Source: Thalassospira lucentensis MCCC 1A00383 = DSM 14000
GTDB taxonomy: Bacteria > Pseudomonadota > Alphaproteobacteria > Rhodospirillales > Thalassospiraceae
DNA: 64,000 bases
Direction: 5' to 3'
Assembly: GCF_000421265.1 (NCBI RefSeq)
Contig: NZ_ATWN01000003.1
Location: 124,001 to 188,000 of the forward strand
Below are positions 1-64,000 of this stretch, piece by piece; position 1 is the stretch's first letter, and each line of letters opens with the position of its first letter. Made by a program: the position numbers and the translations under genes. A model generated the notes under the pieces. It saw nothing but the letters and a program-made list of their open reading frames with translations. It ran no database searches and was not told the DNA's origin.

Positions 1-3000
1 CGACCTGTTTAACCCGACGAAAACCATTGTTCTTGATGGTCATGAAGATGCCGATATACCCACGCTGATGAGCGGCCCGGACGATCTGGCCTATGTTTTA
101 TTTACATCCGGTTCGACCGGCCGCCCCAAAGGGGTCGAGATCGCCCATCGCGGTGTGCTGAACCGTATCCTTTGGATGCAGGATGCCTTCCCGCTGGGTC
201 CCGATGATGTGATCTTGCAAAAAACACCAATCACCTTTGATGTATCGGTCTGGGAACTTTTCTGGTGGTCATGGACTGGCGCGCAAGTTGTCTTACCCAC
301 CCCCGGTGCTGAACGCGACCCCCGGCAAATTGCTGATGCCATTTGCGAAAACCGCGTAACGACAATGCACTTCGTGCCGTCGATGCTGGCAACCTTCCTG
401 TTTGCCATCGAAAGCGGCATGGTTGATATCGAGAAGCTGGCAACACTCAGGCGTGTTTTCGCCAGTGGTGAGGCCCTTGATGCGGCTGTTGTGCAACGGT
501 TCAACGCTTTGTTATTCGATAAATTCGGCACCGAACTTCACAACCTTTATGGCCCGACAGAAGCCACGGTTGATGTCACTTGGCAGGCATGCTCCCCCCA
601 TCAAACAGGCAGTATCGTTCCGATTGGCAAACCGATTGCCAATACCACGGTGCATATTCTGTCGGGCGATTTCAAACCACTCCCCATCGGGGTTGCCGGT
701 GAAATCATTCTGGGCGGTCCGCAAATCGCACTTAGATACCGTAACCGCCCTGAACTCAGTGCAGAAAAATTCCCGAGCGATCCGGCAGCACCGGGAAGCC
801 GCCTGTATCGCACCGGCGATCTCGGTCGCTGGCGCCGTGATGGCACCGTCGAATATCTGGGCCGCATTGATCATCAGGTCAAAATTCGCGGATACCGGAT
901 CGAGTGCGGCGAAGTCGAAGCCGCCCTTGAAAGTCACCCGAATGTCGAACGCGCACCGATCAAGGCGGTCAAGGTCGCGGGCCTTGATGAACTGCATGCG
1001 TTTGTCCTGGGCTCGCCGGATCTTGACGTTGCAACATTGCGCGAACATCTGCGCAAATGCCTGCCCGAATATATGATCCCCGCGCGGTTCTTTGCGATTG
1101 ATCATCTGCCTCTAACCAGCAGTGGCAAGATTGACCGTAAGGCTCTTGCCGGTAAACCGATCCGCGCCAATTTGGCCAAAAGCACCGCACCTGCAAAATC
1201 TGCTGCGCAGCCCGCCCAAAAGACCCAGGCTGCAACCCGCACCATAGAAGCCGACATTACGCGGTTGTGGGCAGAAGTTCTGCCCGACGTGACCCCGGAC
1301 CGTAACGACGGGTTCTTTGACGTTGGTGGTAACTCGCTGTTGCTACTTCGTCTGTTTGAAAAAATTGATGCCCGCTGGCCCGGCAAAATCGCGATTGTCG
1401 ATCTGTTTGCCAATCCGTCGATTGCCGGTCAGGCCGACCTGATTACCCGTGATGCAAACATCCCGACCGACAGCGGATTGACCACATCCGAAAGTGCCAT
1501 TCTTGCCAATGATGAACCGATTGCAGTAATTGGCATGGCGCTTCAGGTTGCCGGTGCAGACACGCCAGAACAATTCTGGACCGATATCGCCGCCGGGCGT
1601 GATCTTGTCCGCCCATTGCCCGCCGCCCGCGAAGCAGATGCGCACGAACTCTATAGCGCAATCGGCAAACCCGTCCCGACACGCTTCCGCGAAGTCGCCT
1701 ATCTCGACACCCTGTTTGAATTTGATGCGCAACGCTTCCGTCTTGCCCCAATAGATGCCGGGCTGCTTGATCCCGATCAACGCCTGTTTATCGAAACCGC
1801 CTTGATGGCGATGGAAGATGCCGGCTATGGCGGCAATGCGCTTAAGGGCCAAAAGGTCGGTGTGTTTGCCGGGGGCGGCACCAATCTGGTTTGGCGTATG
1901 GCCATAGATCGCATCCCGCCCGCCAAGGCCGAACAAGCCTTTGCATTGAACGTACCGTCAAACATTGTCACGCGCCTGTCGTTCCTGAAGGACTGGCACG
2001 GTCCGGCCAATGTCATTGATACCGCCTGTTCGTCTTCACTGGTTGCTGTCCATCACGCTTGTCAGAACCTGCGCAATGGCAGTTGCACGGTAGCCATTGC
2101 CGGTGGGGCCAAACTCCTACCCTGTCCGCCGGATGCCGAGAACGGTTTTACCATCGACTCATCGACCGCCCGTACCCGTGCCTTTGACGCCGGTGCCGAT
2201 GGTACAGGCATGGGCGAAGGCAGCGTTATCTTTGTGCTCAAGCCGCTTAGCAACGCACTGAAGGACGGCGACCCTATTCACGCGGTTATTCGCGGCAGTG
2301 CGGTCAATCAGGATGGCACCTCAAGCGGTGCGGCCACCCCCAACCCAGTGATGCAGGCCGAAGTTATCAAGGACGCGGCACGTTCCGCCGACATTGATCT
2401 TGCCAGTGTGTCGTATTTCGAAGCCCACGGAACCGGCACATCCCTTGGTGACCCGATTGAGATTGATGGCCTGACACGCGCCTTTGCGGGAATATCAGGC
2501 CAAAAAGCTCTCGCTTTTATCGGATCGGGCAAGGGCAATTATGGTCATCTTGACGGCACCGCAGGCGCACTTGGTCTGGCCCGCGCCATCATGGCGCTGC
2601 GCCATGATCAGGCACCGCCACAGCCCTATTTTGAAAGCCCAAATCCCAAGATCAATTTTGACCGTGCCCCGGTTCAGGTCGCGCAAAAACGCGTGAAACT
2701 TCCCGATCAGGGTGCTGCGCGCCGGGCTGGCATCAGTTCGTTCGGGCTTAGTGGCATTAACGCCCATATAGTGATCGAAACCGCACCAGAGCGGACGAAC
2801 CGTCCGCAATCAGAATTCAAACCCGATACGCCGTTTGTCTTTGCCCTGTCGGCAGGTAGCGTTGATGCCCTGCGCCAATATGCCGCAAACCTTCATCACC
2901 GTATCAGCAACGATCCGTCATTGGCCATTTGTGACATTGCCCTAACATTGGCGTCCGGACGCGATGCCTTAAAACATCGCTTTGCCTTTGCCGCACAAAC

Positions 3001-6000
3001 CCGTACAGAGCTTGTTGATCATTTGCTTGGACTGGCCACCGGAATTGAAACGCCAAGCAGTGTCAAAACCCCAACAGACGCCAATTGCGAGGTCGTACTT
3101 AAAAACGCGACGACTGCACAAACCCAAATTGATCGCTACCTTAACGGTGGAAACTTGCTATGGCCTGCCGATGCCAAGGCGCGGCGCGTTTCGCTGCCCC
3201 CGGCCCCGTTTGTCCGTAAAACATGCAAACCTGTTTTCGAAACCCGCTCCCAACAAACCACATCACAAGGCATCTTGCAGGGGCCGGTCGAAACACCAAC
3301 CGCGCGCGTCTTTAGCATCGCTATCAATGACCCTGCTTTCTGGCCTTTGCACGAACACAAACTCAATGGCCATCCGACACTGGTCGGCATGGCTGTTCCG
3401 GCCCTGATAGCAAAGGCCGCGGCCAGCCTTTCCTCCACGCCAAATCAACCAGTCTGTCTGTCCAACCTTGTCTGGCACTCGGCACTGGTTGAAAACAGTT
3501 TACCAGACGGCAAAGTCAGCCTGTCCTTTGACGATGACGGTAAGGTTGAGCTCGCTGGACGCCTTAAAAATGGTACTTGGCGCGTCTTTGCCACCGCCAC
3601 TTGGCATTCGACCTCTGCCATAACAACGCCACCCACATCATCGCTTGAGGACATCCGTCTTCGCGCCATTAACAAGGTGCCCAATTCAACATTTTCCAAT
3701 CAGTTTGGCGCGATCAACGTCAGTGATCGTTGGGATTGCACCCTGTCGCTACAGTTCGACAGCACCGAAACAGTCGCGATTAAACACCTGCAGCTAAAGC
3801 CCGCCTATCTGCACGATATCAACGACTGGCTTTTGCATCCTGCACTTGGTGATGTTGCGTGCAGCATGCCCTTGATGAAACTGGGAACCGGATATGTACC
3901 GGTCGGCATTGATCAGATAACCCTGCACGGCATTCCAACCGGTGATGTCTACGCCTGCAGCGAAGAACGCGCTGATGGTATCTTTGAAATTGCCCTATAT
4001 GACGCCAAAACCAGTCAGCTTGTTTTGTTGGCCACCGGTGTTAACTTCGTCAAAACCGGGCAGGCCCAAACGCAGGGTCGCCCCGAACTTCTTGCCACTG
4101 TTTGGCAAAAATCCCCCTTGCCCGCTGCTCCCATTCCATCGGACAGCCTGTTCATCAGCAACACTGACTTCTGGCCTCTCCCCGATGGATGTAAACACAT
4201 CCACCCCAACGCCTTGTCCAAGGATGATCTGGCAACGCGATCACATGCTGTATTGGCCCTGTCCGCAGATGAAAACAGCGCACGCCGAACCGCCGATACC
4301 CTGCGCACCATTCTGCACAACATGCAGGGTCGCTTACGGTTGGTTGTTGTTGGCAGCGGCGCCTTTACCATTGCCTCCGATCCGATCACGCCAAACCCGG
4401 ATCAATCGGCGGTGGCGGGGCTCATCCTTGCGATTGCCAAGGAAGAACCGCAGCTTGATATCAGCTTTGTCGATCTCCCCACGTATGAGGTTCTCGAACA
4501 TCTTGGCGCTGAACTATCCAACAGTGCAGCACAGGATCCCGTCGCCGTTTATCGCAAGGGCGCGCGCCATGTGCGTGACCTTGCCGCACCGGTAATCGAC
4601 CCAAAAAGCCCGGCGGACACGTGGCCAGATCACGGTGTTTGCGTTGTCACCGGCGGTACAGGCGGCTTTGCCATGGCACTGGCCAAAGAATTCGCTGCGA
4701 ACGGCAAGGTGCAGTTGGCCTTGCTCGGCCGGCGCGGCGAAACCATGCTTGATGACGCCACCAAGTCCGAGATCGCGGTCCTGCGCGATCGGGGCATCAC
4801 GCTATCGGTGCTCCCTTGCGATATCACAGATCGCGCATTACTCAGCACGACCCTTGACGACATCCGAAACCGGATGGGACCGATCACGGCCATCGTCCAT
4901 GCTGCGGGTATTGCTGATGGCGGCTTCCTTGCACGGCGCGATATGGCGGATTTTGATGCCGTCCTTGCGGCAAAGATAATCGGGGCGCGCAATCTTGATC
5001 AACTTACCCGCGATGATCCCCTCGAGGCCTTCGTCATGTTTGGCAGCCTGACCGCCATCAGTGGCGCCCCCGGTCAAACTGCCTATTGCGCAGCAAATGC
5101 ATTCCTTGACGGCCTTGCCCATTATCGTGCGGCAAACATACGCCCGGCGCTGACAATCGACTGGTGTGCACTCAGCGAACAAGGCATGGCCGCACGCCAT
5201 AAGGTCCGGCTTGAAGACGGTTCATGGATTTCGCCCAAAGACGCCATCCCATTGTGGCGTTCGGCAATTTCGCATGCCACCGCACAGTTGACCGTTCTGG
5301 ATCCCGCGGTCCTGCACAAGGCACGCGGGGCGCCGTCCTCTGTGGCCAACAGCAATGACATTGCAGCAGCTTCCAAGACCCAAGTGACGGCAGATGCTCC
5401 CAATGCCCAAACGGCCAGCGAAATTATCGCGTCAATCTGGGCTGAAACCTTGGGCTATGAACATATCAGCCACGATGATGATTTCTTCGCCCTTGGCGGT
5501 GACTCCATCACCGGCATGCAAATCGTAGACCGGGTGAACAATGATCTTGGCGTTTCCCTGACCATCTCGGATCTGTTTTCCGCACCAAACATCGCATCCA
5601 TTGTCGAATTGGCCGATTTCCAACCCACCTCAATCGCGCCGACGACAACGGCACGTATCGACACCTCTATCGATGTCAGCGATCCGAAAACAACCATCTG
5701 TAAAATCTGGGCAGAAACGCTTGGATATGACGCTGTTGAACCGGATGACGATTTCTATGCACTCGGCGGAGATTCCATTACCGGCATGCAAATCATTGAT
5801 CGCATGACCAGTGAACTTGGGCACAATCTCACGCTGACCGACCTGTTTGAACATTCCAGCGTCGAGAAGCTCGCCCAAAAATTGCATCTGACACCCAAAC
5901 CAGCCACAGGATTAAACGAGGCCTCATCCCACTTCACACCTGAGCCGAAAACAGCCCCTGCCGGTCCGACCGATGATCCGCGCCGCGCGCCAATGCTTGA

Positions 6001-8992
6001 CCGCTATCCGCTTGCAGCCGAACAAATCTCGGTCCTAAATGCCGCGCAAAAAGGTAACATGGGAACCGCCTTCAACCTGCCCCATGCCTATATCCTTAGT
6101 CCGCAGTTCGATATCGATAAGCTTGCTACTGCGATCAAAAAACTGACCGAGCGCTATGATCTTCTGCGGACCCGGATTATTTCCGACAGCACCACAGAAA
6201 GCTGGCAGATGGAAATCTTGCCCGTGGATCAAGCGCTCCCGGATTTGACCGTGCGTACCATCGCCGGATCACTTGAAGATGCCAGCACTGCACTGGTCGC
6301 ACCGTTCGATCTTGATACTGAATTCCCCGTCCGCTGGGCGTTACTGCAAGATCAATTTGGGAAAACATTATTGTTCTTTGATATTCACCATGTGCTGGCC
6401 GATGGTTTCACCACCGAACGTCTGCTTGGGGAACTCTTTGGACTTTATACCGGCACCGAACTGCCACCACTTAAATATCAGTTACAAGACTATGCATGGT
6501 GGAGCCAGACTGACGACAGCCGCCAACGTCTGGCGGCGGCCCGGAACTATTGGCAATCACTTTACGCTGATCACCTGCCAAAGCTTGACTTGCCATCAAA
6601 CCGTCCGCGACCCGCCTATCACACCTTCAATGGTGAGATTACATCATTCGCTGTTGACGCAGAACTGCTTGGCAACGCGCGCAAATTCGCTGCCCGTAAC
6701 CGTGTCACCATGTTCACACTTGTCATGGCAACGTGGTTTACCGTGCTGGGCCGGATGGCAAAGACCGATGATCTCGTCATTAGTGTGCCGGTCAGTGCCC
6801 GCGATGCCGGCGGTTTCCGCGATGTCGCCGGGATGATGGTTTCGCTTCTGCCCTTGCGCATGCACCTTGATGGCGATGAAACCGTCTCAAACCTTCTGGC
6901 ACGCATGCAAGAACATCATGTCAGCGCCATGCGCCACCGCGCTTACTTCCTTGATCAATTGCTTGATGATCTCACGCCACCAGCGTCACCGGATCGCACA
7001 TTGCTTTCGGAAGTATCACTTTCCTACATGAACTACGAAGCAACCACGCATGCGGCTGACCTGAACGATCAGGCGCCGCAGCCGGTGATCGTCGACCGCC
7101 ATCATTGTAAAAATGATCTCGGTATCTTCATACGCGACCTGCCGGGTAAAATGACGGTCGCCTTTGACTATTACGCCGACATGTTTGATCGCGCATCGAT
7201 CGACGCCCTTGGTCAGGTCTTTGCCGCCACCCTTGAACGCCTGATACAATCGGGAACGCAGCCCATTGGCGGCATTGACCTTCTATCTGGCACCCCAATT
7301 GAAGCGCTGAAACACTGGTATCACGATGCGGCCAAACCGAAAGCCCCGACCGAGGTTTCCAACACCCAGTCGGCAGAACCGTCTGGCACAGAAATTGTCG
7401 TTGCGGACATCTTCAGCGAGGTTTTCAAAAAGCCGATCAGTGATCCTGCCACCAGCTTCGTTACTCTTGGTGGACATAGTTTGCTGGCGATCCGCATTGT
7501 GAACCGTCTTGCCGACAAAACCGGCACACGCATCAGCATGGCTGATTTCTTTGCCACGCCAACCATCGCCGGGTTGGCAAGACTGATCGACCAAACGCCA
7601 TCTACCGACACAACGACACAAAATACGACAATACCATCCGCGCCCGAACTGGATCTTTATCCGGCCAGCCACGCGCAAAAACGCCTTTATCTTCTGTCAC
7701 AGATGGCCGGCGATACCGGCGCATATGGCATGTTGTTTGTGCTGCGCTGTAGCGGTTCACTACAACGTCCAATCTTGGAAACCGCGCTTCGAAATCTTGT
7801 TGATCGCCATGAACCGCTGCGCACCGCATTCGAAGAACATGACGGTGTTATCAAACAGCGCGTTCACCCGATATCGACCCCCGACATCATCAACAGTGAT
7901 GTGTCGGCCCTTGCTGATCCGGCACGTGAAGCTCTGCGCCTAACCCGCGAAGAAGCCGCAAAACCGGTCAAACTGGACCAACCGCCACTGATCCGCGCTC
8001 ACATGATCAAGATTACTGATGACGAATGTTTGCTGTTGATCGCAACCCACCACATTGTCGGCGATGGCTGGTCATCACGTATTTTAACCCATGAACTGGG
8101 CGTTCTGTATCAGGCCGCGCTTACTCAAACATCGCCCGACCTGGCCGCCTTGCCCATCACCTATAAAGACTTTGCCCATTGGCAGTCGCAACAAGACTGG
8201 ACCGATGCCGCGAACTACTGGCGTGAGAAGCTTAAAAACGCGCCGGACCAAATCATGCTGCCCACAGATTATCAGGCACCCGCTGTGCAATCCTATCGCG
8301 GGGCACATGCCCATATGATGATTGACGATGATGTCCTGCGCGGATTGCACGCGCTGGCACGCGCTCACAAAGCAACATTATCATCTGTTGGTATGGCTCT
8401 GTTTTCCGCCATGCTGTATCGTCTTACCCGACAGGACGACATGGTCATCGGCATGGGTGTTGCCGGTCGCGAGAAAACCGAAACGGAGGGCCTGATTGGT
8501 TTCTTCGTCAATGTTCTGCCGATCCGGGTCAAACTTGATGCCGATACCGAACTCGATACATTGATTGACGAAATCCATCGCGATGTTACCGCCGCCCTTG
8601 ATCGTCAAGACTATCCGTTTGACGAACTTGTGCGCGCCGTAGCACCCAAACGCAACGCCAACCGCCAGCCACTTGTGAATGTCGTTTTCGAATATCAGCG
8701 GTTCGGCGCATTGACCGGCACGGATGACACCAGCGGTGGGCTGCCAATCGCCAATACTGGCCATGACAGTCTCCTGCCTGACAACATGGATGCCTTTGTC
8801 GATAACACGACGGCAAAGCATGACGTTATCCTGTTCCTGACCGAGGACGGCGATCAGGCCCGTTTCACACTGGAATACGACACCGATCTTTTCGGGGCGG
8901 AAACAATGCAAAAATGGCTTGGCTTCCTGACGAAATTTGCCGCAGCAGCGGCACAAAACCACACGAACAAAAACGCCCAAAGGGATGCATAA
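1..8992 (+). CDS. Hybrid NRPS / AT-less polyketide synthase, 5' partial
   Basis: The frame is open from the window edge (first full codon at base 2), so the N-terminus is missing; residues are counted from the Met at 68. Order: adenylation domain from core A3 (TSGSTGRPKG) to A10 (about 350); carrier protein (GGNSL, about 420); ketosynthase (about 483-910; Cys in DTACSSS near 654, His in HGTGTS, His in YGHLDG); a post-KS flanking region typical of trans-AT synthases, with no acyltransferase; dehydratase-like domain (HEHKLNG near 1095, HPALGD near 1257); ketoreductase (VTGGTGG near 1527, Ser/Tyr near 1660-1672); two tandem ACPs (GGDSITGMQ); condensation domain (HHVLADG); carrier (GGHSL); second condensation domain (HHIVGDG). 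I read the adenylation code as DVWHFSLVDK, the EntF serine type. The C-carrier module after the ACPs has no adenylation domain. The next synthetase follows directly. Product unknown. Confidence 0.95.
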   Translation, partial: DLFNPTKTIVLDGHEDADIPTLMSGPDDLAYVLFTSGSTGRPKGVEIAHRGVLNRILWMQDAFPLGPDDVILQKTPITFDVSVWELFWWSWTGAQVVLPTPGAERDPRQIADAICENRVTTMHFVPSMLATFLFAIESGMVDIEKLATLRRVFASGEALDAAVVQRFNALLFDKFGTELHNLYGPTEATVDVTWQACSPHQTGSIVPIGKPIANTTVHILSGDFKPLPIGVAGEIILGGPQIALRYRNRPELSAEKFPSDPAAPGSRLYRTGDLGRWRRDGTVEYLGRIDHQVKIRGYRIECGEVEAALESHPNVERAPIKAVKVAGLDELHAFVLGSPDLDVATLREHLRKCLPEYMIPARFFAIDHLPLTSSGKIDRKALAGKPIRANLAKSTAPAKSAAQPAQKTQAATRTIEADITRLWAEVLPDVTPDRNDGFFDVGGNSLLLLRLFEKIDARWPGKIAIVDLFANPSIAGQADLITRDANIPTDSGLTTSESAILANDEPIAVIGMALQVAGADTPEQFWTDIAAGRDLVRPLPAAREADAHELYSAIGKPVPTRFREVAYLDTLFEFDAQRFRLAPIDAGLLDPDQRLFIETALMAMEDAGYGGNALKGQKVGVFAGGGTNLVWRMAIDRIPPAKAEQAFALNVPSNIVTRLSFLKDWHGPANVIDTACSSSLVAVHHACQNLRNGSCTVAIAGGAKLLPCPPDAENGFTIDSSTARTRAFDAGADGTGMGEGSVIFVLKPLSNALKDGDPIHAVIRGSAVNQDGTSSGAATPNPVMQAEVIKDAARSADIDLASVSYFEAHGTGTSLGDPIEIDGLTRAFAGISGQKALAFIGSGKGNYGHLDGTAGALGLARAIMALRHDQAPPQPYFESPNPKINFDRAPVQVAQKRVKLPDQGAARRAGISSFGLSGINAHIVIETAPERTNRPQSEFKPDTPFVFALSAGSVDALRQYAANLHHRISNDPSLAICDIALTLASGRDALKHRFAFAAQTRTELVDHLLGLATGIETPSSVKTPTDANCEVVLKNATTAQTQIDRYLNGGNLLWPADAKARRVSLPPAPFVRKTCKPVFETRSQQTTSQGILQGPVETPTARVFSIAINDPAFWPLHEHKLNGHPTLVGMAVPALIAKAAASLSSTPNQPVCLSNLVWHSALVENSLPDGKVSLSFDDDGKVELAGRLKNGTWRVFATATWHSTSAITTPPTSSLEDIRLRAINKVPNSTFSNQFGAINVSDRWDCTLSLQFDSTETVAIKHLQLKPAYLHDINDWLLHPALGDVACSMPLMKLGTGYVPVGIDQITLHGIPTGDVYACSEERADGIFEIALYDAKTSQLVLLATGVNFVKTGQAQTQGRPELLATVWQKSPLPAAPIPSDSLFISNTDFWPLPDGCKHIHPNALSKDDLATRSHAVLALSADENSARRTADTLRTILHNMQGRLRLVVVGSGAFTIASDPITPNPDQSAVAGLILAIAKEEPQLDISFVDLPTYEVLEHLGAELSNSAAQDPVAVYRKGARHVRDLAAPVIDPKSPADTWPDHGVCVVTGGTGGFAMALAKEFAANGKVQLALLGRRGETMLDDATKSEIAVLRDRGITLSVLPCDITDRALLSTTLDDIRNRMGPITAIVHAAGIADGGFLARRDMADFDAVLAAKIIGARNLDQLTRDDPLEAFVMFGSLTAISGAPGQTAYCAANAFLDGLAHYRAANIRPALTIDWCALSEQGMAARHKVRLEDGSWISPKDAIPLWRSAISHATAQLTVLDPAVLHKARGAPSSVANSNDIAAASKTQVTADAPNAQTASEIIASIWAETLGYEHISHDDDFFALGGDSITGMQIVDRVNNDLGVSLTISDLFSAPNIASIVELADFQPTSIAPTTTARIDTSIDVSDPKTTICKIWAETLGYDAVEPDDDFYALGGDSITGMQIIDRMTSELGHNLTLTDLFEHSSVEKLAQKLHLTPKPATGLNEASSHFTPEPKTAPAGPTDDPRRAPMLDRYPLAAEQISVLNAAQKGNMGTAFNLPHAYILSPQFDIDKLATAIKKLTERYDLLRTRIISDSTTESWQMEILPVDQALPDLTVRTIAGSLEDASTALVAPFDLDTEFPVRWALLQDQFGKTLLFFDIHHVLADGFTTERLLGELFGLYTGTELPPLKYQLQDYAWWSQTDDSRQRLAAARNYWQSLYADHLPKLDLPSNRPRPAYHTFNGEITSFAVDAELLGNARKFAARNRVTMFTLVMATWFTVLGRMAKTDDLVISVPVSARDAGGFRDVAGMMVSLLPLRMHLDGDETVSNLLARMQEHHVSAMRHRAYFLDQLLDDLTPPASPDRTLLSEVSLSYMNYEATTHAADLNDQAPQPVIVDRHHCKNDLGIFIRDLPGKMTVAFDYYADMFDRASIDALGQVFAATLERLIQSGTQPIGGIDLLSGTPIEALKHWYHDAAKPKAPTEVSNTQSAEPSGTEIVVADIFSEVFKKPISDPATSFVTLGGHSLLAIRIVNRLADKTGTRISMADFFATPTIAGLARLIDQTPSTDTTTQNTTIPSAPELDLYPASHAQKRLYLLSQMAGDTGAYGMLFVLRCSGSLQRPILETALRNLVDRHEPLRTAFEEHDGVIKQRVHPISTPDIINSDVSALADPAREALRLTREEAAKPVKLDQPPLIRAHMIKITDDECLLLIATHHIVGDGWSSRILTHELGVLYQAALTQTSPDLAALPITYKDFAHWQSQQDWTDAANYWREKLKNAPDQIMLPTDYQAPAVQSYRGAHAHMMIDDDVLRGLHALARAHKATLSSVGMALFSAMLYRLTRQDDMVIGMGVAGREKTETEGLIGFFVNVLPIRVKLDADTELDTLIDEIHRDVTAALDRQDYPFDELVRAVAPKRNANRQPLVNVVFEYQRFGALTGTDDTSGGLPIANTGHDSLLPDNMDAFVDNTTAKHDVILFLTEDGDQARFTLEYDTDLFGAETMQKWLGFLTKFAAAAAQNHTNKNAQRDA

Positions 8993-11900
8993 ATGAAAAT
9001 CGCCGACTTTGACTTCGACAGTTTGGAAACGTCCAATCCCGACGGCGAAACTGCGTCCACGGCATCCCTTGGCAGTATCGTTGCACAGTTTGCGGCCATT
9101 GCATCTGAGTATCCCAACCGCATTGCGATTGAGGACGAGGAGGATAGCGTCTCCTTCGATCTGCTTGATCGCCAAAGCAATCAGATTGCCAATTTCATCG
9201 TCGGGCTAAAATTGCCAGACGCGGCAATGATTGGTGTGATGACCGGGCGCAACCGCCATTATATTGCTGCCATTCTTGGTGTTTTGAAATCCGGCCATGC
9301 CTTTGTGCCCCTTGATCCCAATGTTCCGTTAATCCGGCGCATTGCCATTGCGCGCAATGCCGTAACCCCGCTTATTTTGGCTGATGCCAAACATGTTGGC
9401 GATCTTCATCAGATGCAGTGGCGGTGTGATTGCGTCAAACATGTCATGTGTCTTGATCATGATGCGATTGACAGCATCTCCGAAATGCCCGGCTCCCTGA
9501 TGTCGACCGAACTTTGGGATCACCTTGCCGGGGATACGGCTGATAACGTGCTTGCCGGTGGCTGGAAAAGCGCCTTTACCGGTCAGCCGATTGCCCCATC
9601 GGCCATGGATGCGTTTGGCAACAATGCGCGGACCAAGGTGTCCAGCCTTGTTTCAAGCGATGCCAATGTCCTTGAAATCGGCTGCGCATCTGGTTTCACG
9701 ATGAAACATATTGCCCCGGTTGTCGGGCATTATGTCGCAACCGACCTGTCACGTCGCAATGTCGAACGCACCGAAGCTCTGGCAATTCATTCGGGCATGA
9801 CACATGTGATGGGCCGTCAGCTTGCCGCCCATGACATTGACGTGTTTGAGGAAGGCTCCTTTGACCTGATCATCCTTAACAGTGTGATTGAAAACTTCCC
9901 GGGCTTCGGCTATTTGCGTCAGGTTCTGGCCAAGGCGGCCAAACTTCTGGCCCCCGGTGGCGCGATATATCTTGGCAACATCTGGGATGCGGACCGCCGC
10001 GATGCCTATCTTCGCGATCTCGCGCAATTTGCGTCTGATAATGTCGGTATGGGATATGACACCCGGCTTGATTTCCTCGAAGACCTGTTTGTCCCTGAGG
10101 CCTTCCTGACCGACTGGGCTTTTGAACATGGCGGGTTCAAGGTGACCCGGTCCGCCATCGATGCCCCCGGCTTTGATCCGGCCCCCTACACCTTTGATCT
10201 TGTGCTGTCGCCAGATAACAAAATTGCGCCGACTTCGGGCAGACGTATGCGCCATGACCTTTCCAGTCTTACCCCCATATCGGATGACGCACCGGCAGTC
10301 TCCACCAACACCTCGGACCTTGCCTACGTTCTGTTCACCAGCGGCACGACCGGCATGCCCAAAGGGGTCATGATCGAACATGGATCGGTGGTCAATCTTG
10401 CCAAATCGGTTCTTGAGACGCAGCTAAAATTGATTGGTGCGGATAACACCGATACCAGCCTGAACCTGACTTGTGTTGCACCCTTTGCCTTTGACGGATC
10501 GGTCGTTCAGATTTTTGCTGCCCTTTTGCACGGTCACAGCCTGCACATTCCCAGCCTCGAAACCCGAACCGATCCCGAGGCCCTGCATGGCTTTATTACG
10601 GATCACAAAATTGATCAGCTTGATGCCACGCCAAGTTTGTTTTTCCTGCTGGTCAACCACTGGCAACAAACCGGCCAATCCTGCCCCGCACAGATGGTGG
10701 TGCTTGGTGGTGAACCGGTTGCATCAGATTTGGTCGAACGTTTTTTTGCCCTACCCGGTCATGGCAACATTAAGCTGGTCAATGCATATGGCCCAACCGA
10801 ATGCTGCGTTTCAGCCGCCCAATATGTCATGACGTCCAACAACTTCCGCCAAATCCTGCCGCCACCGATTGGATCACCGATCAATGGTGTCACGATCAAC
10901 ATCTGCGATGATAAAAACCGTCCCCTTCCTGACGGCGTTCCGGGTGAAATCCTGATTGGTGGGGCTGGCGTTGCGCGGGGGTATCTCAATGACGATGCTC
11001 AAACCAATCAAAGCTTCATCACCCGCCCCGATGGAACGCGCTGGTATCGCAGTGGTGATATCGGCCGTCGGCGCAATGATGGCGAAATCGTCTTTGTCGG
11101 GCGCGAAGACGGTCAAGTCAAAGTGCGTGGCAACCGGGTTGAACTGGCCGAAATTGAAAACACCATCACCAAACACCCGCTGGTGCGCCACGCTACGGTG
11201 ATCCTGCACAAAGCAGCTGGTCAGGGGGCCGAAAATATTGTCGCCTATCTCACCACCGATGCCGGTTTTGACATTGCGTCTTGCCGCATACAACTCGAAC
11301 AGTCGCTACCACCCTATATGGTTCCGGGCTACATCATCTGCCTTGATCAAATCCCGCTGACCTCAAACGGCAAGGTCGATAAATCAAAACTCCCGGCCCC
11401 GTCGAGCATCCAATCAACCGTGACCGACAAGCCAAAAGCACCGTTGCAGTCCGATCTCGAACGCACCGTCGCCGCGCTGATGGGCGATGTGCTTGATTGT
11501 TCGGTCGATGATGCCAATGCCGATTTCTTCGAGCTTGGCGGCCACAGTGTTCTTGCAGTTCAATTCCTGTCCAAACTCACTCAATCGGTTGATGTCAAAA
11601 TCCCGCTAAGTGATCTGTTTAGCGGCGCAACTGTTGGCAAACTTGTCGCCCGCATTGAAGCCCGTCTGCGCGATGACAAGGCCAAAAACCCGATTGTCTC
11701 GGTCAACCCCGAAGGCAAAGACATTCCGATGGTTTGCTTCCATCCGGTTGGCGGCAACATCCTGTGTTATCAGGAACTCGCCCGCGCACTTGGTCCGCAA
11801 CAACCTGTTTATATGGTTGAATCACGTGGCCTTGACGAAGGACAGGGCCTGAACGCCACCGTCGAGGAAATGGTCGCATCATATCTTCCGGCCATCCGTG

Positions 11901-12496
11901 AAGCCGTTCCAACCGGACCAATACGTGTCACCGGTTGGAGTTTTGGCGGATTACTGGCCTTTGAGGCCGGATACCGTTTGGCACAGGCGGGTGTTGATGT
12001 GCGTAGCATCAGCCTGCTTGATGCCATCGCCGTTCCCGATTCTGTGCGCGAAATGCTGCGTAAGGACGAGTCTGAATATCTTGCCGATATCTTTGGCGAA
12101 CTTGGCATTGTTCAGGCCGAAGACCTGCGGCCACTAACACCCGAAGAACGCATCGATTATCTGCTTGAACACGGCAAAAAATCCGACCTTCTGCCTCAGG
12201 AAGCCGACCGCGATACCATGCGCCGCCTGCTCGCTGTTTTCCAAAACAACGCCCTTGCCGCCGTGCATTACATTCCACCGAAAATCGACGATATCGATAT
12301 CCTGCTGATCCGCCCGGAAACCATTGTCCGCGGTGCACCGTTTATCGAGGGGGATGATTTTAATGGCTGGCGCAAATTTACCGCCGAAAACCTGAAACTG
12401 TCCATGGTGCCGGGTACTCATGGCACCATGATTACGGGCCCCGACATCAGCCATGTCGCGCAAGCCATGCACGCACAAATCGAACGGACAACCTGA
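8993..12496 (+). CDS. Terminal NRPS module: interrupted A domain (methyltransferase insert)-PCP-thioesterase
   Basis: 1167 residues, ATG one base after the stop of the upstream synthetase, so translationally coupled. The adenylation domain starts normally to core A2 (LKSGHAFVPLDP, 98-109). A SAM methyltransferase-like segment follows (about 185-410, motif I VLEIGCASG at 226-234), and adenylation resumes at A3 (TSGTTGMPKG, 449-458) through A10 (LTSNGKVDK). Carrier motif LGGHS at 848-852; thioesterase with nucleophile motif GWSFGG (Ser983) and a likely His in GTHGT near 1143. My reading of the specificity code is D-G-V-D-V-G-A-V-S-K. The Asp at 235 fits an alpha-amino acid, but I cannot assign the substrate. 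There is no own condensation domain: the C-terminal one of the preceding protein must serve it. The thioesterase should release the product by hydrolysis or cyclisation. Confidence 0.95.
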   Translation: MKIADFDFDSLETSNPDGETASTASLGSIVAQFAAIASEYPNRIAIEDEEDSVSFDLLDRQSNQIANFIVGLKLPDAAMIGVMTGRNRHYIAAILGVLKSGHAFVPLDPNVPLIRRIAIARNAVTPLILADAKHVGDLHQMQWRCDCVKHVMCLDHDAIDSISEMPGSLMSTELWDHLAGDTADNVLAGGWKSAFTGQPIAPSAMDAFGNNARTKVSSLVSSDANVLEIGCASGFTMKHIAPVVGHYVATDLSRRNVERTEALAIHSGMTHVMGRQLAAHDIDVFEEGSFDLIILNSVIENFPGFGYLRQVLAKAAKLLAPGGAIYLGNIWDADRRDAYLRDLAQFASDNVGMGYDTRLDFLEDLFVPEAFLTDWAFEHGGFKVTRSAIDAPGFDPAPYTFDLVLSPDNKIAPTSGRRMRHDLSSLTPISDDAPAVSTNTSDLAYVLFTSGTTGMPKGVMIEHGSVVNLAKSVLETQLKLIGADNTDTSLNLTCVAPFAFDGSVVQIFAALLHGHSLHIPSLETRTDPEALHGFITDHKIDQLDATPSLFFLLVNHWQQTGQSCPAQMVVLGGEPVASDLVERFFALPGHGNIKLVNAYGPTECCVSAAQYVMTSNNFRQILPPPIGSPINGVTINICDDKNRPLPDGVPGEILIGGAGVARGYLNDDAQTNQSFITRPDGTRWYRSGDIGRRRNDGEIVFVGREDGQVKVRGNRVELAEIENTITKHPLVRHATVILHKAAGQGAENIVAYLTTDAGFDIASCRIQLEQSLPPYMVPGYIICLDQIPLTSNGKVDKSKLPAPSSIQSTVTDKPKAPLQSDLERTVAALMGDVLDCSVDDANADFFELGGHSVLAVQFLSKLTQSVDVKIPLSDLFSGATVGKLVARIEARLRDDKAKNPIVSVNPEGKDIPMVCFHPVGGNILCYQELARALGPQQPVYMVESRGLDEGQGLNATVEEMVASYLPAIREAVPTGPIRVTGWSFGGLLAFEAGYRLAQAGVDVRSISLLDAIAVPDSVREMLRKDESEYLADIFGELGIVQAEDLRPLTPEERIDYLLEHGKKSDLLPQEADRDTMRRLLAVFQNNALAAVHYIPPKIDDIDILLIRPETIVRGAPFIEGDDFNGWRKFTAENLKLSMVPGTHGTMITGPDISHVAQAMHAQIERTT

Positions 12497-12571
12497 AGAC
12501 TGCAATCACACCCAAACCAGAATTGATCAAGGCGTAGCACCGCTTTTCAAAGTACCGGTATTACCGGAAAC

Positions 12572-13348
12572 TTACCGCCAGCTTGGACCAGCACCTTCAA
12601 ACTCGGTCCGGGCGGGCATGGTCAGGGCAAGCCAGGCTTTTGCCCCCGGCCAGACATGGGTTTGATACTGCCCAAAACTTTCATATCGCAGGATGAAACA
12701 CGTGCCCTTCTGCGTAATCTCTGATGGCGTATAAAGCGCAAGCGGGCTCATCATCGCGGTCGTTAATGTCTTTGCCAGACTTTCCCGCGCCACCCAAAGC
12801 AAACTGGCCGCCCGAAAATCGGATAAGGCTAGCCCGTCACACTGCGCACGGGTTTTCGGTTCAAGCCCCGTAAGTACGGGCCCAACATCCTCTTGTGACG
12901 GCATATCAACATCAATCCCCATCGGATGGGCACGATGAAAAATCAGTGCGGCGCCATAGCTTTGCGAATGCGAAATTGATACGCCCAGCTGCGCAATATC
13001 GCACTCTTTGACTTCACTGATCATCACTGGTTGATCAAATACGCCGTTTTCCACCGAAACATCGGATGGGTCCACATCCGGACAATGGTGCTGTAACGCC
13101 AGCTTGGCGGCCAACCGACCTGCCACAAAGCTATCGCGGCGGCGGGCATGTTTAAAAGTTTCGAGCCGATCTGTTTCGCGCATGTGAAAGGATGACGTGA
13201 TCAGTGCGGCCCGATCTTCTGGCGTCAACACGTCAAGATCAATCACCGCCAGCGTCGCACGCAGGATTTTATCCGCGTCAAAGCTGCCCGACTGTGTGGG
13301 GCGCAGTAGGTCAAACGATTGCAGTTTCACGGCATCAGACGCAGTCAC
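12572..13348 (-). CDS. Sfp-type 4'-phosphopantetheinyl transferase
   Basis: Transfers phosphopantetheine from CoA to the serine of carrier domains. Family motifs are present: SISHS (124-128), the metal-binding GIDVD (144-148) and WVARESLAK (185-193, Glu189 and Lys193). The length of 258 residues fits the Sfp/EntD class. Start is a GTG with GAGG seven bases upstream. The gene converges on the NRPS end with a gap of about 75 bases, so it is not in the same operon, but proximity suggests it activates the six carrier domains seen in the two synthetases. It could also serve other synthases in the genome. Confidence 0.9.
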   Translation of the reverse strand: MTASDAVKLQSFDLLRPTQSGSFDADKILRATLAVIDLDVLTPEDRAALITSSFHMRETDRLETFKHARRRDSFVAGRLAAKLALQHHCPDVDPSDVSVENGVFDQPVMISEVKECDIAQLGVSISHSQSYGAALIFHRAHPMGIDVDMPSQEDVGPVLTGLEPKTRAQCDGLALSDFRAASLLWVARESLAKTLTTAMMSPLALYTPSEITQKGTCFILRYESFGQYQTHVWPGAKAWLALTMPARTEFEGAGPSWR

Positions 13349-13410
13349 GTCGCGGCCTCATCATAGCGGGGCGGGTAGATGGGGCAAAGTACCCTGCCCC
13401 ACAAACAAAA

Positions 13411-13440
13411 GGAATGCCCAAAGCATGCTTTGGGCATTCC
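13411..13440 (-). terminator. Perfect 30-bp palindrome, intrinsic terminator of the DUF697/SPFH operon
   Basis: A 15-bp perfect inverted repeat with no spacer (centre GCATGC), followed on the minus strand by CTTTTGTTTG. It lies between the stop of the DUF697 gene (13476) and the start of the phosphopantetheinyl transferase (13348), so it should separate these two co-directional units. Confidence 0.8.
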
Positions 13441-13475
13441 AGAAAAGATATCGGCAATCTGGTTCGAAAACCCGA

Positions 13476-14042
13476 TTACGCTTTGGCTGTCGACGCATTA
13501 CCAGCAGGTTTCGCTGTCGTCTTACTGCCGCCCTTAACAAATTCCGACGCTTTGCGCTTGCCTTCAGCAAACTCGTCCTTGAATTTTTCAGATGCTTCAT
13601 CCGCGTCAAAGTCGGCAATCGTCCCGCCCTTGGCAAAGTGCCATGCAAAGACACGACCCAGCCCATAGGTGCAGGCCGCGGCAAAGGTCGGCATCGCCAC
13701 AACACCAAAGATCGTTCCGACAACCGGAACACGACGGATCAGGCGTGCCGTCGCATAGCCGACACCCGTCACCGGCAATACCGTTGCCACCAGTGTTGCG
13801 ATCGAACTTTTGATCGCATTTTCCGAGAACGGCACACCATACGCATCACACAGTTTCGCAACCATGCGAAGCTGGATGGTGCTGCTTGCTGCCATCTCAA
13901 GGAAAGGAATTGGAACAAGCCCGCCAACCGCCGCATAGGCAGCATGGCGATGAATGCATCCACGCACGACAGCGCGGAGCTCAGCTTCTTCTTCTACGGC
14001 AACTTCTTCAGTCTCGTCGACTTTATCTGCTTCGCTCATCAT
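13476..14042 (-). CDS. DUF697-family membrane-associated protein
   Basis: 188 residues. The centre carries the DUF697 pattern: GGLVPIPFLEMAA followed by IQLRMVAKLCDAYG, then hydrophobic helices (about 80-105 and 118-140) ending in ACTYGLGRVFAWHFAKGG. The N-terminus is acidic; the C-terminus is rich in Lys, Ala, Thr and Ser and looks disordered. Two adjacent in-frame ATGs (14042 and 14039) leave the start uncertain by one residue. It is the last gene of a minus-strand operon with an SPFH protein and a second DUF697 protein, whose sequence shares IPIP and GLGRVF/ALGRVF-like signatures. In other proteins DUF697 is linked to GTPase or membrane-stress contexts; a specific role cannot be assigned. 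Confidence 0.85.
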   Translation of the reverse strand: MMSEADKVDETEEVAVEEEAELRAVVRGCIHRHAAYAAVGGLVPIPFLEMAASSTIQLRMVAKLCDAYGVPFSENAIKSSIATLVATVLPVTGVGYATARLIRRVPVVGTIFGVVAMPTFAAACTYGLGRVFAWHFAKGGTIADFDADEASEKFKDEFAEGKRKASEFVKGGSKTTAKPAGNASTAKA

Positions 14043-14145
14043 GGCCTCTTTGCAATTATCTGTTGGCTGGCAAGGTTACAAAACGGATACCTAATTTATC
14101 CGCAGCTTAACCCAACTTGTGGTTTATCGCAATAAACAGAAGTTG

Positions 14146-15504
14146 TTACTGTTTTAAGTCCGATTTCATTTCCGGCACGGCTGCGGGCTCATGCCCGGCC
14201 GGTGCCTCGGCACGTGATCCACTTGGATCGTAAATCGGGGCGATGGACTCCATCACCTTTTGCATCGTGCCTGGTGCGGTTGCTTCTTCAACATCTGGTG
14301 TTGCCGAACCGGCTTTCGGTGCGTCTGGCTTCATCGCCGGTGTCGGCTGGCCGCCTGGGGCATTTGGATTTTTTGGCTTGGCCTGGCTTGATGACGGCCC
14401 TTTGCCATCAGGGTCACGAAGCCCCGGTGAAATGGCATTCTGCGGCGAGATTTCAGTACCGCGTGCGTTAAAGTCATTCGCAGATGGCAATGTTTCCTGC
14501 CGATCCCCGGTCAATTCGGCACCGGGCTCCTCAGACTCCCGCGACGCCCCCGGCGCATCGGCTGTATTCAAAATCACCGGAAGCCCGTCTCGGCCACCGA
14601 TAATAATGGTCTTGCTGTTACGTGATGTCGCCAGCGACATGGTCGCTTCAATCCCGCGCAGACGCAGATATTCCTCGGTGATCGTCTTGGCGACAATATC
14701 CTGGAATTCACGAATACCTTCGGCCTCGATCTTCTTGCGCTGCTTTTCTTTTTCTTCGCGTGCCAGACGGAAATCATATTCCAGCATCGCCTGATACTGT
14801 TCGGCCTTGCGTTCAATCGCATCGGCAACACGCTGCGGAAGCTTGACCGACCGGATCAAAACATCCTCAACCGTCACCAGTCGTCCCTGAAAACTCTGAT
14901 TAACCAGGGATGAGCCAAGCTGATTGACCATCCGCTCAAGGATCTCCGCCTGAATGAACGCACGCGTTTCGGTATAAAGCTGTTCAGGGGTGTAACGTGA
15001 AATCAACTCACGCGCATGCGAACCGATTTCAGGGTAAACAAGAACTTCCGGGTAATCCGGCCCCACAAGTTTATGCAGCATCCCGGCCGCTTCACGGTTA
15101 ATGCGATAACGCACCGCAATGTCGACTTCCATCGACAAACCGTTGGATGAAATGGTGTCATAGACGCGCGCCTGATTTTGCAAACGTGCATCGTAAATAA
15201 ACATTTTATCCCATGGGAAGATCAGCTGAACGCCTTCGCCGTAGCTCCGTTCGACAACTGTCCCGCCAAAGAATCGATACCACATGACCCCGACATGCCC
15301 TGACGGAATGGTGATAAATATCTGCGGCGCCAGCGCGATCATCCCAATCAGAACGAAAAAGATCGTGATCAGAAAACTGGTCTGATAGCGCTTTACAACG
15401 CTTTGCAACCCATAAACGATCCGCCCGGCAATCCCGCGTGGACGCCCGTCGTCGTCCTCCCCTCTATCGGGACCGCTTGCGGACATTGTGGTGCCATCAA
15501 CCAT
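14146..15504 (-). CDS. SPFH/prohibitin-like membrane protein
   Basis: 452 residues. One N-terminal membrane helix (about 43-62, SFLITIFFVLIGMIAL) is followed by an SPFH/band-7 domain (about 65-270): IPSGHVGVMWYRFFGG, YGEGVQLIFPWDKMF and VDIAVRYRINREAA are typical. A charged, coiled-coil-like stretch (RLAREEKEKQRKKIEAEG) follows, then a long Pro/Ala/Gly-rich low-complexity tail (about 315-452). SPFH proteins form large ring assemblies that organise membrane domains and often pair with a partner membrane protein. Here the partners appear to be the small two-helix protein upstream and the two DUF697 proteins. The start is either 15504 or the ATG six codons downstream; neither has a strong ribosome site. 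Confidence 0.85.
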   Translation of the reverse strand: MVDGTTMSASGPDRGEDDDGRPRGIAGRIVYGLQSVVKRYQTSFLITIFFVLIGMIALAPQIFITIPSGHVGVMWYRFFGGTVVERSYGEGVQLIFPWDKMFIYDARLQNQARVYDTISSNGLSMEVDIAVRYRINREAAGMLHKLVGPDYPEVLVYPEIGSHARELISRYTPEQLYTETRAFIQAEILERMVNQLGSSLVNQSFQGRLVTVEDVLIRSVKLPQRVADAIERKAEQYQAMLEYDFRLAREEKEKQRKKIEAEGIREFQDIVAKTITEEYLRLRGIEATMSLATSRNSKTIIIGGRDGLPVILNTADAPGASRESEEPGAELTGDRQETLPSANDFNARGTEISPQNAISPGLRDPDGKGPSSSQAKPKNPNAPGGQPTPAMKPDAPKAGSATPDVEEATAPGTMQKVMESIAPIYDPSGSRAEAPAGHEPAAVPEMKSDLKQ

Positions 15505-15551
15505 TCGTTATCTCGTTCTCGTATGCTTTTTTCTGAAAAGTCGATTGCACG

Positions 15552-15749
15552 TCAGTAGTCTTCGATATCTTTGATTTTTTCACGAACTTCGCGCGACGGA
15601 CGGGCGACAAGCTGCACCAAAAAGTCCCCAATCGGCGTGATCACAACCGCCAGAATGAAATGCCCCAAAAACCCGAACGAGGTTTTACGCCCCAAAAGAC
15701 CGCAGACGATCGCGGCAAGTAAATAAAGTATGATAATCATTAATTGCAT
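15552..15749 (-). CDS. Small two-helix membrane protein
   Basis: 65 residues: hydrophobic helix 1 (about 3-20), a short basic turn (GRKTS), helix 2 (about 26-47), and a charged C-terminus (PSREVREKIKDIEDY). It sits between a DUF697 gene and the SPFH gene with gaps of 41 and 47 bases, all on one strand, so co-transcription is likely. It resembles tiny accessory membrane peptides but I do not recognise a named family. It may be a partner of the SPFH protein (inference from position only). Confidence 0.7.
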   Translation of the reverse strand: MQLMIIILYLLAAIVCGLLGRKTSFGFLGHFILAVVITPIGDFLVQLVARPSREVREKIKDIEDY

Positions 15750-15790
15750 AACTTTGGATTCCGACGCCCGAGTTTACCCTGCTGGATCGA

Positions 15791-16297
15791 TCATGCCGCT
15801 TTCGCGTCTTTTACGACCGTGAAGCCTTCTTTGAATTTTTCTTTAAAGTACGGCTCTGCCTGTTTCGGATCGAAATCCTTCAAGGTCCCGCCTGCCGCAT
15901 AATGCATCACAAAAACACGGCCCAGCGCATAGGTAAAAGCCGCATTGAAACCCGGCATGGTCAGAATACTCAAGGACGCGCCAAGCACCGGCAAGGCCTT
16001 GGACAGCCCGGAAAAAATACCCGTCGCCAAAAACGATTTTCCTAAAACACCACCGGTAATACTGGTCATCATCGTCGCGATGACAGCCTGACCACTGCTC
16101 TTGCGAAAATCGACATTATAAAGACTGCTCAGTTCTGCCAGCATTTTAAGCTGCACGGCAACCACCGCGGTCGAGTCCAGAACGGGAATGGGAATAAGAC
16201 CGGTGCCCGCAGCCCAAAGCGTATTGCGCCGAACAATGCCGCCAGCAAGCCGCTTTTGCTTGTTGCGCTTCAACTGTTCTAACCGTGCATTGCCCAT
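15791..16297 (-). CDS. DUF697-family membrane-associated protein (second copy)
   Basis: 168 residues. GTGLIPIPVLDSTAVVAVQLKM near 32-53 and TYALGRVFVMHYAAGGTLKDFD near 121-142 match the DUF697 pattern and the downstream copy at 13476-14042. Two or three hydrophobic segments lie between. The N-terminus is strongly basic (LKRNKQKR), the C-terminus mixed-charge. First gene of the four-gene DUF697/small protein/SPFH/DUF697 unit. Its promoter should lie in the roughly 190-base divergent gap to 16489, where I could not pick a convincing -35/-10 pair. Confidence 0.8.
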   Translation of the reverse strand: MGNARLEQLKRNKQKRLAGGIVRRNTLWAAGTGLIPIPVLDSTAVVAVQLKMLAELSSLYNVDFRKSSGQAVIATMMTSITGGVLGKSFLATGIFSGLSKALPVLGASLSILTMPGFNAAFTYALGRVFVMHYAAGGTLKDFDPKQAEPYFKEKFKEGFTVVKDAKAA

Positions 16298-16488
16298 ATC
16301 ACCCCCCGGTTTTGTTAAGTACCTAAAGCATAAACGCTAAATTTTCACACTGCAAACCGATTCAGGGGCTTATACGCACTTGACCGCAGCACTTAGGCAA
16401 CCGACGATAGCCTTTTAAGAATAAAACGCCTGCCACAAAGGACCATAATGTTGGATTGCCCTTTCCGCGCCTTCGCAGGAGCATTGCA

Positions 16489-17274
16489 GTGAGCCTGGCA
16501 ACAAAGATCGGTGTTGCACTTTTTCTCGTGCTTGCATCTGCACTTGGCATGACAACCGTGCTGAACTACCTGCGCTTTGATCAAACGCTAAGAACCTTGG
16601 TCACACAGCGGATCAACGTCGTCAGCAACGAAACCAGTCAGGACCTCCTGGCCGGGATTGATCTGGGACTGCGTCTGGAAAATATGGAAAACCTTGATGC
16701 GATTCTGGATCGCCGCCTTGGCATGTCGCGCGAAGTCACCCACATCGCGGTACAAAACTGTCAGGGAACGATTATCACCCAAACAGCTCCCGATACGGCC
16801 ACCAAGACAGCCCAAGGTGCTGGTACCACGGAAGTACCGCCGGACGCACAGGACAAAACATCTTGGACTCGCTTTACCGATCAGGGCGTCATCGCCGTGA
16901 CACCTCTGCGCGATAGTCTGGGCCAATGTGCCGGTATGCTGGTAATTACCGCCGACAGCGACGAATATTTCCGTAAACTCGATGGCGCCTTTACCGAAAT
17001 GTGGAAATCGGCCGCCATCGGGATGCTCACCATCATTCCTGTTTTGGGCCTTCTGGTGGTTTTAATGCGCCGCCGCCACCGGGTATTTTCCGAACTCCAC
17101 GAAGATATCGAACGCGCACTCGCCGGTCAGGCAGGCACCAGCACCGCCCATGACAAGGATGTTCTTACCGAAAGCGAGATGGACCTGATCGCGCTGTATC
17201 GTGAAATTCGCGACCAGCTGCCAAATGATGATCCCCAGACAGATCGCGATACATCGGTCGAGAAATCCACATGA
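16489..17274 (+). CDS. Membrane sensor-like protein with one periplasmic domain
   Basis: About 261 residues from the GTG at 16489, chosen because AGGAG lies at 16477-16481 with 7-base spacing; a longer TTG start at 16456 is possible. N-terminal membrane helix (VALFLVLASALGMTTVL), a periplasmic domain of roughly 135 residues with a Cache-like look (two cysteines, in QNCQG and GQCAG), a second helix (IGMLTIIPVLGLLVVLM), then a short basic and acidic cytoplasmic tail without kinase, GGDEF or methyl-accepting domain. It overlaps the next gene by four bases, whose product repeats this sensor layout before an MFS domain. Together they may form a sensory complex; ligand unknown. Confidence 0.65.
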   Translation: MSLATKIGVALFLVLASALGMTTVLNYLRFDQTLRTLVTQRINVVSNETSQDLLAGIDLGLRLENMENLDAILDRRLGMSREVTHIAVQNCQGTIITQTAPDTATKTAQGAGTTEVPPDAQDKTSWTRFTDQGVIAVTPLRDSLGQCAGMLVITADSDEYFRKLDGAFTEMWKSAAIGMLTIIPVLGLLVVLMRRRHRVFSELHEDIERALAGQAGTSTAHDKDVLTESEMDLIALYREIRDQLPNDDPQTDRDTSVEKST

Positions 17275-19295
17275 CCCAGAACACTAAACCAAAATCTCCT
17301 CTGCCCGGTGCGGCGAAAACATCCCATCGCCGCATCGTGCCAAAGGGCACGATCTGGATTTTACTGCTGTTTAGCACCTTGGCACTATGTGTCGCACTGA
17401 TCGGGATTTCATGGCGCGCGGCCGATCTTGCGCGTGCCGACCTGCAATCGGAAATCCGTGAAAAGGCCGAAATCGAAGCCAGAACACTGGCCGAGAAAAT
17501 CGAACATGCCTTGGAACTTGGCATCCCGCTCGATGCGATTGTCGGGTTCGAAGACGTCGTACATCAACTGCAATCTGGCGATCCGGATCTAAGCTTTGCT
17601 GCAATCGTACACGGGCAGGACCTGCTGCATGTCGGCGGCATGGCGCGTGATGCGATCAAACAGGCACTTGCCAGTGACAGTGATGCCGGTACCGACACAC
17701 ACCCCAACATCATCACCCGTGTCACGCTTGGCCATGACGCCCACAACGATCATGTCGGAAATGATCTGGCAATTGTCATTGGTCATGACCGCGCCGCCCT
17801 GATGCGCCCGGTCACCGACAATCTGTTTGATATCGCGATCATTTTCATCATCACGCTGGCACTGTCGTTTGAACTTGTCTTACTGGTTCTGACCGTCAAT
17901 GTCGCCCTGCCCGCCCGGGTTGCCCGACGGGTTTTGACCAATGTCCGTGAACGTAAATTCACAATCCTGCATGGTCAGTCGACACGCGATGAAATCGGCA
18001 GTTTCATGGAACATATCAACACCGTGATCAGCCGCACGGCGCAAAAGGTCGGCACCCGACCGCACCGGGAACGCGAAGTCAAACTGATCGGCGTGCGCAT
18101 GCTGGCCTTCATGTTTGTTCTGGCCGAAGAACTCGCCCGTCCAATCATGCCCGCGTTCTTTAGTCAGGTTACGGCACCCACCATCGATGGGCAGCTTGGT
18201 GCGGGGATCGTCATGGCAACACATCTTCTGATGGTTGCCATTGCCATGCCACTCTGCAGCCTGTTTCAGGAAAGGATCGGGTCGCTGCGCATGTATCTGG
18301 CCGGGGCCCTTCTTGCCACCATTGGCCTGTGCGGAACGGCCTTTGCCACCGGTCTTTGGGATCTGATCCTGTGGCGCGCATTATCGGGCATCGGCTACGC
18401 CACAACCTTTGTCGCCTGTCAGTCCTATGTCCTTGATGCGACCAATGACAGCAACCGCACACAGGGGACGGCCATGATGGTCAGCGGCATTATGCTTGCC
18501 GATATTTGTGGCCCGGCGGTTGGCGGTATTTTTGCCGGTCACTTTGGTGACGCCATCACCTTTGTTGCCGGGGCCGCAATGGCCTGTCTGGCGGTTGCAT
18601 TGGCCTTCTTCCTGATGGACAACACCGTGCGCGGCAAAACTTCCCCCCCTGTCCCGACACGCAAAGCCTTCAAGGCCATGCTGGGCAATCGACGACTGCA
18701 AGTCTTGGTCCTTTTTGCCGCCGTCCCGGCCAAACTGATCCTCAGCGGGTTTCTTTATTACCTGACCCCTTTGATCTTGTTGCAATCTGGTGCGACCACC
18801 GCAGAAACCGGGCGTGTGATCATGCTCTATGGTCTTGTTGCCCTTCTGACAGGTTGGGGGGTCGCGCGTTGGACCGATAGCAAACAAAATGAAATTCGGG
18901 CTGTGGGCATTGGCGGCGGACTAACCGCAACCGGCTTGTTGCTGGCAGGCTTCATGCCACAATATGCAACCTTTGCCGTCGCAGTTGCCATGCTTGGTCT
19001 TGCACAGGCGACCTCAATCCCGGCCCAACTTTCTGCCAGTCTGAAAATCAGTGCCGATTTCACCCGCGATCATGGATCGGGCCCGGTGCTTGCCGTTCTG
19101 CGACTGGCAGAACGGCTTGGCGGCGCCTTGGGACCGTTGCTGGCTGCCGGATTGACCTTGTGGGTTGGCACCGATGCGGCCGTCTTGTGTTTCGGGGCGA
19201 TTGCCGCGGTTGCGGTGATTTTCTTTGAAATCATGATCGGTCACGTGCCCGCAGATCAAAAAACCAAACCCTCCGTGAAGGAGGACGCACCATGA
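17271..19295 (+). CDS. Sensor/HAMP-like region fused to an MFS transporter
   Basis: 674 residues. Cytoplasmic N-terminus, helix near 26-48 (GTIWILLLFSTLALCVALIG), periplasmic region of about 135 residues, helix near 188-212, a HAMP-like juxtamembrane segment (PARVARRVLTNVRERKF then DEIGSFMEHINTVI), and from about 278 a complete MFS-like domain with about 12 helices (RIGSLRMYLAGALLA, RALSGIGYATTFVACQ, GIMLADICGPAVGGI). The sensor part belongs to receptors and the second part to transporters, so the protein may couple ligand sensing to transport, or be a transceptor. ATGA overlaps on both sides tie it to the sensor gene before and the binding-protein gene after. Confidence 0.8.
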   Translation: MTQNTKPKSPLPGAAKTSHRRIVPKGTIWILLLFSTLALCVALIGISWRAADLARADLQSEIREKAEIEARTLAEKIEHALELGIPLDAIVGFEDVVHQLQSGDPDLSFAAIVHGQDLLHVGGMARDAIKQALASDSDAGTDTHPNIITRVTLGHDAHNDHVGNDLAIVIGHDRAALMRPVTDNLFDIAIIFIITLALSFELVLLVLTVNVALPARVARRVLTNVRERKFTILHGQSTRDEIGSFMEHINTVISRTAQKVGTRPHREREVKLIGVRMLAFMFVLAEELARPIMPAFFSQVTAPTIDGQLGAGIVMATHLLMVAIAMPLCSLFQERIGSLRMYLAGALLATIGLCGTAFATGLWDLILWRALSGIGYATTFVACQSYVLDATNDSNRTQGTAMMVSGIMLADICGPAVGGIFAGHFGDAITFVAGAAMACLAVALAFFLMDNTVRGKTSPPVPTRKAFKAMLGNRRLQVLVLFAAVPAKLILSGFLYYLTPLILLQSGATTAETGRVIMLYGLVALLTGWGVARWTDSKQNEIRAVGIGGGLTATGLLLAGFMPQYATFAVAVAMLGLAQATSIPAQLSASLKISADFTRDHGSGPVLAVLRLAERLGGALGPLLAAGLTLWVGTDAAVLCFGAIAAVAVIFFEIMIGHVPADQKTKPSVKEDAP

Positions 19296-20305
19296 CCCAT
19301 CTGATCCATTTTTTGCGTATCCTCACCGTGCTTGTGCTGGCCGTCACGTTTTCCACGGCCAGTGTTTTGGCGCAAACCAACAGCCCCGATCCGTTGAAAA
19401 TTGCAATGATCCTTTGGCGTGGCGAAACACGGGTCGAAGACGGTTTTCGGGGCTTTTTTGCCGACCGCGGCATTCCTGTCGATCTTCAGATTTATGATGT
19501 TGAACGCGATCTTTCCCGCATCCCGGGCATCATCGCGACCTTACGCAAAAACCCGCCTGATCTTGTTTATACCTGGGGTACCGGGATCACATCCAACGTT
19601 GTTGGCAAATATAACCAGGTCGATCCCGATGAAAACATCACCGATCTTCCCGTGGTGTTTGTCATGGTGTCGTCTCCTTGGAAAACAGGCATTGCCGCGC
19701 CGCTCGGACAATCGCGCCCCAACATCACCGGGGCCACCCACATTGCCCCGCTGCCTGCACAAATTCAGGCCATCCGCGCGTATCACCCAATGACCAAGTT
19801 GGGGGTTGTCTATAATAGCGGTGAAGACAACTCGGTTTCCAACGTCGAAGAACTGACCGCACTTGGGACCGAAATGGGATTTGACGTCCTTGCCGCCCCG
19901 CTTGGCCAAAATGGTGATCCGTCATCAAGTGACATCGCGCCCGCCGTTGCCGATCTTGCCAAACGCGGTGCGGATATCCTCTATATTGGACCCGACAACT
20001 TTATTGGCACGTACCGCGATGCCCTGACCGATGCTGGCTTTGACAACGGTCTGGCCGCCTTTAGTGCCACGGAACTTGAAGTCCGCGACGGGCAGGCAAT
20101 GCTGGGTTTGGTCAGCCGCTATGAACTTGTCGGACGGTTAGCCGCAAGCAAGGTCGAAGACATCCTGATCAATGGCGTCTCACCGGCTGATATTCCCATT
20201 GAAACACTTGACCGGTTTTCTTATCTGATCCGGCTGTCATCGGCGCGCAGGCTGGCACTCTATCCACCACTTTCGTTGCTTGATTACGCTGAAATTATCA
20301 AATGA
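19292..20305 (+). CDS. Periplasmic substrate-binding protein, ABC_sub_bind (TrpX-like) type
   Basis: 337 residues. Signal peptide with likely cleavage after SVLA/Q (about residues 1-28). The mature part matches the ABC_sub_bind fold: LKIAMILWRGETRVEDGF, then PDLVYTWGTGIT, VFVMVSS, KLGVVYNSGEDNS, ADILYIGPDNF and a C-terminal ETLDRFSYLIRLSSARRL. Such proteins normally feed ABC permeases or form the sensor part of kinases. No ABC permease or ATPase is adjacent: neighbours are the sensor-MFS fusion (4-base overlap) and a GNAT gene (4-base overlap). It may present ligand to the sensor domains. Confidence 0.85.
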   Translation: MTHLIHFLRILTVLVLAVTFSTASVLAQTNSPDPLKIAMILWRGETRVEDGFRGFFADRGIPVDLQIYDVERDLSRIPGIIATLRKNPPDLVYTWGTGITSNVVGKYNQVDPDENITDLPVVFVMVSSPWKTGIAAPLGQSRPNITGATHIAPLPAQIQAIRAYHPMTKLGVVYNSGEDNSVSNVEELTALGTEMGFDVLAAPLGQNGDPSSSDIAPAVADLAKRGADILYIGPDNFIGTYRDALTDAGFDNGLAAFSATELEVRDGQAMLGLVSRYELVGRLAASKVEDILINGVSPADIPIETLDRFSYLIRLSSARRLALYPPLSLLDYAEIIK

Positions 20306-20961
20306 CTGTAATTGCCCGTCTGAATGAAACCCATCTATCCGCCGTCATTGCGTTGCATCACGATGTGCTTGCCGATGCCGACCCCACACTCGTCGCGGGT
20401 GAAACAGACATCTTTTTTAAGCAGCATCTGTCTGACTGCGGCCAGATATTTGGCATCCTTGATCAAGATACCCTGCTTGCCTATGGCGTCTTGGGGTTAC
20501 CCCGCCACGGTGATCTTAATTTCGGAGCCGATCACGGCTTACCGCCCGACCAACTAAAATCGGTGGCGCATATCGACGGCGTTGCGGTCAGACGCGATTG
20601 TCGTGGGCAGAACTGGCAATATAAATTGACGTGTCATCGTCTAAACGCGGCACGCACTGCCGGACGTGAAATTGCACTGACCACCGTCGCACCAGGCAAT
20701 GTCGCAAGCCTGATCAACATTCTGTCTGCCGGAATGATCATTCGTGGTCTGAAGGAAAAATATGGCGGCCATCGGTTTTTGATCCGCGCTGACCTCGGCA
20801 AAAACCCAATGCCCCACCAAACCAATGATATAACCCATTGGTGCCCGGCAACAGATTTTGAAAACTGTCATCGCTTGCTAAAGGCGGGCTATGTCGGCGT
20901 GACTTTTCGTAAGGCCACCGCGCAAAGCGCCCCGGACATCGGCTGGTTGCCGCTTGACTGA
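20302..20961 (+). CDS. GNAT-family N-acetyltransferase
   Basis: 219 residues. The acetyl-CoA-binding region is recognisable: VAHIDGVAVRRDCRGQNWQYKL (split by the V-R-R-x-x-R-G-x loop near 96-102), followed by a helix and TTVAPGNVASLINILSAGM. The N-terminal strand and helix (TVIARLNETHLSAVIALHHDVL) also fit. No signal peptide, so cytoplasmic. The start overlaps the stop of the binding-protein gene by four bases; last gene of a four-gene unit. The acceptor could be the imported or sensed small molecule, but nothing in the sequence identifies it. It ends 13 bases from a convergent TAXI gene. Confidence 0.75.
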   Translation: MTVIARLNETHLSAVIALHHDVLADADPTLVAGETDIFFKQHLSDCGQIFGILDQDTLLAYGVLGLPRHGDLNFGADHGLPPDQLKSVAHIDGVAVRRDCRGQNWQYKLTCHRLNAARTAGREIALTTVAPGNVASLINILSAGMIIRGLKEKYGGHRFLIRADLGKNPMPHQTNDITHWCPATDFENCHRLLKAGYVGVTFRKATAQSAPDIGWLPLD

Positions 20962-20974
20962 ACGTAGGTAAGTA

Positions 20975-22285
20975 TCACTGCATATAGGTGTAAGGCGTGT
21001 TTGCCGCGTTTGAAACGCTATCTGGCTCATTATAGAACTGCTGCCAGTCGCAGGCATGCAGATCAGTTTCCCAATAGCATGCCGCCCCTTTATGGAACGG
21101 CAGGAAATTGCCCTTCTCATACATGTCATCGGCCATAACACTGCGAAAGGTTGGAAACTCGGTTTTCAGCTGTTCGATATTCTCGTGTATTATGCGGGTC
21201 ACCCAGTATACCACATAGGGGTCAGCCACTTCATAGGCCATCAGTGACGCCTTGAAACCATATGAGTTAATTGCCTGTTCCTGCCGGTCATACGTCCTCG
21301 CCGGAAGGACCTGATCAAAGAAATAATGGTTTGCCGAAACCAGTTTCTGGGTCAATGGTCCGCCCATGCCAATCACTTTGGCATCACAGGCAAGGCTGTC
21401 TTCAATGATGGATGCCGGATGCCCGATCCACAGACCAAACGCATCAATATAATCTTCGCAAATACCAAGCCGGTTGTAGTCCTGCGCAACGCTGTAGATC
21501 GTTTCCATATCGTCAAGCGTAATGTCATATTGCCCCAGCAATTCCAACCACAACTCACGGGATGCCGACCCTTCCGGACCAATATTAATCCGCTTTCCGC
21601 GTAAATCAGCAATGCTTTCAATCTCGGAATCCTGACGCACAATCAAAAGCCCCATCTCGTCATGCAATGACATGACAGACCGCGCGCCAGGGATCGGGTT
21701 AACCCCGGCCTGAGCTTCCCAGTTGTTGTTTGATTGCACAATCGCCAGCTGGACCCGACCTTCTTTCATCAATTGGATATTGCTGCCAACCCCCTGGGAT
21801 CGAAGTGGCACACAATGAACTCGATGACGTTTGTAGCTGCGACGCATCATGTCGCAGATTTTCGCTGCCACCTGAAAATACACGCCATTCGTACTGCCGC
21901 TATAGATCGCGGCGTAATAGGACCGTTCGCTTTTGCCATCGCCCATAATTTCTGTGGCATTCGACAATGCGATCAGACTGTCAGGGCCCTGCGACTTGCG
22001 CCGATATTGCGACAGGGGAATGGCATCGGGTTTATAAAGCCACCCATCAACCATATCCGGGTTACTGTCGCTGATCTTGATATCATCCGCATCATACTGG
22101 TCGACATCAAAAGCCTCGGCTTTGCGGGCACTGGCCTGCGCGGAATCCGCCGTTGTCGCGTCTTGCGCGTAACCAGCCGACATCCCGCAAACGAGATACA
22201 GCGATACAATCGTCCATCTTATTGGTTTAGTCAGGCCGTCCGATGAAAACCACAAGGTCAATTCTACCACAACCAGTTTGCGCAA
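20975..22285 (-). CDS. TAXI-family TRAP solute-binding protein
   Basis: Up to 436 residues. Signal peptide around IRWTIVSLYLVCGMSAGYAQ; the mature part has TAXI hallmarks: AAIYSGSTNGVYFQVAAKICD, GVGSNIQLMKEGRVQLAIVQS, LLIVRQDSEIESIADLRGKRINIGPEGSASR (given here in parts), and a C-terminal Cys-rich stretch (GAACYWETDLHACDW). The start is uncertain: 22285 is TTG and in-frame GTG or TTG codons follow; no ATG precedes the signal. No fused or separate TRAP membrane subunit is adjacent, so it is an orphan here. It is divergent from the PLP enzyme gene and convergent with the GNAT gene. Confidence 0.8.
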   Translation of the reverse strand: MRKLVVVELTLWFSSDGLTKPIRWTIVSLYLVCGMSAGYAQDATTADSAQASARKAEAFDVDQYDADDIKISDSNPDMVDGWLYKPDAIPLSQYRRKSQGPDSLIALSNATEIMGDGKSERSYYAAIYSGSTNGVYFQVAAKICDMMRRSYKRHRVHCVPLRSQGVGSNIQLMKEGRVQLAIVQSNNNWEAQAGVNPIPGARSVMSLHDEMGLLIVRQDSEIESIADLRGKRINIGPEGSASRELWLELLGQYDITLDDMETIYSVAQDYNRLGICEDYIDAFGLWIGHPASIIEDSLACDAKVIGMGGPLTQKLVSANHYFFDQVLPARTYDRQEQAINSYGFKASLMAYEVADPYVVYWVTRIIHENIEQLKTEFPTFRSVMADDMYEKGNFLPFHKGAACYWETDLHACDWQQFYNEPDSVSNAANTPYTYMQ

Positions 22286-22464
22286 CAGGCTTTACTGTAC
22301 TGGATTTTATCGCGCACCGTCGAGATTCAATCTTGCGCATTGCAAAGTTTCTCAGACATTTAACCTGTATTCTTAAGCAAATTGTATTTGACGATCCAAA
22401 GAGCCCTTATCATAACCATTAGTATGTATATTCAGACACCACCCTTGCCACTCAGGATCATGCA

Positions 22465-23550
22465 GTGATCGGTTTAAACGCCTTTGTCCCCGGACGCGAC
22501 GAGGTTTATCAGGCCTTTGATCTGATTTCGTCTTGGCCTGACTACTGCCAAAGCCCGTTGCTATCATGCCCGGGCTTGGCCAATGAGCTTGGCATTGGCA
22601 AGGTCTGGATCAAGGATGAAAGCAAACGGTTTGGCCTTGGCGGAGTTAAGGCCCTTGGCGCGCCCTATGGGCTGAAACGTCAACTCCTTAAACGCGGCAT
22701 TGAACCCGGAAGCCCTCAGTGCCGCGACTATACCGCCATCGCCGCCACCGATGGCAACCACGGCCTTGCAACCGCGTGGGCGGCGACGAAATTCAATTGC
22801 CCGGCAAAAATCTATGTCGGAAGCGACGTTGACCCGGCACGCATGCGGCGTATCCGCGATAATGGCGCGGAACTGGTTTATGTCGATGGCACCTATGATG
22901 ATGCAGTGCTTGCCGCCAGCGACGCGGCAATCGCATCGAATGTCCTATTGATCACCGACACCGATTACAGTGGCGATCTGGATGTGACGCGCGACATCAT
23001 GGCGGGCTACGCCGTGCTGGGAGTCGAATGCGCCCGTCAACTTCGTGCCCAGAATGAAACCCTCGACAGCATCTTTCTGCAATGTGGGGTCGGCGGCATG
23101 GCGGCGGGCTGTGCGATTGGCATGTGGCATGAAACCGGGCAAAAGCCGGTGGTCTGTTCTGTCGAACCTGAAACCGCTGCCTGCGTTAAAACCAGCATCG
23201 AACGCGGCACATTGACCCGTGTGCCGGGAAAACTTCTGACCCGTATGGTCGGGCTGTCGTGTGGTTGTCCCAGCCTGTCGGCATTTGAAATTCTTCAAGA
23301 CGTCTGCATTGGCAATATCGTGATTAACGATGCCATTGCCAAACGCGTACAGGACCAGATGACACTCGGTGTTCGCAACGATCCGCCGCTTGATACATGG
23401 GACACCGGGATATCGGGTATTGCCGGGTTGTGGCATGTCGCGCAAAACCCCGAACTACGGGACCGCTTTGCCCTCACAAGCCAAAGTCGCGTGCTTGTGA
23501 TCAACAGCGAAGGTGCCATTCCCGACCAGTATCTTCAGCCAAATGTTTGA
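22465..23550 (+). CDS. Diaminopropionate ammonia-lyase-like PLP enzyme (fold type II)
   Basis: 361 residues. GTG start with AGGA at 22454-22457. PLP lysine region KDESKRFGLGGVKALGAPYG resembles diaminopropionate ammonia-lyase; ATDGNHGLATAWAA, QCGVGGMAAG (phosphate loop) and a C-terminal VLVINSEGA complete the family picture. The known enzyme splits 2,3-diaminopropionate to pyruvate and ammonia; relatives act on serine or threonine. It is somewhat shorter than the roughly 400-residue enterobacterial form. It sits about 110 bases upstream of the two peptide-exporter genes, so it may supply or remove an unusual amino acid for the nearby peptide pathway, or serve in self-protection. Both are inference. 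Confidence 0.8.
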   Translation: MIGLNAFVPGRDEVYQAFDLISSWPDYCQSPLLSCPGLANELGIGKVWIKDESKRFGLGGVKALGAPYGLKRQLLKRGIEPGSPQCRDYTAIAATDGNHGLATAWAATKFNCPAKIYVGSDVDPARMRRIRDNGAELVYVDGTYDDAVLAASDAAIASNVLLITDTDYSGDLDVTRDIMAGYAVLGVECARQLRAQNETLDSIFLQCGVGGMAAGCAIGMWHETGQKPVVCSVEPETAACVKTSIERGTLTRVPGKLLTRMVGLSCGCPSLSAFEILQDVCIGNIVINDAIAKRVQDQMTLGVRNDPPLDTWDTGISGIAGLWHVAQNPELRDRFALTSQSRVLVINSEGAIPDQYLQPNV

Positions 23551-23661
23551 TGCGTATTTGATGGATATTTCACGAAACATATTTGGGCCGCTGGACAGTT
23601 CATCAGGCCATGCTACAGTTAATCTATCAACGCTAGGTTTGTTTTGGGGGCCGTTAACTAA

Positions 23662-25311
23662 ATGAAGTTGCTGGAATTGTTATCTTGGGGCGATAACAAC
23701 CTTGTCATCCGGCTTGGCGTTGCGGGTGCACTTTCGGGTGTCGGCAGCGCAGCACTTCTTGGTATTGTCAACACGGCCGCCGAAGAAATCGCCGACAACG
23801 GCATTGACGAGGTGAACTGGGCACTTGCCGCGACCTTTATCGTGCTGGCCGTTGTTTACTTCCTTGCCGAAGTCTTTTTGATCAGCACCATTGCCCGGCA
23901 AATCGAAAACGGCATCGACCGGGTCCGCAAAAAGCTGTTGTCGCAAATCGCCGTTGCCGACTTCGCCCAGATTGAGATTTTCGGCCAGTCCCGCCTTTTT
24001 GACAGCATCACCCAAAGCACACAGAACATCTCGCAAAACTCCCACATGATCGGCATGGCTTTTAGAAGCCTGCTGCTGCTGGTTGCTGTCATGGCCTATG
24101 TGTTCTGGCTGTCGATGCTGGCGTTTTTCATCATTGTCGTCGTGGTCGGGGTCGGCATTCTGATCTATCTGCGAATGGGCAAAACGCTTTCGATGTGGTT
24201 TGGCAAACTTCATCAGGTTGAAACCATCCTGTTTGACCGGGTGTCTGATTTGTTCGCGGGCATCAAGGAAGTCCGGATGTGGTCCAAACGCAGCGACGCC
24301 TTCAAGGTCGCCTTTGACAATGCGTCTGACAACAAGGCCGAGATCGGCAAAAAAGCCCAAACCATGATTTCGCGTCAGATGATCATGGGCATTTCGGCTT
24401 TCTATATCCTGCTGGCCATCATCGTCTTTATCGTGCCGGTATATTCCGACAGTTTTGATGCCGACGTTGCCAAAATCAGTACTGCCGTCCTGTTCATGAT
24501 CGGCCCGATCAGCATCATTGTGCAGTCAATGTCCGTACTTGGCATGGCAGAACGATCAGCCGTTCGCATGATGCAACTGTCACAAGACCTCGAAGACATT
24601 CGCGAACCGATTGCCGAAGACGGCATGCCGCTCAGCGATCCTTTTGATCACGTCAGTTTTGAAAATGTTGTCTTCACCTATCCCAACCGCGATCCACGTC
24701 ACGGGTTTGAATTGGGCCCGATTGACTTATCCGTCAAACGCGGTGAGCTTTTGTTTATCACCGGCGGCAACGGGGCGGGTAAATCGACCTTGATCAAACT
24801 TCTGACCGCTCTGTATCGTCCTGTATCTGGCAAGGTCAGCATCAACAATGTCCAGCTTGGCCCGCAAAGCATGTCGGCCTATCGCAATCTGATCGCGACC
24901 GTTTTTTCAGACTCTCATCTGTTTGAGGAACTGTTTGGCACAACCGACATCACGGTTGAGGATGCGCAATACTGGATCGAACGGTTTGAGCTTGCCCACG
25001 TGACCGGCATTCGCGACGGACGGTTTATCACCATCGCCCTGTCGGCTGGACAACGCAAACGCTTGGCCCTGATTACGGCTATTCTTGAAGATCGCCCGAT
25101 CATCGTTCTTGATGAATGGGCGGCCGATCAGGACCCGTATTTCCGTAAAAAGTTCTACCGCGAAATTCTGCCTGAACTTAAACAACGCGGCACAACAATC
25201 ATCGCCGTCACCCATGACGACCATTATTTTGATGTTGCTGACCGTCGATTGCACCTTGATACCGGAAAGCTGAGCGAGCTTGATCTCACTGACCCGCGCG
25301 GGAGGATATGA
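23662..25311 (+). CDS. Cyclic-peptide-exporter-type ABC half-transporter (SyrD/PvdE-like), first subunit
   Basis: 549 residues: six-helix membrane domain (about 1-290), then an ATPase domain with Walker A GGNGAGKST (about 368), signature LSAGQRKR, Walker B and its flank IVLDEWAADQDPYF, and a switch His in VTHDDHYF. The DEWAADQDP stretch is characteristic of the SyrD/PvdE family that exports or translocates non-ribosomal peptides and siderophore precursors across the inner membrane. The stop at 25311 is followed after one base by a homologous gene, so the two likely form a heterodimer. Association with the NRPS 11 kb away is inferred from family. Confidence 0.9.
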   Translation: MKLLELLSWGDNNLVIRLGVAGALSGVGSAALLGIVNTAAEEIADNGIDEVNWALAATFIVLAVVYFLAEVFLISTIARQIENGIDRVRKKLLSQIAVADFAQIEIFGQSRLFDSITQSTQNISQNSHMIGMAFRSLLLLVAVMAYVFWLSMLAFFIIVVVVGVGILIYLRMGKTLSMWFGKLHQVETILFDRVSDLFAGIKEVRMWSKRSDAFKVAFDNASDNKAEIGKKAQTMISRQMIMGISAFYILLAIIVFIVPVYSDSFDADVAKISTAVLFMIGPISIIVQSMSVLGMAERSAVRMMQLSQDLEDIREPIAEDGMPLSDPFDHVSFENVVFTYPNRDPRHGFELGPIDLSVKRGELLFITGGNGAGKSTLIKLLTALYRPVSGKVSINNVQLGPQSMSAYRNLIATVFSDSHLFEELFGTTDITVEDAQYWIERFELAHVTGIRDGRFITIALSAGQRKRLALITAILEDRPIIVLDEWAADQDPYFRKKFYREILPELKQRGTTIIAVTHDDHYFDVADRRLHLDTGKLSELDLTDPRGRI

Positions 25312-25312
25312 C

Positions 25313-26956
25313 ATGATGCTGTTCAATGTCCTGCGCACGCGCGCGAACATCAATATGCGCACTGTTGTCGCCCTCCTCGTCATGGCGGCCGTCTCGACCA
25401 CCATGGTTCTGGTCATCGTCAATATGGCCTCGTCTCAGGCCGAAGAGGGCACCATCAGCGCACGCCTTCTGGCCCTCATGGCCCTGTCATTGATCGGCTT
25501 CATCTGGTCGCAACACACCGCAGACACGCTTGTCGCAGGCGAGGTCGAACGCATTCTGCATCAATTCCGTTTATCCCTGTTTGACGAAGTCCGCACATCC
25601 TCCCCCGAAACGCTTGAAACCGTTGGTCAGGGGCCGATACAGGCCGCCATGACCCAGGAAATGCAGACCATCTCAAACACCTTGCCGATGCTGATGAACG
25701 GCATACAGCAACTGGTTCTGATCGTGTTTGTCAGCCTGTATCTGGCGTGGTTGTCGCTGTTTGCCTTTGCCATGATTGCCGTGCTTGCTGCCTTGGCTGT
25801 CGGCATTCACCTGTATCGTATCAAACGCATTAATGCCGCTGTCCGCGAAGCCGCCGAGGACGAAGGCAAACTGTTTGGCGGGCTGACCGATCTGCTTGAT
25901 GGTTTTAAGGAAGTGAAGATGAACAGTCTTCGCCGTGAAACCCTGCTGTCGCGGCTCAAAACCCGGTCGGAACGTACCCGCGATACCAAGGCCACCATCA
26001 AACAACAATGGACCCGTGAAACCGCCGCCGTGCAACTTGCGTTTTATATCATGATGGCGGCCATGGTTTTCATCGTGCCGATGTTCACATCCGACTATCA
26101 TGACGTCGCGGTGCAAACCACCACCGCCACCCTGTTTTTGTTTGGCCCCATCGGCTCGACCATCATGACGTTGCCCGCCTTTAACGACAGCGAAGCCGCC
26201 CTTGCCAAAATCACCAGCCTGCAAGAAGAAATCGGTGATGCGCTCATAAAACAGCACCAGCACGAAGCCAATGCCACCGACAGAAAAGACGCCAGCGCAC
26301 CGCTTACCGACATCGCTGAAATTGCGCTGAACGATGTACGCTTTACCTATCCCGGCCCAACTGGCGGATTTTCCGTTGGCCCGCTGAACGCCAGCTTCAA
26401 ACGCGGTGAAATTACCTTTATCACCGGGGGCAACGGGGCGGGAAAATCAACCATGATCGCGCTTTTGACCGGTCTTCGCGCCTTTGACAGCGGGGAAATT
26501 ACGGTCAATGGCACGCCCCTAAGCATTGATCAGCTCCAAAACTACCGCGATCAATTTGCCTCGGTCCTTGCCGGATACCATCTTTTTGACGCGCTTTATG
26601 GTATTGACCCGATTGACGAAGATAAGGTCAACGCCCTGCTCAATCAGATGGAAATCGCCAATAAGGTAACGCTTGAAAACAACACCTTTTCAACAACATC
26701 CCTGTCGCAGGGCCAACGCAAACGCTTGGCCCTGATCACCGCCCTTCTCGAAGAAAAACCCGTCCTCGTGCTTGATGAATGGGCCGCGGATCAGGACCCG
26801 CATTTCCGTTCGGTCTTTTATGAAAAAATCCTGCCCGACTTGCGCGCACAGGGCAAAATCCTGATTTGCGTCACCCATGATGACAGATGGTTCCACCTTG
26901 CGGATCGCATCTATCATGTCCGCGATGGGCAGTTTGACGAGACCAGCAGCACCTAG
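25313..26956 (+). CDS. Cyclic-peptide-exporter-type ABC half-transporter (SyrD/PvdE-like), second subunit
   Basis: About 547 residues from the ATG at 25313, preceded by GGAGG at 25301-25305 with about 7-base spacing; 25316 is also possible. Six-helix domain, then Walker A GGNGAGKST, signature LSQGQRKR, the family stretch VLDEWAADQDPHF and a switch His in VTHDDRWF. Clearly paralogous to the preceding gene. The conserved LxSGQRKRLALIT-like region is almost the same in both, and both NBDs keep all catalytic motifs, so both sites could hydrolyse ATP. Converges with the type II thioesterase gene 13 bases downstream. Confidence 0.9.
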   Translation: MMLFNVLRTRANINMRTVVALLVMAAVSTTMVLVIVNMASSQAEEGTISARLLALMALSLIGFIWSQHTADTLVAGEVERILHQFRLSLFDEVRTSSPETLETVGQGPIQAAMTQEMQTISNTLPMLMNGIQQLVLIVFVSLYLAWLSLFAFAMIAVLAALAVGIHLYRIKRINAAVREAAEDEGKLFGGLTDLLDGFKEVKMNSLRRETLLSRLKTRSERTRDTKATIKQQWTRETAAVQLAFYIMMAAMVFIVPMFTSDYHDVAVQTTTATLFLFGPIGSTIMTLPAFNDSEAALAKITSLQEEIGDALIKQHQHEANATDRKDASAPLTDIAEIALNDVRFTYPGPTGGFSVGPLNASFKRGEITFITGGNGAGKSTMIALLTGLRAFDSGEITVNGTPLSIDQLQNYRDQFASVLAGYHLFDALYGIDPIDEDKVNALLNQMEIANKVTLENNTFSTTSLSQGQRKRLALITALLEEKPVLVLDEWAADQDPHFRSVFYEKILPDLRAQGKILICVTHDDRWFHLADRIYHVRDGQFDETSST

Positions 26957-26969
26957 GCCCAAACGTCGA

Positions 26970-27719
26970 TCAATCGCCAAACGCGTCCGCAACCGCCCCG
27001 ATCACCGCATCCTGATGGTCGGTGATAAAGAAATGCCCGCCAGCATAAACATGCTTGGCAAACCCGCCCGTGGTTGCCTTCTGCCACCCCTCAAGGTCGT
27101 CTGGCACCGGGCTTGTATCCATATCCCCGCCAAACACGGTAATCGGACAGAACAGCTTGGCAAGATCACCGGAATATGCCGTTTCCGAAAGCTTGAAATC
27201 GGCGCGAAGTGGCGCTTCAAACAGGTCCCGATATTCCTGATTTTCAAGAATTTCACTGGGTGTCCCGCCATATTTGGCAACCTCTTGCCAGAAGTGCTCG
27301 GACGACAACCCATGCAAGGGTGCGCGTTTCATCGCGATATCGGGGCTACGCCGTGCCGCCAAAAACAAATGCTCTGGCCCGCAATCCCCTTCTCTAGCCT
27401 CCGCAACCATCTTACACGCCAGATGGTGCGAAATGATCGCCCCCATCGAATAGCCAAAAAACGCATACGGCTTATCGGTCAATGGCCCGATGGCCGCATG
27501 GATGGCCGCAACCATGCCATCGATTGTATCAATCAATGGTTCGCCAAACCGCTGTTCCCGCCCCGGAAGGCACACCAACACAATCTCGATATCATCAGGT
27601 ATCAGGCTGCGCCACGACCGGTAAAACGATGCCCCGCCGCCGGCAAACGGAAAGCAAAACAGCCGCCGCCGTGCGGGCACCTGCCCCGGTAAGGATACAA
27701 ACCATTTACTGCTGTCCAT
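26970..27719 (-). CDS. Type II thioesterase of NRPS/PKS pathways
   Basis: 249 residues from the ATG at 27719. Alpha/beta-hydrolase with the family signature FCFPFAGGGASFYRSW near 22-37, LPGREQRF, the nucleophile motif GYSMGA near 91-96, the acid in GGDMDTSPVP and His in GGHFF. Such stand-alone thioesterases clear wrongly primed or stalled carrier domains. Convergent with the exporter genes. Together with those and the transferase at 12.6 kb it supports one dispersed biosynthetic locus around the synthetases. Confidence 0.9.
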   Translation of the reverse strand: MDSSKWFVSLPGQVPARRRLFCFPFAGGGASFYRSWRSLIPDDIEIVLVCLPGREQRFGEPLIDTIDGMVAAIHAAIGPLTDKPYAFFGYSMGAIISHHLACKMVAEAREGDCGPEHLFLAARRSPDIAMKRAPLHGLSSEHFWQEVAKYGGTPSEILENQEYRDLFEAPLRADFKLSETAYSGDLAKLFCPITVFGGDMDTSPVPDDLEGWQKATTGGFAKHVYAGGHFFITDHQDAVIGAVADAFGD

Positions 27720-27824
27720 CAAGACCCCATGCGCGAACCAGAAAACGACAAACCCCTTGTTATCATCGTTTTAGCCGTAACTCCAACGCGCACGATTTTC
27801 ATGCCTGACATCGCCCAAAACAAA

Positions 27825-27850
27825 GCGCCCCCGACAGTTATCGAGGGCGC
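27825..27850 (-). terminator. Intrinsic terminator after the TRAP operon
   Basis: Ten-position stem with one mismatch (GCGCCC and CGA paired with TCG and GGGCGC) and loop CAGTTA. Read on the minus strand it is followed by TTTGTTTTG. It lies 33 bases past the dctM stop. Confidence 0.75.
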
Positions 27851-27882
27851 CTTTAAACATATCTCTTTGCAACCTGATCAGA

Positions 27883-29430
27883 TCAGAACACCACACTCGG
27901 CAACCAGACCGCCAGCGACGGCCAAAGCCAGATCACGAAAATGCCAAACACCTGAAGCGCGATGAACGGCACCACACCTTTGTAAATCTGGCCGGTGGTG
28001 ATTTCCGGCGGGGCGGCACTGCGCAGGTAAAATAACGAGAACCCGAACGGCGGGGTTAAGAACGACGTCTGAAGATTGATCGCAATCAGGATCGCCAGCC
28101 ACACCGGATCATGCCCCATCATGATCAAGCCGGGCGCAATAAGCGGCAGCAAGATCACCGTGATTTCAACGAAATCAAGGAAGAAGCCCAGAACGAAAAT
28201 CACCGCCATGCAGAAGAACAGCGCCCCCGTCGGGCCGCCGGGCATGGATTCAAGGATTTCCGCCACATGGTCTTCACCGCCCAACCCGATGAACACCAGC
28301 GAGAACATGCTGGCCGTCAGGATGGTGGCAAAAATCATCGACGATACCGTCATGGTCGATGTCAGCGCGGATTTCAAAACATCCGCCTTCCATGCCTGTT
28401 TCAAACAGGCCGCAATCGCCACAATCCCGGCAATCGACAGCACGACGTAGCCCGCACCCAGCACATAATCAAACCCGGTCAGATCACTGCGCTGCAAACG
28501 GACCGGCGCGATGCCGGCCATGATCGCCAAAATCAAAAGGGCAACTGTGCCCAAAAGAACCAGATTACGATTAGCTCCCTGACGCACACCCGCCATCAGG
28601 ATTGCCCCAATCGCGCCAACCGATGCGGCCTCGGTCGGGGTGGCAATCCCGCCAAGGATCGCACCAAGTACGGCGATAATCAGCAACACCGGTGGCAACA
28701 CCGCGCCGAACACCTCCCCCATACTGGGTCGACCATCGTCACTTTGAACCGGCGGCATGTCCTGCGGGCAAAAATACCCGCGCAGCAAAATATAGATGAT
28801 GTAAATCGCCACCAGTGTCAGGCCCGGGATCAAGGCCCCGGCAAAAATCTGCCCGACTGAAATGGTTTCAATCGTGAATTTGCCTTGTTCATACTGCGCT
28901 TGCTGATAGGCCGATGACATCACATCCGACAGGATAATCAACAATGTCGAGGGCGGAATAATCTGCCCCAATGTCCCGGCCGTACAAACAAGCCCGGATG
29001 CCAGTTTCGGGTTATATCCCGTGCGCAACATGGTTGGCAGCGCGATCATGCCCATGGCAATCACCGTCGCGCCAACAATCCCGGTCGATGCCGCCAAAAG
29101 GGCCCCCACCAACACCACCGAAATGCCAAGCCCGCCGCGCAACTGGCCAAACAACCGCCCCATGGTATGAAGCAAATCCTCGGCAATGCGCGACCGTTCA
29201 AGAACAACCCCCATCAGGACGAACAACGGAATGGCGATCAAAACGTCATTGGTCAGCGTGCCAAAGACCCGCTGTCCGAACGCCCCCATCAGACCGATGT
29301 TCATCGTATCGGTGACCCAGCCGAGATAGCCAAACGCCACCGCAACACCGGCAATCGAAAATGACACCGGGAAACCCAGAAGGATGCAGCCCATCAGGGC
29401 GACAAACATCAATAAATCAAGATATTCCAT
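27883..29430 (-). CDS. dctM: TRAP transporter large permease (DctM)
   Basis: 515 residues, strongly hydrophobic with about 12-14 helices. Typical DctM segments: LLGFPVSFSIAGVAVAFGYLG near the start, IAIPLFVLMGVVLERSRIAEDLL, PTMLRTGYNPKLASGLVCTAGTLGQIIPPS (in parts) and a C-terminal LQTSFLTPPFGFSLFYLRS. An internal stretch (about 240-345) is longer than in the shortest family members and adds helices. ATG overlaps the dctQ stop by one base (TAATG). With DctQ and DctP it forms a sodium-coupled importer of an organic acid. Confidence 0.9.
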   Translation of the reverse strand: MEYLDLLMFVALMGCILLGFPVSFSIAGVAVAFGYLGWVTDTMNIGLMGAFGQRVFGTLTNDVLIAIPLFVLMGVVLERSRIAEDLLHTMGRLFGQLRGGLGISVVLVGALLAASTGIVGATVIAMGMIALPTMLRTGYNPKLASGLVCTAGTLGQIIPPSTLLIILSDVMSSAYQQAQYEQGKFTIETISVGQIFAGALIPGLTLVAIYIIYILLRGYFCPQDMPPVQSDDGRPSMGEVFGAVLPPVLLIIAVLGAILGGIATPTEAASVGAIGAILMAGVRQGANRNLVLLGTVALLILAIMAGIAPVRLQRSDLTGFDYVLGAGYVVLSIAGIVAIAACLKQAWKADVLKSALTSTMTVSSMIFATILTASMFSLVFIGLGGEDHVAEILESMPGGPTGALFFCMAVIFVLGFFLDFVEITVILLPLIAPGLIMMGHDPVWLAILIAINLQTSFLTPPFGFSLFYLRSAAPPEITTGQIYKGVVPFIALQVFGIFVIWLWPSLAVWLPSVVF

Positions 29431-29951
29431 TAGCTTTGCGCACCCCTGTCTTCAGCACCGCCGCGCAAAATAATGATTTGCCTGAGCAAACAGGCCACAG
29501 ACTGAATAATCAAAAGAAGACAAAACGCCGGGATCAGTGATTTCAAAAGCCACACGGCAGGAATCCCCCCAACCGAAATCGCCCCTTCCATCATGGATAC
29601 GGAATTAACCACCGATGGCCATGTCCAATACAGTAAGGCCGCCATCGACGGGATTGCCAGAAACACATAGCCAAACGTATCTATGCGCGCCTTGGTGGTG
29701 TCCTTGGCTGCGGCATAGAAAATATCGACCCGCACATGCCGATCCACCAAAAGCGTATAACCCGCACCAAGCATGAAAAGCCCGGAATGCAGGTACAAAA
29801 CGCTTTCATTCAGCGCAATAAAGCTGAACCCGAAAACATAGCGCAGCAAAACCACGGAAAACTGCAAAAGAACCATCAACAGCGCAAACCAGCGCACCGT
29901 CATCCCGGTCCAGTGGTTCACAAGATCAAGCCGATCAGCAAGGCGTTGCAT
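29430..29951 (-). CDS. dctQ: TRAP transporter small permease (DctQ)
   Basis: 173 residues from the ATG at 29951, chosen because a GGGGGGA ribosome site lies just upstream; a longer in-frame start at 30008 would lie in the hairpin and is rejected. Four membrane helices, with the typical RHVRVDIFY motif after helix 2 and an N-terminal LADRLDLVNHWTG. Couples DctP to DctM. Translationally linked to dctM by a one-base overlap. Confidence 0.85.
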   Translation of the reverse strand: MQRLADRLDLVNHWTGMTVRWFALLMVLLQFSVVLLRYVFGFSFIALNESVLYLHSGLFMLGAGYTLLVDRHVRVDIFYAAAKDTTKARIDTFGYVFLAIPSMAALLYWTWPSVVNSVSMMEGAISVGGIPAVWLLKSLIPAFCLLLIIQSVACLLRQIIILRGGAEDRGAQS

Positions 29952-29972
29952 CAAATCCCCCCGAAAGCAAAA

Positions 29973-30002
29973 ACCGGCGCAAGGGCAACCCCTTGCGCCG
30001 GT
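29973..30002 (-). promoter_or_regulatory. Strong hairpin between dctP and dctQ (partial terminator or mRNA stabiliser)
   Basis: A 13-bp GC-rich stem (ACCGGCGCAAGGG and its complement) with a short loop; on the minus strand it is followed by TTTTTGC. It begins 12 bases after the dctP stop and ends 22 bases before the dctQ start. A likely role is to allow high binding-protein expression with limited read-through into the permease genes. Confidence 0.75.
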
Positions 30003-30013
30003 TAGCATCTTTA

Positions 30014-31111
30014 TCAGAAGCCAAGCACCTTGGCGCGTGCATTCATCTGACCGTTATCGGCATAGGTCATATAACCGCCAATCAGGTCACGATAAGACAC
30101 AAAGCTTTCGGTTACTTTGCGTGTCAACGCATCGTCGCTTTCGCGCAATTCGCCAATCACTTCGGCCGCTGCTTCACCCATGGCGGTGATCACTTCTTCT
30201 GGCAACATACGGACTTTGACGTCCTGCTCGGCCACCAGTTTCTGCAATGCCATGGCATGCTTGGTCTCATATTCGGTCCAGACTTCGTTATAAAGACTGT
30301 CACAGGCAAATTTGACCACGGCTTTCAAATCATCTGGCAGATCGGCAAACGCCTTGGCATTAACCGCACATTCCTCGGCTGAGGACGGCTCACCAACACC
30401 CGGCCAGTAGTAGTTTTTGGCAACCTGATAGAAACCAAGCGCACTATCGGACCACGGACCAATGAACTCACCGGCATCAAGTGCACCTGACTGCAACGCC
30501 TGGAACATGTCGCGCCCGCCCATGGCCTGAACTGCCATGCCAAGTTTTGAGCACATCTCGGACGCAAGGCCCGTGGTACGGAATTTAAGCCCCTTAAGGT
30601 CATCAACCGAATTGATTTCATTGCGGAACCAACCGGCCCACTGCGGGCCAGAGTTACCGCACAGGAACGGCTTCAACCCGAACTGACCATACATTTCATC
30701 ATACAGGTCCTGACCGCCACCATGGGCCAGCCAACCGGCCTGCTCGTCGGCACGCAGGCCGAATGGCTGCGACCCGAACAGAAGGATGCCTTTGGATTTT
30801 GACCCCCAATAGGCCGGAACTGCGTGATAAATTTCTGCTGTGCCTTCGGCAACCGCATCAAACACACCATTGCCCGGAACAAGTTCACCCGCCGCATGCA
30901 GTTTGACTTCAATCCGCCCGCCCGAAAGGGTGGTGATACGATCAGCCAGTTTCTGTGCGGCAACACCCGGCCCAGGAAGATTTTTGGGCCATGCGGTAAC
31001 CATGTTCCACTGGCGTTTATCCTGTGCAATCGCAGGCGTTGCAAAAGTTGCGGCCGCGGCCGCTGCACCAACACCGGCAACACCGGCGGTCAGAAAATCA
31101 CGTCTTTTCAT
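30014..31111 (-). CDS. dctP: TRAP transporter solute-binding protein (DctP), Tat-exported
   Basis: 365 residues. The N-terminus MKRRDFLTAG with AAAAAATFATPAIAQ is a twin-arginine signal with cleavage after AIA. Mature part: WNMVTAWPKNLPGPGVAAQKLADRI, LKFRTTGLASEM and the ligand-contact segment ALQSGALDAGEFIGPWSD, typical of DctP proteins for keto or aromatic acids. Ribosome site AGGAGG precedes the ATG. It lies about 70 bases after hutU in the same direction, so it may be part of the hut regulon (inference). Confidence 0.9.
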   Translation of the reverse strand: MKRRDFLTAGVAGVGAAAAAATFATPAIAQDKRQWNMVTAWPKNLPGPGVAAQKLADRITTLSGGRIEVKLHAAGELVPGNGVFDAVAEGTAEIYHAVPAYWGSKSKGILLFGSQPFGLRADEQAGWLAHGGGQDLYDEMYGQFGLKPFLCGNSGPQWAGWFRNEINSVDDLKGLKFRTTGLASEMCSKLGMAVQAMGGRDMFQALQSGALDAGEFIGPWSDSALGFYQVAKNYYWPGVGEPSSAEECAVNAKAFADLPDDLKAVVKFACDSLYNEVWTEYETKHAMALQKLVAEQDVKVRMLPEEVITAMGEAAAEVIGELRESDDALTRKVTESFVSYRDLIGGYMTYADNGQMNARAKVLGF

Positions 31112-31182
31112 TGTTAAGCCTCCTTGATTGAACCCTGATCAGGGGCGGGGAGCCCCCGCACCTGTCGTTTAACGTATCGAAT

Positions 31183-32868
31183 TTATTTGCCGAGAATCCC
31201 GGGCAGATTAAGCCCGTGTTCACGCGCACAATCGAGTGCAATGTCATATCCCGCATCGGCATGACGCATCACACCGGTTGCCGGATCATTCCAAAGAACG
31301 CGTTCGACCCTACGTGCGGCATCTTCTGTGCCGTCACAACAAATCACCATGCCCGAATGCTGCGAAAAGCCCATTCCGACCCCGCCGCCATGATGCAACG
31401 AAACCCATGTGGCCCCCGATGCGGTATTAAGCAGCGCATTAAGCAACGGCCAGTCACTGACCGCGTCCGAACCATCTTGCATGGCTTCGGTTTCGCGGTT
31501 CGGGCTTGCGACCGAACCACTGTCAAGATGGTCACGACCGATCACCACCGGGGCTTTCAACTCACCATTCTTGACCATCTCGTTAAACGCCAGTCCCAAA
31601 CGATGGCGCTGCCCCAGCCCGACCCAGCAAATACGTGCCGGAAGGCCCTGGAAGGAAATCCGGTCACGCGCCATATCCAGCCAGTTATGCAGGTGCTCAT
31701 CATCGGGGATCAATTCTTTGACCTTCTGATCGGTCTTGTAAATATCTTCCGGATCACCCGACAACGCTGCCCAGCGGAACGGACCAATCCCCTTGCAAAA
31801 CAGCGGTCGGATATAGGCCGGAACAAAGCCGGGAAACGCAAAGGCGTTTTCCAAACCTTCTTCAAGCGCGACCTGACGGATGTTGTTGCCGTAATCGACC
31901 GTCGGGATACCGGCATCATGGAATGCCACCATGGCTTCGACCTGAACGCGCATTGATGCACGGGCGGCTTTTTCAACTGCTTTGGGATCAGATTCCTGCT
32001 TTTCGCGCCACTGCGCCACGGTCCAATTTTGCGGCAAGTACCCATGCACCGGATCATGGGCCGAAGTCTGATCCGTCACAATATCCGGACGCACGCCGCG
32101 CTTGACCAGCTCGGGGAACACATCGGCCGCATTGCCAATAAGGGCGACCGATTTGGCCTCTCCCGCCTTGGTCCAGCGATCAATCATCTCCAATGCTTCG
32201 TCAAGCGAATGGGTCTTGGCATCGACATAGCGGGTCCGCAGGCGGAAATCAGCGCGGGTTTCGTCGCACTCAACCGCCAAACAACATGCCCCGGCCATCA
32301 CAGCCGCCAACGGCTGTGCGCCGCCCATGCCGCCCAGACCACCGGTCAGTATCCATTTGCCTTTAAGGCTGCCCTCATAATGCTGACGCCCGGCCTCGAC
32401 AAAGGTTTCATAGGTGCCCTGAACGATGCCCTGCGACCCGATATAAATCCACGAACCCGCCGTCATCTGGCCATACATCGCCAGCCCTTTTTTATCGAGC
32501 TCGTTAAAGTGATCCCAATTGGCCCAATGGGGCACAAGGTTGGAATTGGCGATCAAAACGCGCGGCGCATCCTTGTGGGTTTGAAACACCCCGACCGGCT
32601 TGCCCGACTGCACCAAAAGCGTCTGGTCGTCTTCAAGTTCTTTTAAGCTGGCAACGATCTGATCAAAATCTTTCCATGTCCGGGCCGCACGGCCAATCCC
32701 GCCATACACCACCAATTCATGCGGATTTTCGGCGACATCAGGATGAAGGTTATTCATCAACATGCGCATCGGCGCTTCGGTCAGCCAGCTTTTGGCTGTG
32801 ATCTCTGTGCCGGTCGCCGGGTAAACATCACGCTGATTATGACGTGGGTTGTTGCTCTGATTGGTCAT
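31183..32868 (-). CDS. hutU: Urocanate hydratase
   Basis: 561 residues, the full family length. Converts urocanate to 4-imidazolone-5-propionate with tightly bound NAD. The NAD-binding [11 protein letters not shown] and [14 protein letters not shown] segments, [13 protein letters not shown], the catalytic cysteine region [16 protein letters not shown] and [17 protein letters not shown] are all visible. ATG overlaps the hutG stop by four bases. Last enzyme gene of the minus-strand hut arm. Confidence 0.97.
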
Positions 32869-33665
32869 GATTTACCTCTTAGCGCTGGGGCCAATGCGGC
32901 CAAAGTTTCCAGAATTTCAGAAAGATGGGTGCGCAGTTTTGCCGCCCGCGTCTCGTCATAGGTCCAAGGCGCTGCCTCAGCCTCAAGATAGGTCGATTGT
33001 GCAAGCTCCATCTGAATAGCGTGCTGATGAATCTCCGGGCGGCCATAATGGCGTGTGGTCCAGCCCCCCTTGAAACGGCCATTCAGAACGGATGAATATC
33101 CTTCGGCCTGCGCACAAATATCCTGGGTCAGGGTTTCAATCGTGTGATCGCATGTCGTGCCAAGATTGGTGCCGATATTGAAATCAGGAAGGGTGCCATC
33201 GAACAAAAACGGGATGTGTGACCGGATCGAATGACAATCATACAAAATCGCCACACCATGCTTGGCGCGTACCCGTTCAAGCTCTGCCCAAAGGGCTGCG
33301 TGATAGGGTGCATGGAACTGTTTGGCACGCGCGGCGATATCTTCTTCGTTGGGCGCGACATCCCAGATATTTTCACCATCAAAATCGGTCAGCGGCACCA
33401 AAGTTGTGGTGTTTTGACCGGGATACAGGCTTTCCCCAGCCGGATCGCGATTGGCATCAATCACATACCGATGGAACGTGGCGCGCACCGTGGTCGCACC
33501 GTCCAAAACCCCGTCATACAGCGTATGGATATGCCAATCGGTATCGGCCAATTCCCGACCGCGATCATTGAGCTTGGCGGCAATATCGTCTGGCACATAG
33601 GTCCCGGTATGGGGCAATCCCAGAACAATCGGGCTATCACCACGATGGATTTCTACAGGTTTCAT
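32865..33665 (-). CDS. hutG: N-formylglutamate amidohydrolase
   Basis: 266 residues from the ATG at 33665, chosen because AGGAG sits 10 bases upstream; a longer in-frame start at 33692 would overlap the previous gene. Hydrolyses N-formylglutamate to glutamate and formate. Conserved [32 protein letters not shown] and [11 protein letters not shown] motifs match the FGase family. It fits with hutF on the other arm: together they give the five-step pathway. Confidence 0.93.
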
Positions 33666-33666
33666 A

Positions 33667-35169
33667 TCAATCGATCTCCTGATTGATGACATTGGCCTTC
33701 ATAAAGGCCCGAATGGCGTCAAAATCGTTCTGCATCGGACGGTCGTCTCGATAGGGCGGAACGGATTTTCGAATATCGCCATGAAACTTTCCGGTCCGAA
33801 CGGCGGGTTTCACGTCATCGCCATGCAGGTCATAGGCTTGCGCCGCTGCCAGAAGTTCAATCCCCAGAACAAGTTCAAGATTGTCCAGAATGGTCAGAAC
33901 TTTCCATGCCGCCGGGGTTGCATGGGTCAGCATGTCTTCCTGCAAGGCCGATGTAATCCCGCCATCCAGACTGGCCGGTGCGGCGAGCCGTCGGTTTTCC
34001 GAAACCAGTGACACGGCGGTATATTGCGCAATCATATAGCCCGAACACACACCGCTTTCGGGCACCAGAAATGCTGGCAAACCGCTAACCAGCGGATTGA
34101 CCATCCGGTCGATCCGGCGTTCTGAAATTGCCGCCAATTGCGCAACCGCAACACCAAGATTGTCCATCGACAGTCCCAACGCCGCCCCTACCGCATGGGC
34201 CTGGGAATGGACTTCCGGTGTTTCCGGATTCCCCAGAACAGCCGGATTGTCAGTGACACTTTCAAGTTCGCGCGTAACGGTGGCAATCACGTCATCAAGC
34301 ACATCGCGCGCCGCGCCATGAATGTGGGGAACCGATCGCACGCTCAAAGGGTCTTGTGTCCGTTTCCCCGCTGATGCCGCCAGCATCGGACTGTCTTGCA
34401 AATAGGTTCGAAGCGTTTCCCCGACCTTTTGCAAACCGTCCGATTTGCGTAACCCCAGTGCTTTTGGCGAAAAGGCCGCCATCTGACAGCCGAGATTTTC
34501 TGCCGTCATCGCAGCCGCCAAATCCGCCCAGTCCAGCAAACCCGACAATCGCCAAAGCGCAATACAGGCCATGCCGGTCGCGCACGGCGTCCCGTTGACA
34601 AGACTAAGCCCTTCTTTGGCCTGCAACTGCAACGGCTCCATTCCAACCCGCGCACAGGCTTGCGCCCCGGTAATACGAACGCCATCGTGCATGGCATGTC
34701 CGTGTCCGATCAACACCAGACCAATGGTCGCACCATGCGTCAGATACCCAACCGACCCACGCGACGGCACCACCGGAATACAATCCGCATTCAAAAGCGC
34801 AATCAGGGCATTGACGATTTCTGGCCGCACCCCGGATGCACCATGTGCAAAATTATTGATCTGGGCGGCCATGATTGCACGGGTTTCAACCCGCCCAAGC
34901 GGCGCCCCCACCCCGCATGCGTGGCTCATCAGGATATTATGCGACAGCGCCTGTTGCTGGTCCCGGTCAACAATCACATCGCACAGGGCACCGACACCGG
35001 TATTGATGCCATACCCCTTGATCCCGCGCGCCACGAGCGCATCAACAATTGCACGCCCATGGGCAATGCGCTCAACCGCATCTGGTGCCAGTTCCAGCCG
35101 CGCCCCGTTCGCAACGGCGGCCACCTGTTCCCAGCTCAACGATTTTGAAAGTTTAACCGTTTGCATCAT
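33667..35169 (-). CDS. HAL/PAL-family protein lacking the MIO-forming Ala-Ser-Gly
   Basis: 500 residues, clearly homologous to histidine ammonia-lyase along its length (GYGINTGVG, HGASGVRPEIVNALI, KEGLSLVNGT, TDNPAV, SENRRLAAPAS). At the active-site loop the canonical [11 protein letters not shown] is replaced by GSVG-YLTHGAT: gapless alignment of the flanks with the HutH of this window (SVG to IGxGxA) leaves exactly three residues missing, the tripeptide that cyclises to MIO. It therefore should not be an ordinary ammonia-lyase. It is co-directional with hutV (ATGA overlap) and hutG, so it belongs to the hut operon. It may be a pseudoenzyme, a binding or regulatory protein, or a MIO-independent enzyme. 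Confidence 0.85.
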   Translation of the reverse strand: MMQTVKLSKSLSWEQVAAVANGARLELAPDAVERIAHGRAIVDALVARGIKGYGINTGVGALCDVIVDRDQQQALSHNILMSHACGVGAPLGRVETRAIMAAQINNFAHGASGVRPEIVNALIALLNADCIPVVPSRGSVGYLTHGATIGLVLIGHGHAMHDGVRITGAQACARVGMEPLQLQAKEGLSLVNGTPCATGMACIALWRLSGLLDWADLAAAMTAENLGCQMAAFSPKALGLRKSDGLQKVGETLRTYLQDSPMLAASAGKRTQDPLSVRSVPHIHGAARDVLDDVIATVTRELESVTDNPAVLGNPETPEVHSQAHAVGAALGLSMDNLGVAVAQLAAISERRIDRMVNPLVSGLPAFLVPESGVCSGYMIAQYTAVSLVSENRRLAAPASLDGGITSALQEDMLTHATPAAWKVLTILDNLELVLGIELLAAAQAYDLHGDDVKPAVRTGKFHGDIRKSVPPYRDDRPMQNDFDAIRAFMKANVINQEID

Positions 35170-35990
35170 TTAGCACCCACACCAACCGGGCGACGTTCAA
35201 CAAACCGGGCGACATAGTCATTCGCCGGATTGTTAAGAATATCGGCTGGTTTTCCGACCTGAACCAGTTCGCCATCCTTAAGGATTGCGATTTCCGATCC
35301 GATACGAAGCGCTTCTTCAAGATCGTGCGTAATAAACACGATGGTCTTCGATAATTTGGTCTGAAGTTCTAACAGCTGGTCCTGCATTTCGGCCCGGATC
35401 AATGGATCAAGTGCACTAAAAGCCTCATCCATCAGGATCACATCAGTATCAGCCGCCAACGCACGGGCCAGACCGACACGCTGACGCATCCCGCCCGACA
35501 ATTCATGCGGATATTTGTTTTCATACCCCGACAGGTTAACCGCATCGATCCATTGCTGACCGATTTCACGCGCCTGCTGACGTGCCGTACCGCGCACACG
35601 CTGCCCGTAAATCACGTTCTGCAATACCGTCCGGTGCGGCATCAACGCAAAACTCTGGAACACCATACTGATATGATGTGTGCGAAACTTGCGAAGTTCC
35701 TTGGGCGACAGATCAAGGATGTTCTTGCCATCGAAAAGAACCTCGCCACTGCTGGGTTCAATCAATCGGTTTAGATGCCGAACAAGGGTCGATTTCCCCG
35801 ACCCCGACAATCCCATGATCACGAATATCTTGCCCGGATCAATGGTCATGCTGACATTGTTAAGCCCGACACTGCATCCCGACTGACTGAGGATTTCTTC
35901 CTTGCCCAGTCCCTGACGGGCCAGTTCAAGGGCCTTGTCTTCCTGATGACCGAAAATCTTAAAAACGTTGCGGATTTCAATTTTACCCAT
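35166..35990 (-). CDS. hutV: Histidine/quaternary-amine ABC transporter ATP-binding protein
   Basis: About 274 residues from the ATG at 35990, where GGAGG lies upstream; the longer open frame to 36095 runs into the permease gene. ProV/OpuA-type ATPase: N-terminal EIRNVFKIFG, Walker A GLSGSGKST, Q-loop SMVFQSFALMPH, signature LSGGMRQR, Walker B VILMDEAFSALDP, switch His in FITHDLEEA. It lacks the tandem CBS domains of ProV. Overlaps hutW by eight bases and the next gene by four. The position inside the hut cluster favours histidine or a derivative as substrate. Confidence 0.9.
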   Translation of the reverse strand: MGKIEIRNVFKIFGHQEDKALELARQGLGKEEILSQSGCSVGLNNVSMTIDPGKIFVIMGLSGSGKSTLVRHLNRLIEPSSGEVLFDGKNILDLSPKELRKFRTHHISMVFQSFALMPHRTVLQNVIYGQRVRGTARQQAREIGQQWIDAVNLSGYENKYPHELSGGMRQRVGLARALAADTDVILMDEAFSALDPLIRAEMQDQLLELQTKLSKTIVFITHDLEEALRIGSEIAILKDGELVQVGKPADILNNPANDYVARFVERRPVGVGAK

Positions 35991-36840
35991 TGGACGCGCC
36001 TCCGGCCCGGGTTTTGCCAAAACCTTGCGTGATCCGGTCAAGAAGAACCGCAAGAATAACAATGCCGATACCGGCTTCGAGACCCTTACCGACATCCAGC
36101 GTCTGAATGCCGTTCAAAACCTGTTCACCAAGGCCGCGTGCGCCAATCATGGATGCCACGACGACCATCGACAACGCCATCATGATTGTCTGGTTCAAAC
36201 CGGCCATGATCGTCGGTGTTGCCAGCGGCAATTCAACCCCGAACAGAATTCGGATAGGACTACCCCCAAATGCCGTTGCGGCTTCGACAACCTCCTTATC
36301 CACCTGACGAATGCCCAGATCGGTCAAACGGATCAATGGCGGCACGGCATAAATAATGGTTGCCAGAATTGCTGGCACCTTGCCCAACCCAAACAGCATC
36401 AAAGCCGGGATCAGATAAACAAAGCTCGGCATGGTCTGCATGATATCAAGAATGGGCAAAATGGTCCCGCGAACAAACCCGTTCTTGGCCGCAAGGATAC
36501 CCACCGGCACACCGATCAACACCGAAACGATTGTCGCCATCAACATCAATGCGAGCGTCTGCATCGTAAGGTCCCAAAGACCCAGAACCCCCACCAGAAA
36601 CAGCAACATACCGACCGCCGCGGTCAGGATGATACGACGCGAACTGTACCACGCACCAACCATGAAAATGATGATGACACACCACCATGGCAGCCCGCGC
36701 AATGCGCTCTCAATCAGCAAAACCGATTGAAGCAACGCATGTGAAATCGCCTTGAATACCCACCCGTAATTAATGACCAGCATTTCAATGAAATCATTGA
36801 CCGGACCACGAATGGAATAATGAAGATTGTCAGGGAACAT
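35983..36840 (-). CDS. hutW: Histidine/quaternary-amine ABC transporter permease
   Basis: 285 residues from the ATG at 36840, with AAGGAA upstream. ProW-type permease, about six helices, with the EAA-type loop EAATAFGGSPIRILFGVELPLATPTIMAGL (in parts) and the hallmark GARGLGEQVLNGIQ near the C-terminus. It is preceded by two RNA hairpins after hutX and followed by an overlapping hutV. Confidence 0.9.
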   Translation of the reverse strand: MFPDNLHYSIRGPVNDFIEMLVINYGWVFKAISHALLQSVLLIESALRGLPWWCVIIIFMVGAWYSSRRIILTAAVGMLLFLVGVLGLWDLTMQTLALMLMATIVSVLIGVPVGILAAKNGFVRGTILPILDIMQTMPSFVYLIPALMLFGLGKVPAILATIIYAVPPLIRLTDLGIRQVDKEVVEAATAFGGSPIRILFGVELPLATPTIMAGLNQTIMMALSMVVVASMIGARGLGEQVLNGIQTLDVGKGLEAGIGIVILAVLLDRITQGFGKTRAGGASNG

Positions 36841-36866
36841 CAAAGAATTTCCTTCTATTGCCTTCT

Positions 36867-36920
36867 CCGGCAGGAACGCCTTCCGTGCCGGGCCTCCTGC
36901 CGGATTGTTCCGGCAGGAGG
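36867..36920 (-). promoter_or_regulatory. Two adjacent RNA hairpins between hutX and hutW
   Basis: Hairpin 1 (36893-36920): 11-bp perfect stem CCTCCTGCCGG with a six-base loop. Hairpin 2 (36867-36891): CCGGCA and GGAA pairing with TTCC and TGCCGG around loop GGCG on the minus strand. Neither is followed by a T-run, so they look like 3'-end stabilisers of hutX mRNA rather than a full terminator. Confidence 0.65.
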
Positions 36921-36936
36921 ACGCAGGTTCATCGTC

Positions 36937-37971
36937 TTATTTCAGGCTTTCTTCGATTTTCGCTTTGGCTTCGTCGGTCACCCACGGGCCCCAGACATCT
37001 GCTTTGGTTTTCAGGAATTCCTCGGCCACGACATCGGCATCAACACTATTGTCTGACATGTAAGCCAGGCTGCCATTCACCTCGTCCAGCGGGAAAGTCG
37101 CCTTTTCGAGAACCGAAATGATTTCCGGTGCTTCCTCGGCAAAGCCGCTATTCACACCATAGGCAACATCGACACTCGGAAATGCACAGCCCTGTTCGCG
37201 CTTGCCGTCCGATTTCGAAATTTCTTCCCAGCACGCATCGCTGTAAGCCGGTTCATCAAGCTGAATAAGGTTGAACTTGCCCATCATCGCGGTCGGCGAC
37301 CAATAATAGAACAGGATCGGGTCACCCTGCAGATAGGCCGACTTGATTGCCGCATCGAGTGCTGTCCCCGTGCCCGGACGGAAGTTCACGTAATGCGCGT
37401 CAAGCTGATAGGCTTCCAGTTTCGCCGAACTGATCCCTTCACAGGTCCAACCGGACGGACAGTTCAGGAAACGCCCCTTGGACGGTTCTTCCGGATCGGT
37501 AAACAGTTCAACAATTTTGGGATCGGAAAGCTGTGAAACGCTTTTAAGATCGGGTGCCATTGGCTCGATCCCGCGTTTTTCATCGCCTTTGATGACATAA
37601 TCAGGCACGAACCAGCCTTCGCTCGCGCCAACAAAGGTTGCACCGATCGCCTTGACCTTGCCCTGATCGACGGCCTTGTTCCAGATATCGCTGCGGCCAA
37701 GCCACTCTTCGGCAAAAATCTGGATGTCATTATTTGCCGTTGCCTGTTCCAGGGTGATCGAATTTCCCGGAATGGCGTCCACTTGGCAATCATATCCCTT
37801 TTCAAGGATTTTCATCATAACCTGCGTAATAAATGCGCCGCTTTCCCAGCTGATCCCCGCGAATTTCACGGTATTACCGTCACTGCAATAGGATGCACTT
37901 GCCCCAGTGGTCGATGCACCCAGCATCATGATGGCGGCAAGGCCGGTAAGTTTAATGCGTGTCAAAGACAT
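36937..37971 (-). CDS. hutX: Histidine/quaternary-amine ABC transporter binding protein
   Basis: 344 residues with a Sec signal peptide (cleavage near ASTTGASA/S). OpuAC/ProX-like: VKFAGISWESGAFITQVMMKI, ISWES, EEWLGRSDIW and the second lobe FRPGTGTALDAAI, LFYYWSPTAMMGKF, with aromatic residues that usually form the ligand box. Several cysteines (CSDG, YDCQ, CPSGWTC, DACW, GCAF) could form disulfides. First gene of the hutXWV transporter unit, about 195 bases after hutH. Confidence 0.9.
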   Translation of the reverse strand: MSLTRIKLTGLAAIMMLGASTTGASASYCSDGNTVKFAGISWESGAFITQVMMKILEKGYDCQVDAIPGNSITLEQATANNDIQIFAEEWLGRSDIWNKAVDQGKVKAIGATFVGASEGWFVPDYVIKGDEKRGIEPMAPDLKSVSQLSDPKIVELFTDPEEPSKGRFLNCPSGWTCEGISSAKLEAYQLDAHYVNFRPGTGTALDAAIKSAYLQGDPILFYYWSPTAMMGKFNLIQLDEPAYSDACWEEISKSDGKREQGCAFPSVDVAYGVNSGFAEEAPEIISVLEKATFPLDEVNGSLAYMSDNSVDADVVAEEFLKTKADVWGPWVTDEAKAKIEESLK

Positions 37972-38117
37972 GTTAGCCCCTCTGATAAAAGCGCATTTTG
38001 CGCTGTCATTTTTAAACTGATCCGGTTTGCGGATAGTCTCTTCCCTTGAATGGTGAATTTCATCACCCGTCTTTTTGCTTTTGCCGCCTTCCGCCTATGG
38101 CAATCATGCGGACGAAA

Positions 38118-38149
38118 CCGGGACGCCCCTTTGGAAATGGACGTTCCGG
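38118..38149 (-). terminator. Possible hairpin after hutH
   Basis: CCGGGACG pairs with CGTTCCGG (one G-T pair) and continues for two more pairs after a mismatch; the minus strand then reads TTTCGTCC, only a weak T-run. It lies 17 bases beyond the hutH stop and before the hutX start, so it could attenuate read-through. Confidence 0.35.
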
Positions 38150-38165
38150 GGAAACATATTTTCTC

Positions 38166-39743
38166 TTAAGCAGGCTCTCCGACGACAAAGCCCGAAAGTT
38201 TGGCTGTACTGACAAGTGTTCCGTTGGTCACAAGCTCACCGGCCTTGGCCAGATCGGGCGCCATATAACGGTCCTGTTTGACGGTCGCGATATCTTCGCG
38301 CACGGTCTTAAGAACGTCCTGCAAACCGGCACTGGTTTTAAGCGGGGCTCTGAATTCAACACCTTGGGCTGCACAGATCAGCTCAACCCCCAAAATGTAA
38401 GACAGATTGGCATTCATTCGTGCAAGGCGGCGCGCCCCGTGTGCGGCCATCGACACATGGTCTTCCTGATTGGCACTGGTTGGTGTGCTGTCGGTTGAAC
38501 ACGGGTTTGCCAGGTGTTTGTTTTCACTCATCAATGCCGCCGTGGTCACTTCTGCAATCATCAGACCAGAATTCAAACCCGGTTCCGGTGTTAAGAATGG
38601 TGGCAAATCATGCGATAATGTCGGATCAACCATAAGTGCTACCCGGCGCTGCGCAATCGCCCCGATTTCCGCCACGGCAAGCGCGATTTGATCGGCAGCA
38701 AAGGCTACTGGCTCAGCATGGAAATTCCCGCCCGAAACGATGCGGCCATCTTCTTTAAGGACCAGCGGATTATCGGTCACCGCATTGGCCTCAATCTCCA
38801 ACGTGTGCCCGGCAAAACGCAGCAAATCCATCGCCGCCCCGGTCACCTGTGGCTGACAACGGATGCAATAAGGGTCCTGAACCCGGGTGTCGCCTTCGCG
38901 GTGGCTTTCGCGGATTTCCGATCCATCCATCAAATCACGCATGGCGCGCGCGACATTGATCTGGCCGGGATGGCCGCGCAATGTATGGATTTCGTCAACC
39001 AGTGGGGCAGTTGACCCCATGATCGCGTCGGTCGAAAGTGATGCGGTAACGATTGAGCTTGCCGCATTCCGCCACGCGGAAAACAGCCCGACCAGCGCAC
39101 AGGCAGTTGAAAACTGCGTGCCGTTAATCAGCGCCAAGCCCTCTTTGGGGCCCAACACCACCGGGGTCAAACCGGCTTTGGCAAGGGCATCCGCACCGGG
39201 CATGGTCGCGCCTTCATATACCGCTTCACCCGCCCCGATCATGACCGCTGCCATATGGGCCAGTGGCGCCAGATCACCCGATGCCCCGACCGATCCTTGC
39301 GACGGGATGACCGGCACAACGCCCTTTTCAAGCATCCCTTCGATCAGATCGATAATGTCCCAGCGCACCCCCGATGCCCCGCGCCCCAGCGACAGCAATT
39401 TCAACGCCATCATCAACCGTGTGGTCGGCACATCAAGCGCTTCGCCGACCCCGCAGCAGTGGCTTAGGATCAGGTTGCGTTGCAGGGTTTCGGTATCTTT
39501 CGATGCAATCTTGACTGATGCCAGTTTGCCAAAACCAGTATTGACCCCATAAACTGCCGCATCCCCATCGGCTGCTGCGCACACCATCGCATGTGCCGCC
39601 TCAACCCCAGCCTTGGCCGACGGATCAAGTTTAACCGCGCGCTGATCACGCCAGATGGCTTCAAGATCAGCAAGCGTCGCCAATGCTGGCACGAGCGTTA
39701 GGGGCGTGGTGTTGCCTTGGGTCTGGTTATGGGTCGCGGTCAT
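38166..39743 (-). CDS. hutH: Histidine ammonia-lyase
   Basis: 525 residues, full length. Deaminates histidine to urocanate using the MIO group formed from Ala154-Ser155-Gly156 in [14 protein letters not shown]. Other family marks: [13 protein letters not shown] with the catalytic Tyr, [40 protein letters not shown] and [10 protein letters not shown]. The N-terminal 15 residues ([14 protein letters not shown]) extend beyond the conserved core. Lies between hutI and the transporter genes, same direction. Confidence 0.97.
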
Positions 39744-39824
39744 TATGCATCCCTTTAGAATACAGCGTTATGGGGCTTGGGCATTGGATTAGGGTTGGGT
39801 TGGTCTTGCGTCTGCCTTAATGAG

Positions 39825-41069
39825 TTAGCTAACTGACTTTTCCACGGAAACACCGCCGAAAATACGATCAAACAGCGGGTTAAACCCGATGCGATATGAA
39901 AGCTCGGCCGGATGCGTCACATCCCAGATCGCCAGATCGGCGCGCATGCCCGCCTTGACCTGCCCCGTATCATTCAATCCAAGCGCACGCGCAGCATGAG
40001 CCGTCGCCCCAACCAATGCTTCTTCGGGCGTCAGACGGAAAAACGTGCAGGACATGTTCATGGTCAGCAAAATCGACATCAATGGCGACGTGCCCGGATT
40101 GCAATCGGTGGCAACCGCCATTGGCACGCCATGTTTGCGAAAGGCCTCAATCGGCGGCAACTGGGTTTCATGCAGGGTGTAAAACGCACCGGGCAACAGA
40201 ACCGCAACCGATCCGGATGCCGCCATCGCCTTGGCGTCATCCTCATTGGCGTATTCGACATGATCGATGGAAAGCGCGCCGTAACTGGCCGCCAGCTTGG
40301 TGCCACCAATATTGGAAAGCTGTTCGGCATGTAGCTTGACCGGAATGCCAAGCGCGCGCGCGACATCAAACACCCGTGCAATTTGATCGGTATTAAAGGC
40401 AATCCCTTCGCAGAACCCGTCAACCGCATCGACCAGCCCTTCGGCGTGCGCCGCACGCAATGTCGGAATGCAAACCTCATCAATATAACGGTCCGGTTCG
40501 CCCCTGAATTCTGCCGGGGTGGCATGCGCACCAAGGAAGGTGGTTTTGATCCGCACCGCGCGATGTTTCTCGATTTCGCGGGCCGCGCGCAGCATATTGA
40601 GTTCCGTCTCGCGGTCCAGCCCATAGCCGGACTTGACCTCAATCACGCAAACACCTTCGGCCAAAAGCGCATCCACACGCGGCAGAGCACTCTTCAAAAG
40701 CTGATCAACATCCGCCTCACGGGTCGCGGTCACGGTCGAGACAATGCCGCCGCCCTCGCGCGCGATTTCTTCGTAGCCCGCACCCTCAAGCCGCATCTCA
40801 AACTCGACAGCCCGGTTGCCGCCATGCACCACATGGGTGTGACAATCAATCAGTCCGGGAGTAATCAGGCGACCCTCAAGGTCATGATAGGGGAATTTTG
40901 CGGGGTCTTCATACTCTGCCGGGATGGCATCGGCGTCGCCGACCCAGACGATCATATCGTCCTTGATCGCGATGGCACCGTTATTCCTCATACAATAAGA
41001 AAATCGGTCCCCGTCGGACGTTTTATCGATGGTTGCGATTTTTGCATTTCCCAGCAACATGCGAAGCAT
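39825..41069 (-). CDS. hutI: Imidazolonepropionase
   Basis: About 414 residues. Opens the imidazolone ring to N-formimidoyl-glutamate. Metal-binding [15 protein letters not shown], the EVKSGYGL segment, [16 protein letters not shown] and [10 protein letters not shown] are conserved. Start is ambiguous among GTG 41072, ATG 41069 and ATG 41060: AAGGGG lies close upstream and suits 41060 by spacing. The stop overlaps a 12-bp palindrome (39823-39834). Its promoter must lie in the 70-base gap shared with hutF. Confidence 0.95.
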
Positions 41070-41100
41070 CACCCCTTGATAAGTTTGTTATTAACGATAA

Positions 41101-41114
41101 TATGTACGTACATA
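41101..41114. promoter_or_regulatory. Palindromic operator, probable HutC site
   Basis: TATGTACGTACATA is a perfect 14-bp palindrome in the divergent hutI-hutF gap, 28 bases before the hutF ATG. HutC repressors of the GntR family bind short TGTA-N-TACA palindromes, so the core TGTACGTACA fits, and hutC itself lies on the plus arm. One bound repressor could close both promoters. Confidence 0.75.
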
Positions 41115-41141
41115 ATAACTCTGTCAAGACGGGTATAGGCA

Positions 41142-42518
41142 ATGACGGTTCTTTGGGCAAAACAGGCACTTACGACAGCAGGCTGGGAAAACAACGTCCG
41201 GGTTGAAATCGATCAAACCGGCAGAATATCAAGCCTTCAGGCCGATTCCCCTGCCCCAAATGACGCCAATGTCACCCGCACGAGCATCCTGCTGCCTGCT
41301 GTTGCCAACCTGCACAGCCATGCGTTCCAACGCTCCATGGCCGGATTGACCGAAAAACGCGGCCCCGATCCGCGTGATACCTTCTGGACATGGCGGCAAT
41401 TAATGTTCCGTTTTCTGGATCAACTCACACCGGATCACGTTGAATCCATTGCATCTTTTGTCCAAATGGAAATGCTGGAAGCCGGTTACGCCAACAATAC
41501 CGAGTTCCATTACCTGCACCATCAACCGGGCGGCGCGCCCTATGACAACATTGCCGAAATGGCCGAACGCATTGCCGCCGCCGCCGATATCACCGGCATT
41601 GGCCTGACCCTTTTGCCAGTCCATTATCAATATGGCGGCTGCGACAAACGGCCGCTCGGTGATGGCCAAATCCGGTTTGGCAATGATCCGGAACGCTTTT
41701 CTAAATTGTATGAGGAATCCTCCAAGGCGTTGAAATCCCTGCCATCTGACACCCGCATGGGTGTCGCACCGCATTCGCTGCGTGCGGTTGGTCGCGAAGA
41801 TTTAATCGCCACGACGAAGCTTTCCAAGGACGGTCCGATCCACATGCATTTGGCCGAACAGATCGCCGAGGTCGATGAGGTCAGCGCATTCTGGGGCAAG
41901 CGTCCGGTCGAATGGTTGCTGGAAAATGCCGATGTTGATGAAAACTGGTGCCTGATCCATTGCACCCAGATGGTCGAACACGAAACGCTGGGACTGGCCA
42001 AAACCGGGGCGGTTGCAGGACTTTGCCCAATCACCGAAAGCAGCCTTGGCGATGGTATTTTTGACGGAGTGCGCTATCTGGACGCCGGGGGGAACATTGG
42101 AATCGGATCGGATTCCAACATCCGCATTTCACTGTCCGAAGAATTGCGCACCCTGGATTACAGCCAACGCCTGCGCGACAAATCACGCGCGGCTTTGGCC
42201 ACACCCGAGCACTCCACAGGACGGCGTTTGTTTGAAGCGGTTGCCAAAGGTGGGGCGCAGGCAGCCGGCCGAAATTCCGGCAAGATCGAGGTCGGTGCAC
42301 TGGCCGATTTGATCGCACTTGATAGCTCGGCAGTTGACCTGATCGGTCGAACAGGCGATACGATCCTCGATACATATATCTTTGCCGGAGATGATCGCAT
42401 GGTGCGTGATGTCTGGTCGGCGGGTCGCCATGTCGTGACCGATGGCCGCCACATCGCCCATGACACGATCACCGACCGGTACCGCCAGGTGATGGAACAA
42501 CTTAAGGCATCGGTGTGA
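41142..42518 (+). CDS. hutF: Formimidoylglutamate deiminase
   Basis: 458 residues. Amidohydrolase that converts N-formimidoyl-L-glutamate to N-formyl-L-glutamate and ammonia, the substrate of HutG. LPAVANLHSHAFQRSMAGL carries the HxH metal site; PVHYQYGG, GVAPHSLRAV, HMHLAEQIAEVDE, CLIHCTQM and IGSDSNIRISLSEELR follow in family order. Overlaps hutC by four bases. Its presence defines the five-enzyme hut route without formiminoglutamase. Confidence 0.95.
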   Translation: MTVLWAKQALTTAGWENNVRVEIDQTGRISSLQADSPAPNDANVTRTSILLPAVANLHSHAFQRSMAGLTEKRGPDPRDTFWTWRQLMFRFLDQLTPDHVESIASFVQMEMLEAGYANNTEFHYLHHQPGGAPYDNIAEMAERIAAAADITGIGLTLLPVHYQYGGCDKRPLGDGQIRFGNDPERFSKLYEESSKALKSLPSDTRMGVAPHSLRAVGREDLIATTKLSKDGPIHMHLAEQIAEVDEVSAFWGKRPVEWLLENADVDENWCLIHCTQMVEHETLGLAKTGAVAGLCPITESSLGDGIFDGVRYLDAGGNIGIGSDSNIRISLSEELRTLDYSQRLRDKSRAALATPEHSTGRRLFEAVAKGGAQAAGRNSGKIEVGALADLIALDSSAVDLIGRTGDTILDTYIFAGDDRMVRDVWSAGRHVVTDGRHIAHDTITDRYRQVMEQLKASV

Positions 42519-43252
42519 GCACCAATATCCAGATAACACCGCCAACCACGACCGCGGCAGCGTCCCAGACCAACTGGCAAAGCGTGCATGACGAGGTTTT
42601 GCATCGCATCCATACCCGCCAATGGAAACCGGGCGACCTGATCCCCAAAGAAGTCGAACTGGCCGAACAGCTTGGCTGCGCGCGCGCCACTGTGAACCGT
42701 GCGCTGCGCGAGCTGGCAAATGAGGGATTTCTCGATCGCCGCCGCAAGGCCGGAACGCGCGTTGCCAGCCATCCGGTCCGCCGGGCCAAACTTGATATCC
42801 CGGTCATCCGGCTTGAAATCGAAGGCCGGGGGCAGAAATATGCCTATGGCCTGCTGTATAGCGAACGCCGCACCCCACCGCCGGAAATCTGCACCAATCT
42901 GGCCGTGACACCCGACAGTGACATGTTCCATATCACGTCGCTTCATCTGGCCGATGGCAAACCCTACATGTTCGAAGAACGCTGGGTTTCGGTTGCGGCC
43001 ACACCAACAATTGCCGAGGCGGACCTGTCAAAAATCAGTGCCAATGAATGGCTGGTGCTTCATGCGCCCTACACCAAGGGTGACATTTCATTTTCCGCCG
43101 TGCTGGCATCGGAAACCGAAGCCAAAATCCTTTGCACCCACAAAGACGCGCCCTTATTCCTGATGGAACGCACGACATGGAATGGCGATCATGGGATCAC
43201 ATCCGCACGCCTGCTGTTCGCGCCGGGATACCGGATGCACTCGGCGATTTAG
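42515..43252 (+). CDS. hutC: Histidine utilisation repressor, GntR/HutC family
   Basis: 245 residues from the GTG overlapping the hutF stop. Winged-helix DNA-binding domain (about 20-85: IHTRQWKPGDLIPKEVELAEQLGCARATVNRALRELANEGFL, in parts) followed by a UTRA ligand domain (about 100-240; FEERWVS, SAVLASETEAKIL, PLFLMERTTW). In other bacteria HutC is released by urocanate. The likely target is the palindrome at 41101-41114, giving autoregulation together with hutF. Confidence 0.93.
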   Translation: MSTNIQITPPTTTAAASQTNWQSVHDEVLHRIHTRQWKPGDLIPKEVELAEQLGCARATVNRALRELANEGFLDRRRKAGTRVASHPVRRAKLDIPVIRLEIEGRGQKYAYGLLYSERRTPPPEICTNLAVTPDSDMFHITSLHLADGKPYMFEERWVSVAATPTIAEADLSKISANEWLVLHAPYTKGDISFSAVLASETEAKILCTHKDAPLFLMERTTWNGDHGITSARLLFAPGYRMHSAI

Positions 43253-43443
43253 GTATACAGCACAGTCCAGAATAAGTGCTTTAGAAGCAGACCAAAGATA
43301 ACGTCACGCCCCCCATTTCGATATGAAATAACGTTCGGACGAACGATGGTTTGAGAGCTTTATCTTGCCGCTTTGTCCGGAATCCGCCAAAACAGATTGC
43401 AAAGCAATAAAAGCAACCACCATTCTGTTCGCAGGGAACGCCC

Positions 43444-45204
43444 GTGTCCGCCTTTCATTGGTCGCGCAATCAACGTCTGAGCCTTGTTGCCCGATATACG
43501 CTGTTATCGGTTGGGGTTGTTGTGTGCGCGCTGATTGCGTTGAGCTTTTTGTATCAACGCTTTTCCAATGAACTGATTGATCGCCTGACCGGGGAGCGGT
43601 TGAGCGCTCAGGTCGCCGCAACATCGAATAAGCTTTCGGCATTTCTCGATGCGCGTATTTATCAGCTGGTCACGCTTTCCAACCACCCGGCCTTGCCGGC
43701 ATTTATTGACGCACCCAACACACCGCAGGCCGAAGAAGCGCTGACGCTGTTGCGGGTTGAGGCAGACTCCCCCGATTTGTATGGCGTGCTGTTTTTTGAC
43801 CGGCAGGACAATCTTGATCGTCTTGTCGCCGGGCAGGCCGCATCCGGTCCGCCCTATTGGTCGAAAACCGATTGGGATATCAGTGGACTTCCGCGGGTCA
43901 CCCATGAAGGGGTCGAGTTTATTGGTCCGAAATTGCCCGAAAATGGGAATTCCGGCTGGCTGTTGATGCGTCAGCAAATCCGCGATTCCGGACTTGGTCA
44001 AAACGTATCGGTGGCCCTTCATATGCGTTTGTCATCCTTGACCGAATTGCTGGCAAGTGCCGGGGTTGCCGGGGTGATTGAGCCATTACTGCGCACACCG
44101 GGTGGCGTGGTACTTGACCCGACGGGACGCCCGGCCGAGGTCACCGGCGAACTGGTCGAGGGGCCCAGCATCCTTCCGGGCTGGAACATCGTCATGAGCG
44201 TTCATCCGGGCACCATTTTACAGCCAATTGATGAAACCCGACTGTGGCTTTATGCCACCGCCATTCTGATTATTGCGGTGATTTTGGCGATCTTCTTTGC
44301 CCTGTCGCGCAGTCTACGCCGCCGGGTGGATACATTGGTGCAGGGTGCCAACAGCATCGCATCGGGCGACCTTTATTACCGCCTGCCCGAAGGCCGACGG
44401 CGCGATGAAATCAGTACAGTTGCCAAGGCGTTCAATACCATGGCCTGGCAGCTCAAGGATTTGATTGATCGCACGGTGCGGGCCGAAAAGCTTGCGGTTC
44501 TCGGGCAGTTTGCCACAGGTGTCGCGCATGAGGTTCGCAATCCGCTGGCGACAATGAAAACCACGGTTCAGGCATTAAGCCGGCGCGAACAGGACGAAGA
44601 ACGCATCACGCTTTTGGATGATATAGGCAGTCAGATCGACCGGTTATCCCGTGTGGTCAATGATTTGTTATCCTACGGTCGTCCGGGTGAAGCCGCACCA
44701 CAGGCCACTGCAATCCGCGAGTTATTCCGGCAAACGTCGATCCTGCTTGAACCGGTTGCCGATGAGGCACACGTCCGGTTCTTTACCAGCGGGGATTCGC
44801 GGCTTAACGTCTATGTCGACCCAGAACAAATCTTACAAATCTTGCTCAACCTTGGCATTAATGCCGTGCAGGCCTGTAATGCGGGTGGAACGGTGAGTTT
44901 GCGGGCCGAGGATCACGGCGACACGGTTGAAATTCGGGTTACCGATGATGGGTGTGGCATCGCGCGTGAGCATTTACTTGACGTCACCCAGCCATTTTTT
45001 ACCATGAAAAGCAAAGGTACCGGATTGGGACTGACAATCAGCCAGCAATTGGTTGATGCCAATCACGGTACGATCAACATCGAAAGCGCCCCGCAAGAGG
45101 GCACGACGATAATATTGACGTTCCCGGCCAGTGGCCCGGGGATTGGTCAGGAGGAAATAACAAAAAATGTCCAGGCAGATCAGAATACTGATCGTCGACG
45201 ATGA
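43444..45204 (+). CDS. Sensor histidine kinase
   Basis: 586 residues, GTG start. Helix near 17-40, a periplasmic region of about 220 residues with a dCache look, helix near 260-282, HAMP (about 285-340), dimerisation helix with phospho-acceptor His in GVAHEVRNPLATMK, then ATPase motifs NLGINAVQACN (N box), VTDDGCGI (G1) and KGTGLGLTISQQL (G2). This NtrB/DctB-like arrangement normally pairs with a sigma-54 activator, which follows with a 38-base overlap. The ligand is not deducible, but the target operon suggests an alcohol or hydroxy acid. Confidence 0.92.
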   Translation: MSAFHWSRNQRLSLVARYTLLSVGVVVCALIALSFLYQRFSNELIDRLTGERLSAQVAATSNKLSAFLDARIYQLVTLSNHPALPAFIDAPNTPQAEEALTLLRVEADSPDLYGVLFFDRQDNLDRLVAGQAASGPPYWSKTDWDISGLPRVTHEGVEFIGPKLPENGNSGWLLMRQQIRDSGLGQNVSVALHMRLSSLTELLASAGVAGVIEPLLRTPGGVVLDPTGRPAEVTGELVEGPSILPGWNIVMSVHPGTILQPIDETRLWLYATAILIIAVILAIFFALSRSLRRRVDTLVQGANSIASGDLYYRLPEGRRRDEISTVAKAFNTMAWQLKDLIDRTVRAEKLAVLGQFATGVAHEVRNPLATMKTTVQALSRREQDEERITLLDDIGSQIDRLSRVVNDLLSYGRPGEAAPQATAIRELFRQTSILLEPVADEAHVRFFTSGDSRLNVYVDPEQILQILLNLGINAVQACNAGGTVSLRAEDHGDTVEIRVTDDGCGIAREHLLDVTQPFFTMKSKGTGLGLTISQQLVDANHGTINIESAPQEGTTIILTFPASGPGIGQEEITKNVQADQNTDRRR

Positions 45205-46546
45205 AGAATCTTTCGTCCGGTCATTAAGCTTTGCGCTTCGTACAGAAGGCATGGACGTCACCGGAGTACATTCCGGCGAAGACGCCTTTTTGGCGGTGCG
45301 CAAACAGCAATTTGATATCATCCTGCTTGATCTGCGTCTTCCGGGTGCGGATGGCATGGAGGTGCTTACCAGCATCCAGAAATTGGATATCAGCATTCCG
45401 GTCATCATGATTTCGGCCCATGGCGATACGCGCGCGGCCGTTCAGGCGGTTAAAAACGGGGCTGCGGATTATCTTAGCAAACCGTTTGAGCTTGATGAGT
45501 TGATCCACACCATCAAAACCACGCTCGATCAAAGTCAGGTCGCGCTGGAACTTGATTATCATCGCCGCCGTGATGCTGTGCCCGCCAACGGGTTAATCGG
45601 TGATTGTGCCGCCATGAGCGCCCTTCGCACCACCATTGACCGGGTCGCACAAAGCAGTGCGAGCCGTATTTTACTCCTTGGTGAATCCGGCACGGGCAAG
45701 GCATTGGTCGCACGCGCCATCCACAGCCAAAGCCCGCGCCAAGACCGCGCCTTTGTCGAGGTCAATTGTGCGGCATTGCCCGAACAACTGATTGAATCGG
45801 AATTGTTCGGGGCGGAAAAAGGATCCTATACCGGCGCGCATCAAAAACGTACGGGGTTGGTGCGACTGGCCGACAGCGGCACGTTGTTTCTAGATGAAAT
45901 TGGCGAATTGCCCCTCGCCCTTCAGGCTAAGTTTTTGCATTTCCTTGAAAACGGCGATTATCGCCCGGTCGGGGCAGAACGGTCTGCATCGGCGGACGTG
46001 CGGGTGATTGCCGCAACGAACCGCGATCTTGCCGAACAAGTCCGGCTTGGTCAGTTTCGTGAAGACCTGTTTTATCGATTGAACGTCATTACCATTGATA
46101 TTCCCGCTCTTCGTGCACGCGGCGAAGATATCCTGAGCCTTGTCAGCCACTTCGCAGATCGACAGGCACAGGCCGAAGGATGCCGCCCGATCGAGTTTGA
46201 CAGCGAAACGCAAGGTATCTTGCGCACCCACCCGTGGCGCGGCAATGTGCGCGAGCTTAAAAACCTGATTGAGCGTCTGACGATCCTGTACCCGGGCAAA
46301 ACCATCAGTGCAGATGTGCTGCCCGGTGAGTTTCATCAAACCGATGATCCGCATTATTCCGATGGCGCAAACCGTTTATCAAATGCCGCCCATCCGCAAT
46401 TACAGGACCGCCTTGATGTCACCGAACGCCACATTGTGCAGGACGCCCTTGAACAGGCCGACGGGCACAAAGGCCGGGCGGCAGAAATTCTTGGCATTTC
46501 GCGCCATGCCTTAAAACGCCGTTTACAGCGACTTGGCCTGCAATAA
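45167..46546 (+). CDS. NtrC-family sigma-54-dependent response regulator
   Basis: 459 residues. Receiver domain (phospho-Asp55 in LLDLRLPG, Lys in YLSKPF), AAA+ domain with Walker A GESGTGKA (172-179), Walker B region GTLFLDEIGEL, arginine-finger region, and a Fis-type helix-turn-helix (GRAAEILGISRHALKRRL) at the C-terminus. The sigma-54 contact loop reads GSYTGA instead of the usual GAFTGA, still with the aromatic and TGA residues. The gene ends before a terminator, followed by paired inverted repeats and a -24/-12 promoter, so the regulator very likely activates the transporter and dehydrogenase genes downstream. Confidence 0.93.
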   Translation: MSRQIRILIVDDEESFVRSLSFALRTEGMDVTGVHSGEDAFLAVRKQQFDIILLDLRLPGADGMEVLTSIQKLDISIPVIMISAHGDTRAAVQAVKNGAADYLSKPFELDELIHTIKTTLDQSQVALELDYHRRRDAVPANGLIGDCAAMSALRTTIDRVAQSSASRILLLGESGTGKALVARAIHSQSPRQDRAFVEVNCAALPEQLIESELFGAEKGSYTGAHQKRTGLVRLADSGTLFLDEIGELPLALQAKFLHFLENGDYRPVGAERSASADVRVIAATNRDLAEQVRLGQFREDLFYRLNVITIDIPALRARGEDILSLVSHFADRQAQAEGCRPIEFDSETQGILRTHPWRGNVRELKNLIERLTILYPGKTISADVLPGEFHQTDDPHYSDGANRLSNAAHPQLQDRLDVTERHIVQDALEQADGHKGRAAEILGISRHALKRRLQRLGLQ

Positions 46547-46570
46547 TCCTTTTTGCCACTGACCGAATTG

Positions 46571-46603
46571 AACCCTTATGAGCGATAACCGCTCATAAGG
46601 GTT
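46571..46603 (+). terminator. Intrinsic terminator after the response regulator
   Basis: A 13-bp perfect stem (AACCCTTATGAGC and its complement) with loop GATAACC, followed by TTCCTTTT. Begins 24 bases beyond the regulator stop. It overlaps the first inverted repeat of the presumed activator site. Confidence 0.85.
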
Positions 46604-46628
46604 TTCCTTTTGGAGCGAAAGCCGCTCA
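46579..46628. promoter_or_regulatory. Two matching inverted repeats, probable activator (UAS) sites
   Basis: 46579-46595 reads TGAGCG-ATAAC-CGCTCA and 46612-46628 reads GGAGCG-AAAGC-CGCTCA: the same dyad twice, 33 bp centre to centre, about three helical turns. They lie roughly 100-135 bp upstream of the sigma-54 promoter, where NtrC-type activators bind as pairs of dimers. Confidence 0.6.
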
Positions 46629-46713
46629 AACACGCGATTAAACCCAGCCGCCCAAACACCCAGAAACGTTCAAAACCGCGCCCTGACAGGCTTCGCGGCG
46701 CATTCCTCCAAAC

Positions 46714-46728
46714 TGGCACAGCCTTTGC
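46714..46728 (+). promoter_or_regulatory. Sigma-54 (-24/-12) promoter
   Basis: TGGCAC-AGCCT-TTGC, preceded by C: GG at 46715-46716 and GC at 46727-46728 are separated by exactly ten bases, as required. Start of transcription is expected about 12 bases on, near 46740, leaving a roughly 50-base leader before the first binding-protein gene. Confidence 0.8.
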
Positions 46729-46788
46729 GCAACAGCCCAACAAAGGTACAAACACGAATGGAACAACCATTCGTAGGGAGGATACGTC

Positions 46789-48126
46789 ATGGAGATGCTC
46801 AAACATCCGGTTTCCGGGTGCATCACCATAATTGTCGCAACGTTGGTCTTGTTGGCGGGGACACCCGCACAGGCAGAACGTTTTGAGCTTGGCGCCACAT
46901 CCGCAGAAGCGGACGCGGTTGTCGGCTGTTTGTACCCAATGACCGGACGATCGGCGACCTATGGTCGTGACAGCATCGCCGGGATCAAGATTGCCCTTGA
47001 TGACCTTGCCCAAGAAGCCAAAGCCGGGTTACCCGCACCAAAACTGCGTGTCATTGCCGATGACCCGCGGTCCAAGGCATCCTATGCGGTACGACTGGCG
47101 CAAGATTTCATTGCCAATGACAAGGCACAGTTCTTTTGCGGCATTGTCTCGTCAGGTGTCGCGCATGCGGTCAGTGACCTTGCCCAGCGCGAAAAGATCA
47201 TCATGGTCGGCACCGATCATGCCTCTTCGCGGCTCAGCATCGAGGCCGGGCATAAATATTATTTCCGTGTGACCAATGACAGCTGGACGTCGATGGCCGC
47301 CGGTGCGCGATACCTGCGCGATCTGCAAAAACAAACCGGTTGGCGCAAACTGGCGTTTATCGGCCCGGATTATGATTACGGTCATGTGTCATGGACCGAC
47401 CTTCAACTCGCCCTTTCCGATCTTGGTGTGGCGTATGAAACCGTCGGGTCACTTTGGCCAAAACTGTATGAGCCAGACTACTCAATCTATATAAACGCGC
47501 TTCAGTCGGCCAAACCCGACATCGTTGTGACCGCACTTTGGGGCGGAGATTTCATTGCCTTTATCAAGCAGGCCGCCACCACGCGGTTCTTTGAAACCAC
47601 GCGGCTGGCCAATTTTGATACCGGGGCGAATTACGATGTGATGACCGCCCTTGGCGATCAACCGTATCCGGGGCTGATCCTGTCGGCGCGCCATCATAAC
47701 AACTGGCCCGATACCGGACGCAACAAGCGGTTTGTCACCCAGTTCCATGAAATGACCGGGCGTTTTCCGACCTATGCCGCCGAAGGTGCCTATACCGGGA
47801 TTATCGCGATTGCACGCGCGATTGAAAAAGCCGGTGGAGCCAATGACGACGCGGCGCTGATCAAAGCGCTTGAGGGGTTGCAACTGGCCCTTCCGGAAGA
47901 TCCACCCGGTTTCGCATCCTACATCGATCCAGATACCCACCAGATTGTCCAGGCGCAAGCCGTGGGCACGGTCGTCCATAACGAAGATTTTCCGCCATCA
48001 AAACTGATGGTGGGGAATTGGGCGATCTACGACGCCGAAGACCTCAAGCCGTCAAAAGAGATGGTCAAACGCCGCCGCGACGCGGTGGCGGGCGGGTCGG
48101 AGGCAGTACCACCGCCAACACCATAG
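46789..48126 (+). CDS. Branched-chain-type ABC transporter binding protein, first copy
   Basis: 445 residues with a Sec signal peptide (helix IIVATLVLLAGTPAQA, cleavage after AQA). Peripla_BP_6-type fold: VVGCLYPMTGRSATYGRDSIAGIKIALDD (in parts), FFCGIVSSGVAHAVSDLAQREKI, KLAFIGPDYDYGH and a C-terminal ATP-independent lobe typical of Liv/urea/amide receptors. GGGAGG ribosome site. First gene after the sigma-54 promoter, followed 21 bases later by a second binding-protein gene. Confidence 0.9.
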   Translation: MEMLKHPVSGCITIIVATLVLLAGTPAQAERFELGATSAEADAVVGCLYPMTGRSATYGRDSIAGIKIALDDLAQEAKAGLPAPKLRVIADDPRSKASYAVRLAQDFIANDKAQFFCGIVSSGVAHAVSDLAQREKIIMVGTDHASSRLSIEAGHKYYFRVTNDSWTSMAAGARYLRDLQKQTGWRKLAFIGPDYDYGHVSWTDLQLALSDLGVAYETVGSLWPKLYEPDYSIYINALQSAKPDIVVTALWGGDFIAFIKQAATTRFFETTRLANFDTGANYDVMTALGDQPYPGLILSARHHNNWPDTGRNKRFVTQFHEMTGRFPTYAAEGAYTGIIAIARAIEKAGGANDDAALIKALEGLQLALPEDPPGFASYIDPDTHQIVQAQAVGTVVHNEDFPPSKLMVGNWAIYDAEDLKPSKEMVKRRRDAVAGGSEAVPPPTP

Positions 48127-48147
48127 AGCTTTCCTAGGGAGGAAAAC

Positions 48148-49461
48148 GTGAAGAATAATAAAGCAACTTTCAGCAAATATCTGGTTTCGGGCGTCGCAGC
48201 CCTTGCCCTGACTGCCGGTATGGCAACGGGTGCATCTGCGGCCGAAAACGGCAAATTCCGCGTTGGTATCGTGACATTCCTGTCAGGTGCCGCAGCGGGC
48301 CCGTTTGGTGTTCCGTCTGCCAATGCTGCCAAGGTTCTTGTTGAAGCACTCAACAAAGGCGAACTACCGGCCCCTTACGACAAAATGGGCATCAATGGCG
48401 TCGAAATCGAAGCCGTGATCATTGACGAAGCCGGTGGTGCCACCAAGCAGGTTGAAGAATACCGTAACCTTGTACAGCGTCAGAAAGTCGATGCGGTTAT
48501 CGGGTATGTTTCATCCGGTGATTGCCTTGCCATCGCCCCGGTTGCCGAGGAGCTTAAAACCTTCACCATCGCATATGACTGCGGGACCCCGCGCCTGTTT
48601 GCTGACAATGCAGATGCCCAGTACATGTTCCGTACCGGCCTTGACGCATCGGTCGATAACATCGGTGCCGTCCGCTATCTGGCCGCGACCCGTCCGGATG
48701 TCACCCGTCTTTCGGGCATCCAGCAGAACTATTCCTGGGGTCAGGACAGCTGGGCAGACTTTACCGCAGCGGCTGCGAAACTTCTTCCTGAGTCAGAAAT
48801 CGTCGAAGAACAGTTTCCGAAAATCTATCAGGGCCAGTACGGCGCAGAAATTTCTGCCCTGTCGGTTAAACGCCCGGAAATCGTTCACTCCTCCTTCTGG
48901 GGTGGTGACATGGAAGCACTTGTCTTGCAGGCAAATGCCCGTGGCCTTCTTGAAGATGCGACCGGCCTTCTGACCTGTGGTGAAGCAAGCTTTGCCACCT
49001 ATAAGGATCAGGCACCCAATGGCATGATCATTGGCGCACGTGGCCCGTTTGGTGCCTTTGCACCGGACAACGCGCTGAACACCTGGTTCAAGGGTGCATA
49101 CACCGCAGCCTATGACCTTGACCCGGTCTATCCGGCAACCAAAATGGCGCAGGCGATCCTTGGCCTGAAGTTTGCTGCAGAAAATGCAGGCGTTGCCGAC
49201 AAAGAAATCCCGACCGCTGAACAGCTTGCATCCGGCATCAAGGGCGCAACCTTTGAGTCAGTTTCGGGGACCGTCGAAATGGCGCGTGCCAATGGTCATC
49301 AGGCCATGCAGGGCATCACCTACGGCGAATACCATTACGAAGACGACAAGGCATCCATCGTGAATAAAGTCTCGTTCTCTGGCGAGTGTGTCACACCGCC
49401 AGAAGGCGTTTCTGCTGCGGAGTGGATTGCCGAGGGTTTCCCGGGCGCTCAGTGTAACTAA
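48148..49461 (+). CDS. Branched-chain-type ABC transporter binding protein, second copy
   Basis: 437 residues, GTG start with GGGAGG upstream. Signal peptide ending ATGASA/A. KFRVGIVTFLSGAAAGPFGVPSANAAKV, EVIDEAGGATKQVEEYRNL-like region, VIGYVSSGDCLAIAPVAEE and QQNYSWGQDSWADF place it in the Liv receptor superfamily, but it is only distantly similar to the preceding receptor. A strong hairpin follows the stop. Which of the two feeds the permease is unclear; they may have different ligands. Confidence 0.9.
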   Translation: MKNNKATFSKYLVSGVAALALTAGMATGASAAENGKFRVGIVTFLSGAAAGPFGVPSANAAKVLVEALNKGELPAPYDKMGINGVEIEAVIIDEAGGATKQVEEYRNLVQRQKVDAVIGYVSSGDCLAIAPVAEELKTFTIAYDCGTPRLFADNADAQYMFRTGLDASVDNIGAVRYLAATRPDVTRLSGIQQNYSWGQDSWADFTAAAAKLLPESEIVEEQFPKIYQGQYGAEISALSVKRPEIVHSSFWGGDMEALVLQANARGLLEDATGLLTCGEASFATYKDQAPNGMIIGARGPFGAFAPDNALNTWFKGAYTAAYDLDPVYPATKMAQAILGLKFAAENAGVADKEIPTAEQLASGIKGATFESVSGTVEMARANGHQAMQGITYGEYHYEDDKASIVNKVSFSGECVTPPEGVSAAEWIAEGFPGAQCN

Positions 49462-49480
49462 GCGCATTCTCCCTGTGACT

Positions 49481-49508
49481 GCGGACATCCCCATTGCGGG
49501 ATGTCCGC
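49481..49508 (+). promoter_or_regulatory. Hairpin between second binding protein and permease (attenuator-like)
   Basis: 11-bp perfect stem GCGGACATCCC with loop CATTGC, followed by CCCCTTTTCC. It lies 19 bases after the receptor stop and ends 28 bases before the permease ATG. Probably a partial terminator that keeps receptor output above permease output. Confidence 0.75.
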
Positions 49509-49536
49509 CCCTTTTCCTGCACATTGGATATTTGTG

Positions 49537-50436
49537 ATGACAAGTCTTCTTGCCGTCCTGATTGATGGTTCGATCTATGCATCGTGGCTGTTTCTTGTTG
49601 CCGCTGGCCTGACCGTTATTTATGGCGTGATGCGCATTCTGAATATGGCTCATGGCAGTTTTTATGCCATTGGCGCCTATTCTGCGGCGTCACTGGTTGG
49701 CTGGTATTTCAACAACGGCATTGGCCCGGCATGGATCAGCTATCTGTTGCTGGTTGGTGCCGCACTGGTTGCCGGCCTGATTGTTGGTGTGATTGTCGAA
49801 CGTGGATTGCTGCGCCTGATGTATGGCCGCGACGAAATCCTGATGGTGATCATTACCTATGCGCTTTTGCTTATCCTTGAAGACACAATGAAAATCGTCT
49901 GGGGGGTTAGCCCGTATTTTGCCTATCAACCCTATACAGAACTTGGGCGAACGGCGTTCGGATTGCTTAAGGTGTCAAATTACGATCTGGCACTTGTCGG
50001 TGTGTCGGCCGTTCTTGGCCTTGGCCTTTGGGCGTGGCTGGAACGCACCAATCAGGGCAAGGTCCTGCGTGCAGTGATCCATGACCGCGAAATCGCGGTT
50101 GCTATGGGTGTCAATGTTCGCCTGATGTTTACCATCACCTTTGTTCTGGGCACCACGCTTGGCGCACTTGCCGGTGCGTTGACGGCACCTGCCATTTCGG
50201 TTGTGCCGGGCATCGGAATCGAAGTCATCGTGCTGGCCTTTGCCGTGGTCGTCATCGGCGGCCTTGGCAGCATTGGCGGTGCAGCGGTTGGTGCGCTTTT
50301 GGTTGGGCTGAGCCGTGCCGCGGCCGTGCATTACGCGCCGGAGTTCGAACTTTTCGTCATTTACGGCGTGATGTCGCTGGTTTTGGCGTTCCGCCCCGAA
50401 GGCCTGTTTGGTCGCACCATGGCGAGGAAAATCTGA
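49537..50436 (+). CDS. Branched-chain-type ABC transporter permease (LivH-like)
   Basis: 299 residues from the ATG at 49537; the in-frame ATG at 49501 lies inside the hairpin and is rejected. About eight or nine helices; VIYGVMRILNMAHGSFYAIGAY and the C-terminal VVIGGLGSIGGAAVGALLVGL loop are typical of LivH. Pairs with the LivM-like permease, whose ATG begins directly after this stop. Confidence 0.9.
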   Translation: MTSLLAVLIDGSIYASWLFLVAAGLTVIYGVMRILNMAHGSFYAIGAYSAASLVGWYFNNGIGPAWISYLLLVGAALVAGLIVGVIVERGLLRLMYGRDEILMVIITYALLLILEDTMKIVWGVSPYFAYQPYTELGRTAFGLLKVSNYDLALVGVSAVLGLGLWAWLERTNQGKVLRAVIHDREIAVAMGVNVRLMFTITFVLGTTLGALAGALTAPAISVVPGIGIEVIVLAFAVVVIGGLGSIGGAAVGALLVGLSRAAAVHYAPEFELFVIYGVMSLVLAFRPEGLFGRTMARKI

Positions 50437-50437
50437 C

Positions 50438-51385
50438 ATGCGATTTGATAAAACTGAAATCTCGCTTGCGCTGGTCGCAATCGCCTGTGTCCTGTTTGGT
50501 TTTGTATCCCCGGGCTGGCTGATCTTTCTTTTGACCATTGCCCTTGCCAAGGCACTTGTTGTGCAGGGTGTCGTCATGCAGATGCGGTCAGGCCTCGTAT
50601 CATTTGGGCAGGGTCTTTTTTACTGCATCGGTGGCTATACCGTCGGCATGGGCGGGCAGTTCTTTGGCATTCATGATGCGATTGCCGCCCTTGCGCTGGG
50701 CATGGCAGTTGCCATTGTTGTCGCCATGATCCTTGGTCTGCTTTTGACGCGTTACCGCGATATTTTCTTTGCGATGCTGTCACTGGCGTTTTCCATGATC
50801 CTGTTTGGCATTCTGGTCAAAAGTCAGGGCCTTGGCAGTACGGATGGCTTTAACGTTCATAACTGGACCGTGTTTGGCTGGGCACCGGAAACCGGTGCCG
50901 ATAGCCAGCAAACCGTCTTTACCATGACCGTTCTTGCCGGTTTGCTGATCGCCGTTCTGATCCACCGTTATACCAAGGCGGGGATCGGTGTGATCTGCGA
51001 GGCCGTCCGCGAAAACGAAGTCCGGGTGGAATATCTTGGCCTGTCACCGCGTTGGCTTTTGTATGGCAACTATGTTGCAGCCGCCTCTGTGTCCGCACTT
51101 GGTGGTGGTTTAACCGCCCTTGCCACCGGTCACGTTGATCCGGAAATGGCCTATTGGACCACGTCGGGCGAGTTCATTTTCATTGCCCTTCTGGGCGGGC
51201 TTGGCCATGTCGCGGCACCGTTTATTGCCGCCATCGTTTTCTCGGTCGTTCGGACATACTCAATCGAATTTGTCCCCAACACCTGGCAGATGATCCTTGG
51301 TTTCACCCTGCTTGGCGTCATCGTGTTCCTGCCCAAAGGTCTTTGGAGCCTGGTCTCACGTGAAAAGTCAGGAGAACGCACATGA
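50438..51385 (+). CDS. Branched-chain-type ABC transporter permease (LivM-like)
   Basis: 315 residues from the ATG at 50438, with GAGGA upstream inside the previous gene. About nine helices; SGLVSFGQGLFYCIGGYTVGMGG, the cytoplasmic coupling loop AVRENEVRVEYLGLSPR and IFIALLGGLGHVAAPF match the LivM family. Overlaps the first ATPase gene by four bases. Confidence 0.9.
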   Translation: MRFDKTEISLALVAIACVLFGFVSPGWLIFLLTIALAKALVVQGVVMQMRSGLVSFGQGLFYCIGGYTVGMGGQFFGIHDAIAALALGMAVAIVVAMILGLLLTRYRDIFFAMLSLAFSMILFGILVKSQGLGSTDGFNVHNWTVFGWAPETGADSQQTVFTMTVLAGLLIAVLIHRYTKAGIGVICEAVRENEVRVEYLGLSPRWLLYGNYVAAASVSALGGGLTALATGHVDPEMAYWTTSGEFIFIALLGGLGHVAAPFIAAIVFSVVRTYSIEFVPNTWQMILGFTLLGVIVFLPKGLWSLVSREKSGERT

Positions 51386-52158
51386 CCACCATTCTTGAAA
51401 CCCGTTCCCTGAACAAAGAGTTCGGAGCCGTGATCGCGGCCAAGGATTTGAACGTGCAGGTCGCCAAGGGCGAAGTTGTCGGTGTTATCGGATCGAACGG
51501 GGCGGGTAAAACCACGTTCATCAATATGGTTACCGGTTACCTGAAACCAACACGTGGCGAAATCCTGTTCAATGGTAAATCGATCCTTGGACATTCACCG
51601 CGTGCCATTACCCGTGCGGGCATGGCCCGATCATTTCAGGTAGCACAACTGTTTCCTGATATGTCGGTGATTGACAATCTGATTGTCGCACTTGCCGCAG
51701 CAGAAAGCCCGCGGCCCAGTTTCCTAAGTCCGCTTCGAAGCGACGCCCGCATCGCGCGGGCCGAGGAAATTCTCGCAGAATTCGGCATTGAGAATTACCA
51801 AAATTCAAAGGTCACTGCCGTTCCGCAAGGGGCACGGAAACTGGTTGATATCGCCATGGCGCTAATTGGTAATCCGCAGATGTTGCTGCTTGATGAGCCG
51901 ACCAGTGGCGTCAGCATGGATGAAAAAACCGGCCTTATGGATACGGTGATGAATGCGGTGCGCCAACATGGTGTAACGGTCTTGTTTGTTGAACACGATA
52001 TGGACGTTGTCGAACGATATGTCTCACGTGTGTTGGCGTTTTATAGCGGCGAAATTATTGCCGACGGCAAACCCGCAGCAGTCCTTGCCGATAACCGGGT
52101 CCGCGACCTTGTGACCGGCCATCGTCCAACTCATAAAAAAGGGAATGGCGCATCATGA
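51382..52158 (+). CDS. Branched-chain-type ABC transporter ATPase (LivG-like)
   Basis: 258 residues. Walker A GSNGAGKTT, Q-loop region FQVAQLFPDMSVIDNL, a signature degenerate to VPQGARKLVDIA instead of LSYGxQR, Walker B LLLDEPTSGVS, switch His in FVEHDMDVV. The changed signature (PQGARK) is seen in some LivG relatives; function is probably kept. Overlaps the next ATPase gene by four bases. Confidence 0.9.
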   Translation: MTTILETRSLNKEFGAVIAAKDLNVQVAKGEVVGVIGSNGAGKTTFINMVTGYLKPTRGEILFNGKSILGHSPRAITRAGMARSFQVAQLFPDMSVIDNLIVALAAAESPRPSFLSPLRSDARIARAEEILAEFGIENYQNSKVTAVPQGARKLVDIAMALIGNPQMLLLDEPTSGVSMDEKTGLMDTVMNAVRQHGVTVLFVEHDMDVVERYVSRVLAFYSGEIIADGKPAAVLADNRVRDLVTGHRPTHKKGNGAS

Positions 52159-52817
52159 CCCTGGAAATCAAAAACCTGAATGTTTCCATCGGCAATATTC
52201 CGATCCTGCGCGATGTGTCGTTGTCGGTGCCATCGGGACAGATGTTTGGCCTTATTGGTCACAACGGTGCGGGTAAAACCACATTGATGCGCGCCATTAT
52301 GGGGTTGCTTGAAGTTGACGGCGGCGACGTCAGCTTTGACGGCAAGGACCTTCGCAAAATGGCGGATCACGCGCGGGCGAAGAACGGCATCAGTTACATG
52401 CCCGAAGACCGGCGTTTGATCCCGTCGCTTACGGTTGAGGAAAACATCCTGATGCCCGCATGGACAAACGGCATCACCGATGCAATGGAACGGCTTGAGT
52501 GGGTTTATGACCTGCTGCCGGAAATTGCCCAGTTCCGGCAACGCCGGGCTTTGCAATTATCTGGTGGGCAGCAAAAGCTGGTGTCGCTTGGCCGAGCGTT
52601 GATGCCGGGTCGCAAATTATTGTTGCTTGATGAGCCGTTCGAGGGTGTCGCACCTGTTTTGTCGCGGCGTCTATCGGAAGTCATCGCCAATCTGGGCCGC
52701 AGTGGCCTTTGTGTTCTGATTTCAGAATCTGATGACAGCCATTCTTCCGATCTGGTGACGGGCAGCTATCGCATTGAACGCGGCACCGTTCACCCCGCCG
52801 ACATGCAGCCCGCATAA
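52155..52817 (+). CDS. Branched-chain-type ABC transporter ATPase (LivF-like)
   Basis: 220 residues, slightly short for LivF. Walker A GHNGAGKTT, YMPEDRRLIPSLTVEENIL, signature LSGGQQKLVSLGRAL, Walker B LLLDEPFEGVAP. In place of the usual switch histidine the segment reads ISESDDSHSSDL, so His may be displaced or missing. Last transporter gene; the first alcohol dehydrogenase starts 26 bases on. Confidence 0.88.
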   Translation: MTLEIKNLNVSIGNIPILRDVSLSVPSGQMFGLIGHNGAGKTTLMRAIMGLLEVDGGDVSFDGKDLRKMADHARAKNGISYMPEDRRLIPSLTVEENILMPAWTNGITDAMERLEWVYDLLPEIAQFRQRRALQLSGGQQKLVSLGRALMPGRKLLLLDEPFEGVAPVLSRRLSEVIANLGRSGLCVLISESDDSHSSDLVTGSYRIERGTVHPADMQPA

Positions 52818-52843
52818 GCGCCCCAAACAAGACGAGGTTTTCC

Positions 52844-53998
52844 ATGTCCGACTTTACGTTTGAAACAACGCCGCGCGTGATTTGCGAATTTGATGGTGCA
52901 CTTAAGCTTGGTGCTTTGTGCAACGAGCTTGGTGCAGAACGCGCGGTTCTGATTACTGATCCGGGCCTGCAAAAGGTCGGGCTGATTGACGCCCCGTTTG
53001 ATGCGCTTAAGCAGGCCGGAATCGAAACGCTGCTTTGGACGCGGGTTGAAGCCGATCCACCCGAAAGCACCATTCTTGAGGCGGTCAAAGGGGCGGCTGA
53101 TTTCAAGGCCGATATCATCATCGGGCTTGGCGGCGGGTCCTCGATGGATACTGCCAAATTGGTGGCCCTTTTGTGTGGTCAGGATCAAAAGCTTTCTGAC
53201 ATATACGGTATCGGTCTGGCTAAGGGTCCGCGCCTGCCGCTTATTCAGGTGCCAACCACGGCGGGAACCGGATCGGAAGTCACCCCGATTTCAATCGTCA
53301 CCACCCCGACACAGGAAAAGAAGGGGGTTGTCTCCCCGTTGCTTTATCCTGATATCGCCCTTCTTGATGCCAAACTGACGATGGGACTTCCGGCATCCAT
53401 CACCGCCATGACCGGCATTGATGCCATGGTACATGCCATTGAGGCCTATACCACCAAGCATAAGAAAAATGCGCTGTCTGATGGCCTGGCCATTCGTGGT
53501 TTGCAACTGATGACCAGCACGATTGACGACGCGGTTTCAAAAAATCCAAGCCGGGCCGCGCGCGAAGCCATGCTGCAAGGATCGATGATGGCTGGAATGG
53601 CATTTGCCAATGCGCCTGTGGCGGCGGTTCATGCGCTTGCCTATCCGCTGGGCGGGCATTTTCATGTGCCGCATGGACATAGCAATGCCTTGGTCCTGAT
53701 CGAGGTCCTGAAGTTCAACCGTGACGCTGCATGCCGCCAGTATGGCGAACTTGCCCGTGCGGTTTTGCCGGGTGAACGGTTTGCCGATGATAATGCGGCC
53801 TGTGATCGGTTCATTGCGTTCATGACCGACATGGTCAACCGCATGCCATTTGCCAAAACGCTGCGCGAAGTTGGCGTCAGCGAAAGTGATCTGGATATGT
53901 TGGCCACCGATGCGATGAAGGTCGAACGCCTTTTGATCAACAATCCGCGCGAGATGACATTTGACGCGGCGCGCGCAATTTACGCCCGCGTGCTTTAA
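52844..53998 (+). CDS. Iron-type alcohol dehydrogenase, first copy
   Basis: 384 residues. NAD-binding GLGGGSSMDTAKLVALL, substrate loop QVPTTAGTGSEVTPIS and metal ligands in the helix region MTGIDAMVHAIEAYT, HALAYPLGGHFHVPHGHSNAL (in parts: Asp and three His). The DhaT/EutG/4-hydroxybutyrate dehydrogenase superfamily oxidises primary alcohols with NAD. The paralogue at 55509 shares the same layout, and a GabD-like aldehyde dehydrogenase lies between them. Confidence 0.92.
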   Translation: MSDFTFETTPRVICEFDGALKLGALCNELGAERAVLITDPGLQKVGLIDAPFDALKQAGIETLLWTRVEADPPESTILEAVKGAADFKADIIIGLGGGSSMDTAKLVALLCGQDQKLSDIYGIGLAKGPRLPLIQVPTTAGTGSEVTPISIVTTPTQEKKGVVSPLLYPDIALLDAKLTMGLPASITAMTGIDAMVHAIEAYTTKHKKNALSDGLAIRGLQLMTSTIDDAVSKNPSRAAREAMLQGSMMAGMAFANAPVAAVHALAYPLGGHFHVPHGHSNALVLIEVLKFNRDAACRQYGELARAVLPGERFADDNAACDRFIAFMTDMVNRMPFAKTLREVGVSESDLDMLATDAMKVERLLINNPREMTFDAARAIYARVL

Positions 53999-54013
53999 GG
54001 ACGGAGCTCCACA

Positions 54014-55486
54014 ATGCTTATGTTAAATGATCCCGGCCTTTGGCAGACCAAGGGCCACATCAATGGCGCATGGATTGATGCGACCAGCGGCAACACCTTT
54101 GCCGTTCTTGATCCTGCCACTGGTGAGCACCTTGCAAATGTGCCCGATATGGGGACGTCTGAAACCCGTCAGGCGATTGAGTCTGCCAATGATGCCCTTC
54201 CGGCATGGCGTGCACGTACCGCCAAGGACCGCGCGGCTGTTTTGCGCAAATGGTTTGACCTGTGCATGGCTGCCAAGGATGACCTTGCGCTTTTGATGAC
54301 CCGCGAACAGGGCAAACCGCTTGCCGAGGCAGCGGGCGAAGTTGCCTATGGTGCCTCCTTCATTGAATGGTTTGCCGAAGAAGGCAAACGCATCTATGGC
54401 GATGTCATTCCATCGCACGGGGCTGACAAGCGCATCATCACCATCAAACAGCCAATTGGTGTTGTTGCCGCCATCACGCCGTGGAACTTCCCGATGGCGA
54501 TGATCACACGCAAATGTGCCCCGGCACTGGCCGCGGGCTGCACGGTTGTGATCAAACCGGCGGAAGACACCCCGCTTACGGCATTGACATTGGCCGAACT
54601 GGCGAAACGTGCCGGGTTCCCCGAAGGGGTGATCAATGTCGTTACCGCATCCCATGGGGCGGAGATCGGCAATGAACTCACATCCAATCCAATCGTACGT
54701 AAATTGTCGTTCACCGGCTCCACACAGGTCGGTAAACTTCTGATGCGCCAATGTTCCGATACGGTGAAAAAAGTCAGCCTGGAACTGGGCGGCAATGCAC
54801 CGTTCATCGTGTTTGACGATGCCGATCTTGACGAGGCCGTTGCCGGTGCAATTGCGTCAAAATACCGCAATGCCGGACAAACCTGTGTCTGTGCCAACCG
54901 CATTCTGTTGCAAGAGGGTGTCTATGACGCCTTTGCCGAAAAACTTGCCACAGCGGTTGCAAAGCTACGTGTTGGTAATGGCATGGAAGATGGCATTACC
55001 CAAGGTCCGCTGATCAATACCAAGGCCATCGAGAAGGTCGAAACACTGGTCGCCGATGCGATTTCCAAGGGGGCGACAGCCATTCTTGGTGGTGCCCGCC
55101 ATCAGCCTAACAGCAACTTTTTCACCCCGACCATCTTGACCGGGGTGACCGATGACATGCGGATATTTTCGGAGGAAATCTTTGGCCCGGTCGCGCCGCT
55201 GTTTAAGTTCAAGACCGAAGAAGAAGCCATTCGCATGGCAAACGACACGCCGTTTGGGTTGGCAGCCTATTTCTATGCCCGTGACATTGGGCGCATCTGG
55301 CGGGTTGGCGAAGCGTTGGAATACGGCATTGTCGGCATCAATGAAGGGATCATTTCAACAGAATCCGCCCCGTTTGGCGGCGTCAAAGAATCCGGGATCG
55401 GCCGAGAAGGCTCGAAATACGGCGTCGATGACTTTGTTGAAATCAAATACATGTGCCTCGGCGGACTTGCCGGAAAAGCCAACTGA
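54014..55486 (+). CDS. NAD(P)-dependent aldehyde dehydrogenase, succinate-semialdehyde type
   Basis: 490 residues, the usual GabD length. Cofactor site TPWNFPMAMITRKCAPALAAG (in parts) and KPAEDTPLTAL, catalytic Glu in ELGGNAPFIVFDDADLD, and catalytic Cys in NAGQTCVCANR. GabD-like features (ERYGDVIPSH-like, GPLINTKAIEKV, FGGVKESGIGREG) favour a semialdehyde of four or five carbons. Lies between two iron-type alcohol dehydrogenases, which would supply the aldehyde. Confidence 0.92.
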   Translation: MLMLNDPGLWQTKGHINGAWIDATSGNTFAVLDPATGEHLANVPDMGTSETRQAIESANDALPAWRARTAKDRAAVLRKWFDLCMAAKDDLALLMTREQGKPLAEAAGEVAYGASFIEWFAEEGKRIYGDVIPSHGADKRIITIKQPIGVVAAITPWNFPMAMITRKCAPALAAGCTVVIKPAEDTPLTALTLAELAKRAGFPEGVINVVTASHGAEIGNELTSNPIVRKLSFTGSTQVGKLLMRQCSDTVKKVSLELGGNAPFIVFDDADLDEAVAGAIASKYRNAGQTCVCANRILLQEGVYDAFAEKLATAVAKLRVGNGMEDGITQGPLINTKAIEKVETLVADAISKGATAILGGARHQPNSNFFTPTILTGVTDDMRIFSEEIFGPVAPLFKFKTEEEAIRMANDTPFGLAAYFYARDIGRIWRVGEALEYGIVGINEGIISTESAPFGGVKESGIGREGSKYGVDDFVEIKYMCLGGLAGKAN

Positions 55487-55508
55487 TCTGCGATCAAGGA
55501 GCCCCACC

Positions 55509-56663
55509 ATGAGTTTCATGTTTCGAAGTGTCCCGCGCATCGTTTGCGAGGCCGGTGGCATTGCCAAAGCCGGCCTGCTGATGAAGGAACTTGGTGCCAC
55601 CCGTGTCACCATCATTTGCGATCCGGGCATTATCGCCCTTGGTTTTGCCGATCAGGCGCTACAGTCGCTGGAATCGGTTGGCATCGCCGTGCAGGTCTTT
55701 TCCGACGTTGCCGCCGATCCACCCCAACATATCGTCCAACAGGCAATTGACGGGGCAAAGGACTGGAAAGCGGACGGCGTTATTGGTCTTGGCGGCGGAA
55801 GCTCGCTTGACAGTGCAAAGCTGGTGGCACTTTTGGCCAATAGCGACCAAACCATCGAAGAGATTTACGGCATCGACAAAGCGACGGGTGATCGCCTGCC
55901 ACTGATCCAGATCCCGACCACGGCGGGAACTGGATCAGAAGTGACATGGGTGTCGGTAATTACCGATCCAGATCACCTAAAACAGGTTGTTTATACCCCG
56001 CAATTGATGCCCGACATCGCATTGCTTGATGCCGAACTAACCTATGGTTTGCCGCAAAAGGTCACAGCGGCCACCGGGCTTGATGCGATGGTGCACGCGA
56101 TTGAAGGTTATACCAGCCGGACGCGCAAAAACCCGATTGCCGATGGCATGGCCGTCACCGCCCTGTCGCTACTGGGCAAGAACCTGATGAAAGTGATTGA
56201 AAACCCAGGTGATCAGGATGCGCGGTCTGCCATGCTGCAAGGGTCTCTGATTGCCGGGATGGCCTTTGCCAATGCATCGGTGGCCGCCATTCATGGGTTG
56301 GCTTATCCGCTTGGCGGGCGGTTCCACATCCCGCATGGCCATGCCAATGCGTTGGTGATGGCGCAGGTTCTGCGGTTTAACCTGCCAGCAGCGGGCAAGC
56401 TTTATGCGGAACTCGCCCCTTGCCTGATTGAGGATGCCGATTTTGCATCCGACGACGAGGCCGCCGAGGCGTTTGTCCGCCGGATTGAAGAAATGGTGCC
56501 CGCAAGCGGTCTTGAAACCCGGCTGCGTGATCTTGGTGTTACCGAAGATTCCCTTCCCGAAATGGCAGAAGAAGTCTTCACCAAGATATACCGCCTGATC
56601 GAAAGCAACCCACGCGACATGACCACCAAAGATATCGAGGCGATCTACCGCGAGGTTTACTAA
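55509..56663 (+). CDS. Iron-type alcohol dehydrogenase, second copy
   Basis: 384 residues from the ATG at 55509, with AAGGAG nine bases upstream. Same family and motifs as the copy at 52844: GLGGGSSLDSAKLVALL, QIPTTAGTGSEVTWVS, TGLDAMVHAIEGYT and a His-rich metal segment GGRFHIPHGHANALV. The two are homologous over the whole length but differ enough to have separate substrates or to act on two alcohol groups of a diol. Last gene of the sigma-54 unit, followed by a terminator. Confidence 0.92.
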   Translation: MSFMFRSVPRIVCEAGGIAKAGLLMKELGATRVTIICDPGIIALGFADQALQSLESVGIAVQVFSDVAADPPQHIVQQAIDGAKDWKADGVIGLGGGSSLDSAKLVALLANSDQTIEEIYGIDKATGDRLPLIQIPTTAGTGSEVTWVSVITDPDHLKQVVYTPQLMPDIALLDAELTYGLPQKVTAATGLDAMVHAIEGYTSRTRKNPIADGMAVTALSLLGKNLMKVIENPGDQDARSAMLQGSLIAGMAFANASVAAIHGLAYPLGGRFHIPHGHANALVMAQVLRFNLPAAGKLYAELAPCLIEDADFASDDEAAEAFVRRIEEMVPASGLETRLRDLGVTEDSLPEMAEEVFTKIYRLIESNPRDMTTKDIEAIYREVY

Positions 56664-56691
56664 CAACCTAAGCGGCGATGTGCAGAACGAA

Positions 56692-56725
56692 TAAAACCGG
56701 TGTCCTATGGGGATGCCGGTTTTTG
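56692..56725 (+). terminator. Intrinsic terminator after the dehydrogenase operon
   Basis: AAAACCGG pairs with CCGGTTTT around a loop of about 13 bases, then continues TTG. It begins about 30 bases after the last stop. Confidence 0.75.
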
Positions 56726-56800
56726 TTTGCTCACCAAAGCCATACGGTTACAGCTTCGCTGCGCATTAAACTGTTCAGGGCAAACAGCCCAGAAACGATA

Positions 56801-56826
56801 AAACCCAACCTTTTCAGGCTGGGTTT
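56801..56826 (-). terminator. Terminator of the tRNA-Leu remnant
   Basis: AAACCCA with ACC/GGC inner pairs (one mismatch) and TGGGTTT, loop TTTTCA; on the minus strand it is followed by TTATCGTTTC. It lies ten bases beyond the tRNA 3' CCA and would have ended the original tRNA transcript. Confidence 0.65.
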
Positions 56827-56835
56827 GAAAAGCGA

Positions 56836-56889
56836 TGGTGCCCCCGGGGAGAATCGAACTCCCACTCACTAAGTGAAACAGATTTTGAG
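56836..56889 (-). tRNA. tRNA-Leu(CAA), 3' half only (att-like remnant)
   Basis: Read on the minus strand: anticodon loop CTCAAAA, 3' anticodon stem TCTGT, a long variable arm with stem TCAC-TTA-GTGA, T arm GGGAG-TTCGATT-CTCCC, acceptor strand CGGGGGC, discriminator A and encoded CCA. The long variable arm and CAA anticodon fit tRNA-Leu. The 5' half is absent: upstream sequence on the minus strand is AT-rich and gives no D arm or matching 5' acceptor. Site-specific integrases recombine in tRNA 3' ends and leave exactly such a copy. By orientation the element should extend to the right, with the intact tRNA beyond this window. Confidence 0.8.
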
Positions 56890-57740
56890 GGCGGATAAAA
56901 TTCAATGAAATCAGTGATATTCTTAGATATTCTCAGTATTTTGCCGTTTGCTATTTGCTGTTCTTGGACATATTTACGGAATGGATTTCGCAATGTTCGA
57001 CAAACTGAAAATCCCTGCGTGCAGTCGTGAAAATTCTGTCAACTCCTAAATTAAAATAAAATACCAATTAAACTTATCGGCTCATCAGGGCTTCTTTGAA
57101 ATTATGTTACATGCTTTATCATCTCGACGGGAACACTCGGCGCCTATTCAAGCTTTGCAAAATGAATTTGTTCTAAAAATTCACTCTGCCGCAGATCAGG
57201 AATCTGGGGTCGCGCTCTACACCCTCATTTGTTGCAAAGTCGACGTCCCGAAAAGCAGTCATATCAAGCAACATAAAACCGAAATAGTTGTTCAAGAAAA
57301 TTTTGCGGCAGAAAAATAATTAAATGAAATCATTTTCTTTTTTTCATACCGACAACAATAAACGAGTGGTTCTTGCCTGTTTCGTCCACAAATTACACGA
57401 ATTCACAGAATAGGTAGCCTGTGTCCTGCTTGCCAACGCATTATTCAAACAGGATTGTCAAAAATTGCTTTTTCTTTGAGCAAACATTCAACCTAGCGGT
57501 TATGGCAGGGAAGCCGACGCTGAGGGCCTTGAAAGCTATCTCACCACCAAAAATGTCTGGCACTCTTCGGAAATCGCTTAAACTAAGTGAACTCTGGCAA
57601 CTCGTATGCGGTCACATCGATTAAGGGTGTGACCGTTTTTGATTCAAAAGCATAGTGCCTTTAGAGTGTTTCTGATTGCCAGAATAGCTGACGTTTTCAG
57701 GTAAAATGGGCTGCCAACCGACCTAGATAAACACACCTTA
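56890..57740. other. AT-rich stretch without a supported gene
   Basis: About 850 bases, clearly richer in A and T than the flanks. Only short plus-strand frames occur (71 residues at 57104-57319; 67 residues at 57421-57624), without recognisable domains or ribosome sites. The second ends inside a strong plus-strand terminator, so a decayed gene or small RNA is possible. No integrase or transposase is seen. Confidence 0.5.
57609..57640 (+). terminator. Intrinsic terminator, plus strand
   Basis: CGGTCACA and TGTGACCG form an 8-bp stem with an 11-base loop, followed by TTTTTG. No assured plus-strand gene precedes it. Confidence 0.7.
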
Positions 57741-59897
57741 TCAGAAATTGCCTTCGCGCAGTAGTACACCTGTGGCCTTTCTGAGAAACGCCCCGGCAAT
57801 GCTTTTGCCTTCCCCTTTAAGCTTGACGATTCCCCGTTCAATTCTATCTTTTGATGATTGAGCATCAATCACTTCAAAGACCACCCGATAAACACTCTCG
57901 ATGGGAACCAGCCTTTTATCTTGGTCCTGTTCCACAGCGACCTTCCCGCCATAGATTGACGCAAGAAACGGTGCTTCGAGATAAGAACTATTTACCGGAG
58001 AGACGACCTTTACCATAAGGCTCAGGGATGGTTGCGCGTAGTCGTCAGGATAAAATGTAGCTGACATACCGGCCTGGATTTCCTCAAGCCGGTCTTCGTT
58101 CACATAGCCAACAACCTGATCCATATGTTGATCAACGATCGTGATCAGTGGCTTTTCCTTGCTTACGCTCATTCCCGACCGCAAGTTTTCGTCTAACTCA
58201 ACCACCTTGCCCGCAAAACGGGCCCGAATGGTCATCTTTTGACGCTGCTCCTCATAAGAAACAAGCCTCGCCAAATCACTTTCCATATCCTGCCGGAGAA
58301 TATTGATCCTTGTGCGTTCTTGGCCCCCGGCTGCTTCACGTCGGATGAGTTCCTTGCGCATGGCGATACTCAACTTGGTTTTCTGGATGGAGAAATCCAA
58401 CTCTTCCGCCTTGAGTGTGAGTAGCTCATCACCGACCTTGACGATGTCTCCGCGCCGCACAGCCAAGCTTTGCAAGCTGGCCGCTTCCGGTGCAAACACA
58501 ACACTTCGTTCCCCGGCCTGAAGATATGCCGGCAAATTGATGTTGGTATTCCAAGGAAGGCATAACAAGGCAAGCACAGCCAAACTGCCGCACACAGAGG
58601 CCATCAGGCGGCGGTTCCATTGCATCTGAGATCGCCTTTTGACAATTTCGCAAAGCTCGCGCCAGATCGGCATCCCGATGAGCAATATGATCTCGGCAAC
58701 GAACAAAAAAATGCCGAGAACCTTGAAAAAGAAGCCGTAAACCAGAAGCGCAATACCAGCGAAAAGAATCAGACGATACAGCCAAACCGCAATAGCATAG
58801 GCAATCAGGAAAATCCCGAACTGCCTGCCGGCAGGCTCTGGAGGTGCTTCACCGAAACCAAACAGCGTTTCTCGCAACCACCATTTTGCGCGCGCAAAAG
58901 AACGATCCTGAAGGTTTTCGAAACCCAATGCATCCGACAAAAGGTAGTAACCATCAAATCGCATGAACGGATTAAGGTTAATCACAAGCGTAAGAACCCA
59001 AGTGACTGTTGCGACAAGGAACGCCGCACTCTTTGCAGGTCCTTCGGGCAAAAAACTCCACAGGAAAGTTGCTATTGAGGCCAGACAGAGCTCTGTCACG
59101 ATGCCCGCAGCACCAATACCAAAACGCTTCCGCCGCGAAACCAAACGCCACGCATCAGACGTATCGGTATACAGCACCGGCCACATCACCAGAAAAGCAA
59201 CCCCCATGGTTGGGACACGGCAGCCGGCACGTGTTGCCGCATAAGCATGCCCGAACTCATGAAGTATCTTCGTGAAAATTAACGCTAGACCGTACCAGAC
59301 AACACCTTCCCAACTAAAGAAGTGCAGGAAAGTTGCCGAGAAAGTATCCCACTGGCGCGTGACAAGAAATACCCCGACAATTCCCATCAGAATAATCAGC
59401 ACCCTGATGGTCCTCGAACACAACAAATCTGCAAAGCCGCACGTGGCATCGAGAAATTTTTGGGGTCGTATAAGGGGAACCCTGAAAAACAGATATTGAC
59501 CGAGCAGACGGCGGATAAATCGACCTTTCCCGGCACCTGCAATACGCGACAGGCCTTTTACCCCTTCAGCGGTTTGTTGACGCACCAGAAAATTGGTTCG
59601 CAAGAAATGCACAAGCCAATCAATGCTGGCGTCAGCAGGGCGCTTTCCTGTGGATTTTTCTACTGCTCTTGCAACCGCGTCCGGGGTTGCCAAATGCCAG
59701 AAAGAAAGCAGGTCATGCGCATCACTGGTGATGCGATGAAAGCGGTTACGGACAGGGTCATGAATTGTCCAGGTCGGTATGCCGGCCACATCGGTCGGCC
59801 CTTTCAGCAACTTCAGGTCATCACGTAGTTCTGGCAAACGCGTTTGCGTCGCTTCTGTCCTGCCCGTTGAGACTTCTTTTGCTGTTTCCTCTGCCAT
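57741..59897 (-). CDS. PqqD-like / M50 membrane metalloprotease / HlyD fusion protein
   Basis: 718 residues. N-terminal PqqD-like domain (about 25-110; WTIHDPVRNRFHRITSDAHD). Then a membrane domain with site-2-protease motifs: HEFGH at 213-217 inside a helix, and NPFMRFDG at 309-316 giving the third zinc ligand, so it is likely active. About eight helices follow to near 470, with a C-terminal HlyD/lipoyl-type adaptor (about 480-690) including a coiled-coil-like part. Proteins of this build are annotated in databases as peptide zinc metalloproteases. It is the last gene of an operon with two further adaptors and a TolC-type protein, six bases after the GAF-HlyD gene. It may process and hand over the secreted substrate. 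Confidence 0.85.
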   Translation of the reverse strand: MAEETAKEVSTGRTEATQTRLPELRDDLKLLKGPTDVAGIPTWTIHDPVRNRFHRITSDAHDLLSFWHLATPDAVARAVEKSTGKRPADASIDWLVHFLRTNFLVRQQTAEGVKGLSRIAGAGKGRFIRRLLGQYLFFRVPLIRPQKFLDATCGFADLLCSRTIRVLIILMGIVGVFLVTRQWDTFSATFLHFFSWEGVVWYGLALIFTKILHEFGHAYAATRAGCRVPTMGVAFLVMWPVLYTDTSDAWRLVSRRKRFGIGAAGIVTELCLASIATFLWSFLPEGPAKSAAFLVATVTWVLTLVINLNPFMRFDGYYLLSDALGFENLQDRSFARAKWWLRETLFGFGEAPPEPAGRQFGIFLIAYAIAVWLYRLILFAGIALLVYGFFFKVLGIFLFVAEIILLIGMPIWRELCEIVKRRSQMQWNRRLMASVCGSLAVLALLCLPWNTNINLPAYLQAGERSVVFAPEAASLQSLAVRRGDIVKVGDELLTLKAEELDFSIQKTKLSIAMRKELIRREAAGGQERTRINILRQDMESDLARLVSYEEQRQKMTIRARFAGKVVELDENLRSGMSVSKEKPLITIVDQHMDQVVGYVNEDRLEEIQAGMSATFYPDDYAQPSLSLMVKVVSPVNSSYLEAPFLASIYGGKVAVEQDQDKRLVPIESVYRVVFEVIDAQSSKDRIERGIVKLKGEGKSIAGAFLRKATGVLLREGNF

Positions 59898-59903
59898 CGT
59901 CGC

Positions 59904-61244
59904 TTACCAGCCAACAAATTGACGGAATGCCGAAATCGGGCGACGGAACAGAAAAAAGAAAAGCGATACATCATTCCCCGAAATACGTGCTGTTCCGCGC
60001 AACCCCAGTCTTGGCCGCTCGGTTCCGGAAAATGATGCCTTCATATAATAACTCAACACACCTGACGGCGTTGGTTCCGGGGTGTAGCTGCTATAACGCA
60101 GCTTGGCATCAATCGGATCCAATGGTGAATGATCAAGAAACAGCGTTACGTCAGCACCTGTTTCAAATACGGATGCATCTGCAACAGGCAGTTCTATCAG
60201 AAGTTCTGTATCAAGCGGATCGGCAATCTGCATGAGCGCCTGCCCCGTTTGAACCGGTGTTCCCTCAAGATCCGCCTTGTCCCGAAAGACGGCAACCCCG
60301 TCACGCGGCGAAACGAGCACTACTTTGTTCAGAATACGACGCGCGTAATCCCGCTCTGTTTTGCGCAGTGCCATCCGGCTGCGCAGAACGGCAAGCTCGC
60401 CCTTGACACGCGGATCGACAAAAGATGCCTGCTGAGCACTCATCAACTCGCTTTGCGCAACCAGGAGCTCCTCTTCGGCAACGGCCAGACGGCCTGTAAT
60501 TTCTGTGGCGTCATACCGCAAAAGAACCGTTTCTTCCTTCACCGGCTCATTGGGAGCAACAGAAACGGACTCAATCACACCATTCATTGGTGCTGTCACA
60601 ATTGCGGCTTCGCGTGCAACCACTTCCGCAGGCGCCAACACGGTTTGTTGCACCGGAAAAAACATTGCGGCGAACACAATGAAGGTTGCTGCGATCGCAA
60701 TCATTTTGGTTCGCGTCGCAGAAAAAGATGGCGACCAGGAGCGATCAAGGGCCGTCCAGGCATGGGCTGCCACTTCCCCGACCTTTTCAAGAAGAGCAAT
60801 CTCTTCCGAACGGAACTCCCCCTCGCGAGATATCCAGAGCCCTCCCATCAATTGGCCGGATGGTGCTATCAACGGCAGCCAGAAAGCAGGCTGCTGCCCC
60901 CATTCCTGATAGCCTCGCGGATCCTGGTCTTCGATATCTTGTAGCGGCAACCAACCAGATGAGCTGCCCGCGCCCGTCCCCAAAAAATGACCAAGCACAT
61001 CTGCTTGCCACCGGATATATGGCGCGTTGGTGTCAATGCTTGCAACATCAGAAGCCTGCAAAGGTTTGGCCACCGACTTTCGAACACCAAACAAGGTCGC
61101 CGAGTCAAAAGGAACAAGCCCGCGCAGTTGGTTGACCAAAACAAACGCAAGATCAGAAAGGTTTCTGGCGTGCCTAACCTCTTTCTCAAACTGAAAAAGA
61201 CGCAAAAGGGCTGTTTTGTTCGCTGGTGTCGCTTTTGGTGTCAT
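59904..61244 (-). CDS. GAF domain-HlyD membrane-fusion protein
   Basis: 446 residues. Cytoplasmic GAF-like domain (about 15-170; FDSATLFGV, WLPLIAPSGQLMGGLWIS), one membrane helix (about 182-200), then a periplasmic lipoyl/HlyD adaptor (VTAPMNGVIESVSVAPNEPVKEETVLLRYD in parts, a coiled coil near 255-320, and VVLVSPRDGVAVFRD). A GAF domain on an adaptor is uncommon and suggests cytoplasmic ligand control or a scaffold. The ATG follows directly on the stop of the upstream adaptor gene. Confidence 0.85.
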   Translation of the reverse strand: MTPKATPANKTALLRLFQFEKEVRHARNLSDLAFVLVNQLRGLVPFDSATLFGVRKSVAKPLQASDVASIDTNAPYIRWQADVLGHFLGTGAGSSSGWLPLQDIEDQDPRGYQEWGQQPAFWLPLIAPSGQLMGGLWISREGEFRSEEIALLEKVGEVAAHAWTALDRSWSPSFSATRTKMIAIAATFIVFAAMFFPVQQTVLAPAEVVAREAAIVTAPMNGVIESVSVAPNEPVKEETVLLRYDATEITGRLAVAEEELLVAQSELMSAQQASFVDPRVKGELAVLRSRMALRKTERDYARRILNKVVLVSPRDGVAVFRDKADLEGTPVQTGQALMQIADPLDTELLIELPVADASVFETGADVTLFLDHSPLDPIDAKLRYSSYTPEPTPSGVLSYYMKASFSGTERPRLGLRGTARISGNDVSLFFFLFRRPISAFRQFVGW

Positions 61245-62018
61245 CTACGGGTTCAACGGGGTCGAAAATTGCGCAGTTCCGCTCATGCCTGCGATCAGGT
61301 TCGATGTATCGGAATTTTCCGCAAAACGCGCATAGACATTGACGGTCTGGCTTATCGGATCAATTTGCGCCCCCAGTCTAAGAATCTCGGCTTCGAGAGT
61401 CTTGCCCGTTTCATCGACAATCACATTGAACGCGCGCCCGGTTTTCAGCCAGGATAACCAACCAGACGGGATAACCAATTCGAGTTCCAGGACGCTGTCA
61501 TCAAGTATTGAGATAAGCGGATCACCCGGTGCGACCGTCTCGTGGGGCTGGACATCGCGCCGGATCACACGCCCCTGATATGGGGCCGTAATTTGACATT
61601 GGCTTGCCACATACCCGGCTGCTGTCAACTCTGCTTGTGCTTTGGCGACGGCTGCTTCACTTAAAGCAACTTCCAGTGCGCCAGCAGACTGAAGCTTCAA
61701 AAGCTTTTTCTTGTTTTCAAGCAACTTGCGCTCGCCAACAAGGGTCGCTTTTGCAATATCCTGATGCGCACGCATCAACCGACAGTCAAAACCGACAAGC
61801 AAATCCCCCTTGTCAAACCTCTGCCCTTCGACAAACGGAATGTCCGTAACCCGCCCGGAAATTTGACTGGAAAGAACCGCACTGCTTGACGCTTTCAACA
61901 AGGCACGGACCGATTGCTGTTCTTGCGCATCAGAGACAGAAACAAAGGCCCAAAGCCCGATCATTACGATCAGGCTCCGGGCAAAAAATCTTGGTATGGT
62001 CACTATAACTGGCAACAT
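61245..62018 (-). CDS. HlyD-family periplasmic adaptor
   Basis: 257 residues from the ATG at 62018, which follows the TolC-type stop (TGAAATG). A longer frame to 62123 would overlap that gene by 100 bases and lacks a signal. N-terminal signal or anchor (LIVMIGLWAFVSVSDA), lipoyl half motifs SSQISGRVTDIPFVEGQRFDKGDLL (in parts), a hairpin region, ITAPYQGRVIRRDVQPHE, and a beta-barrel. Shorter than RND adaptors. Probably links the inner-membrane parts to the outer-membrane channel. Confidence 0.85.
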   Translation of the reverse strand: MLPVIVTIPRFFARSLIVMIGLWAFVSVSDAQEQQSVRALLKASSSAVLSSQISGRVTDIPFVEGQRFDKGDLLVGFDCRLMRAHQDIAKATLVGERKLLENKKKLLKLQSAGALEVALSEAAVAKAQAELTAAGYVASQCQITAPYQGRVIRRDVQPHETVAPGDPLISILDDSVLELELVIPSGWLSWLKTGRAFNVIVDETGKTLEAEILRLGAQIDPISQTVNVYARFAENSDTSNLIAGMSGTAQFSTPLNP

Positions 62019-62019
62019 T

Positions 62020-63690
62020 TCAGGAGGTAAACCAGGAAACCAACTTCTTAATGGGATCCTGATCTTTCTCTTCAGTTTCCTGTTCGCGGGTGGTTGTTTC
62101 AATTTGCTGACGAATTTCATCATCGTCTGGCATCTTGATATCGCCCGTAAACCACTGTGACGTCACGTTCTGAATCTCGGCTGCGAGCGTTTTGATATCC
62201 TTGCCGGAAACTTTATCTGGCAACGGGTCCCCCCCCAAAGAAAGATAAAGCCGCCCAACCGAATTGCGCATTTGGGCAAAGGCCAGATCCCGGCGCAGCT
62301 CCGAAAGCAGATACTGCAGGTCCGCACGAATGGCTTCGCGCTGGCCGGCACTGCCCGTGCTGACATTGGCATCGATTTGACCTTTGATACCTTCTTCTAC
62401 GTTATAGAGCTCGGATACCGTTTGAAACTCGTCAATTGATTGGGTGTAACCGGCAAGCGCAATGTGCACCTGGCTCATCACCGCCATGCTCATCGCGTAA
62501 CGGCGATAGTCGACGACATCAAGGCGTCCCTCTGCCTGCTCGATACGTTTTGGCCCTGTAAAGACCTCGAAGAGGTTCTTGTTGATCGAAGCCCCCCAGG
62601 AGAACCAGGTCTGTTCCCACGCGTAGGAGTTACTGTCGTAGTTCCAGGCTGTATCAAGTTCCAGTCCGGGCAGCATTTCAAGATATGCACGACGGACATC
62701 CTTGTGGCTGATGCGCTGCTGATAGGCTTCTTCATGCAGTTCCGGACGGTGCAAAAGAGCGATACGTTCCAGCTTGTCGACGTCACCGATCCTGATGTCG
62801 GGCACCTGAAAATCAACAGGCCCCGGATCCAGAGTGTATTTGGTACCCGGTTCCAAATTCATCAGGGTCGCAAGCTGGGTCTTTGCAGCATTCAGTTCCC
62901 GACGCAAGACCTTAAGCTGACGTAACGTATCAAGCAGTTCTTTTTGATACCGTAGCGCACTTAGCGGCGCTTCACTTCCCGATGCCTGCGCTTCGCGTAC
63001 ATCTTCAAGGGCCTTTTCTACCGTAGCCGATAGCGGTGCAATCCTTTCCAGCAAACGTTCCGCTGAAACAGCATTCCAGAAAGCGGCACGCACATCCTGG
63101 GTGATATTATGAACGACTTTGCGGCGGCGCTCTTCGGCGATTAATACGCGGTCGGCGACTTGCTGCGCACGAACATAGCTCAAGCCGAAGTCCAGAATGT
63201 TCCATGTAACGCCAATACTGGCGGTATTTATATCCCGGTCGCTAGACGTCGAATTTTCAAGTGATTGGGATCCGGTCGTCAGCGACTTGCTGCTCGAACC
63301 ATTGAAATTGTCGCGCCCATCATACCCTGCCTCGGCAGACAACGTTGGCAAAAGATCAAGATTGGCCACAGTCAGGTTGTTGCTGGCAAGCGCACTTTCC
63401 ATCAGCTTGAGACGCTGATCAAGATTGTATTTAAGGGCGCGGGCCGTTGCCTCATACACAGTAATTGGCGCCGTCACCTTTTCCTGATCAGCAAACAACG
63501 CCTTGCGATCGGTCTCAACACGATTGAGGTGATCTGCCATTGTCATTGTTTCCGGAACAACCGCACAGGCCCCAAGCAACAACATACTGCTGGCTGCCAT
63601 CATTCTTGGCAGCGCCGAACTGCCAGTTTCACGACGTTTAACTGTATCCAAAGACAAAAAAGTCTCCCCCGTATTTGTCTTTTTAATCAT
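62020..63690 (-). CDS. TolC-family outer-membrane efflux lipoprotein
   Basis: 556 residues. Lipobox LLLGAC near 37-42 gives a lipidated N-terminal Cys; the N-terminus before it is long and the true start may be a later Met. Two OEP repeats with long coiled coils (ATARALKYNLDQRLKLMESALASNNLTVANLDLLPTLSAEAGYDG in parts; LLHRPELHEEAYQQRISHKDVRRAYLEMLPGLELD in parts) are characteristic. The charged C-terminal tail (TTREQETEEKDQDPIKKLVSW) is unusual. Outer-membrane exit duct of the adjacent adaptor set. Confidence 0.9.
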   Translation of the reverse strand: MIKKTNTGETFLSLDTVKRRETGSSALPRMMAASSMLLLGACAVVPETMTMADHLNRVETDRKALFADQEKVTAPITVYEATARALKYNLDQRLKLMESALASNNLTVANLDLLPTLSAEAGYDGRDNFNGSSSKSLTTGSQSLENSTSSDRDINTASIGVTWNILDFGLSYVRAQQVADRVLIAEERRRKVVHNITQDVRAAFWNAVSAERLLERIAPLSATVEKALEDVREAQASGSEAPLSALRYQKELLDTLRQLKVLRRELNAAKTQLATLMNLEPGTKYTLDPGPVDFQVPDIRIGDVDKLERIALLHRPELHEEAYQQRISHKDVRRAYLEMLPGLELDTAWNYDSNSYAWEQTWFSWGASINKNLFEVFTGPKRIEQAEGRLDVVDYRRYAMSMAVMSQVHIALAGYTQSIDEFQTVSELYNVEEGIKGQIDANVSTGSAGQREAIRADLQYLLSELRRDLAFAQMRNSVGRLYLSLGGDPLPDKVSGKDIKTLAAEIQNVTSQWFTGDIKMPDDDEIRQQIETTTREQETEEKDQDPIKKLVSWFTS

Positions 63691-63693
63691 CTC

Positions 63694-64000
63694 TTATGCT
63701 TCGTCCAATAATGCGTCCAAAAGAGCTGTTTCCCGCATGCCGACAGAAGATGCCAACTCAGCAGAGAAGCCACTGGCTCTTGGTGAATAATCGTTAAAGG
63801 TCAAGAGATCACCGTCTTCGGAAGGTTGCCCGTCGTTTCCGCCCAGGAACGAATTGGCAAGGCCACTCAGTCCACCACCGGCATCACCAAGAAGGCCCGA
63901 AAGACCACCGGAACTTCCACCATCAGCAATACTGCCAAGGCTCCCCGATGACCCGCCAGCAAAGCCACCCGAACCAGTTGAGCCCCCCACACTACCACCA
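63694..64000 (-). CDS. Gly/Ser-rich protein, C-terminal part (5' end outside window)
   Basis: At least 102 residues are open to the right edge; an apparent GTG start at 63990 is not needed because the frame continues upstream. The N-terminal part is dominated by Gly and Ser (GGSxGS, GGLSGLLGDAGGG), the end is non-repetitive and acidic (LLTFNDYSPRASGF, ALLDALLDEA). Such composition occurs at the ends of large secreted or surface proteins. It ends three bases before the TolC-type gene and is the likely first gene and cargo of this operon. Confidence 0.7.
   Translation of the reverse strand, partial: GGSVGGSTGSGGFAGGSSGSLGSIADGGSSGGLSGLLGDAGGGLSGLANSFLGGNDGQPSEDGDLLTFNDYSPRASGFSAELASSVGMRETALLDALLDEA

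Follow-up and report, generated by a model that had tools for sequence, protein, structure and literature searches.

The right end of the window (the whole stretch of 64,000 nucleotides analysed here) carries five genes on the minus strand. The initial annotation had described these genes as one operon, and all five reading frames were found again in that arrangement (Table 1). The gaps in the operon are 6, 0, and 3 nt, and the frames of the TolC-type protein and the HlyD-type adaptor overlap by 104 nt when each is taken as the longest frame. Many HlyD homologues have approximately 255-270 aa; hence, the true HlyD start is probably later than that of the longest frame. The putative secreted partner had been regarded as a small Gly/Ser-rich protein. 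This had to be revised, because the Gly/Ser part is the mere tail of a repetitive protein of 2096 aa (hereafter, the cargo), most of which is encoded beyond the window. To the right of the cargo gene, divergent genes corresponding to DUF6916, phage-collar, and 2OG-oxygenase were found.

Table 1. Genes, domains, and conserved segments at the right end of the window.
Feature	Position	Strand	Basis or remark
PqqD-like/M50/HlyD fusion (M50H), 718 aa	57741..59897	-	Reading frame, Pfam, alignment, AlphaFold2 model
PqqD-like (RRE-type) domain of the fusion, residues 18-115	59553..59846	-	hhalign and model
M50 (site-2 protease) core of the fusion, residues 204-320	58938..59288	-	PF02163 and invariant residues
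HlyD/adaptor part of the fusion, residues 451-698	57804..58547	-	PF16576, PF13437, Foldseek
GAF-HlyD adaptor, 446 aa	59904..61244	-	PF13437, PF16576
HlyD/RND-type adaptor, at most 292 aa	61245..62123	-	PF13437, 69.4 bits; TIGR01730, 108.3 bits
TolC-type outer-membrane protein, 556 aa	62020..63690	-	PF02321 (OEP), E 2.3e-34
C-terminal end of the cargo gene	63694..64000	-	Gene runs on right of the window to 69984 (L004:9695-15985)
Conserved C-terminal tail of alphaproteobacterial cargos, F[ST]xQ[LV]A ... LLxAL	63697..63828	-	14-tail profile

In the fusion, the M50 domain was matched by Pfam with 33.7 bits against a cut-off of 27.2, and HlyD_D23 and HlyD_3 were also matched. The zinc-site motifs HEFGH (residues 213-217) and NPFMRFDG (residues 309-316) were intact as initially described, and H213, E214, H217, D315, and G316 were invariant in all 52 aligned fusions. 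The zinc-site region was formed by helices in the AlphaFold2 model, which had a mean pLDDT of 86.1 and a pTM of 0.65. The presence of a PqqD-like part was supported by profile-profile comparison but not by Pfam. Namely, residues 18-115 matched the PqqD profile in hhalign with 85.6% (E 5.6e-6), six other segments giving 1.6% or less, whereas Pfam PqqD (PF05402) matched one of the 52 members, with an E-value of 0.089. This domain showed three strands followed by three helices in the model. PqqD was not among the matches listed in the solved-structure and Foldseek comparisons, which consisted of adaptors and biotin-type domains; for the HlyD part, the Foldseek matches included Spr0693, EmrA, MacA, and MexA. 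Furthermore, the model of the daptide HExxH intramembrane metalloprotease (NF041824) aligned with residues 51-407 of the fusion with 149.1 bits (E 1.8e-43). The fusion resembles the daptide metalloprotease and RiPP leader systems in this respect, but it remained below the curated cut-off of 300, is joined to an HlyD adaptor, and has giant cargos instead of peptides.

In the adjacent GAF-HlyD protein, the GAF domain scored under the Pfam cut-off, besides the HlyD-type matches shown in Table 1. The partner genes recurred next to the fusion across several phyla. When the relatives with more than 4 kb of upstream sequence were examined (n = 67), GAF-HlyD was found in 63, HlyD in 58, TolC in 57, and all three in 51, in agreement with the expectation that the fusion has regular TolC/HlyD neighbours. 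It had also been asked whether a large repetitive protein is always adjacent. A giant repetitive ORF adjoined the fusion in many loci, but in several sister loci the cargo gene did not adjoin the machine genes. No description of such a system was found in the open-access literature, as judged by titles and the starts of abstracts.

The initial annotation had seen no ATPase gene in the 6 kb of the operon inside the window. Indeed, no ABC gene was present in or beside the operon, including the part right of position 64000 and the flank past the cargo gene, where the next genes are divergent. Among 80 relative loci, ABC-like ORFs with Walker A and LSGG patterns were detected in 7. By reading, none of them was a type I exporter: they comprised importer ATPases, an SMC/AAA-like protein, and, two genes downstream, a MacB. 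Right of the cargo gene, the ABC ORF in L005 read as a sugar-importer ATPase. An ABC ORF located directly after the fusion in genome G434 was considered as a candidate exporter and rejected, as it reads as a soluble ABC-F protein. Compared with type I secretion (HlyB/HlyD/TolC), the locus is similar in its HlyD-type adaptors, TolC-type protein, very large repetitive cargo, and organization in one operon. It differs in the absence of an ABC exporter from the operon, the number of adaptor proteins (three), the N-terminal leader conserved on the cargos, and the fusion of an intramembrane protease with an adaptor.

An unlinked ABC exporter might secrete the cargo in trans, C-terminus first, in which case the fusion would hold and later cut the N-terminus. 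Such retention and release of the N-terminus is the mode of LapA/LapG-type adhesins. Elsewhere in the genome of the window, an ABC exporter scored 516.9 bits (C2), which exceeds the PrtD cut-off, and C1 and C15 gave further high scores; an exporter over this cut-off was found in 11 of the 27 fusion genomes examined. In addition, the extreme C-terminus is conserved in the alphaproteobacterial cargos, as expected of type I substrates; the profile built from 14 tails matched the extreme C-terminus of about a dozen further operon-linked cargos, mostly kin of the training rows. The Nitrospira cargos, in contrast, gave no match to this tail profile. Moreover, the best scores with the type I ABC model were only 213-250 bits in six fusion genomes (G108, G143, G387, G434, G508, and G522), a range that is also filled by further ABC proteins of other genomes, the completeness of G387, G434, G508, and G522 being unstated. 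A published protein with the LEPR-XLL motif (see below) has RTX and serralysin domains at its end (PMC10868602), as would suit type I secretion. The operon, on the other hand, brings its own adaptors and TolC-type protein. We regard secretion in trans by a type I exporter as rather unlikely.

The cargos, whose lengths run from several hundred aa to over 10000 aa, have in common the N-terminal motif LExRxxxDA, in which D8 was fixed by the search pattern used. This leader is LEQRFMFDA at residue 44 in the cargo of the window and begins at residue 4 in one cargo. It is similar to LEPR-XLL (NCBIfam NF012209, LEPR-8K) in being a short N-terminal motif on giant repetitive proteins; however, the cargo of the window has the FDAA form, and the NF012209 model entry prints no function. 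This model is NCBI's own and was not built in this analysis. It did not report the cargo of the window at E up to 1. Against its curated cut-off of 17, the Nitrospira cargo L063 gave 14.3 bits, and the cargos L098, L115, and L142, which are those of Neptunomonas and genome G041 with the S-type leader described below, gave 27-28 bits. KD15 exceeded 1.8 in 2 of 62 leaders as against 49 of 51 TolC N-termini. Judged by these sequences, the leader is not hydrophobic enough for a Sec signal peptide.

Regarding the energy source, 35 distinct loci of sister fusions, which make up the lower score class, were compared; in 13 of them, from 13 genomes, a SecA-like gene abutted the fusion gene. The encoded proteins, of approximately 660-730 aa, showed SecA_DEAD, SecA_PP_bind, and P-loop_SecA in all six scanned; they share these domains with SecA, from which they differ in that no SecA_SW match was reported. 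The window contained no such gene, and neither did any of the 89 distinct loci, with unequal flanks, that belong to its score class. A SecA paralogue in the branch of the window was thus not found in these loci, and the operon-bearing Micavibrio genome had a single SecA in the 74% searched (1.58 of 2.14 Mb). Because the fusion gene adjoins a SecA-like gene in some sister operons, our first guess is that the energy in the branch of the window may also be of SecA type, here supplied by the housekeeping SecA. With this gene present in sister operons, the source of energy can be tested directly.

The SecA relatives beside some sister fusions and the single SecA in the searched part of the Micavibrio genome are also compatible with export through SecYEG by the housekeeping SecA with an atypical signal sequence, in which the fusion would be a leader peptidase only and the remaining proteins an outer-membrane duct. 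However, nearly all leader regions lacked a hydrophobic core, a leader at residue 4 leaves no space ahead of it, and the fusion has an HlyD part of its own. Export through SecYEG is, in our view, unlikely.

Subsequently, the distribution of the leader was compared with that of the fusion, using limits (E < 0.01 for the leader, E < 0.005 for NF012209, and those for M50H) that were chosen after viewing the lists. In the class to which the window belongs (289 genomes), the leader profile matched 14 genomes, all of which were among the 17 fusion genomes (Fisher p 2.9e-21); the three fusion genomes without a match were G143, G177, and G327. In a gammaproteobacterial class (184 genomes), 15 of the 17 genomes matched by NF012209 had the fusion, and at the curated cut-off the fusion was present in 18 of 27 matched genomes and absent from 9. 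In the phylum of Candidatus Scalindua (118 genomes), 11 of the 12 genomes with LEPR-XLL at E <= 0.01 had the fusion and one did not. Fusion genomes without a LEPR-XLL match at the limits used amounted to 11 of 26 and 19 of 30 in the latter two groups, respectively. These genome comparisons showed the leader, as LExRxxxDA or as LEPR-XLL, to be linked to the fusion gene.

DUF4347 (PF14252), which was found at residues 87-250 of the cargo of the window with 159.2 bits (gathering cut-off, 24.6), was considered as another candidate for the primary export signal. It was over the cut-off in 26 genomes of the class, 13 of which lack the fusion, so that it tracks the fusion less well than the leader does; three of these 13 had weak DUF4347 scores (26-30 bits), and none had a leader match at E < 0.01. 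Conversely, six DUF4347 places without the leader were observed in fusion genomes, and the operon-linked cargos of Micavibrio (L075) and G434 (L209) had the leader and no recognised DUF4347. DUF4347 was rejected as the primary signal because it occurs without the fusion and is unrecognised in these two cargos, which keep the leader. The best structural match of the DUF4347 model of L063 was Tce1 (9qpe_G; Z 12.8, rmsd 2.7, 140 aligned); CHAT-type rows had Z of 6-8.6 and caspases Z of 6-7.1, but unrelated rows scored comparably. In an alignment of six rows, YGC was kept in all six and HxISHG in four, the His being lost in L072 and L078. A caspase-like fold is predicted for DUF4347, which, located behind the leader, probably acts later on the cargo as a protease.

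In a tree of 36 fusions, the 30 with D-type leaders were separated from the 6 with S-type leaders by a 100/100 branch; the tree omits L189/G419 (S-type, fusion fragmented), L215/G304 (D-type, fusion broken), and L069/G041. The split also held for three fusions of a single Neptunomonas genome. G041 has an LFSS-type leader (L142), yet its known fusion (L069) belongs to the high score class. Within the tree, one residue of the leader (D or S) was shown to co-vary with the fusion sequences. The tracking of the fusion by the N-terminal motif of the cargos and the co-variation of the two lend indirect support to the idea of the initial annotation that cargo recognition is due to the PqqD-like part.

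GAF domains are often small-molecule sensors and M50 proteases often serve signalling. The operon might accordingly be a unit for regulated proteolysis or small-molecule efflux, with the giant neighbour and the motif linked to it otherwise, for example, by surface anchoring. Against this stand the tracking of the fusion by the leader in three surveys and the co-variation. Furthermore, G304 has broken genes for the fusion, HlyD, and TolC and a short cargo, GAF-HlyD being still open. We regard a proteolysis or efflux unit as very improbable.

Taken together, these sequence comparisons make it probable that the products of this operon export giant surface or secreted proteins under the direction of a leader and with no ABC protein. 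The N-terminal leader of the cargo (LExRxxxDA, a relative of LEPR-XLL) would be of a non-Sec kind, and the PqqD-like domain of the fusion may bind to it in the cytoplasm. The M50 domain would cut the leader at the membrane, as is assumed from its intact motifs alone, and the chain would leave through a conduit to which the fusion contributes its HlyD part, the rest being formed by the two HlyD adaptors and the TolC-type protein; secretion and its direction are presumed. In peptidase-containing ABC transporters (PCAT/AMS, C39), a leader-cleaving peptidase is located inside the inner-membrane component that passes on the cargo (PMC8277102). The fusion is similar in that a putative leader peptidase is built into an inner-membrane component; it differs in having an M50 metalloprotease instead of a C39 cysteine peptidase, no ATPase, and giant cargos instead of small peptides.

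More tentatively, the operon may represent a class of one-step ABC-less secretion, in which the fusion reads a leader located in the cytoplasm (LEPR-XLL or one of its FDAA relatives), the drive is of SecA type (dedicated in some sister operons and housekeeping elsewhere), and the exit is formed by three adaptors and TolC. In Proteobacteria, Nitrospirota, and Planctomycetota, many of the giant repetitive proteins would be exported in this way. If this is true, a function would be named for LEPR-XLL, a domain on very large bacterial proteins, and the proteins exported by this route would be predictable from sequence alone. It would also mean that giant proteins can be secreted in a TolC-dependent manner with leader recognition and an intramembrane protease in place of the ABC pump.

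The window spans G000:C3:124001-188000. The intergenic gaps in the operon at its right end were 3, 0, and 6 nt, and the TolC-type and HlyD genes overlap if the longest frames are taken. Its giant repetitive protein (hereafter the cargo) consists of a basic N-terminus, the sequence LEQRFMFDA at residue 44, a linker, a DUF4347 domain (residues 87-250, 159 bits), repeats at intervals of about 125 aa, and a tail rich in Gly. The sole cysteine of the cargo lies within the YGC motif of DUF4347. In alphaproteobacteria (L004, L008, L010, L012, L021, L030, and other loci), the extreme C-terminus of the cargo was conserved as F[ST]xQ[LV]A...LLxAL, often preceded by a Gly/Gln-rich linker, and a profile of this tail gave no match at the C-termini of the Nitrospira cargos in L041 and L063. 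The three kinds of gene found upstream of the cargo were also seen near the fusion in another locus (L009).

Features of the operon, its flank, and one related locus (L004 is the stretch holding the right flank of the window)
Feature	Coordinates	Strand	Remark
Cargo, TolC-type protein, HlyD, GAF-HlyD, fusion	window right end	-	five genes head to tail
PqqD-like/M50/HlyD fusion	window 57741-59897	-	718 aa
Cargo gene	L004:9695-15985 (past window end to position 69984)	-	2096 aa
DUF6916, phage-collar protein, 2OG-Fe(II) oxygenase	L004:16514-18812 (window-equivalent 70513-72811)		divergent to cargo, upstream
Adaptor after S-type fusion	L203:6928-8577 (G043:C25)		bears SPOR domain

Relatives of the fusion were collected by a scan of GTDB genomes, and the best 80 of 495 were kept. 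Among the loci of these 80 with more than 4 kb upstream (n = 67), GAF-HlyD was found in 63, HlyD in 58, TolC in 57, and all three in 51, part of the missing partners being due to simple ORF choice. In many loci, the immediate upstream neighbor of TolC is a giant ORF, often 1500-2100 aa long and truncated at the edge of the locus; the Nitrospira loci have it downstream of the fusion instead. In the locus L215 of genome G304, the fusion was in three frames, TolC was in two, HlyD was a remnant, and the cargo had 816 aa, while the GAF-HlyD frame was still open; most components of the system are jointly degraded in this locus.

The M50 protease of the fusion looks functional, because its zinc-site residues are invariant in an alignment of 52 relatives. 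In the model of the fusion (mean pLDDT 86.1), the N-terminus consists of three strands plus three helices; a helical membrane region and an adaptor region follow, the latter resembling solved adaptors such as Spr0693, EmrA, MacA, and MexA. When a profile of up to 29 fetched PqqD fragments was compared with the fusion, residues 18-115 matched (probability 85.6%, E = 5.6e-6), but six other segments did not. The NCBI daptide metalloprotease model aligned to residues 51-407 with 149 bits, not reaching its cut-off of 300.

DUF4347 proteins were present in 46 of 50 genomes with fusion loci versus 0 of 14 control genomes. When 78 DUF4347 fragments were read, including some places fetched twice, the pattern LExRxxxD(A/G) was observed 21-92 residues upstream of the domain in 67. 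Of the 11 remaining fragments, four (three places) carried LEPRILLSAD, LEPRIMLSAD, or LEPRILFSSD; the other seven (six places) had no leader. We refer to these leaders as D-type (LExRxxxDA) and S-type (LEPR-XLL-like, including LFSS), respectively; the NCBI LEPR-XLL model (NF012209) matched S-type cargos at 27-28 bits. LEPR-XLL frames of 10327, 12249, and 13848 aa were seen in G387:C1 and G429:C1. Positions L1, E2, R4, and D8 were constant across 59 distinct leaders, of which only the constancy of positions 1, 2, and 4 inside their allowed sets ([LMIVF], [ED], and [RK]) is informative, since the search pattern fixes D8. The best 15-residue hydropathy exceeded 1.8 in 2 of 62 leader regions; among operon-encoded proteins, it did so in 49 of 51 of the TolC type and 55 of 61 of the HlyD type. 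Judging from sequence, these regions do not resemble typical Sec signals. The leader of G434 begins at residue 4 of an 836-aa protein, whose gene lies between TolC and the fusion. A weaker DUF4347 class in Azospirillum-type genomes (L152, L153, and L154) starts near the domain, without a leader.

Genome surveys compared the leader with the fusion. Within the class of the window genome (289 genomes), the fusion was found in 17, a count that takes in fragments and G304's broken copy; their scores of at least 233 bits are clearly separated from the remaining ones of at most 99 bits. The leader profile, built from 37 leaders of DUF4347-screened fusion-locus genomes and the window itself, so that the survey may include the same genomes or near relatives, matched 14 genomes at E < 0.01, all within these 17; the next match had an E of 0.017. 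The Micavibrio leaders were outside the profile, yet were matched (G320, E = 0.0015). DUF4347 was over the cut-off in 26 of the 289 genomes, of which 13 had the fusion and 13 lacked it. With genomes counted as independent, the Fisher p against the fusion was 2.9e-21 for the leader and 1.7e-12 for DUF4347.

The gammaproteobacterial survey covered the 184 genomes of the class to which Neptunomonas G043 belongs. There, the LEPR-XLL model, made by NCBI and not in this analysis, matched 17 genomes at E < 0.005; the fusion was present in 26 genomes of the class, including 15 of these 17 (p = 2.3e-13). When the curated cut-off was applied instead, 27 genomes matched and 18 of them had the fusion (p = 1.2e-12; Fisher tests, genomes counted as independent). 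The two fusion-less genomes matched at E < 0.005 had their match on a 3.1-kb contig of a fragmented assembly (G404) and within a 99-aa frame (G441). In the phylum of Candidatus Scalindua (118 genomes), 11 of 12 genomes matched at E <= 0.01 were among the 30 with the fusion. Among the 14 control genomes of the LEPR-XLL searches, one passed the cut-off when E values of up to 1 were allowed, and none did with E limited to 0.01. At the limits used, 11 of the 26 gammaproteobacterial and 19 of the 30 Scalindua-phylum fusion genomes had no LEPR-XLL match; some LEPR-XLL-negative fusion genomes had a D-type leader adjacent to their operon (L264, L209, L211, L218, and L271).

Micavibrio (L075) gave no DUF4347 match, and two cargos with LEKRLMLDA adjoin its operon; in 1.58 Mb of this genome, the motif was not seen near the start of any further frame of 250 aa or more. 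The motif was also absent from 126 unassigned ORFs around fusions. A DUF4347 model of the Nitrospira domain (six sequences, core pLDDT mostly 83-96) had its best structural match in Tce1, a Pseudomonas type VI effector (Z 12.8, rmsd 2.7, 140 aligned), versus Z 6-8.6 for CHAT-type proteases and caspases, amid unrelated proteins of similar Z. The DUF4347 domain of PA0256 was termed uncharacterized in a 2021 mBio paper (PMC8262886). Because the histidine of the domain is lost in L072 and L078, catalytic activity of DUF4347 cannot, on these sequences, be general.

In a tree of 42 fusions, a 100/100 branch separates all 30 labeled D-type from all six labeled S-type. The D labels come from leaders read in the locus or contig of the operon (14) or in a DUF4347 gene of the genome concerned (16). 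None of 500 label shuffles gave a value as low as that observed for D. The places of L209, L204, and L211 are less sure, because the first two have long branches and the third is partial. In one Neptunomonas genome with three fusions, the D-type fusion shares a contig with its D-type cargo, and both S-type fusions are each beside their own S-type cargo. Genome G041, not in the tree, has an LFSSD-type leader (L142), yet its known fusion (L069) is in the high score class, a pairing possibly contrary to the D/S split.

Unlike type I secretion, of which an ABC exporter in the operon is a defining feature, the window's operon contained no ABC gene when one was looked for; the ABC ORF in L005 was read as a sugar-importer ATPase. 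We consider it unlikely that ordinary type I secretion exports the cargo in trans through an unlinked ABC exporter. In favor of this alternative, an exporter over the PrtD cut-off was present in 11 of 27 fusion genomes examined, including that of the window, although the best scores in six fusion genomes were only 213-250 bits. G274, of the same genus and without the fusion, also had one over this cut-off.

A SecA-like gene overlaps or abuts the fusion gene in L253, L256, L257, L259, L266, L270, L213, L212, and other lower-scoring loci; in five loci measured, its start ranged from 55 nt ahead of the fusion gene end to 28 nt beyond it. Its product of about 660-730 aa matched SecA_DEAD, SecA_PP_bind, and P-loop_SecA in 6 of 6 proteins scanned, and SecA_SW gave no match in those beside the fusion. 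Of the 35 distinct loci in the lower score class, 13 had the gene (nine in gammaproteobacterial genomes and four in genomes of Scalindua's phylum), compared with none of 89 distinct loci in the window's score class; flank lengths were unequal, and some of the 35 are fragments. The seven of these 13 that the tree includes all fell on the S side, and six SecA-associated fusions without an adjacent cargo group with the S-type fusions. Micavibrio, in 74% of its genome, had one SecA only. From these counts and tree placements, SecA-type energy is genetically linked to the fusion in part of the sister branch; for the window's branch, it is only a guess. The operon itself would work like a leader-dependent, TolC-dependent export system.
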